Below are positions 1-39,628 of a DNA stretch of 39,628 nt, piece after piece. Source of the stretch: Mariprofundales bacterium (GTDB lineage Bacteria > Pseudomonadota > Zetaproteobacteria > Mariprofundales > J009); contig JAUZRF010000013.1 in NCBI GenBank assembly GCA_030950645.1, positions 1 through 39,628 on the forward strand, written 5' to 3'. Below the pieces are notes generated by a model, which was not told the DNA's origin, made no database searches, and saw nothing but the letters and a program-made list of their open reading frames with translations. Made by a program: the position numbers and the translations under genes. The first letter of the stretch is position 1, and the number at the start of each line of letters is the position of its first letter.

Positions 1-8
1 AAACATCC

Positions 9-150
9 CGTAACTGCTCAGATCGCTTCTCGTTCCCACGCTCCTGCGTGGGAATGCATAGCATACTCATCATGCTGCCTTAACCCCCGTATGTATTCCC
101 ACGCTGGAGCATGGGAACAAGAAATGGCAAGGCGAAAAAGCGGAGTTTAC
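9..150 (-). repeat. Interrupted MITE core fragment (copy 1a), split by another palindromic element
   Basis: gtaactgctcagatcgctt at 9-27 and ggcaaggcgaaaaagcggagttta at ~126-149 match the two sides of the core repeat; the intervening sequence is a different palindrome. Confidence 0.7.
28..124. repeat. Palindromic repeat of the TTCCCACGCTCC...GGAGCRTGGGAA type
   Basis: ttctcgttcccacgctcctgcgtgggaatgcata (28-60) is inverted-repeated by gtatgtattcccacgctggagcatgggaacaagaaa (~89-124), with internal hairpins. Confidence 0.65.
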
Positions 151-163
151 CAAGAGGTAGGGG

Positions 164-376
164 TCAGGGCTTGTTTCGCGGATTTTCATCTTCCGTTTTT
201 ATCAATCGACTCACTGTAGAGTGGTGTAATCCGGCAAAAGTGGCAATCTCCTGCATGGTGTTTAACACATCTATATTACCATTACTTATCCACTATACTT
301 ATTCACATTCGCGTTTCAGTATCTCTTCAATCTGTACTAGATCCATTGGGAAACCGGGGACAGTATACTCTTTTAA
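164..376 (-). pseudogene. C-terminal remnant of a REP-associated/IS200-like (Y1) transposase-type protein
   Basis: Single minus frame reads LKEYTVPGFPMDLVQIEEILKRECE*V*WISNGNIDVLNTMQEIATFAGLHHSTVSRLIKTEDENPRNKP*, with two internal stops; the tail resembles the C-terminal HTH of RAYT/Y1-type proteins. Truncated at 377 by a palindromic element. Confidence 0.5.
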
Positions 377-496
377 GTAACTACTTAGGTCGCCCCTGAT
401 TTATTCGAGTTCAAGAAAAAACGTAGTGTGCTCCTGCACTTGAGTGTTTTTGACGCAGAAATCGGGCAAATCAGGGGGGATGACCTGAGTAGTTAC
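377..496. repeat. Second palindromic element family with the same GTAACTACT(C/T)AG termini
   Basis: gtaactacttaggtcgcccctgattt ... aaatcaggggggatgacctgagtagttac; long terminal inverted repeat, interior unrelated to the main family. Confidence 0.75.
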
Positions 497-569
497 TGCT
501 CATTTACAGTAGTAAACTCCGCTTTTTCGCCTTGCCATCAGAAAAACCGGAAGCAATCTGAGCAGTTAC
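497..569 (+). repeat. MITE core, right half (copy 1b)
   Basis: tgctcatttacagtagtaaactccgctttttcgccttgccatcagaaaaaccggaagcaatctgagcagttac; left half replaced by the 377-496 element. Confidence 0.85.
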
Positions 570-605
570 GGGATGTTTTCAATAAGGTCGAGTAGACCCA
601 TTGCG

Positions 606-1190
606 CTAAGGGTTAGGCGTAGCTTGCGCATGGGTTGAGAGGATGCGAATCGCTTTTTCTTCGAGAAAACATGCCTCCCGGCAGAGCGCACAGCCGACGC
701 ACTTTTCCGAATCGATATAAGGCTTAGCGCCATCCCACAGCAACGCCGCCGGCTGCGGGCATACCCCTTGGCAGACGCCACATTCTGGCCCTTGATAGGG
801 CAAGCAGAGCTCGGGATCAATGCTGACCCTAGCAAGAATTGGCAAGGTGGCGGGTAGCTCCGCATCGGGAAGCTGTAACGCCTTACTTTGGCAAGCGGCA
901 ACACAGGGCCAGTCATCACAGAGGTGACACCCCTTATGGGCCAAATCAAGCGCTGGCGTCCCTGCCACTTGCACCCCACAGCTTAATGGCAATAGAAACA
1001 CCACCCCATGCGGACACGCCTCCACACAAGCATCACACCGGGTGCACGCAAGTAGAAAATCCACTTCAGGAAGCGCATGGGGCGGACGAATCCAGCGCTG
1101 CGCCCGCGCATTGCAGCTCGCCTGCAGACGCTCCTTCACCACCCGGGCAACAGATGCTGCACCATGCTTGAAAAAATTGCGCCGATCCAC
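606..1190 (-). CDS. napF: NapF-like ferredoxin (nitrate reductase accessory Fe-S protein)
   Basis: Four Cys clusters: CTRCDACVEACP, CHLCDDWPCVAAC, CLPYQGPECGVCQGVCP, CVGCALCREAC. ORF is open to 1283, but a GTG at 1190 (VDRRNFFKHG) just after the upstream stop is a more plausible start. Confidence 0.8.
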   Translation of the reverse strand: MDRRNFFKHGAASVARVVKERLQASCNARAQRWIRPPHALPEVDFLLACTRCDACVEACPHGVVFLLPLSCGVQVAGTPALDLAHKGCHLCDDWPCVAACQSKALQLPDAELPATLPILARVSIDPELCLPYQGPECGVCQGVCPQPAALLWDGAKPYIDSEKCVGCALCREACFLEEKAIRILSTHAQATPNP

Positions 1191-1192
1191 CC

Positions 1193-2686
1193 TTAAAACC
1201 GCATCATCATCGGCTGTGACAGTAACCAAACATGCAAGGAGGTGACCAGCAGTGCAAACAGGCATAGCGGAGCCAGCCTCCATCCGCGATCTATCCGCAA
1301 TTTTTCACCACGATAGCGAAGAATCATCATTGATAGCCAAAAACCAACAACAATCAAACCCGCCTGAAGAGCAAACAACACTGTATTTGTATCGGCACTG
1401 ACCATGGCCATGTGACGAACAGCTAGCGGGTTACCATGCTCAAGGCCGAACGGGTGCAAGAGCCATTGGTGGATATTATTTTCACGGAACAAATGACTTA
1501 AATTATGCGCAATATGGTAGGTAAACGCTAGCGGCAGGGTAATGAAGGCCATTCCCACAAACAGGCGGCCAAAGCCAACTCCGCCTCGGTTCAGAGCAGC
1601 GGTAAATGCGACCAACCCTGCGTAAATAATCACCGTAAAAAGCACAGTAAAAAACAGTCCCGCACTAAACCCCCATAGCAACTGGCTGCCACCTCCCAGC
1701 CAACCTCCGAGTTGCCGCACCCATGTCTCCCAAATCGGCAACATTGTCATCCCGTGCAGGGCAGCTAATGCCAGCAAAACCAACATAAACCACGCTTCAT
1801 CTAGGCGCGGACGCGCATTCCGACACGCCTCCTGGCTCATCGGGCGCAGTTGCCAAGCGATGTTTGATTCCGGACAGCTGCGCACGCAGTTGCCACAAGA
1901 GATGCAGTAGGTGTTTTCTTGCAGGTTTTTCATCACCAAGCCGGTGGGGCAAGGCTCCACCTCGCTACTCCCATGGTAGCACTCCAGGGTGGTGCAGTGG
2001 TTGCACACCTCAGCGTCGATATGGCGCAACGCCACCGGTGCCAACTGGGCATAAACCCCAATGGTACGCCCGACCGGACAGAAGTGGCGGCAAAAAGCCT
2101 TGCGTTCAAACAGCGCATGCGAAGCTGTTGTCATCATCAGCATCAACATCGCCAACAGCGCGGTCACATACGGATTGGCCGTGATGCCATAACCCAACTC
2201 CAACCAGGTTAACACAACCAGCAATAGCAGCGCTGGCCATACACCACGCAACAAAGCTGGCACCGGCAGATTCAGACTGCCGCTGCCCCCCTTGCCACTG
2301 CCCATCGCGCTCAGCCGCAGCAACCAACTGGCAATGGTCTGCCACGGACAGACCGCACACCACGCAGAACCAAGAAAAAAGACCGAGACAATCAGACCCG
2401 CCCACCAGATATTCCAGGTCAGCTCAGTGGCAAGATTGCGTTGCGGAATCGGCGTACCATAAAGGCCACTGAAGATCACCAGAAGGAATAGCCCAACCAT
2501 CACCAATTTAAGCACCAAAAGAGGCCAACGCATACGAAAATAACTACCTATCCAGTTTAAAATCAAGGGCTTGCTTATTTCACCATGCTGTTGCACAGGA
2601 GGTGGCGATAGCAATGCCCAACCGGCAACCATCGCGACACTGACCAGTATCAAAAGACACCACGAGGATGGAAGAGGATGGATCAT
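1193..2686 (-). CDS. Multi-TM 4Fe-4S polyferredoxin, NapH/NosR-C-terminal-like, with extra C-terminal TM region
   Basis: 497 aa with CAVCP, CRHFCP, CNHCTTLEC, CISCGNCVRSCP motifs and many hydrophobic helices; overlaps the upstream gene by 4 bp. Confidence 0.75.
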   Translation of the reverse strand: MIHPLPSSWCLLILVSVAMVAGWALLSPPPVQQHGEISKPLILNWIGSYFRMRWPLLVLKLVMVGLFLLVIFSGLYGTPIPQRNLATELTWNIWWAGLIVSVFFLGSAWCAVCPWQTIASWLLRLSAMGSGKGGSGSLNLPVPALLRGVWPALLLLVVLTWLELGYGITANPYVTALLAMLMLMMTTASHALFERKAFCRHFCPVGRTIGVYAQLAPVALRHIDAEVCNHCTTLECYHGSSEVEPCPTGLVMKNLQENTYCISCGNCVRSCPESNIAWQLRPMSQEACRNARPRLDEAWFMLVLLALAALHGMTMLPIWETWVRQLGGWLGGGSQLLWGFSAGLFFTVLFTVIIYAGLVAFTAALNRGGVGFGRLFVGMAFITLPLAFTYHIAHNLSHLFRENNIHQWLLHPFGLEHGNPLAVRHMAMVSADTNTVLFALQAGLIVVGFWLSMMILRYRGEKLRIDRGWRLAPLCLFALLVTSLHVWLLSQPMMMRF

Positions 2687-3354
2687 TCGTGGCGCTTGAT
2701 CTGTGCTTCGCGCACCTTGGCATTGAGCAACCGTCGACGCTGGGTAATATTCACCACCAGTAGCAGCACGATGATAAAACCAACCACAATGCCGATGATA
2801 CCAATGCGCGAGGGTTGGCCGATGCGCAATGGAAAGTCAATGGTGTAGGGCTGGCCATCGGCTTCGAAGCTGGCCGTGATAATATAATCCCCAGCGTGAC
2901 GAAAAATGAAGCCTTGACGAAACACATTGTCATCCACCGGCTGCTCACCAATCACCTCCTCCGAGGATCTGAACCAGCTATCATCGCGCACCAAAAACCG
3001 CACCTTCCCTTGAAATGGCTTGCCATTATCGATCCGCACGGCGTAGAGGTTGATGCGGCCGAACGCATTGGGACGGGGAAACGCGGGGAAAACCATATAG
3101 GTGACGGAATAGTTCCCGATCTGGGTCTCCACCTGCATGCTGGGCGGGGTGTTGGAATCCTCATTCAGTTTGTAGGAGGGTCTGCCCATCACATGATGCG
3201 CCAACGCAGGCGGCACCGCTAGCACACATGGCAGCAGCAGAGCCAGCACGCCGAGCAGGAGCCTTATGAGCCGCTTGCAAAACTCTGGGTAGATGCGTGG
3301 CAATCCCACTTCGAGTGCATTTTTAGGATGGGATGGGGGGCATGGTGGTTCCAT
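2683..3354 (-). CDS. Signal-peptide protein with C-terminal TM helix, YtkA/FixH-like (uncertain)
   Basis: ORF 2683..3435; signal peptide LIRLLLGVLALLLPCVLAVPPALA, beta-rich middle, C-terminal TM IGIIGIVVGFIIVLLLVVNI. Start uncertain; Met at 3354 used. Confidence 0.55.
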   Translation of the reverse strand: MEPPCPPSHPKNALEVGLPRIYPEFCKRLIRLLLGVLALLLPCVLAVPPALAHHVMGRPSYKLNEDSNTPPSMQVETQIGNYSVTYMVFPAFPRPNAFGRINLYAVRIDNGKPFQGKVRFLVRDDSWFRSSEEVIGEQPVDDNVFRQGFIFRHAGDYIITASFEADGQPYTIDFPLRIGQPSRIGIIGIVVGFIIVLLLVVNITQRRRLLNAKVREAQIKRHE

Positions 3355-3466
3355 GCACCGAAATTCCAGCCTGAAAATGCGCCAGAGTGGGGTTACCAAT
3401 CGCCGTTCATGAGTTTTGCAAGATGCTATTATCACAGAGGATTTCTCTTTAAAATGAAAAAATACC

Positions 3467-3618
3467 GTAACTACTCAGCACCACTTGAAAACACCCCGTA
3501 GCTGCTCAGATTGCTTCCGGTTTTTCTGATAGCAAGGCGAAAAAGCGGAGTTTACTACTGTAAATGAGCATTTTTCAACGCCGCTATCGGGAAAACCGGG
3601 AGTGAGCTGAGTAGTTAC
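3467..3618 (-). repeat. MITE, extended form (copy 2; core 3498-3618)
   Basis: gtaactactcagcacc...gtagctgctcagattgcttccggtttttctgatagcaaggcgaaaaagcgg...gggagtgagctgagtagttac. Confidence 0.9.
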
Positions 3619-3632
3619 AAAAGATCTCCGAT

Positions 3633-4661
3633 TCATCGCAGCACTACGGGTTGCTGCTCAGTCGCACCATGGGTCTTGCGATACCTGGCACCAAGATGAC
3701 CCTCCCCCTGCTCCGGCTGATCTCGGATACGCACGACAAATGCCAGTGCATCGGTAGGGCAGATAGCAATGCAGGCCGTACAGTTATTGCACTCCTGACC
3801 AAAATCATCACCCATCGGATTGAGGCCGAACTCACAGATCGCATTGCACTTGGCGCAGTCGTTACAGTGCTGCACCCGACGCTGGATACGAAATAGGCGG
3901 TAGCGTCCCAGTAACGCATAGAGCGCCCCGCCCGGGCAGAGGTAACGACAAAAGCCACGCCGCGCCACCAGAATATCGAACAGCAGGGTAAGCATGAAAA
4001 AGACCATGCCACTACCGAAACCACCGAGGGCGATGGCGTAGTAGAGCTCCCGGCCAATGATCGCTGGTGGATAAACCGTCGCCACCAGTACCGCCCCAGT
4101 GAGCGCCGAGATCAACAGCCCAACCACCAACACCAGATACTTCAGCCGACGATCAAACAGATGTTGACCACTACGCAGTCCAAGGTGATGCAGCCATGCC
4201 GCGAGATTGGTGTTAAGTTCATAAATAAAGGTGGCTGGACACAACCAGCCGCAAAAAAAACGACCAAAGATCATAGTCAAGACGATGGGAATCAGTGCCG
4301 TGATGGCAAACGGCCAGTACACCTGCAACGACGCAGCGATCTGACCAACAACCGCCAATGGATCACTAAGCTGCAGACCAAAAAAGGTGCCTGACCAGGT
4401 GTTGCCCTTGATGACAGCCAAATCCTTGGTGGGATCATCGGTAAAAGGAGCCGTGAGCAACTCCATTCCATCATAAAATATTTTTTGTGAGGAGCTAAGA
4501 AGAGCATAGCCATGGGCCGCGACATAGGTTTGATAGAGGCTAATGGCCGGAATGCACAGCAGCATAATAAATACCGTAGCAAGCGTCAGCCAACGCAGCT
4601 TGTTCAGGTGACGCCACAGCGATAACGGATGCGTTTCTGTTTTGGGACGGTGGCTAGTCAT
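3633..4661 (-). CDS. napH: Quinol dehydrogenase ferredoxin subunit NapH
   Basis: TM segments, CGWLCPA and CRYLCPGGAL motifs, and 4Fe-4S motifs CNDCAKCNAIC, CNNCTACIAICP. Confidence 0.9.
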   Translation of the reverse strand: MTSHRPKTETHPLSLWRHLNKLRWLTLATVFIMLLCIPAISLYQTYVAAHGYALLSSSQKIFYDGMELLTAPFTDDPTKDLAVIKGNTWSGTFFGLQLSDPLAVVGQIAASLQVYWPFAITALIPIVLTMIFGRFFCGWLCPATFIYELNTNLAAWLHHLGLRSGQHLFDRRLKYLVLVVGLLISALTGAVLVATVYPPAIIGRELYYAIALGGFGSGMVFFMLTLLFDILVARRGFCRYLCPGGALYALLGRYRLFRIQRRVQHCNDCAKCNAICEFGLNPMGDDFGQECNNCTACIAICPTDALAFVVRIRDQPEQGEGHLGARYRKTHGATEQQPVVLR

Positions 4662-4698
4662 CTTTTACGCTGCATCCATCGATACAGTCGCTCCGTGC

Positions 4699-5364
4699 TC
4701 AGACCGAACGCTCCCCAAGGTGTGGAATAATACGAATCGCCTGTGGCATCTGGATGCAGGCGCGTTCACACAGGCCGCAACCGACGCAGTCTTTTAACAC
4801 ATGGGGCTGCTCTAAGTAGCCGACACGCAGAGAGATGTCGGGTAGCGGACAAGCCCGATAACAGACTCCGCAGGTCTTGCCTTGATAGGAGAGGCAGAGA
4901 TGCTTATCCACCCGCGCCTTACCCATCTGCACCTTATCGATAATAGTCGCCACGGTGCGTGGAATCGAGGCCAGCGCGCCAGTGGGACAGATATCCCCAC
5001 ACTTCATACACAAAATACAGGCTTGCTGGCGCGGAATAATAAACGGCGTACCCATGGCCGCAACACCACCCTCCAGGCCAAAGTACTGAATACAGTTATT
5101 GGGACAGGCCTCGGCACACTGGCCGCAACGAATGCAGCGACCAAGAAAGTCCTCCTCAGCCAAGGCTCCCGGTGGCCGCAAAAAACGCATGCGATAGCGA
5201 TGCACTCGGCCTGCAGCCCATGCCGTTCCAGGCATGATTTTCAGTGCTGCCAGACAACCCACAACCCCTGCCAACGCCGCCAGTACAAACCTTCTGCGCC
5301 GCACCATTGGTGGAGTTGTGACCTGCTCCTCTGCGGGCGCGCTAATGGCTGGCTTCGGCGTCAA
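4699..5364 (-). CDS. napG: Ferredoxin-type protein NapG
   Basis: N-terminal membrane/export segment RRRRFVLAALAGVVG and four Fe-S motifs (CIRCGQCAEACPNNC, CILCMKCGDICPTG, CGVCYRACP, CVGCGLCERAC). Confidence 0.9.
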   Translation of the reverse strand: MTPKPAISAPAEEQVTTPPMVRRRRFVLAALAGVVGCLAALKIMPGTAWAAGRVHRYRMRFLRPPGALAEEDFLGRCIRCGQCAEACPNNCIQYFGLEGGVAAMGTPFIIPRQQACILCMKCGDICPTGALASIPRTVATIIDKVQMGKARVDKHLCLSYQGKTCGVCYRACPLPDISLRVGYLEQPHVLKDCVGCGLCERACIQMPQAIRIIPHLGERSV

Positions 5365-5424
5365 GCGAAAATGCTATTTTCACTTGCCTTACAAACCCGC
5401 ACCTCCAACCAACACCCTGCCACA

Positions 5425-8103
5425 TCAAATCTTTTCGATGCGCACGGCTAATTTTTTAAAATCAACCTGTCCTGATACCGGATCGTAGGCGCGACTAGAC
5501 ACCGCATTGACCAACCACTTATTTTTGCGTGGATCCGCACTGTCAGCCACCGAGAGATTCCACGGACTAAACAGATAGCCACGCGGCACGCTGTTGCGGG
5601 CAGGTTTGACTAGACTATTGGCACCCCCAACCTGTACCCGCGCCTCATAGGAGCCGCGACGAGAGATGACACGCACCTCTTCACCATCCTTAATCCCAAG
5701 CGTGGTGGCATCATCGGCGTGCATTTCGATATACATTTCTGGCACCAAACGCCTCAGCACTGGCGACCGGATGCTCTTGGCAGAGTGAAAGTGCTCATAA
5801 ACCACGCCAAGTCCAAGCCAATAGGGATACTTATCTTTCGGTATCTTGTTCCACGGCTTATCACGATGCTCCTCATCGGGGAGATCGGGGGTCAGCGCCA
5901 TATCACGCGCCTTGACCAGCACATCCTTGTGGTCAATCGTGTAATACCCATCCTCAGCACCGAACTTCATCAGCTCATCGGTGACCGCTTTGCGTTGGCT
6001 GTAATCCTGAAGACAAAGCTTCATGTGGATGTTGCCATCGTTGGTACGGAAGTCGCCATAGGGTTTATTCGTCCACCCCTTCTCCTGACCCATGAAGCGC
6101 CGTGGCGTGCCGCCCTGTTTAGCAATAGCATAGGTTGGTGCTGGCCACTGCACACCACGCAGCTCACGCAGCTGCTGATAGGGGCTGATGCCATCGCGCT
6201 TCTCCACCTCCAACATGCCGCTCAAATCGACATCGGTTCCAGCAGAGGCCGCGATGATGTCGCGAAAGATTGCCTCCGCATCGTAGGAGCCATCTTCAAG
6301 TTTTGGCCAAGGGAAGATCTTCTCTACATCCAGCCCCAACAGGAGGCCGATCTCTCTACCCTTATCAATCACCATATCGAGATCAGCGCGGCATTCCTTC
6401 GGCCCCTGGGCTGCTTTATCAATCACATAGAGTCGGCGTTCGGACTGAATATAGACCCCCTGCACCTCTCCCCAAGTTGCTGCCGGAAAGATGACATCAG
6501 CATAGAGATTGTTCGGCGCGTGGCGGTAGATCTCCTGCACCACCGTGAAGGTTTTGCTAATCGCAGGTCGCACCAGGTTATTCTGATCTGGCAGATCAAT
6601 ATGGCTGGCGTAGACCAAAAACATCGCTTTGAGATCGCCTTTCAATGCGCGTTCCAGCATCCCGACCGTCATGCCGGAGTTGTCCGAATGCATGGCGTTG
6701 ATCAAATTCTGCTCGGGAACACCCCAAGCCTTGGCCATCTTGGCGCGATGCGGGGCGTTGCCCAATCCCTGATTGAATGGCAGCCGACCGGTGAGTCCAC
6801 CGGTAAAGCGTTCGCCCATGGCGTTGGGCTGGCCGGTCATCGAGAACGGCCCGCAGCCAGGCTTGGCGATGTTACCGGTCATGCTCATCAGATTAATGAG
6901 TGAGATCACATTGTGCTGGCCGTGAATATGCTGGTTATAGCCGATACCCCACATCATCAGCACACCACCATGGCCATCCTTGCCGCGCTTGAGCCGCTTG
7001 CGAGTAGCATCGGCAAACATCGCCGAGACCTTGCGAATCATCGCCGGAGTGACCTCAGGGCTGCCCATGCGATCCTGTACCTGCTCAGGGCTGTAATCCT
7101 TCAACACCCCATCGGTGTACTCCTTCCAACCCGTGGCATGCGCCTTCATAAATTCCCAGTCGATCACATCCTCGTGCTCTTTGAGCAACACATGCGCCAT
7201 CGCATTGAGGAAACTAATATCACCATTGAGAATCGGCACATGCACACTGTTATCCGCATTGATATCGGCATACCCCTTAGCCGTTCCTGTATTCCGTGGT
7301 TCAACCACCACAGTGGAGATACCCGCCCTCTTTTTGTGATCGGCAATACGCCAGAAAATGATTGGATGCGACTCACGGGCATTATGACCAAAATGCATCA
7401 CCATATCAGCCAGCTCGATATCATCGTAGGACATCGGTGGTGTATCGGAGCCCAGCGTCTTGAAATAGCCAGTTACTGCTGAGGTCATGCACATGCGAGC
7501 ATTGGCCTCGATGGTATTCGAGCCCATGATCCCTTTCATGAACAGATTCTCCAGGTACTGCCCCTCCAGGGTGAGCTGACCGGAGCCGTAGAGGCCAATC
7601 GAGTTGCCACCATGGGTCTTGACCAGATGGGCAATCTTATGCGCCACCATCTCAGAGGCCTTGGCATAGGGCACGCGCGCGAAGTGTTCATCATCAAAGG
7701 ATCCCTTGGTTTTGGAGACATACTCCAAGTCACCATGCCCGGGCTTGATCCACTCCGCCCACACATCCTTACGCACGAAGGAGTCCCCCTCCAGACGATC
7801 AACATAGATCGGCTCGGCCGCAGTTAGCCCCTTGATGCACTGTAACCCTTTGTTGGTCGGATGGTCAGGATCGGGGCGCATGGCAACGATTCTTCCGTTC
7901 TCCACCTGGATCAGCGTACCACAACCAACACCGCAGTAGGGACAGGCGGCCTGCACCTCTTTGCGATTTGCAGATGGTGTAACCGAGGGGGCTGCCTCCA
8001 GCTCGGGATTCCCTGCTGTAAACAGGGATGCGCCAGCAGCCGTTGCCGTGATGAAGGCGCTCCCTTTGAGGAAGTCGCGACGATTGACCTTGATTCGTTT
8101 CAT
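5425..8103 (-). CDS. napA: Periplasmic nitrate reductase catalytic subunit NapA
   Basis: TAT leader MKRIKVNRRDFLKGSAFITATAAG, CPYCGVGCG Fe-S motif, NARMCMTSAV Mo-ligand region, MopB domain; 892 aa. Confidence 0.93.
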   Translation of the reverse strand: MKRIKVNRRDFLKGSAFITATAAGASLFTAGNPELEAAPSVTPSANRKEVQAACPYCGVGCGTLIQVENGRIVAMRPDPDHPTNKGLQCIKGLTAAEPIYVDRLEGDSFVRKDVWAEWIKPGHGDLEYVSKTKGSFDDEHFARVPYAKASEMVAHKIAHLVKTHGGNSIGLYGSGQLTLEGQYLENLFMKGIMGSNTIEANARMCMTSAVTGYFKTLGSDTPPMSYDDIELADMVMHFGHNARESHPIIFWRIADHKKRAGISTVVVEPRNTGTAKGYADINADNSVHVPILNGDISFLNAMAHVLLKEHEDVIDWEFMKAHATGWKEYTDGVLKDYSPEQVQDRMGSPEVTPAMIRKVSAMFADATRKRLKRGKDGHGGVLMMWGIGYNQHIHGQHNVISLINLMSMTGNIAKPGCGPFSMTGQPNAMGERFTGGLTGRLPFNQGLGNAPHRAKMAKAWGVPEQNLINAMHSDNSGMTVGMLERALKGDLKAMFLVYASHIDLPDQNNLVRPAISKTFTVVQEIYRHAPNNLYADVIFPAATWGEVQGVYIQSERRLYVIDKAAQGPKECRADLDMVIDKGREIGLLLGLDVEKIFPWPKLEDGSYDAEAIFRDIIAASAGTDVDLSGMLEVEKRDGISPYQQLRELRGVQWPAPTYAIAKQGGTPRRFMGQEKGWTNKPYGDFRTNDGNIHMKLCLQDYSQRKAVTDELMKFGAEDGYYTIDHKDVLVKARDMALTPDLPDEEHRDKPWNKIPKDKYPYWLGLGVVYEHFHSAKSIRSPVLRRLVPEMYIEMHADDATTLGIKDGEEVRVISRRGSYEARVQVGGANSLVKPARNSVPRGYLFSPWNLSVADSADPRKNKWLVNAVSSRAYDPVSGQVDFKKLAVRIEKI

Positions 8104-8777
8104 GATGCATCTCCTTGGGGGGTAATGGGAATGGTGCGCAGATAGACGATCACATCATCAATCTCCCGATCGCTTAGTGCTGCCATCGCCTCCGCACCAG
8201 AAAAGCCGCGCATCGCGGTGCCACTTCGACCATGCTTAATCACATACCGCATAAAGCCATCGGAGGCGACACGAAGAAAATCGCTGTCACCAATGGCTGC
8301 TCCCGTGTGACCCTCTTCATAACCACGCCCGCCCACACCGTGGCAGGTAGCGCAGATCGAGGAGAACAGCATCGCCCCCCGCTTGGCATCACCCTTAGCT
8401 GCGGATTGTGCGTTTAGCTTAGCGGCCAGACTTGGCAGGGTCGATTGGGTGCGCAGGTAATGAATAACCTGTCGAATCTTGTCATCGCCTAACCACGCCC
8501 AAGCCGGCATGCCGACTGCGCTGCGACCATGCTTGATGGTGGTGAACAGGAACCTGTCCGAGGCGATGCGGAGAAGCTCAGGGTTGGTCAGCACTGGCGC
8601 AATGCCAGCGCCGCCATTTGCCGCCGCTTGATGACAGCCTAAACAGTTCGACCCAAAGATCTTCTTGCCAGCATCAGCATTGCTATGCGCTGGCCCAGCA
8701 AATACCGGCGGTGTGATGAACGCGGCCAATAACAGTATTATTACCAGCCGGAAACGATAGCGATAAAAGTGATGCAT
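8100..8777 (-). CDS. Tandem diheme class I c-type cytochrome
   Basis: Two CXXCH motifs (CLGCH, CATCH) in two similar domains sharing LR(I/V)ASD-F----IKHGRS. ORF open to 8879; ATG at 8777 (MHHFYRYRF) follows aaggag. Confidence 0.88.
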   Translation of the reverse strand: MHHFYRYRFRLVIILLLAAFITPPVFAGPAHSNADAGKKIFGSNCLGCHQAAANGGAGIAPVLTNPELLRIASDRFLFTTIKHGRSAVGMPAWAWLGDDKIRQVIHYLRTQSTLPSLAAKLNAQSAAKGDAKRGAMLFSSICATCHGVGGRGYEEGHTGAAIGDSDFLRVASDGFMRYVIKHGRSGTAMRGFSGAEAMAALSDREIDDVIVYLRTIPITPQGDAS

Positions 8778-8908
8778 TGCGTACTCCTTGAGTTGCACAA
8801 GAATTGATCGAACTCGCGCCCCAGACAAAGCATTGCCATACGGCGCCCATCCAATGGGCGGTAGTATAGACATAGGCAATATAAACTGCTACCTTTGGGT
8901 CTCTTGCA

Positions 8909-9081
8909 GTAACTACTCAGCTCACTTCCGGTTTTCCTGATAGCGGCGTTGAAAAATGCGCATTGACAGTAGTAAACTCCGCTTTTTCGCCTTGCTATCA
9001 GAAAAACCGGAAGTAATCTGAGCAGTTACATCTTGCAAAGCTCTGGGTGGATGATGTTTTCAAGAAGTGCTGAGTCGTTAC
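8909..9081 (+). repeat. MITE (copy 3; core 8909-9029, extra terminus to 9081)
   Basis: Full core; tcttgca at 8902-8908 and 9031-9037; further inverted end gtgctgagtcgttac at 9067-9081. Confidence 0.9.
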
Positions 9082-9152
9082 CTCATATCTAAGAACTGGA
9101 GCAAGCAAAATCATGGATTATTGGCTAAAGCCTGAACCAACGCTACCCACCC

Positions 9153-10193
9153 ATGCCTAGCTCACCGCTCACCTTTTATCCGTCACCACCGCATGCCGAA
9201 AACTTAACCGACAGTTTTGGCCGTCAGCTCACCTATCTCCGCATCTCGGTGACGGATCGCTGCAACCTGCACTGTAGCTATTGCCGGCCTGCGAGTGAGA
9301 ATTATCAGGCCGAGGCACGCTCACACATCCTCACCTTTGATGAGATTACGCGCATTGTGCGTGTGGCTGCAGGTCTTGGGGTGCGAAAGGTGCGCATTAC
9401 CGGTGGTGAACCGCTAGTGCGACGCAATCTGACCACACTAATTGCCAAGATCGCTGCCATTTCGGGCATTGATGACCTCGCCATGACCAGCAATGCCAGT
9501 CTGCTCGCCCAAGCCGCGCAGCCATTGGCTGATGCAGGGCTGCATCGCATCAACATCAGTCTCGACACGCTGAATCCGGCGCGATTCCGTGCCCTGACGG
9601 GGGGCGACTTAGCGCCGGTGCTAGATGGCATCGCTGCGGCACAACAAGCTGGCCTATCACCGATCAAGCTCAACACCGTATTGATGCGAGGCGTAAATGT
9701 TGGGGGCGAGGAGTCCGAGGTGGCGCGGTTGATCGACTTTGCACAACTACACGACTTAACGATTCGCTTTATCGAGCTCATGCCAATGAAGCAGGGACTT
9801 GACTGGAAGCGCCACTATGTCGCCATCGATGAGGTGTTGGCACGCAATGATCTCCAGGCACGCGTGGCCGTGGATGCACCACTAGTGACCGGCAATACGG
9901 CGGCACGCTATCTGCCACACAAACAAGGCACAGGTAAGGTAGGATTTATCATGCCAATGTCAGAGCATTTTTGTTCGGGCTGTAATCGTCTGCGACTGAC
10001 CGCAGATGGCCATCTGCGGTCTTGCCTTCCTGCCAACACTGAGCTTAATCTACGCGACATGATGCGCCAGGGTGCCGATGATGCTGGGATTCGCGCCTTG
10101 CTGTTGCGCGCGGCGATGACCAAGCCGGAGATCGGGATCTATAGCTTCACGCAAGGAAAAGATCAGCGTTCCATGATTCAGATAGGAGGATAA
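9153..10193 (+). CDS. moaA: GTP 3',8-cyclase MoaA
   Basis: Radical SAM motif CNLHCSYC, GGEP, C-terminal CSGCNRLRLTADGHLRSCL. Confidence 0.95.
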   Translation: MPSSPLTFYPSPPHAENLTDSFGRQLTYLRISVTDRCNLHCSYCRPASENYQAEARSHILTFDEITRIVRVAAGLGVRKVRITGGEPLVRRNLTTLIAKIAAISGIDDLAMTSNASLLAQAAQPLADAGLHRINISLDTLNPARFRALTGGDLAPVLDGIAAAQQAGLSPIKLNTVLMRGVNVGGEESEVARLIDFAQLHDLTIRFIELMPMKQGLDWKRHYVAIDEVLARNDLQARVAVDAPLVTGNTAARYLPHKQGTGKVGFIMPMSEHFCSGCNRLRLTADGHLRSCLPANTELNLRDMMRQGADDAGIRALLLRAAMTKPEIGIYSFTQGKDQRSMIQIGG

Positions 10194-10196
10194 AAA

Positions 10197-10400
10197 ATGC
10201 AAATATCGGGTCGTAACAAGCTGTTTGGCGAGATTGTTGAGATCAAACTGGGGGGCGTAGTGAGTGAGGTGACCATTCAAGTAGGGGAGAACCAGATTGC
10301 CGGTGTCATCACCACCACCAGCGTGGAAAATATGGAACTTGCGATTGGCGATCGTGTCACAGCATTGATCAAGGCTACAGAGGTCTCCTTTATCAAGTGA
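10197..10400 (+). CDS. Mop/TOBE-domain molybdate-binding protein (molbindin)
   Basis: 67 aa: SGRNKLFGEIVEIKLGGVVSEVTIQV...ITTTSVENMELAIGDRVTALIKATEV, classic Mop domain. Confidence 0.88.
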   Translation: MQISGRNKLFGEIVEIKLGGVVSEVTIQVGENQIAGVITTTSVENMELAIGDRVTALIKATEVSFIK

Positions 10401-11164
10401 GACGCTCGCTTCTGTTGCGGTTTGGGGGCGGTCTTGCGCTAGTGCTCTCCGCATTTCCATCGGCGGCGACTGCCGCAGCGATCACCGTTGCAGTAGCGGC
10501 CAACTTCTACCGTCCGATGCAGGAGATTGCGGCCAATTTCAGCCGAACTCACCACCATTCGGTGCGGCTGGTCTCTGGCTCTACCGGCAGGCTTTACACC
10601 CAGATCGTTCAAGGAGCACCGTTTGATCTGTTCGTGGCCGCAGATGTCGCTCGCCCCAAGCGGCTAGAGACGGAGGGGCAGATTCGACCCGGCAGCCGTT
10701 TCACCTATGCCACCGGCTCGCTGGTACTGTGGAGTGCGCGTCAAAACCTGAATCTGAAAAGGCAGGGAATGGCGATCCTGCTTGCGCCAACGGTGCGCAT
10801 CATCGCCATCGCCAACCCCAAGACCGCGCCATACGGTGCTGCCGCGATGCAGGCCATCACATCAGTATTCAAACAAAAACAGCTCGACCGCATCACCGCC
10901 AAACTCATCTATGGCGAGAGTGTGGCACAGGCGATGCTGTTTGCCCATTCAGGCAATGCAGATATTGCCATCTTGCCCGCCTCCAGCATCGTGGGTGCCA
11001 AGGGTCACATCTACCGAGTTGGCGCGGGGCGCTACCGCCCGATCATTCAGCAGGCGGTGGTGTTGCGCGGTGCGGGAATTGCAGCCGTTGCCTTAGCCGA
11101 CTACCTGCGCTCGTCTGCCGTCGTCCCGGTGTTACAAAAATATGGTTATGGGGTGCCGCAATGA
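10397..11164 (+). CDS. modA: Molybdate ABC transporter substrate-binding protein
   Basis: Signal peptide then ITVAVAANFYRPMQEIAANF...SGSTGRLYTQIVQGAPFDLFVAAD. Confidence 0.92.
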   Translation: MRRSLLLRFGGGLALVLSAFPSAATAAAITVAVAANFYRPMQEIAANFSRTHHHSVRLVSGSTGRLYTQIVQGAPFDLFVAADVARPKRLETEGQIRPGSRFTYATGSLVLWSARQNLNLKRQGMAILLAPTVRIIAIANPKTAPYGAAAMQAITSVFKQKQLDRITAKLIYGESVAQAMLFAHSGNADIAILPASSIVGAKGHIYRVGAGRYRPIIQQAVVLRGAGIAAVALADYLRSSAVVPVLQKYGYGVPQ

Positions 11165-11832
11165 ACTGGCAACCGCTGTGGCTCTCCTTTGAACTGGCTA
11201 CGGTGACCATGCTGATGCTACTGCTGATTGCCACCCCGATTGCCTACCACCTAGCATTTACCCGCTCGCGTTGGCGCGGACTATTGGAGGCGGTGTTTGC
11301 CTTACCGCTGGTGTTGCCACCGACGGTGCTGGGCTACTTTGTGCTGGTCGCCTGCGGCCGCCAATCCATACTGGGCGAGTGGTACCAGAATCTATTTGGC
11401 ACCACGCTGGTATTTTCATTCCAAGGCATGGTGCTGGCCTCCATTCTCTACAGCCTTCCCTTTGCCGTGCAGCCGATGCAAAACGCCTTTGCAGCGGTTG
11501 ATCGACGATTCATTGATGTAGCGAGAACATTGGGTTGCAACGGCTGGCAGAGCTTTATCCGCATACTACTACCCGCTGCCCGGGTGGGAGTCATTACCGG
11601 CGCCATGCTCTCCTTTGCCCATACCGTTGGCGAATTCGGGGTGGTACTGATGGTTGGCGGCGGCATTCCAGGGAAAACCGATGTCGCCAGCATCGCCATT
11701 TATCAGCATGTTGAAAACCTAGAGTACGCACAGGCCAACACCATGGCACTGATCATGCTGGCCTTCTCATTCATTTTCCTGTCGTTGATCTACCACTTCA
11801 ACCAACGCGCCAGTCGGTTGTTGATGCGATGA
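11161..11832 (+). CDS. modB: Molybdate ABC transporter permease
   Basis: MNWQPLWLSFELATVTMLMLLL...; ATG at 11161 overlaps the modA stop (ATGA). The listed ORF start at 10729 is an out-of-gene extension. Confidence 0.92.
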   Translation: MNWQPLWLSFELATVTMLMLLLIATPIAYHLAFTRSRWRGLLEAVFALPLVLPPTVLGYFVLVACGRQSILGEWYQNLFGTTLVFSFQGMVLASILYSLPFAVQPMQNAFAAVDRRFIDVARTLGCNGWQSFIRILLPAARVGVITGAMLSFAHTVGEFGVVLMVGGGIPGKTDVASIAIYQHVENLEYAQANTMALIMLAFSFIFLSLIYHFNQRASRLLMR

Positions 11833-12518
11833 TCATCAGCAATGTCAGAAAACAGCTTGGCGCGTTTTCACTCGATATCAGTTGGTGTGCGGGTCAAGAG
11901 ATCATCGTGCTGTTCGGTGCCAGCGGCTGCGGGAAATCGACCATACTGCGGCTGTTGGCCGGACTGGAACAGCCGGACGCCGGACGCATTGTGGTGGCTG
12001 GACGCACCCTTTTTGATGACACCATCAACCTGCGTCCCGAGCAGCGCAATATCGGCTATGTGCCTCAGTATCCGGCGCTTTTTCCTTGGCTGAATGTGCG
12101 AGAAAACATGCTCTTTGCCATCACTAAACAGGCGCAAAAGGGTCAACAACCGTGGATTGATGCCATGACCGAACAGTGTGGTGCCACCGGGCTATTGGGC
12201 AAAACCGTCTCCCAGCTCTCTGGTGGCGAGGCACAAAGGGTGGCATTGGTGCGGGCACTGGTCACCAAACCCAGTCTATTGCTGCTTGATGAACCATTTT
12301 CCGCCGTCGATGGTAGCATGCGGATCCAGCTACGAAAGCTGGTACAGCGGCTACAGCAAGAGTGGGCGATTCCGGTGGTGATGGTCACCCACGACCAAAC
12401 CGAAGCCCACCTGATGGGGCATCGACTGATCCGTCTCGATGATGGGCGGGTGAAACAAGAGGGGAAAATAGATGCAATGGTTCAACAAACAGACAGAGAA
12501 CTGCGGATAGCCTATTGA
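11829..12518 (+). CDS. modC: Molybdate ABC transporter ATPase (short, no TOBE domain)
   Basis: Walker A GASGCGKST, signature LSGGEAQRVALVRAL, Walker B LLLLDEPFSA; 229 aa. Confidence 0.9.
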   Translation: MIISNVRKQLGAFSLDISWCAGQEIIVLFGASGCGKSTILRLLAGLEQPDAGRIVVAGRTLFDDTINLRPEQRNIGYVPQYPALFPWLNVRENMLFAITKQAQKGQQPWIDAMTEQCGATGLLGKTVSQLSGGEAQRVALVRALVTKPSLLLLDEPFSAVDGSMRIQLRKLVQRLQQEWAIPVVMVTHDQTEAHLMGHRLIRLDDGRVKQEGKIDAMVQQTDRELRIAY

Positions 12519-12532
12519 TGGGATCACCTAAT

Positions 12533-12653
12533 GTAATTGCCCAGATCACTTCTGACTTTCCCAATAGCGGCGTTGAAAAATGCGCATTTACAGTAGTAAA
12601 CTCCGCTTTTTCTCCTTGCCATCAGAAAAACCGGAAGCGATCTAAGCAGTTAC
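12533..12653 (+). repeat. MITE core (copy 4, diverged left end)
   Basis: gtaattgcccagatcacttctgactttcccaatagcggcgttgaaaaatgcgcatttacagtagtaaactccgc...ctaagcagttac. Confidence 0.88.
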
Positions 12654-12675
12654 CATCTATATCAAGTATAAGCTG

Positions 12676-13170
12676 ATGGAGACTGAGAAGGCTTTAACCC
12701 ATTTTAATACAGCCGGACGGGCACAGATGGTGGATGTGTCGCACAAGGATGTGACCACGCGCATCGCCCGCGCCAGTGGTGATATCCAGATGCAGCCGGA
12801 GACCCTGAAGCGCATTCAACAGCAGTCATTGTACAAAGGTGATGTGCTGGGAGTAGCCGATGTGGCTGCAATCATGGGGGCGAAAAAGACCCCTGAACTG
12901 ATCCCGATGTGTCATCCGCTGATGCTGTCGGGGGTCGATGTGGCATTCTCCGATCTGGAGCAGAAGACGGGGATTCATGTGGCGGTTTCCGTCAAGTGCA
13001 ATGGCAACACTGGCGTGGAAATGGAGGCACTAACCGCAGTAGCCACAGCACTGCTGACAATCTATGATATGTGCAAGGCGGTGGATCGCGCCATGGTGCT
13101 GAGCAACATCCGTCTGGACGAAAAATCCGGCGGTAAATCTGGCGTGTGGAGACGAGATAACCATGCCTGA
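12676..13170 (+). CDS. moaC: Cyclic pyranopterin monophosphate synthase MoaC
   Basis: MVDVSHKDVTTRIARA...IPMCHPL...GNTGVEMEALTAV...YDMCKA. Confidence 0.95.
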   Translation: METEKALTHFNTAGRAQMVDVSHKDVTTRIARASGDIQMQPETLKRIQQQSLYKGDVLGVADVAAIMGAKKTPELIPMCHPLMLSGVDVAFSDLEQKTGIHVAVSVKCNGNTGVEMEALTAVATALLTIYDMCKAVDRAMVLSNIRLDEKSGGKSGVWRRDNHA

Positions 13171-13426
13171 CCTGACGGCAAATTCCGCGCCAACCGGTGA
13201 AATTACCGTGTTGTTTTTCGGTAGTTTGGCACTCAAGCGCGGTCAGCGAAAATTAACAGTTGCTGCAGAAGCTGAACTAACGCTGCGGCAACTCGTCAGC
13301 CAACTCGGGGGTGCACAGTGGCACTCTTTTCTGCTGGCGGTAAACCAGGAACAGACCAACGATTTGGACCGACTGCTGCATGCCAATGATGAGGTGGCGA
13401 TGATGCCACCATTCTCAGGAGGCTGA
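13163..13426 (+). CDS. moaD: Molybdopterin synthase small subunit MoaD
   Basis: Ubiquitin-like protein ending in PPFSGG. Confidence 0.9.
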   Translation: MPDLTANSAPTGEITVLFFGSLALKRGQRKLTVAAEAELTLRQLVSQLGGAQWHSFLLAVNQEQTNDLDRLLHANDEVAMMPPFSGG

Positions 13427-13433
13427 TATCACC

Positions 13434-13862
13434 ATGGGTGGGGCGACGGTTCGCACGCAAGAGGAGGACTTTTCGATTGAGGAAGAGGTCGATGCACTGC
13501 GTGCGGTTTCTCGGCGTATTGGTGGCATTGTCACCTTTCTTGGCTGTGCCCGTGACTTTTCCGAGGGACGCGATGTGTCGGCGATTGCCTTTGAACAGTA
13601 TGCCAGTATGGCCGAAACTGCGATGGAAGGGCTTCGCGCAGAGGCATTAGAAACATTCGACATTATCGAGGTACGGATTATTCACCGCATCACCACCGTG
13701 AATGCCGGAGAACAGATTGTGCTGATTGTGGTCGGAGCCGAACACCGCGCGTCAGCATTCGATGCCTGCCGCTGGATCATCGATACCCTAAAACAGCGCG
13801 TGCCAATCTGGAAGCGAGAGACCACCCCCGACGGCAAAATCTGGGAATCTCAGCACCCATGA
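13434..13862 (+). CDS. moaE: Molybdopterin synthase catalytic subunit MoaE
   Basis: GGIVTFLGCARDFSEG...HRASAFDACRWIIDTLKQRVPIWKRE. Confidence 0.93.
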   Translation: MGGATVRTQEEDFSIEEEVDALRAVSRRIGGIVTFLGCARDFSEGRDVSAIAFEQYASMAETAMEGLRAEALETFDIIEVRIIHRITTVNAGEQIVLIVVGAEHRASAFDACRWIIDTLKQRVPIWKRETTPDGKIWESQHP

Positions 13863-14359
13863 CACCACCAATACTCTCCATCGTTGGCCGTTCCAACTCT
13901 GGCAAAACCACCCTGATGGAGCGGCTGATTCGTCGCCTGAGCGATCAAGGGCTGCGCATCGCCACCATCAAGCATAGCCACCACCAGCCCGAGCTCGATC
14001 AGCCAGGCAAGGATAGCTGGCGTCATAAACAAGCTGGAGCCGGTGCCTCCTTTCTGATCGGACCACAACAGATGTTGATGGTGGCCGACCATGCGCAGGT
14101 GCCGACCCCCAACCTGCTGGCTAGCCTCTATGGCACCAATTTCGAGCTGGTATTGGTTGAAGGTTACTCCTCACTGCCCGGCGCCAAGATCGAGATACTG
14201 CGCGCCGCACGATCATCAACATTACGGTGCGATCCAACGGAGCTTCTAGCGATCGTCACCGATGTTGAGGGGTTGCCACCCAAGCCACCGCAATTTGCGT
14301 TGGATGATGTAACGGCCATTGCCAACTTCGTGCGGGAATGGATGGGGCGTGGATGCTGA
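13859..14359 (+). CDS. mobB: Molybdopterin-guanine dinucleotide biosynthesis protein B
   Basis: IVGRSNSGKTTLMERLI, IKHSHH, VEGYSS; ATGA overlap with moaE. Confidence 0.92.
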   Translation: MTPPILSIVGRSNSGKTTLMERLIRRLSDQGLRIATIKHSHHQPELDQPGKDSWRHKQAGAGASFLIGPQQMLMVADHAQVPTPNLLASLYGTNFELVLVEGYSSLPGAKIEILRAARSSTLRCDPTELLAIVTDVEGLPPKPPQFALDDVTAIANFVREWMGRGC

Positions 14360-14973
14360 TTCCCAATTGCACTGCAGTCATTATGGCTGGGGGGGAGTCC
14401 ACACGCATGGGCAGGGACAAGGCCAGGATACCGCTGGCTGGCATACCATTGATTGACCATGTGATCGCCGTGATTGCGCCGCTGTTTTCACAAATCGTGG
14501 TTAGCGTACGCGCGCCGAGGGCAGAGATCACGCTGCCGCAACTGTGTGACCAAAATAGCGATCAAGTGGGCAAGGGTCGCGGGCCGATGATCGGCATTGC
14601 CACCGCTCTGGAACAGGTGGAGACGCCGTGGGTATTTGCGCTGGCGTGCGACATGCCTTTTGTCTCGCCTCAACCCATTCACTGTATGGCGCGCAAGCGT
14701 GCCGGACAACAGGTGGTGGTGCCGATTGTCGATGGTACGGTACAACCGCTTGCTGCATTTTATGCCAAAAGCTGCCTGCCACTAATGCGGAAGCAGATCA
14801 TCTCGGGTGATCGCAGCTTGCAACGCATGATCGCGCGCATGCAGACGACGCTGGTCGACGAAGCTGAACTGAAGCGATACGATCCGGAACTGTTGAGTTT
14901 CATGGACTTGGATTGTGAAGCGGATATTGATGCGGCAAAAGCCGTACTACGAAGGAGAAACCGTAACTACTGA
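14353..14973 (+). CDS. mobA: Molybdenum cofactor guanylyltransferase MobA
   Basis: VIMAGGESTRMGRDKARIPLAG...ACDMPFV. Start 14353 (MLIPNCTAV) more likely than 14338. Stop TGA lies in a MITE remnant. Confidence 0.9.
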   Translation: MLIPNCTAVIMAGGESTRMGRDKARIPLAGIPLIDHVIAVIAPLFSQIVVSVRAPRAEITLPQLCDQNSDQVGKGRGPMIGIATALEQVETPWVFALACDMPFVSPQPIHCMARKRAGQQVVVPIVDGTVQPLAAFYAKSCLPLMRKQIISGDRSLQRMIARMQTTLVDEAELKRYDPELLSFMDLDCEADIDAAKAVLRRRNRNY

Positions 14974-15036
14974 TATGGCTCCCTACCACAAAATGGCTAT
15001 AACTGCTCAGATTTTTTCTGATAACAAGACGGAAAA
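14963..15036 (-). repeat. Truncated MITE remnant (copy 5)
   Basis: gtaactactgatatggctccctaccacaaaatggctataactgctcagattttttctgataacaagacggaaaa matches the extension plus the start of the core. Confidence 0.75.
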
Positions 15037-15038
15037 CC

Positions 15039-16286
15039 ATGCAATACCTATCCGTTGAACAAGCGCAAGCCTCCGTACTGCAACATGTGCAACCATGCGG
15101 GAAGGAGTCCATCGCGTTACACGATTCGCTTGGCCGCGCACTGGCCGAAGATGTCTATGCCAACCGCAACCACCCACCCTACGATCTCTCGGCGATGGAT
15201 GGCTATGCCATCCGTTTTGAAGACCTAGCTCCTGCTGATGGCCAATCCATATCGCTACAGGTGGTTGATGATATCCGTGCCGGAACCATGCCCCAGCGCC
15301 GAGTACTGCAAGGAAAATGCGCTCGCATCATGACTGGGGCGCCGATTCCTGCTGGTGCCGATACGGTGATCCGGGTTGAGGATACCGAGGCCGATGGCGA
15401 GCAAATCTCCATCACTGTGCCGCCAGCGCGCGGCGCCAACATCCGTCCCTTAGGTGAAAACCTGCGCAATGGTGAGGTCGTCTTAACTGCGGGCACCACC
15501 ATCACGCCGGGTGTGCTGGCGATTCTATCGATGGTAAAAAAACGGGAGCTCGCTGTATTTGCCCGACCCACGGTAGCGATCCTCTCCACCGGTGATGAGC
15601 TGGAGGGGATCAATGACCCGATCGATGAGAACAAGATCCCCGATGCCAACTCCCACGCCCTCTACGCCCAATGCAAAGCACTAGGTATCGAAGCAACCCT
15701 GCTCGGCATTGCCCATGACAACCCTATTGAACTGCGAGCCAAACTGGCAGCAGGAGTGAAATATGATCTGCTGCTGGCTTCCGGTGGCGTTTCAGTTGGC
15801 CATCATGATTTTGTCCGGCCAACCCTTGATGCACTGGGAATCACCATGCACTTTTGGCGGGTGGCGATGCGCCCCGGTCATCCACTGGCTTTTGGCACCA
15901 CCGAACATGGCAACGCCGTATTCGGGCTACCGGGGAATCCGGTGGCGAGCATGGTCTGTTTTGAACAGTTTGTTGCTCCGGCACTGCGCAGCATGATGGG
16001 ACACCCTGCACGGTTTCACCGCACCATCATTGCACGATTAACGCATGATCTAAAAGACCGGGTTGGGCGCACCCATTTCGTGCGGGTGATGCTCAAGCGA
16101 GATGCGACCGGATACCTCGCCACATCAACCGGTGCCCAAGGCAGCGGCATTGTCATGTCAATGGCGATCGCGCAAGGATTGATGCGAATACCCGAAGCGT
16201 CCGATGGCCTCTCTTCAGGAGACCCCGTTACTGTTCAACTGCTATCAGGGATGGAGTTTCAAGATCATGCGGAATTGGCGGCATAA
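15039..16286 (+). CDS. moeA: Molybdopterin molybdenumtransferase MoeA
   Basis: SAMDGYAIRFED, MTGAPIPAGADTVIRVED, STGDEL, GLPGNPVASMVCFE. Confidence 0.95.
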   Translation: MQYLSVEQAQASVLQHVQPCGKESIALHDSLGRALAEDVYANRNHPPYDLSAMDGYAIRFEDLAPADGQSISLQVVDDIRAGTMPQRRVLQGKCARIMTGAPIPAGADTVIRVEDTEADGEQISITVPPARGANIRPLGENLRNGEVVLTAGTTITPGVLAILSMVKKRELAVFARPTVAILSTGDELEGINDPIDENKIPDANSHALYAQCKALGIEATLLGIAHDNPIELRAKLAAGVKYDLLLASGGVSVGHHDFVRPTLDALGITMHFWRVAMRPGHPLAFGTTEHGNAVFGLPGNPVASMVCFEQFVAPALRSMMGHPARFHRTIIARLTHDLKDRVGRTHFVRVMLKRDATGYLATSTGAQGSGIVMSMAIAQGLMRIPEASDGLSSGDPVTVQLLSGMEFQDHAELAA

Positions 16287-16820
16287 GTGAGTAAGGCGAA
16301 AATCGGTCTAGTAACGGTATCGGATCGCGCCAGCCGTGGCGAATACGAGGACTTGGGAGGCCCGGCCATGCTAGCTTGGATGAAACGGGTGATCATCAGC
16401 GAATGGGAGCCGGTACAACGGGTGATTCCCGATAGCCAAAACCGTATCGAAGCCACACTCAAAGAGCTGGCAGATGATGAAGCCTGCTGCTTGATTATCA
16501 CCACGGGAGGCACCGGTCCGGCGCTACGCGATGTCACCCCGGAGGCGACCGAGGCGGTGTGTGACAAGATCTTGCCTGGTTTTGGCGAGTTGATGCGCCA
16601 AGAATCGCTTAAATTTGTTCCCACAGCCATCCTCTCGCGTCAGACTGCGGGCATCCGTGGCAAATCACTCATCATCAACCTGCCGGGAAAACCATCGGCC
16701 ATTGATGACTGTCTCAACGCAGTATTTCCAGCGGTACCCTACTGCATCGACCTCATTCAAGGATCCTTCCTTGAAACCGATCCCGGTCAATGCCAGATCT
16801 TTCGACCAAAAAAAACATGA
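16287..16820 (+). CDS. mog: Molybdopterin adenylyltransferase Mog
   Basis: GLVTVSDRASRGEYEDLGGPAM...ITTGGTGPALRDVTPEAT...NLPGKPSAI; GTG start. Confidence 0.93.
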   Translation: MSKAKIGLVTVSDRASRGEYEDLGGPAMLAWMKRVIISEWEPVQRVIPDSQNRIEATLKELADDEACCLIITTGGTGPALRDVTPEATEAVCDKILPGFGELMRQESLKFVPTAILSRQTAGIRGKSLIINLPGKPSAIDDCLNAVFPAVPYCIDLIQGSFLETDPGQCQIFRPKKT

Positions 16821-16828
16821 AAATGGAA

Positions 16829-16949
16829 GTAACGGCTCAGATTGCTTCCGGTTTTTCTGATGGCAAGGCGAAAAAACGGAGTTTACTACTGTAAATGCGC
16901 ATTTTTCAACGCCGCTATCGGGAAAACTGGGAGTGAGCTGAGTAGTTAC
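16829..16949 (-). repeat. MITE core (copy 6)
   Basis: gtaacggctcagattgcttccggtttttctgatggcaaggcgaaaaaacggagtttactactgtaaatgcgcatttttcaacgccgctatc...gagctgagtagttac. Confidence 0.93.
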
Positions 16950-16980
16950 CACAAGCCAATATTTAAAAAGGAGCATACAA

Positions 16981-18266
16981 TGCAAATTCAATACCGAGCA
17001 TCGCTAGGATTCGCCCTAGCACTATGCGGCGCAATTTCAGCCAACGCCGCCACATGGGATACCTCCGCCAATATTCGCGAACGCTATCAATCATTCGACA
17101 ATTTCAACTTCAACTCAGCCGTAAACAAAAATAGCTGGGAATTTGATTCTCGTCTATATATAAAAACCAAGGGTGATTTAGGCCACGGGCTAACCATGTT
17201 GCTACAACCCCAAGCCATCCTGATCAAAAACCATACCCAAGCCAATGGAAATCAAAACTTCTCACAAGCCGACCTTATCCAAGCCTACCTGCAATACAAT
17301 CTCGGTGATATTGGGTTGAGAATTGGTCGCCAGCAATTGGTCTATGGTGACCAGCGCCTACTGGGACACCTCGGCTGGAAGGATGTCGCGCGCACCTTTG
17401 ACGGCATCAAAGGAATGTACAAATCCGGCCCCATCTCACTAGATCTGTTCGCCGTCCACCCTGCAGACATCGTAGCAATGACCCCTAGCACCGCATCACC
17501 GCAGGGACAGTCTCTGGTAACATGGGAGGATCGTCGCCTGATCGGCGCTTACGGCACCTACACTGTGGCGCCAAAATCCGGTATCGACGCCTACATCATT
17601 AATTGGCAGCACAACCAACATGCCTCTATTGGCAAAGGGCGAAACATCAACACCTTTGGCACACGCTTATTTGGCAAACTCAATGGCTTTGATGGCACCG
17701 CAGAGACCGTATTTCAGCGCGGAACATGGGCTACTGGCACATCACAGCAGGCATCTGCCTATGCAGCAAAAGTGGGGTATACCCTTGGATTATGGAAAAC
17801 CCGTTTTGGTGTTGAGTATGATTTCAGCCCCGGCGATGCCAACCCAAAGACCGGCCCACATAAAGATTTTGTCTTCCCTTTTCACACCAACCACATGCAC
17901 TATGGTGAGATGGACCGTTTTTCATGGGCGAACATGAAGGATCTTCGCCTATCGCTGAAGACCTCGCCTGCCAAAGGGTTAGCTTTGATCGGAAATGTAC
18001 ACTTTCTATCCTTGGATAAAGCACAAGGTGACTGGCTCAATGTGGTAGGTGCCGGCAAGCTCTATGCTGGCAAATCCACCTACACCAAAACCAAGGCGGG
18101 GACAGAGATTGACCTCAAAGTCGTCTACAAGCTTGCTGCCATCAACGGGTTGAAACTGGTCGGCCTGTATGGCGTCTTTAATCCTGGCGCCGCCGTTAGC
18201 GAACGCAACGCTGGCAAGGCAGACTCCGCGAAATTCGGCTATCTCATCGCCCAGTATCAATTTTAA
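16981..18266 (+). CDS. Outer-membrane beta-barrel porin, alginate-export family-like
   Basis: Signal peptide MQIQYRASLGFALALCGAISANA, barrel repeats, LRIGRQQLVYGDQRLLGHLGWKDVARTFDGIKG, terminal F (IAQYQF). ATG at 16981 follows aaggag; the ORF start at 16842 is inside a MITE. Confidence 0.85.
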
Positions 18267-18272
18267 CCACCG

Positions 18273-18393
18273 GTAACTACTCAGCTCACTCCCGGTTTTC
18301 CCGATAGCGGCGTTGAAAAATGCGCATTTACAGTAGTAAACTCCGCTTTTTCGCCTTGCTATCAGAAAAACCGGAAGCGATCTGAGCAGTTAC
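18273..18393 (+). repeat. MITE core (copy 7)
   Basis: Full-length core; flanks accaccg / gccaccg. Confidence 0.93.
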
Positions 18394-18531
18394 GCCACCG
18401 AGCCTATCTATCCGACACATCCTGTGCGCACCGAATATCTTTCCCTGCCAATGAGGGCGTCAACAAGAACCTCCACTACCTGCCGCCGGAAGAGACCGCC
18501 TCACCGTGGCGCATTGTAGTAGTTCATAAAG

Positions 18532-19347
18532 ATGCAGCGATCGAAAGAGTCCGCTGCGGCACGGCCTGCCGCAGTTGCGGGGCTGTTCTACTCGGCAGAC
18601 CCAGCTGCGCTTCGTGCCCTGCTTCTCCCCATCTTGGCTCCTATGTCCGCTCCCAACCCAGACCAAAGTGAACGGCCACGCGCACTGATCGTTCCCCACG
18701 CTGGCCACAGCTATTGCGCCACGGTGGCCGCACATGCATTTCGCCTGCTCCATGGCCACCACTATGCGCGGGTAGCGATCATCTGCCCCACCCATCGCGT
18801 AGCGGTAGCAGGTGCTGCAATCCCCACCGTGACCACCTTTGCTACACCATTAGGCGAGGTGATGCTTGACGCCGCAGGGCTGGAACAGCTGGCCACCCAC
18901 CCCGCCATCGTCGCAAACGATGCCGCCCACCGCGAGGAGCATGCGATCGAGGTATTGCTCCCCTACCTGCAACTGGTACTGGATCATTTTACCCTCATCC
19001 CCATCGCCGCCAGCCTGGTTGCACCCGAGCAGTTGGCCGATGCGGTGCGCCCGCTCTGGCAGGATAATGACACCCTGATCATCATCAGCTCCGATCTCTC
19101 CCATTTTCACCCCGATCAAGAGGCGACCACCATGGATGCCGCCACCTGCGCAGATATATGCCACGCTCACCCCATCGACCATGCACAAGCCTGCGGAGCC
19201 ACCGGTATCAACACCCTGCAAATCCTGCGCCAACAAGAGGCCAGCACGACACCCACCACCATTCGACTACTCAGCTATTGCAACTCGGGCGATACCGGCG
19301 GCGACCGCCACAGCGTGGTCGGCTACGCCAGCTTTGTGCTGACATGA
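18532..19347 (+). CDS. AmmeMemoRadiSam system protein B (Memo-like)
   Basis: AVAGLFYSADPAALRALLLPIL...ALIVPHAGHSYCATVAAHAF...CPTHRVAV...SSDLSHFHPDQEA. Confidence 0.92.
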   Translation: MQRSKESAAARPAAVAGLFYSADPAALRALLLPILAPMSAPNPDQSERPRALIVPHAGHSYCATVAAHAFRLLHGHHYARVAIICPTHRVAVAGAAIPTVTTFATPLGEVMLDAAGLEQLATHPAIVANDAAHREEHAIEVLLPYLQLVLDHFTLIPIAASLVAPEQLADAVRPLWQDNDTLIIISSDLSHFHPDQEATTMDAATCADICHAHPIDHAQACGATGINTLQILRQQEASTTPTTIRLLSYCNSGDTGGDRHSVVGYASFVLT

Positions 19348-19886
19348 GCGTAGGAGGTCAACAACTCCCCGCTCTCGCTCGCACAGCCATTGCACAACAT
19401 CTTGGCCTTAACAGCACCGAACCGGTGGCCGATCCCGGCTGGCAGCAACCCGGGGCAAGCTTCGTCACCCTCACCAAGCAGGGGAATCTGCGCGGCTGCA
19501 TCGGATCATTAGAGGCATGGCGTCCACTAATCGACGATGTGCGTGCCAACGCGGAGGCGGCCGCGTTTCAGGATCCTCGCTTCCCAGCACTCACGGCCTC
19601 AGAGCTGAGCGCACTACGCATCGAGGTTTCGGTGCTCACCGCTCCGACACCACTAGCAACCATGAATCACGCCGATCTTCTCACCACCCTGCGCCCTCAA
19701 ATTGATGGGGTCATTGTCTCGGCAGACGATGGCCGACGCGCCACCTTTCTGCCGCAGGTATGGGAACAACTACCCAACGGCGACCACCTCCTGCAACAAC
19801 TAAAAATGAAAGCAGGGCTGGCGCCAGATGCCGACGACACCACCCTGCACTACGCCATCTACCAAGTAGAGAAATTCAGCGAATGA
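19344..19886 (+). CDS. AmmeMemoRadiSam system protein A (AMMECR1 domain)
   Basis: GASFVTLTKQGNLRGCIGSLEAWRPLIDDVRANAEAAAFQDPRFPALTASEL...IEVSVLT; ATG at 19344 overlaps the Memo stop. ORF track starts too far upstream. Confidence 0.92.
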   Translation: MSVGGQQLPALARTAIAQHLGLNSTEPVADPGWQQPGASFVTLTKQGNLRGCIGSLEAWRPLIDDVRANAEAAAFQDPRFPALTASELSALRIEVSVLTAPTPLATMNHADLLTTLRPQIDGVIVSADDGRRATFLPQVWEQLPNGDHLLQQLKMKAGLAPDADDTTLHYAIYQVEKFSE

Positions 19887-20896
19887 ACCATCACGCCCGT
19901 TTCTGGCACCCGCTCGCTGATGGCCGCATCCAGTGCGACCTCTGCCCGCGCGATTGCAAACTCCACGAGGGACAACGGGGGCTCTGCTTTGTGCGCCAAC
20001 ATCTGAATGGCGCCATGGAGCTCACCACCTACGGCCTGAGCTCCGGCTTTGCCATCGATCCAATCGAGAAAAAACCGCTCAACCACTTCCTGCCCGGCTC
20101 AAAGGTGCTCTCCTTCGGCGCCACCGGCTGTAACCTAGCCTGCAAGTTCTGCCAAAACTGGGACATCTCCAAAACACGCGATTTTCAGCGCCTCTCCAGT
20201 GCCGCCAGCCCGGAGCAGATCGCCACCACCGCCAAGGCCAATGGCTGTGCCAGCGTCGCCTTCACCTACACCGATCCGACCACCTTCCTCGAATTCGTAA
20301 TCGACACCGCCGATGGCTGCCACGCCCAAGGCATCGCCACGGTGGCAGTTACCGCCGGCTACATCTATCCCGAAGCTGCCGATCTGCTCTTCTCCCACAT
20401 TGATGCGGCCAATGTCGATCTCAAGGCGTTTAGCGAGGGGTTTTATCACAAGCTCTGCGCGGGTCACCTGCAACCGGTACTCGACACCTTGATTCGCATC
20501 CGTGAGCAGCACAACACCTGGCTAGAGCTGACCACCCTACTGATCCCTGGTCACAACGACGATCCAGATGAAATCGCCGCAATGTGTGATTGGATTGTTG
20601 AACATCTAGGTGCAGATACCCCGCTACACCTCACCGCATTTCACCCCGATTGGCGCATGCAGGATACTCCAGCCACCCCGACCGCCTCCCTGAGCAACGC
20701 CCGTAACATCGCCATCAACCACGGATTGCGCTATGTCTACACCGGCAATGTGCGTGATATCGAGGGAGGCACCACCATCTGCCACCACTGTGCCACCCCA
20801 CTAATTGTGCGTGATGTTTACACCATCCGCAGCAATTTAATCAGTAGCGACGGCCACTGCCCGGCATGTAGCACACCGATTCCAGGCGTGTTCTAG
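19883..20896 (+). CDS. amrS: AmmeMemoRadiSam system radical SAM enzyme AmrS
   Basis: CDLCPRDCKLHEGQRGLCFVR, radical SAM CNLACKFC, C-terminal CHHC...CPAC; ATGA overlap with AMMECR1 gene. ORF track start 19760 is an extension. Confidence 0.92.
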   Translation: MNHHARFWHPLADGRIQCDLCPRDCKLHEGQRGLCFVRQHLNGAMELTTYGLSSGFAIDPIEKKPLNHFLPGSKVLSFGATGCNLACKFCQNWDISKTRDFQRLSSAASPEQIATTAKANGCASVAFTYTDPTTFLEFVIDTADGCHAQGIATVAVTAGYIYPEAADLLFSHIDAANVDLKAFSEGFYHKLCAGHLQPVLDTLIRIREQHNTWLELTTLLIPGHNDDPDEIAAMCDWIVEHLGADTPLHLTAFHPDWRMQDTPATPTASLSNARNIAINHGLRYVYTGNVRDIEGGTTICHHCATPLIVRDVYTIRSNLISSDGHCPACSTPIPGVF

Positions 20897-20899
20897 CCG

Positions 20900-20995
20900 T
20901 TAGAACAGCTCGATTTCAGGATCTTGCTCACCATGCATCTCCACCCGGTTGCGTCCGTTCTCTTTGGCATGGTATAGCGCAATATCGGAATATTT
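20900..20995 (-). pseudogene. C-terminal remnant of a GGDEF (diguanylate cyclase) gene abutting a MITE
   Basis: Minus frame YSDIALYHAKENGRNRVEMHGEQDPEIELF*, typical GGDEF C-terminus (AD-ALY-AK--GRNRV); coding stops at MITE boundary 20996. Confidence 0.65.
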
Positions 20996-21148
20996 GTACC
21001 TACTCAGCACCCTACCCGAAAATGGATGTAACTGCTCAGATTGCTTCCGGTTTTCCTGATAGCAAGGCGAAAAAGCGGAGTTTACTACTGTCAATGCGCA
21101 TTTTTCAACGCCGCTATCAGGAAAACCGAGAGTGAGCTGAGTAGTTAC
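20996..21148 (-). repeat. MITE, extended form (copy 8; core 21028-21148)
   Basis: gtacctactcagcaccctacccgaaaatggatgtaactgctcagattgcttccgg...gtgagctgagtagttac. Confidence 0.92.
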
Positions 21149-21329
21149 TAATCGAGGCATAGACCTATTTTCACCCATAGCCGTGAGGTTGCCCTGAGAG
21201 ATCACAAACACAACCATCATTAGGGGTGATTTTGTCACGGCATGCCGCAGGAGCTGGAAGTTGCAATATTGAGCTAGATGACAAAGAGTAGCTGCAGTGG
21301 TAACATGATGAGAAGATGGAGGAAGAATA

Positions 21330-21944
21330 ATGCGTGGCTCAATTGCAGCGGTTGGGATGATTGTCATTCTATTGGTATCAGGATGCGCGCATGCGCCGGT
21401 GAACAATACAGATGACATTTGCGATATATTCCAACAAAACCACGATTGGTACAACGCTGCGGATGATGCATATAAAAAATGGGGCATCCCCCCCTTCGTA
21501 ACATTGGCGATCATGCATCAGGAATCCCATTTTAATGCTACAGCAAAGCCGCCAAGAGCCACATTTCTTTGGATATTCCCCGGTGCACACCTCTCCTCCG
21601 CCTACGGCTACTCGCAAGCATTAGATGGGACATGGGAACGATATCAACAAACAACGGGGAACAGCGGCGCAGACCGGGATGATTTCGATGATGCGGTTGA
21701 TTTTATTGGCTGGTACTGCGACCAGAGCCACGCCATTGCGAACATCGCAAAAACTGACACCTACAACCTTTATCTAGCGTATCATGAAGGCCAGGTTGGC
21801 TATAATCAAGGGACATACCGACGAAAAAAGTGGTTGCAAAAGATTGCACAAAAGGTTCAGCGGCTGGCCAATCTTTACCAACGCCAACTCCAACAGTGCC
21901 AAAAATCACTCAAAAATACTGGCGGATCTCTATGGCCGTTTTAA
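21330..21944 (+). CDS. Lipoprotein with transglycosylase SLT-like domain
   Basis: Lipobox VSGC after signal peptide; [53 protein letters not shown]. Confidence 0.8.
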
Positions 21945-21949
21945 AAAAC

Positions 21950-22234
21950 GCGGATTCACTTGGGCGCTCACCAAAATTGACCCACCTTTGCTCAAAGAAC
22001 TGACCCACCCTCTTCTTTAATATCAATTCCCGCTTCCAGGTGCCTATCTGGCTAACATGAACGCTATACTCCGAAGAGATCTCCGACACCGTCTTTTGAC
22101 CCTTGATCGCCTCCAACGCAACCTGCGCTTTCACCGTCTTACTATAATGTTTTCGTCCCATTGCTTTCTCCTTATAATTTGGAAAAACACTACCATCAAT
22201 CAATCTTAACCACCTGTCCTAAATTTGGGGTCCA
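21950..22234 (-). mobile_element. IS3-family insertion sequence remnant (truncated orfA)
   Basis: [50 protein letters not shown] (HTH_Tnp_1-like OrfA), then unrelated sequence; IR-like end tggaccccaaatttaggaca (minus) ends at 22234. No orfB. Confidence 0.7.
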
Positions 22235-22376
22235 CTATATAGTGATAGTGGTGGCAAGCTGTCGCTGCATGAGATTATGAAGCTGGTAGAAGAGTCGGCG
22301 GAAGTGTGATGGTATGATAGAGAAGCTGAATAAGAACGATCCATTTACCATATGCTTTTATATTCATCAATTTGCC

Positions 22377-22541
22377 GTAACTACTCAGCACCCTACCCAA
22401 AAATGGTGGTAACTGCTCAGATTGCTGCTGATTTTTTTGATAGCGAGGCGGAAAAGCTTAAATTTACTACTGTAATCCTCTTGCAGATGAATATTTTTCA
22501 ACGCCGCTATCCGGAAAATAGGGCGTGAGCTGGCTAGTTAC
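22377..22541 (-). repeat. MITE, extended and diverged (copy 9; core 22409-22541)
   Basis: gtaactactcagcaccctacccaaaaatggtggtaactgctcagattgct...tttcaacgccgctatccgg...gagctggctagttac, with a small internal insertion. Confidence 0.85.
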
Positions 22542-22914
22542 TTCTGAACGAAAGAATGCATGCCCATACTGCTACTAGATTAACCAATGTAATCAACACT
22601 GCAGCACTACCAATATCCTTGGCGCGCTTGGCAAGCCGATGGTTGTCGAGTGAGATACGATCCACTGTCGCCTCTACAGCAGAGTTAAGCAGCTCTACGA
22701 TCAGCACCAACAACACAGAAAAGATCAGCAAGGCGCGTTCACTAGGCTTCACATCAACATAGATCGCCACTGGCAGCAACAGAGCGGCTAGCATGATTTC
22801 CTGCCGAAAGGCATGTTCACATACAAATGCCGCCTGCAACCCTGCCAAAGAGTATTGAAAAGCGTACCAGATACGCCGCAGGCCGGATTTACCCTTATGT
22901 GGGCTTTCATGCAT
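22534..22914 (-). CDS. dgkA: Diacylglycerol kinase DgkA
   Basis: YSLAGLQAAFVCEHAFRQEIMLAA...VELLNSAVEATVDRIS...LAKRAKDIGSAAVLI. TAG stop is inside the MITE end. Confidence 0.92.
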   Translation of the reverse strand: MHESPHKGKSGLRRIWYAFQYSLAGLQAAFVCEHAFRQEIMLAALLLPVAIYVDVKPSERALLIFSVLLVLIVELLNSAVEATVDRISLDNHRLAKRAKDIGSAAVLITLVNLVAVWACILSFRSN

Positions 22915-22955
22915 GAAGAACTCCAGGTTGGTGCGTGAGTTTTCGGGACGAAAAA

Positions 22956-24089
22956 CTAGCGATAGACGGCAGCCAAACGGCGAGCCAGAACCAGCTCATC
23001 CCATTGCTTGGCGTACTCCCGACCCTGCTGCGACAATCGATGTTGCAGATCGGAATCACCAAGCAGCAGAGCCAGCGATACCGCGAATGCGTTAGGATCA
23101 TCTTCAGGCACCAGTGCGCCTCGCTCTGCTTCAAGAATATCGGCGGTGCCCATGCTAGACAGGGCGACCACCGGCACCCCCATCGCCATCGCCTCAATCA
23201 GTACCAGCCCCTGGGTCTCTGTGCGGGAGGCAAAGATAAACGCATTGGCTGCACCATAACAGTCCGGCAGCTCCTGCAACCGTTCCAAATAGCCTAAAAA
23301 CATCACATTATCGTCCATTTTTCGCCGGATAACTTCGTGTTGCAACTGTTTCATTGCAGGACCATTCCCAGTGATAATGAACAACATATTGTGATGCTGA
23401 TGGCGAACAATGTCGACGCTTTCAAGCAAAAATGTAATATTCTTCTCAAACGCGACGCGGCCGACAAACAGCGCCACCGGCCGCTCCGGCGCAATGTCAT
23501 GCCGCGCACGAAAGCGCGCGCCATCACCACCGTTAAATTGTGACATCGAGACACCGGTCGGAAGAATTTGCATCGATTGGCGTACACCATAATCGCGCAG
23601 CCGTTGCTCAATCGCCCGCGAAGGAACAATGATGCGGGTCATGGCATTGCACTGCCTTCTGGAGATATACCGAGCCAATCGCTTGAGCCATGATGCGGGC
23701 AGGAATGGCACATAGTGTTGAAAGTATTCTTCAAACAGCGTGTGGTAGGTTGCAATCCTCGGCACACCCAACTTACGGGCAATCTTTAGCCCTGCGTAAT
23801 GCGCCAAAAATGGGGTTTGAATGTGAATCACATCCGCATTTAGCGCTTCAGTCTCTACCGCTGCCAGCAATGCCGACCACCGCATAATTCGGTCTTCCGG
23901 ATCATTCGGTACCGCCCGGGCGGGTATGCGCACCACCCAACTCTCGTCATCACCGTGATCGCCATAATCAGGAGCAATCAGTCTGACCTCAACGCCTTCA
24001 TCCAACAGCGTGCGGTGGTAGGTATGAATAGCGGTTGAAACGCCATTGATCCGAGGAAAATAGACATCAGAAATCATCAGGACACGCAT
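22956..24089 (-). CDS. Glycosyltransferase family 4 protein (GT4)
   Basis: MRVLMISDVYFPRINGVSTAIHTYHRTL...LFVGRVAFEKNITFLLES...GLVLIEAMAMGVPVVALSSMGTADIL. Confidence 0.9.
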   Translation of the reverse strand: MRVLMISDVYFPRINGVSTAIHTYHRTLLDEGVEVRLIAPDYGDHGDDESWVVRIPARAVPNDPEDRIMRWSALLAAVETEALNADVIHIQTPFLAHYAGLKIARKLGVPRIATYHTLFEEYFQHYVPFLPASWLKRLARYISRRQCNAMTRIIVPSRAIEQRLRDYGVRQSMQILPTGVSMSQFNGGDGARFRARHDIAPERPVALFVGRVAFEKNITFLLESVDIVRHQHHNMLFIITGNGPAMKQLQHEVIRRKMDDNVMFLGYLERLQELPDCYGAANAFIFASRTETQGLVLIEAMAMGVPVVALSSMGTADILEAERGALVPEDDPNAFAVSLALLLGDSDLQHRLSQQGREYAKQWDELVLARRLAAVYR

Positions 24090-24880
24090 ACTTCCTCCTT
24101 GATTATCGCACTGCTATCAGATGCTTGGACAGCCTTGCCCCACTCAATCAGCTCCAGCCTGCCATCGAAGTGTTCCACAATGGCGGTACAACTATCCACC
24201 CAATCACCACAGTTGACATAGGTTAACCCATCCACCTCTCGAATGGCAGCCCAGTGAATGTGGCCACAGATGACGCCGTCCAAATTGCGCTCTCTGGCAG
24301 CATGAATCACCGCACCTTCAAAATCAAAAACGAATTGCAATGCTGTTTTCATCCGCCGTTTGGCATAACCCGCCAGTGACCAGTATCCGGAGATATGAAA
24401 AACGCGCCGGAACCAGGAGAGGAATATGTTGATGCGTACCAGCATCGTATAGGCCATATCGCCGAGAACCGCTACCGAACGATGATACCGAGTGACCTGA
24501 TCGAATTCATCGCCATGTACCAGCAGAAAACGCTTGCCATCGACCATGGTATGCACATGCTCGCGCTGCAACGCAATATCCCCGAATGCGGTGCCGATGT
24601 AGTCGCGCAACACCTCATCATGGTTGCCGGGGATGAATACAATGCGCTCACCATGGCGGGCGCGTCGCAACAGCTTCTGAATAATGGTGTTTTGTGACTG
24701 GCTCCACTGAATCGAACGGCTCATGGACCAGAAATCGACGATATCTCCGAGCAGAAACAGATGCTCAGATTCGTACGCACGGAGGAAGGCCAGCAACCGG
24801 TCAGCCTGACAAGCCCGCGTGCCCAAATGGATATCCGAAAGAAAAATAGAGCGAACCTTCAACATTTGATGGCTTCGCAA
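24077..24880 (-). CDS. UDP-2,3-diacylglucosamine diphosphatase-like metallophosphoesterase (LpxH family)
   Basis: SIFLSDIHLGTRACQADRLLAFL, LLGDIVDFW, IPGNHDEVL, LLVHGDEFD, CGHIHWAA. Confidence 0.85.
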   Translation of the reverse strand: MRSHQMLKVRSIFLSDIHLGTRACQADRLLAFLRAYESEHLFLLGDIVDFWSMSRSIQWSQSQNTIIQKLLRRARHGERIVFIPGNHDEVLRDYIGTAFGDIALQREHVHTMVDGKRFLLVHGDEFDQVTRYHRSVAVLGDMAYTMLVRINIFLSWFRRVFHISGYWSLAGYAKRRMKTALQFVFDFEGAVIHAARERNLDGVICGHIHWAAIREVDGLTYVNCGDWVDSCTAIVEHFDGRLELIEWGKAVQASDSSAIIKEEVCVS

Positions 24881-25235
24881 GAGGTGATCATCGCGCCCAT
24901 GGCGGAGTGCGCCAACTCACCCTATCTACAGAGACTCTACAGCCAAGCATTGCCTCTAGGTGATGATAACGATCCGAATATGGGGGTATTTTTTCTATTT
25001 CAATACCAATCAGTTTGACCAAGTCATGGGCAGGAATATGCACAGTCCTTTCACTAATCCATTTCAATAACATGAACGGCTCTTGTGGGGCGTCATTCTT
25101 TTCAGCGATCATCGGCAATGCACCTGCTTCCTAATGTGGATGCGGCACATGCTACTTCGTCTTCATTACACCCGTGTGACATGCGTTGCTGGCAAAACGC
25201 ACGATTCCATCACAAAATCCCCATTCATGGGTGTT

Positions 25236-25356
25236 GTAACTGCTCAGATCGCTGCTGATTTTTCTGATAGCAAGGCGAAAAAGCGGAGTTTACTACTGTA
25301 AATGAACATTTTTCAACGCCGCTATCAGGAAAACCGGGAGTGAGCTGAGTAGTTAC
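25236..25356 (-). repeat. MITE core (copy 10)
   Basis: gtaactgctcagatcgctgctgatttttctgatagcaaggcgaaaaagcggagtttactactgtaaatgaacatttttcaacgccgctatcagg...gagctgagtagttac. Confidence 0.92.
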
Positions 25357-25369
25357 TAAATTAGTATTC

Positions 25370-26626
<1,257 letters not shown>

Positions 26627-26882
26627 AACGAGGATCGCGCTAATAGGGCGACCCATTAAATATACGCGCCCAATTCGGGCGCAGGCAAGGCTAAATTCGC
26701 TTAGCGAAGTCGGTGTGAAAGCCGCCAAAGGGGGCGTGCACACCGCTTGCCTGATTCACGCCATCGCCGCAAGGCAGCCAACAGCGAGGCGCGCATACTG
26801 CCGATTCTAACCCATGACGCCAATCCAAGGGTTGAATCTGTATCGGTTCACCCCCACAAAGCGAGGCATAGAAACGGAATTT

Positions 26883-27038
26883 GTAACTATTCAGCCCCCA
26901 CCCAAAATAGCTGCAGCTGTTCAAATCGCCCCTCATTTTTCCGATAACAAGGCGGAAAAGCGCAGTTTACTACCTGTAAATGAGCATTTTCCATCGCAGA
27001 TAGCGGGAATATGAGAGGGGGATGGGATGAATAGTTAC
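26883..27038 (-). repeat. MITE, extended and diverged (copy 11; core from about 26913)
   Basis: gtaactattcagccccc...ctgttcaaatcgcccctcatttttccgataacaaggcggaaaagcgcagtttactacctgtaaatgagca...gatgaatagttac; flanks cggaattt / cgaaattt. Confidence 0.85.
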
Positions 27039-27098
27039 CGAAATTTTACCCCATCGCAACAACAATACGACAGGGGAAATAACACGGAGAAAAGTGAA

Positions 27099-27665
27099 GT
27101 GACCTCAACCAAAGACACCTCGACCAGCAATACCGAGCCCCCTGAACCCAATGCAACCGAGCCCGACACCGCCGAACCCAATCGAACCGATTCACCTGTC
27201 GAAGAGATCTCCGCTACCGCATGGCCACAAGAGGCACAAGAGGAGATCGATACGCTTCAAGACAAGCTGCTGCGCGCCCATGCTGAGATGGAGAACCTAC
27301 GCAAACGCAGTGCGAGAGAGATCGCAGATGCGCGCAAGTTCGCAGTGGAACGGTTTGCCACCTCACTGCTCGATGTAGTCGACAATCTCGAACGCGCACT
27401 CGATGTTGAAGCGGGGCAAGAGCAGGCGCTACGGGACGGTATCCAACTCACGCTCGATAGCTGGAAAACCTTGATGAACCGCTTTGAGCTGGAGCGCTTT
27501 GATGCGATCGGCGAGCTGTTTGATGCCCACCGCCATGAGGCACTCTCCAAGGTGCCGAGTGAGGAGCCAGTAGACACCATTATTGCCCAACATGTAGCGG
27601 GTTATACCCTGCATGGTCGCCTCATCCGTGCCGCCAAGGTGCTGCTTTCTTCTGGAAACGGTTGA
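27099..27665 (+). CDS. grpE: Nucleotide exchange factor GrpE
   Basis: LQDKLLRAHAEMENLRKRSAREI...FATSLLDVVDNLERAL...FDAHRHEALSKVPSEEPVDTIIAQHVAGYTLHGRLIRAAKVLLS. GTG at 27099 has an SD (ggag); ORF-track ATG at 27027 lies in the MITE end. Confidence 0.93.
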   Translation: MTSTKDTSTSNTEPPEPNATEPDTAEPNRTDSPVEEISATAWPQEAQEEIDTLQDKLLRAHAEMENLRKRSAREIADARKFAVERFATSLLDVVDNLERALDVEAGQEQALRDGIQLTLDSWKTLMNRFELERFDAIGELFDAHRHEALSKVPSEEPVDTIIAQHVAGYTLHGRLIRAAKVLLSSGNG

Positions 27666-27743
27666 AAATAGACGGACACGCCCCCACAAATTAGCGACAA
27701 CAACCATTCCAAACCAACTTATCAATCTAGGAGATAAACCAAC

Positions 27744-29684
27744 ATGGCAAAAGTAATCGGCATTGATCTAGGAACCACCAACTCCTGTGTCGCCATCATG
27801 GATGGCGACAAGGCTAAGGTGATCGCCAACTCAGAAGGGGATAACACCACCCCGTCCGTGGTCGCATTCACCGACAAGGAGCGCCTGACTGGCGCATCGG
27901 CCAAACGGCAGATGGTCACCAATCCGGAAAGCACCTTCTACTCGGCCAAACGGCTGATTGGCCGCAAGTTCAACTCCGCCGAAGCCAAGCATCATCGGGA
28001 TTTGGTCGCCTATCCAGTGGTAGCAGCCGACAACGGCGATGCCTGGGTAGAGAACCACGGTAAGAAAATGAGCCCGCAAGAAATTAGCGCTATCGTATTG
28101 CAAAAAATGAAAAAAACCGCCGAGGACTACCTTGGTGAAACGGTAACTGATGCGGTCATTACGGTGCCCGCATACTTCAACGATTCCCAGCGTCAGGCAA
28201 CCAAAGATGCGGGCGCGATCGCGGGTCTTAATGTGCTCCGTATCGTCAATGAGCCCACCGCGGCATCGCTGGCCTATGGGCTCGATAAAACCGACCAAAA
28301 CAAGTTAATCGCTGTGTATGACCTTGGTGGCGGCACCTTTGATGTCTCCATCTTGGAGATTGGCGATGGCGTATTTGAGGTCAAGGCAACCAATGGCGAC
28401 ACCTTCCTCGGTGGCGATGATTTTGATCAAGTTCTGCTCAAATATCTCGCCGAAGAGTTCAAGAAGGAGCAAGGCATCGACCTCATGACCGATAAGCTGG
28501 CGCTGCAACGGCTCAAAGAGGCATCTGAGAAGGCGAAAATCGAGCTCTCCAGCAGCATGGAAACTGAAATCAACCTACCGTTCATTACCGCCGATAACAC
28601 CGGCCCCAAGCACCTACTGATCAAACTAAGCCGTGCCAAGTTCGAGAGTTTGGTTGATGATCTCGTCGCCCGCTCCATCGCGCCCTGCAAACAGGCGCTC
28701 AAAGATGCCGGAGTCTCTACCAGTGATATCAATGAGGTGGTACTGGTTGGTGGCCAAACTCGGATGCCGCTGGTACAACAGAAGGTTGAGGAGTTCTTCG
28801 GCAAGCCACCCCATAAAGGTGTCAACCCCGATGAGGTGGTCGCAATTGGCGCAGCCATTCAGGGCGGCGTACTGACCGGTGAGGTCAAGGATGTGCTGCT
28901 GCTTGATGTGACGCCACTAAGCCTCGGCATTGAGGTTGAGGGGGGGCTGTTCAACCGCATCATCGACAAAAATACCACCATCCCAACCAAAAAAAGCCAG
29001 ACCTACACCACGGCAGCCGATAACCAAAGCGCAGTGACGATCAAAATCGCCCAAGGCGAGCGCGAGGCGTTTGCTGCCAACAAGGAGCTTGGCATCTTTA
29101 ACCTAGAGGGGATTGCCCCGGCAGCGCGTGGCATGCCACAGATCGAGGTCACCTTCGACATCGATGCCAATGGAATCATCCATGTCCATGCCAAAGACAA
29201 AGGCACCGGCAAGGAGTCCTCTATCCGCATCGAGTCTGGATCGGGCCTCTCTGAGGAGGAGATCAAACGCATGACGAGTGAGGCCGAAGAGCATGCTGAT
29301 GAAGACCGTCAGCTCAAAGAGCGGGTAGAGGCAAAGAACCGTGCCGATGCCTTGATCTACTCTACCGAAAAGGCACTCAAGGAGAATGGCGAGGCGGTCG
29401 ATGAAGAGACCCGCAAGGAGATCGAGGATGCGCTGGAGAACCTGAAAAAGGTAGTAGAGAGTGGCGATACTGAAGCCATTACCGCCGCCGAACAGGATCT
29501 GGCCACCAAGTCGCAAAAGCTGGGTGAGGCGGTCTACAAGAAGATGCAGGAAGAGCAGCAGGCTGGCGATACCGCCGGAGCGGCTGCTGCCACAAAGGGT
29601 CCGGCCGATGCAACGGCCTCGGCGGCAAACGAAGCTACCGATGCGGAAGTGGTGGATGCCGAGGTCGTTGACGACAAAAAATAA
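27744..29684 (+). CDS. dnaK: Molecular chaperone DnaK
   Basis: [21 protein letters not shown]...; full-length Hsp70 ending in DAEVVDDKK. Confidence 0.97.
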
Positions 29685-29712
29685 CCGCGATTTGCGGTTG
29701 ATGATGGCGACC

Positions 29713-29740
29713 GGCGGCGGTGGGAATTCCCACCGCCGCC
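29713..29740 (+). terminator. Terminator-like perfect hairpin after dnaK
   Basis: ggcggcggtggg-aatt-cccaccgccgcc (12-bp perfect stem, 4-nt loop) followed by tgtcctgtttt. Confidence 0.7.
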
Positions 29741-29751
29741 TGTCCTGTTTT

Positions 29752-29902
29752 GAATACTGAGCACCCTACCAAAAAATGGCTGTAACTGCTCAGATTACTT
29801 CCGGCTTTTCTGATAGCAAGGCGAAAAAGCGGAGTTTACTACTGTAAATGAGCATTTTTCAACGCCGCTAGCAGGAAAACTGGGAGTGAGCTGAGTAGTT
29901 AC
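29752..29902 (-). repeat. MITE, extended form (copy 12; core 29782-29902) between dnaK and dnaJ
   Basis: gaatactgagcaccctaccaaaaaatggctgtaactgctcagattacttccggcttttctgatagcaaggcg...gagctgagtagttac. Confidence 0.92.
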
Positions 29903-29921
29903 AAACAAAAAAGGAGTTATC

Positions 29922-31067
29922 GTGAGTAAGAGGGATTATTATGATGTGCTTGGCCTCGATAAGAACGCCGATGCCAACGCCATCAAACGCGCCTATCGCA
30001 AATTAGCGATGAAGCATCATCCAGACAAAAACCCGGATGATCCCAAAGCCGCCGATATGTTTCGAGAGGTGACCGAGGCCTACGAAGTCCTTTCGGATAG
30101 CGACAAACGCACCCGGTATAATCAATATGGCCATGCTGGAGTCGATGAGCAGATGCAGGACATGTGGGGCAAGGGCGGCTTCCAGGATTCGCATGCCTTC
30201 CGCGACTTCGGCGACCTGTTCGGCGATGTATTCGGCGATGTATTCGGCTTCGGCGGCAGCCAAGGGAGCGGACGCGGCTCCGACCTGCGCTACAACCTGC
30301 AACTCACCTTAGAAGAGGCGGCCAACGGCCGCGAGGTTGAGCTTGATATTCCCAAGCATGTGCAGTGCGACACCTGCAACGGTCGCGGCGCACGCCCCGG
30401 CTCCAACCCCGTACCATGTAAAACCTGCGGTGGCCATGGCCAGGTGCAGATGAATCAGGGTTTCTTCGCCGTGCGCCGCACCTGTCCCAGCTGCCAAGGA
30501 TCGGGCAAACGGATTGAGTCGCCCTGCATCACCTGCGGTGGTAGCGGTCAGCGCAAGATCAACAAAAAACTCAAGGTAAAAATCCCTGCCGGGGTCTACG
30601 AAGGGGCTCAAGTTCGTGTCACCAGCGAGGGCGAAGGTGGCATGCATGGCGCGCCTGCTGGGGATCTTTACATCGTGGTCACCCTAAAAGCACACGAAAT
30701 ATTCACCCGCGAGGGGGCGGATCTGCACTGCACCATGCCAGTCACCTTCCCACAAGCGGCGATGGGATCTGAAGTGGAGGCACCCACACTTGCTGGCCGA
30801 GTGCGCATCAAAATTCCAGCAGGAACTGAAGGCGGGAAGGTGTTCCGTCTGCGTGGGCATGGCGTACCCGATGTGCGCAATCAGGGGGTGAAAGGCGATC
30901 TTTATGTCAAGGTACAGATTGCGATCCCCAAGAAGATGAGCCACCATCAACAGGAGCTATTGCGCCAGTTTGCGGAGTCCGCTGGTGATGAAATCTATCC
31001 GGAACGCTCCTCATTTTTGGGTAAGGTCAAGTCATTCTGGGATGATCTAGGAAGCGAGATTAAATGA
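29922..31067 (+). CDS. dnaJ: Molecular chaperone DnaJ
   Basis: J domain with HPD, G/F region, four CXXCXGXG zinc motifs. GTG start after aaggag. Confidence 0.97.
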   Translation: MSKRDYYDVLGLDKNADANAIKRAYRKLAMKHHPDKNPDDPKAADMFREVTEAYEVLSDSDKRTRYNQYGHAGVDEQMQDMWGKGGFQDSHAFRDFGDLFGDVFGDVFGFGGSQGSGRGSDLRYNLQLTLEEAANGREVELDIPKHVQCDTCNGRGARPGSNPVPCKTCGGHGQVQMNQGFFAVRRTCPSCQGSGKRIESPCITCGGSGQRKINKKLKVKIPAGVYEGAQVRVTSEGEGGMHGAPAGDLYIVVTLKAHEIFTREGADLHCTMPVTFPQAAMGSEVEAPTLAGRVRIKIPAGTEGGKVFRLRGHGVPDVRNQGVKGDLYVKVQIAIPKKMSHHQQELLRQFAESAGDEIYPERSSFLGKVKSFWDDLGSEIK

Positions 31068-31882
31068 GTCCGATTCAAATGGATCGAAGCCGAATCGCAA
31101 TCGTTGGCGCAGGGGGTCGTATGGGTCGCATGCTGATCCAAGCGGTCACCGCCTCCGAGCACTGCACCCTGGCTGCCGCTACCGAGCGCGAAGGTTCGCC
31201 CCATTTGGGTAACGATGCAGCCACACTGGTCGGGGTAGATGCGCTCGGCATTACGGTTCGCGAAGCATTATCCGCAACCGATGGTATTGATACCATCATC
31301 GATTTCACCACACCTCACGCCACCTTGCAACACGCCAAATTCGCCGCCGAACATGGTATTGCCATGGTGATTGGCACCACCGGCCTCGATGATGCTGGCA
31401 TCGCCCAACTGCACACCACCATGGCGGCGCAATCGGTAGTGATGGCGCCCAACTTCTCGGTTGGTATCAATCTAGCGCTGCAACTGGCTGAGCGCACTGC
31501 GGCTACGCTAGGCGAGGAGTACGATGCCGAGATCCTTGAGACCCACCACCGCCACAAAATGGATGCGCCTAGCGGCACCGCGCTGGCGCTAGGTCAAGCG
31601 GTGGCTGCTGGCCGCGGCATCGACTTCTCTCAGCGCGCCGTCTATGCCCGTCATGGCCTAACTGGGCCGCGCAATCGGGGAGATATCGGCTTTGCGGTGA
31701 TGCGAGCAGGAAGTGTGGTCGGCGATCATGCCACCTTTTTCATTAGCGATGAGGAGCAGATCGAGATTCGCCATGTCGCGCATGACCGCATGGTCTTCGC
31801 CAAAGGGGCGGTTCGTGCTGCCAATTGGCTGGCAACACAGCAACCGGGTTGGTACACCATGGCCAATGTATTAGGGTTTTAA
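31064..31882 (+). CDS. dapB: 4-hydroxy-tetrahydrodipicolinate reductase
   Basis: IAIVGAGGRMGRML...GTTGLDD...APNFSVGINL...ETHHRHKMDAPSGTAL. Confidence 0.96.
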   Translation: MSPIQMDRSRIAIVGAGGRMGRMLIQAVTASEHCTLAAATEREGSPHLGNDAATLVGVDALGITVREALSATDGIDTIIDFTTPHATLQHAKFAAEHGIAMVIGTTGLDDAGIAQLHTTMAAQSVVMAPNFSVGINLALQLAERTAATLGEEYDAEILETHHRHKMDAPSGTALALGQAVAAGRGIDFSQRAVYARHGLTGPRNRGDIGFAVMRAGSVVGDHATFFISDEEQIEIRHVAHDRMVFAKGAVRAANWLATQQPGWYTMANVLGF

Positions 31883-31975
31883 TGTGAATGTTGAAACAGC
31901 CCAAATAAAGCAAAAAAAGAGGCCTCGGTGCGTCTCGCAGCTCTGCGGTAAATGGTTTCTGTTGGGATACCTCCA

Positions 31976-33007
31976 GTGATCGGTGTCGCAGTATTTGGTG
32001 CTAGCGGCTATGCCGGTGCCGAGCTGATTCGACTCATTGCCGGCCACCCCGAGATGGAGCTACGCCATGTCAGCGCCGGGCGCATGGCAGGCAAGCGATT
32101 GGGCGAGGTGCTGCCATCCATCGGTGACTACTGCGCGGAACTTATCCTGGCCGATGGCACTGCGCCACTCGCCGATGGAGTAGACCTCGCCTTCACCGCC
32201 CTGCCTCACGGTGCAGCCGCAGCCACCGTGGCACGGCTGTTGGCGCAAGGGTGTCGCGTGGTCGATCTGAGTGCCGATTTCCGCCACCCCAACCTCAACA
32301 ACTACCGCGATGCCTACGGAACAGATCACCCCCAGCCCGCACTAACTACGCAGGCCGTCTATGGACTCAGCGAATGGCAACGCGAGGCGATTGGATCCAC
32401 CAACTTGGTCGCCAATCCAGGCTGTTACCCTACCTCGGTACTGCTGCCACTGCTGCCACTGCTACAGACCGACCTGCTCAATTGCGATCGCATCATTGTA
32501 GATGCCAAGTCAGGCACCTCGGGCGCGGGTCGTTCGCCCAAGCAAACGACGCTATTTTGCGAGATCAACGAATCGATCGCTGCCTACGGCCTGCCCCGCC
32601 ATCGCCATCAATGGGAGATGGAGGAGTGGGCCGAAAACCTAGGCTGTAACCGGCCAATTTCGATCCCCTTCACCCCGCATATTATCCCAATGACCCGTGG
32701 TATGCTCGCCACCATCTATCTCCATGGGAACGATCCATCCAGCTGGCATGCGATCTTAGATCAACGCTATGCCGACGAGCCCTTCGTGCGCGTACTCCCT
32801 GCGGGACAACTTCCCGCCACCGGTGGCGTCGCAGGTAGCAACCGCTGCGACATTGGCATCGTCGTGCGCGATGATCACAATGCAGTCCTTGTCTCCTGCA
32901 TCGATAACTTGCTCAAGGGAGCTGCCGGTCAAGCGCTGCAAAATGCCAACCTGATGTTCGCTCTCGATGAGCAATCCGGCCTCAGTCCACTCGGGGTGTG
33001 GCCGTAA
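31976..33007 (+). CDS. argC: N-acetyl-gamma-glutamyl-phosphate reductase
   Basis: VAVFGASGYAGAELIRLIAGHPE...NPGCYPTSVLLPLLPLL...SGTSGAGR. Start ambiguous (31952 in ORF track). Confidence 0.95.
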   Translation: MIGVAVFGASGYAGAELIRLIAGHPEMELRHVSAGRMAGKRLGEVLPSIGDYCAELILADGTAPLADGVDLAFTALPHGAAAATVARLLAQGCRVVDLSADFRHPNLNNYRDAYGTDHPQPALTTQAVYGLSEWQREAIGSTNLVANPGCYPTSVLLPLLPLLQTDLLNCDRIIVDAKSGTSGAGRSPKQTTLFCEINESIAAYGLPRHRHQWEMEEWAENLGCNRPISIPFTPHIIPMTRGMLATIYLHGNDPSSWHAILDQRYADEPFVRVLPAGQLPATGGVAGSNRCDIGIVVRDDHNAVLVSCIDNLLKGAAGQALQNANLMFALDEQSGLSPLGVWP

Positions 33008-33738
33008 GAACTCGCGCGCTGGCGATGAAAGCGTTTGGCCACTGGCTCCTCAACCCGTGGCAACTCACCCTTGGCGCAGACAATCACCCCCCATACAAGT
33101 GGTGGCGCATGCGCCCCATTACCCTATTCTCCATTCTGGCAATGTTTGCGCTCGCGATACAACCCACACCACCGAGCCAACATCCAACCACTCCGCCGCC
33201 ACCGCCACCGATTCCACTGCCAGCACCACCGTCACATCAACTCCTTCAGATGGAAACAGATGCGGCGTTAGCACAGGCGCGTGCCGACGCGCTGAAAAAC
33301 ACCTTAACCTTAAAAAGCGATCAGCTTAACCATGCGAGGCGTCGCCTCTCTGCGCTCGAGTCTATTCTCAAAGCACGCAAACATTATGGCATCCATCTCA
33401 TTGATAGCCAAATGAGCAAAAACTCCCACGGCCAATGGCAAATTGATCTCACCTTAGTACGGGGAGGAAACCATCGTGCACCGCTGCACCTCTTGCTTCA
33501 GGTCTTCGCCAACGGACACCTGGACCAACCACTTGCGATCAAAGTCCCGCCTAACGGCAAAATGAAGTCCACCCTGGCGATTGATGTCATGACCCACGCC
33601 TTTATCCATATCGTGATGGCTTGGCCCACCAAATTGCAGGTGCATGGCGTGCTGATATTGGCCAATGATACGGATGGCGGCACGCTGGCCTCGAATACGG
33701 TAAGCCCGATACTTTCCCTACAAGAATCATCCCCATGA
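32998..33738 (+). CDS. Single-TM protein with Pro-rich linker and coiled coil, function unknown (possibly DUF6776-like)
   Basis: TM ITLFSILAMFALAIQ, PPPPPPIPLPAPP, coiled coil, beta-rich C-terminus; ATGA overlap with next gene supports coding. Confidence 0.65.
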   Translation: MAVRTRALAMKAFGHWLLNPWQLTLGADNHPPYKWWRMRPITLFSILAMFALAIQPTPPSQHPTTPPPPPPIPLPAPPSHQLLQMETDAALAQARADALKNTLTLKSDQLNHARRRLSALESILKARKHYGIHLIDSQMSKNSHGQWQIDLTLVRGGNHRAPLHLLLQVFANGHLDQPLAIKVPPNGKMKSTLAIDVMTHAFIHIVMAWPTKLQVHGVLILANDTDGGTLASNTVSPILSLQESSP

Positions 33739-34286
33739 TTGCCCGTTGGAACCATCACTCCCCTGAGCTTGATCACCCCGCATTTCTGGCCCCTTCCGCC
33801 GATATTATCGGACGGGTACGCATTGGCCGGGACAGCTCGATCTGGTATCAGGCCGTGCTACGAGGCGATGTTGAGGAGATCATCATCGGTAGCCGCAGCA
33901 ATATTCAGGATCACTGCACCCTGCACACCAGCGATGTCACCCCCTGCATCATTGGCGATGGCGTGACCATCGGCCACCGCGTCATCCTGCACGGCTGCAC
34001 CATCGGTGATGGCTGCCTAATCGGCATGGGGGCGGTGATGATGGATCGCGCTGTGGTTGAACCCGGCTGTATCGTGGCCGCTGCTGCCCTAGTTACCGAA
34101 GGCAAGGTGCTAAAAAGCGGATTCCTTTATGCTGGAGCGCCAGCGCGGGAGCGCCGCGAACTGACCGCTGAAGAGCGTGCCTTTCTCCCCCGCTCTGCCG
34201 AACACTATGTGCAGGTGGCACTGCAACATCGGAACAGTTTACAGGTAATAAAACATAACTACTCAGCTCACTCCCGGTTTTCCTGA
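33735..34286 (+). CDS. Gamma carbonic anhydrase family protein (C-terminus altered by MITE)
   Basis: Left-handed beta-helix hexapeptides SADIIGRVRIGRDSSIWYQAVLRGDVEEIIIGSRSNIQDHCTLHTSDVTPCIIGDGVTIGHRVILHGCTIGD. Last residues HNYSAHSRFS are MITE-encoded. Confidence 0.92.
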   Translation: MIARWNHHSPELDHPAFLAPSADIIGRVRIGRDSSIWYQAVLRGDVEEIIIGSRSNIQDHCTLHTSDVTPCIIGDGVTIGHRVILHGCTIGDGCLIGMGAVMMDRAVVEPGCIVAAAALVTEGKVLKSGFLYAGAPARERRELTAEERAFLPRSAEHYVQVALQHRNSLQVIKHNYSAHSRFS

Positions 34287-34407
34287 TAGCGGCGTTGAAA
34301 AATGCTCATTTACAGTAGTAAACTCCGCTTTTTCGCCTTGCGATCAGAAAAACCGAAAGCAATCTGAGCAGTTACAGTCATTTTTTGGTAGGGTGCTGAG
34401 TAGTTAC
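34255..34407 (+). repeat. MITE, extended form (copy 13; core 34255-34375) with perfect 8-bp target duplication
   Basis: ataactactcagctcactcccgg...ctgagcagttacagtcattttttggtagggtgctgagtagttac; aataaaac at 34247-34254 and 34408-34415. Confidence 0.96.
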
Positions 34408-34416
34408 AATAAAACC

Positions 34417-35373
34417 ATGAATATCACCCCCTTTGCTGCCATCGACATTGGCTCCAATACTATCCGAATGATTATCGCCCACCGCGCTTCCGGAACCCCA
34501 CCGTGGCAAATTCTGCACTACCACCACCACATCGCCCGACTTGGCGATGGGGTGCGCAAGTCTGGTCGGCTTGGTGAGGCAGGAGCGGCGCGCGCCTTGT
34601 CTGCCTTACACGACTTGCTGGCGCGTTGCCAACGCTTTGGTGTGGCCACGGATCATATTTATGCTACCGCCACCGCTGCGGTACGGCAGGCAGAAAACGG
34701 CCAAGATTTCTGCCGTATGGTGGAGCGGGAATGCAAGATTCTGGTACGAATTCTGAGTGGGGATGAAGAGGCCGCACTCTCCCTACGAGGTGCTGCCACC
34801 GTGCTGGAGTCCGAGGTGCGCCAATCGATGCTGCTCTTTGATATTGGTGGCGGCAGTACCGAGTTCATCACGGTACGCGATGGTGCCATCACCCACGCCA
34901 TTAGCCGCCCCCTGGGGGTGATTCGACTGGTCGAAGAGGGGTTACAGAGCAATCCCCCCACCACGGAGGACTGGCAGTGCATGCGCAACTTGGCCGATGC
35001 CGAGTTGGATGCTGTCGATGCCTCCTGGGCCGCATCGCCATCTTCTCAGCAGGCAACCAAACATCTGGTCGGGACGGCGGGCACGGTGACCACCTTAGCT
35101 GCGGTAGCCATGGATCTCCACCCCTACGATGCGGCGGCAATCAACCGCTTTGTGCTCAAGCGCGCCCATTTCGACCAACTCAAAAACACCCTCTGCGCCA
35201 TGGATCTTGCTAGCCGCCAAGCGATTCCCGCCATTGAACAGGGGCGGGCAGATCTCATCATCGCAGGCTTAGTGATTATTGAGGCCATCTTTGATCGTTG
35301 GGGGCATACCGCACTACGAACCGTCGATTCTGGCCTAATGGAGGGGGTTCTCTCCGAGGCGCTAACCGGATAA
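34417..35373 (+). CDS. Ppx/GppA family phosphatase (exopolyphosphatase)
   Basis: FAAIDIGSNTIRMIIAHR...YATATAAVRQAENG...LLFDIGGGSTEFI...LVGTAGTVTTLAAV. ORF-track GTG at 34393 is in the MITE end; ATG 34417 is native. Confidence 0.92.
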   Translation: MNITPFAAIDIGSNTIRMIIAHRASGTPPWQILHYHHHIARLGDGVRKSGRLGEAGAARALSALHDLLARCQRFGVATDHIYATATAAVRQAENGQDFCRMVERECKILVRILSGDEEAALSLRGAATVLESEVRQSMLLFDIGGGSTEFITVRDGAITHAISRPLGVIRLVEEGLQSNPPTTEDWQCMRNLADAELDAVDASWAASPSSQQATKHLVGTAGTVTTLAAVAMDLHPYDAAAINRFVLKRAHFDQLKNTLCAMDLASRQAIPAIEQGRADLIIAGLVIIEAIFDRWGHTALRTVDSGLMEGVLSEALTG

Positions 35374-36234
35374 TAGCTGATCCAACACCGCCGCATCCCA
35401 TCGCGGCGGTGCTGGAGCTTGCAACAGCACCGCCGCCAACTGCTGCGCAGCTACCCCTTGTGCCCGTAGGCTGCGCAAGGTGGTGGAGTGATTCCGCTTC
35501 GCTAGCCGCTGGCCATCCCCATCACGCAGCAACGGATGGTGCCAATAGCGCGGGGCAGATAACCCAAGCAACTGCTGCAACACCCGCTGCACCGGCACCG
35601 ATGGCGCCAAATCCTCGCCGCGAATCACCACATCAATCCCCTGTGCTGCATCATCAACCACGACCGCCAGATGGTATGCCACCCCAATATCCTTGCGTGC
35701 CAGCACAATGTCATCCTGTGCGTCCACCTCAGCAGTAGCGTCAACACCATCAACAGAGCACCACCACACCTGGTGCCCAATTTGCTCTGCAGCTAACCGC
35801 ATATTCAGCCGCCAAGCAAAGGGCTCCGTGGCCATGCGGTGCTGCTGTTCCGCCTTGGCAAGCTGACGACAAATCCCAGGATATTGCACCACCACACCGT
35901 GCGGAGCACTGGCTGCAGCCAACGATTTCCGGCTACAAAAACAGGGGTAAAGCACGCCTTGCATCTGAAGCTGATCCAGTGCAGCGCGATAATACGCAAT
36001 CCGTTCACTTTGACGCATCACCTCCGGCTGCCAATGCAGACCCAACCAGCCCAGATCCTCGATCAGCGCAGCATCAAACTGGGGGCGACAGCGCGAGTAA
36101 TCAATATCCTCAATCCGCAACACCAGCACACCACCCCACTGCTGGCACCACTGCTGACATAGCAAAGCGGAGTAACCATTCCCCACATGCAAATAGCCGG
36201 TCGGACTCGGCGCAAATCGACTACGATACGCCAT
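35362..36234 (-). CDS. gluQ: Glutamyl-Q tRNA(Asp) synthetase
   Basis: RFAPSPTGYLHVGNGYSALL...LRIEDIDYSR...RGEDLAPSVPVQRVLQQLLG; overlaps ppx 3' end convergently by 12 bp. Confidence 0.93.
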   Translation of the reverse strand: MAYRSRFAPSPTGYLHVGNGYSALLCQQWCQQWGGVLVLRIEDIDYSRCRPQFDAALIEDLGWLGLHWQPEVMRQSERIAYYRAALDQLQMQGVLYPCFCSRKSLAAASAPHGVVVQYPGICRQLAKAEQQHRMATEPFAWRLNMRLAAEQIGHQVWWCSVDGVDATAEVDAQDDIVLARKDIGVAYHLAVVVDDAAQGIDVVIRGEDLAPSVPVQRVLQQLLGLSAPRYWHHPLLRDGDGQRLAKRNHSTTLRSLRAQGVAAQQLAAVLLQAPAPPRWDAAVLDQLLSG

Positions 36235-36266
36235 CGGCCTCTAGCACCAGCGAAAAACAGATGTCT

Positions 36267-38894
36267 CTAAGCCAAAACTTGTTGGGGCAGGCTTTTGTTG
36301 ACAATTTCTTGAATATCGGCGGAGAGTCCTTGGTGGTTGGCAATGCGTTGCAACTGCGCACGCATTTGTGTGCTGCATCGGTGCTCTAGGCGTTGCCAGT
36401 TGATTAGCGGCCGCACCATGCGGGCAGCTAGTTGCGGGTTGCGGGTGTCGAGTTGGAGTATCTGCTCGGTAAGAAAGGCGTAGCCACTGCCATCAGTGGC
36501 ATGGAAGAGGGATGGGTTGCGCATCGTGAAGGTGCCGATCAGGGCACGCATCTTATTGGGGTTGCGCGGATCAAAGGCGGAATGCGTCATTAGGCGCTGC
36601 ACCTGTGCCAGCGTGTCCAGTAGGGTGGATGCAGCCTGCACGGCAAACCATTTATCCATCACGCTGGGCTCATGGCGCCACTGTTTCTCAAAGGCGGCCA
36701 ACGCCTGTGTGCGTTGCGGGCAGTCGCAATGGGACAATGCGGCCAGTGCGGCATACTGATCGGTCATGTTATCCGCCTGCGTGAACTGGGCGTATGCCCG
36801 CGCGTAGGCTTCCTCACCTGGTTGGCTGGTGAGGTAGGCTAGGCAGATGTTTTTCAGTCGGCGCGCCTGCATGGCTTGGTCGCGATCGGTGTCGCATGGT
36901 GTGGAGAGCGTTTGGTAATTCTGCTTCAGCGCGCCGTGCAGTGCGCTAGCAAGAGAGCGGCGCATCTGCTCGCGTATCTGATGGATGCGTGCCGGATCAG
37001 CGGGGACGCAGCCCTCGGCAATATCCGCCTCGGAAGGGAGCAGCAGCGCCTCGGCCTTGAGTGCATGATCAAGTGCCGAATCGGTAAGCAGATGGCCGAA
37101 GGCCGCAATCACGATGGGATCCGGCTCGCCACCATGGGCGAGTAGATCCTGCATGGTGCGCATCGCCAGCCGTTGCGCTGCCGCCCAGCGATTAAATGGA
37201 TCCTCATCGTACTGCATCAAGTGCGTGTCATCGCTCGCGGTGTAGGGATAATCAAGTTCCACCGGCGCAGAAAAATTGCGGAGCAGCGATGGTAGCGGTT
37301 GTTGCGGAATATTCACAAAGGTAAATGACACCGTTTTTTCATTGATCAGCAGCGTGCGGCTACTACCCTGTGGGGTAGTTTCATCAAGCAGTTGCAATGG
37401 CACTGGCGCGCCATCGGGCAACAACAGTCCAAGGGTGAGCGGGATAAAGAATGGGGGTTTCCGTGCCGATTCGGGTGTCGCCGGGCAGTGCTGGCTTATA
37501 TCCAGACGGCAGGTGGCGGCATCGGCATCGTAGGTCATGCGCACCGTGAGCGTTGGCGTGCCTGCCTGGTCATACCAGTGCTGCATGGGGGATAAATTGA
37601 TCCCGTTGGCATCAGCCATGGCGGCGAGAAAATCCTCAGTGGTCACCGCCTGCCCGTCATGGCGCTGAAAATAGCAATCAACCCCGCGCCGGAAGCCATC
37701 GACACCGAGTAATGTCTGGTACATCCGTACCACCTCGGCACCCTTTTCATACACCGTTACCGTATAGAAGTTATTGATTTCCATGTAGGATGCTGGGCGA
37801 ATCGGGTGCGCCATGGGGCTAGCATCCTCCGCAAACTGATGGGTGCGCAGCATGCGGACATCCGCAATCCGTTTCACCGCTCGGGAGTGCAAGTCGGCGG
37901 TAAACTCCTGATCGCGGAATACGGTCAGCCCCTCCTTGAGGCTAAGCTGAAACCAGTCGCGGCAGGTAACGCGGTTTCCCGTCCAGTTGTGGAAATATTC
38001 ATGGCCAATCACCGCCTCAATGGCAAGATAATCGTCATCGGTGGCGGTCTCTGGGCTGGCGAACACCAGGCGGGAGTTGAAGATGTTGAGCCCCTTGTTC
38101 TCCATCGCGCCCATATTGAAGTCGTCGACCGCGACGATCATGAATAGGTCGAGATCGTAGCACAGCCCGAAGCGCGCCTCATCCCAGCACATGGCGCGCT
38201 TGAGCGAGGCCATGGCATGGCCGCACTGGTGAATGTGGTGTGCCTCGGTGTAGATGCGCAGTGTGATCTCCCGACCATCGGTGGTGTGGTGATGGTCTTC
38301 GACGCATTGCAAATTCCCCGCTACCAGCGCAAAGAGGTAGCTCGGCTTGGCGAAGGGGTCGTGCCACTCCGCCCAGTGGCGGCCATCGCTGAGCTCGCCT
38401 TGCGCTACCGGATTGCCATTGGAGAGCAGTACTGGATTCTCCATTTTATCTGCCGTGATACGCACCGTGAAGGGCGCCATCACATCGGGACGGTCGGGAT
38501 AATAGGTGATTTTGCGAAACCCCTGTGCCTCACACTGGGTGCAGTAGTTGCCACCTGAGCGATAGAGCCCTTCCAGCGCGGTGTTGGCCTCAGGGTTGAT
38601 GCGGGTGGTGATCTCGAGCGTAAAGTGATCCGGCACGCCATCAATCTGGAGACTTGCTTCATCGAGCATGTAACGGTTTGTCGGCAGCAGTTGGCCATCC
38701 AACTGAACCGATAGTAGCTCCATGGCATGGCCATCAAGCTTGAATACCCCACCTTTATCGCTATCGGGGTTGCGTCGATATTGCACCCGCGACACCACCG
38801 TAGTGGCCGTAGGATTTAGCTCTACGCCAAGATGGATCGTATCAACCAGAAAATACGGTGGTTGGTAATGTTTAAGGTAGGTGGTGGATGGCAA
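36267..38894 (-). CDS. pepN: Aminopeptidase N
   Basis: GAMENKGLNIFN, HEYFHNWTGNRVTCRDWFQLSLKEGLTVFRDQEF; 875 aa. Confidence 0.96.
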   Translation of the reverse strand: MPSTTYLKHYQPPYFLVDTIHLGVELNPTATTVVSRVQYRRNPDSDKGGVFKLDGHAMELLSVQLDGQLLPTNRYMLDEASLQIDGVPDHFTLEITTRINPEANTALEGLYRSGGNYCTQCEAQGFRKITYYPDRPDVMAPFTVRITADKMENPVLLSNGNPVAQGELSDGRHWAEWHDPFAKPSYLFALVAGNLQCVEDHHHTTDGREITLRIYTEAHHIHQCGHAMASLKRAMCWDEARFGLCYDLDLFMIVAVDDFNMGAMENKGLNIFNSRLVFASPETATDDDYLAIEAVIGHEYFHNWTGNRVTCRDWFQLSLKEGLTVFRDQEFTADLHSRAVKRIADVRMLRTHQFAEDASPMAHPIRPASYMEINNFYTVTVYEKGAEVVRMYQTLLGVDGFRRGVDCYFQRHDGQAVTTEDFLAAMADANGINLSPMQHWYDQAGTPTLTVRMTYDADAATCRLDISQHCPATPESARKPPFFIPLTLGLLLPDGAPVPLQLLDETTPQGSSRTLLINEKTVSFTFVNIPQQPLPSLLRNFSAPVELDYPYTASDDTHLMQYDEDPFNRWAAAQRLAMRTMQDLLAHGGEPDPIVIAAFGHLLTDSALDHALKAEALLLPSEADIAEGCVPADPARIHQIREQMRRSLASALHGALKQNYQTLSTPCDTDRDQAMQARRLKNICLAYLTSQPGEEAYARAYAQFTQADNMTDQYAALAALSHCDCPQRTQALAAFEKQWRHEPSVMDKWFAVQAASTLLDTLAQVQRLMTHSAFDPRNPNKMRALIGTFTMRNPSLFHATDGSGYAFLTEQILQLDTRNPQLAARMVRPLINWQRLEHRCSTQMRAQLQRIANHQGLSADIQEIVNKSLPQQVLA

Positions 38895-38961
38895 TGGAGT
38901 CCCCCTCTCTTTGGGTGAAAACGAATAACGAATAGATCGCGCGCAGCCGCGATCTTATCCT

Positions 38962-38987
38962 GTGGTTGCACGAGCCCGTGCAACCAC
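38962..38987. terminator. Perfect 11-bp-stem hairpin upstream of pepN
   Basis: gtggttgcacg-agcc-cgtgcaaccac followed by tatttt. Confidence 0.45.
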
Positions 38988-39002
38988 TATTTTGCGGTTA
39001 CG

Positions 39003-39275
39003 CTATCCGTATAGGAAATTTATAGAAGCCACTCCATCCATTTGAGAAGTGGCCTGACGGATGCGTTCGGCGGAGCCCACAAAAGTAGGAAACAGCAATC
39101 GGGGGTTGCGATGCGTTGCCCAGAACAATCGCAGTGCCTAGCAGATCACATCGGGTAGCGGCACAAAACGATCCTTGTGGCCTTTACCCCGGCGAATATG
39201 AACACGGTGTCGTTCACCATCAATATCGCCGACTTCCAGAGCCAGCGTTTCACTCAAACGCAGTCGTAACGCTCA
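39003..39275 (-). pseudogene. Tyrosine recombinase (phage integrase family) remnant
   Basis: Minus frame ...RLRLSETLALEVGDIDGERHRVHIRRGKGHKDRFVPLPDVIC*ALRLFWATHRNPRLLFPTFVGSAERIRQATSQMDGVASINF; RLSE...GKGHKDRFVPLP is diagnostic; internal stop. Confidence 0.75.
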
Positions 39276-39526
39276 GTCAGACGGCGTACGGCGCGCGAGC
39301 ATATTCGATTCGTAATGGTCTTGCCATGCCGCCAAGATACACAATAAAATCCGCGAAACAAGCCCTGACCCCTACTACTTTAAAAAGAGCTCGTCTTGGT
39401 AATAGAAAAATATCCGTAAAGCATTCAAGCTATGCCGCTTGCAACAAGTGATTAGATTAGAGCGGCTTTGCTCGTTATCATGCCAAGCTGGTGACTATTT
39501 AAAACATATTTTAACAGGACAACATA

Positions 39527-39628
39527 ATGACAAGTACCCAGCAACGCGCCCAACTGCAACGCCAAATTTGGCAAATTGCCAATGATGTTCGTGGCTCAGT
39601 TGATGGCTGGGATTTTAAGCAGTATGTG
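39527..39628 (+). CDS. hsdM: Type I restriction-modification DNA methyltransferase subunit HsdM (5' end, runs off window)
   Basis: MTSTQQRAQLQRQIWQIANDVRGSVDGWDFKQYV, typical HsdM N-terminus. Confidence 0.8.
   Translation, partial: MTSTQQRAQLQRQIWQIANDVRGSVDGWDFKQYV

Follow-up and report, generated by a model that had tools for sequence, protein, structure and literature searches.

An IS66-related MITE inserted at a reconstructed stop-start overlap between gamma-carbonic anhydrase and exopolyphosphatase genes of a Mariprofundales bacterium

MITEs inserted in operons and at the ends of genes have been described before. Chunjie, a 235-bp MITE of Geobacter uraniireducens, lies in an operon whose structure is undisturbed according to the title of the original report (Chen et al. 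2008), as cited in PMC10969869. In Coxiella burnetii, copies of QMITE1 and QMITE2 at the 3′ ends of genes change the encoded C termini, including 33 C-terminal residues of EnhC (PMC5896051). MITECca01 of Cardinium derives from ISCca4 (IS982 family), of which intact parent copies are present in its genome; with 169 copies and 3.5% of the chromosome it is the most abundant mobile element there, and it is found mostly between genes or within other mobile elements (PMC9769881). Insertion sequences of the IS66 family, such as ISPpa5a and ISPpa7 of Paracoccus, give 8-bp direct repeats (PMC3281130).

Here we analyse a 153-bp element lying between a gamma-class carbonic anhydrase-like gene (gamma-CA) and a ppx gene in a 39,628-nt stretch of Mariprofundales DNA (the window). 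The element is a MITE, with every feature of that class that could be tested, and both its operon location and its position at a gene end have precedents. Like Chunjie as described, it has entered an operon, although the two differ in length. As with the QMITEs, insertion at a 3′ end has altered a C terminus; these appear to belong to a different family and occupy less than 1% of the Coxiella genome, compared with about 4% of our sample, which was chosen partly for matches. Whereas MITECca01 descends from an IS982-family parent, the element described here is IS66-related, and it shares the 8-bp direct repeats of the IS66 insertion sequences. A limited literature search found no description of an IS66-derived MITE or of this family.

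The insertion site carries a clear transposon footprint (Table 1). Inspection of the sequence showed that the 8-bp repeat AATAAAAC directly abuts both ends of the element, one of many copies of this repeat in the window, which opens with ATAACTACTCAGC at 34255 and closes with GCTGAGTAGTTAC at 34407; for a single site, the chance of an exact 8-bp flank match is about 1.7e-5. Deleting the element together with one duplicate yields CAG GTA ATA AAA CCA TGA, so that the reconstructed gamma-CA is 174 residues long and ends QVIKP*, and its TGA overlaps the ppx ATG in a 4-nt ATGA. The predicted uninterrupted junction would thus read AATAAAACCATGA; this exact ATGA ancestor is a reconstruction derived from the duplication rather than from a sister genome. 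An earlier sequence-only reading had reported the exact aataaaac duplication around 34255-34407, the reconstruction to QVIKP* with an ATGA overlap, and six further ATGA overlaps in the window; we reproduced all of these, the six overlaps lying at 11161, 11829, 13859, 19344, 19883 and 31064. Pfam matches agree with the assignments modA/B/C, moaE/mobB, Memo/AMMECR1 and dnaJ/dapB at such overlaps. A seventh ATGA, at 33735, is formed by the gamma-CA start and the stop of the preceding gene.

Table 1. Features of the gamma-CA/ppx junction (window coordinates).
Feature	Position	Strand	Evidence
Gamma-class carbonic anhydrase-like ORF, 183 aa	33735..34286	+	Pfam hexapeptide; NCBIfam; PDB; tail comparison
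SD-like acaggt; ancestrally 9 nt from ppx ATG, now 170 nt	34241..34246	+	
Left target-site duplication copy, 8-bp, AATAAAAC	34247..34254	+	sequence
IS66-related MITE, 153-bp long form, 97% identical to family consensus	34255..34407	+	
Left terminal inverted repeat ATAACTACTCAGC (consensus GTAACTACTCAGC)	34255..34267	+	
TGA within element, present CA stop	34284..34286	+	
Inner TIR-like end, GTAACTGCTCAGA on - strand; equals outer end of 121-bp short form	34363..34375	-	
Right end GTAACTACTCAGCACCC on - strand; equals ends of complete IS66-type element in a relative	34391..34407	-	
Right target-site duplication copy, AATAAAAC	34408..34415	+	sequence
ppx/gppA-type exopolyphosphatase, 318 aa, intact	34417..35373	+	Pfam PF02541 5.4e-53; NCBIfam TIGR03706

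The insertion altered the end of one gene and the spacing of both. The gamma-CA ORF, which has a Pfam hexapeptide match and an NCBIfam gamma-CA match of 1.1e-49 that nonetheless falls below the model cut-off, now ends QVIK-HNYSAHSRFS*, its ten last residues and stop codon being insertion-derived in place of Pro-stop. Matches to gamma-CA structures in the PDB end at about residue 166-175, before this tail, which therefore lies outside the matched fold. The distance from the CA stop to the ppx start went from the reconstructed 4-nt overlap to 130 nt. The SD-like acaggt was also carried away from the ppx ATG, although by more than the roughly 160 bp first suggested, because 161 bp were added to an original spacing of 9 nt. 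Predicted pairing with the anti-SD sequence upstream of ppx is -3.8 kcal/mol in the reconstruction and -2.2 kcal/mol now, against a random median of -2.7. An in-frame GTG at 34393, within the element, could serve as an alternative ppx start. Uncoupling of the two genes, proposed in the sequence-only reading, is thus borne out as anatomy, by the lost overlap and the displaced SD-like match; at the level of translation, coupling of ppx to gamma-CA has likely been weakened, as judged from the sequence.

The unoccupied arrangement is seen in relatives. We compared 19 other Mariprofundales genomes (Zetaproteobacteria) that carry both gamma-CA and ppx; the family of the source genome comprises three genomes only, with no same-genus empty site among them, and one scan of genome contigs found no closer relative. 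In all 19, ppx comes next after gamma-CA without an intervening element. The enzyme is 167-175 residues long in these genomes, whereas the present ORF encodes 183 residues and the reconstructed one 174. Measured from the CA stop, the nearest in-frame candidate for the ppx start falls in the range -11 to +11 in 18 genomes; in the remaining order member, G002, the candidates are TTG at +3 or GTG at +48/+57. A 4-nt overlap using ATG or GTG is possible in three (GTGA in G001 and G021, ATGA in G037). Tight spacing is thus the general state of the gamma-CA-ppx pair in these relatives.

The element belongs to an amplified family. The source genome, grouped with the Mariprofundaceae by its named neighbours, is a 2.0-Mb draft in 134 contigs (91% complete), of which we sampled 531 kb, including the window. 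Both ends were present in 116 copies. The duplication is exact at 8 bp in 36 of these, whereas exact 7-bp duplications occur in none and exact 9-bp duplications in one; wrongly paired flanks, used as a control, match at 8/8 in 0.2%. Eight base pairs is the duplication length throughout the family. Copies matching at no fewer than 7 of the 8 duplication bases (54/116) formed the verified set used below. There are two size forms, of 121 bp and about 153 bp, and 8-bp duplications were found for each. Both are short and bounded by the terminal inverted repeat GTAACTACTCAG; the long form extends about 31-32 bp beyond the inner TCTGAGCAGTTAC to an extra outer end, of which there are two sequence types, starting AGCCATTTTTGG... 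or GGGATGTTTTCA.... Compared with the consensus of 52 long copies, the copy at 34255 is 97% identical, with five differing positions that include its first base, an A where 49 of the 52 have G.

Copy number is high, and at 153 bp the element is too short to hold an internal transposase. Matches of at least 100 bp occur at 133 places in the 531 kb, or 0.25 per kb, a density biased upward because stretches were picked partly for matches; on four long contigs the density is 0.20 copies per kb. Extrapolation from density suggests roughly 250-500 copies in the genome, and the family accounts for about 4% of the sampled sequence. The exact right-end 17-mer occurs at 183 sites genome-wide and its reversed control at none. 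A figure of 554 candidates was dropped as a copy number because the near-palindromic element matches both strands.

The ends of the element point to an IS66 parent. In the source genome PF03050 (IS66) matches a single remnant, on contig C51 (L067), which shares the 17-bp end; its last bases are GGGTGCTGAGTAGTTAC. A MITE copy flanked by an exact 8-bp duplication has split this remnant, and the 91%-complete draft yielded no intact IS66 transposase. Eleven MITE-bearing relatives were searched for IS66: full elements occur only in G032, and G020 has fragments. The complete element of G032 is a 2404-bp contig (L072) with 17-bp ends identical to those of the MITE, and its 480-residue transposase scores above cut-off for PF03050 and NF033517 and is 85% identical to the L067 remnant. 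The presumed parent thus encodes an IS66 transposase that the MITE lacks; the terminal repeats are common to the parent type and the MITE, and the sequence shared with the 2404-bp element is limited to these ends. Duplication length is likewise IS66-like by comparison with the Paracoccus elements (PMC3281130). The MITE is thus IS66-related, and an IS66-type transposase presumably mobilized it in trans.

The G032 element also has a DruA-like ORF (PF14236, 1.5e-32; L072:73-951) beside the transposase gene. Small accessory ORFs are usual in IS66 elements; DruA takes its name from the Druantia anti-phage system.

We then mapped the verified insertions against gene calls from a simple hexamer script, in which individual gene starts are approximate. 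By this tally 42 of the 54 lie between genes and nine inside a gene, no more than 40 bp from its 3′ end; the other three lie in the IS66 remnant, 85 bp from a gene 3′ end and at a gene 5′ end. Twelve occupy junctions of co-directional genes that are spaced, in the reconstruction, by 30 bp or less, four of them at 4-nt overlaps. The insertion at gamma-CA/ppx is thus real, but it is not a singular event: many coupled junctions of this genome carry a copy of the element, and insertion at coupled gene ends is a genome-wide pattern. Two of the other three 4-nt overlap insertions were compared with relatives. The ABC-transporter pair, ATPase/ABC-3 permease, overlaps tightly at -7, -4 and -7 in G001, G002 and G012, is close in two more genomes and is 477 bp apart in one; the gene/glycosyltransferase pair is uninterrupted with a -4 overlap in both family relatives. 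At the ATPase/ABC-3 permease overlap (L061:14273-14425) the duplication contains both the stop and the start, so both genes retain theirs. Upstream genes that run into the element stop immediately at an element TAA in five cases, and gamma-CA and one other gene gained a short element-derived tail. That other gene, on the - strand of L060 where the element starts at 12831 (strand coordinates), is reconstructed as ending ...STLYRKLEE and now ends ...YRKLEGNCSAHSRFSR. Across the 54 sites there is a weak palindromic preference centred on the duplication (A-7, A-6, C/T-5, T-2, mirrored by A+2, G/A+5, T+6, T+7). The distribution fits insertion limited by survival, with no need for a start-codon preference.

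We consider it probable, at about 0.88, that an IS66-related non-autonomous MITE transposed into the gamma-CA/ppx overlap, probably uncoupling the two genes, and was tolerated there. The target AATAAAAC would have spanned the last gamma-CA codons and ended 1 bp before the ppx start codon. An IS66-type transposase, presumably acting in trans on the ~17-bp ends, would have cut with an 8-base stagger, and repair would have copied the staggered bases into the duplication. Both proteins stayed complete, gamma-CA exchanging its terminal proline for a 10-residue tail and ppx keeping its ATG. With the ATGA overlap replaced by a 130-nt hairpin-bearing spacer, stop-start reinitiation at ppx was probably lost or weakened. 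The insertion would be one among many tolerated at gene ends and coupled junctions, presumably because few other places in a compact genome accept the element. Transposition itself, as the sequence-only reading proposed, is strongly supported by the family-wide 8-bp duplication, the IS66-type ends and the unoccupied gene pair in 19 relatives.

The first and last of these observations also bear on whether the junction could be an artefact of assembly, in which a repeat with hundreds of copies mis-joined unrelated contigs. The draft is fragmented and many of its contig ends fall in or near the repeat, but a mis-join would yield neither matching 8-bp duplications nor flanking genes that are neighbours in 19/19 relatives, and we regard such an error as hardly credible. 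It is unlikely, too, that the element has been co-opted, its hairpin in the gamma-CA/ppx transcript acting as a signal for RNA processing, stability or translation that sets ppx expression. The element RNA does fold better than its shuffles (-47.6 kcal/mol, z -4.2), and the closely spaced co-directional genes around 12 of the 54 verified copies would suit such a role; a palindromic MITE, however, would fold regardless. No terminator was detected in the element and no Rfam family in the window. Among 32 copies, a two-sided change that keeps pairing was seen in 1 of 37 pairs and the covariation term was slightly unfavourable (+0.4), giving no sign of a conserved functional RNA in a test that has little power with such closely related copies.

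That the element favours start codons or coupled stop-start junctions when it inserts, beyond being tolerated there, is quite improbable. An ATG lies 1 bp past the duplication in seven of the 54 verified copies, above every other offset tested, and the 4-nt overlaps struck (4/54) point the same way. Most of these ATGs, however, are not called gene starts, and cell survival explains the gene-end insertions. Start-codon targeting was rejected as the main cause since the preference for A at +2 of the palindromic pattern accounts for most of the ATG excess.

Transposition into the overlap leaves a site at which a transposon footprint marks a 4-nt gene overlap whose unoccupied arrangement is seen in relatives, and it adds to the record an IS66-related MITE family of some 4% of the sequence sampled. 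The several coupled junctions that carry the same element provide a comparison set for how far a second gene depends on the overlap. We propose only tentatively, and with some doubt, that the family has broken stop-start overlaps at many co-directional junctions throughout this compact genome, altering coupling in several operons and adding short standard tails to proteins; were this so, the genome would offer a naturally occurring collection of gene pairs that have become uncoupled. In G036, a more distant member of the same order, the family search gave no IS66 match; this genome contains an amplified set of related elements of its own, most of the long matches being about 71-75% identical, and 13 exact end 17-mers.
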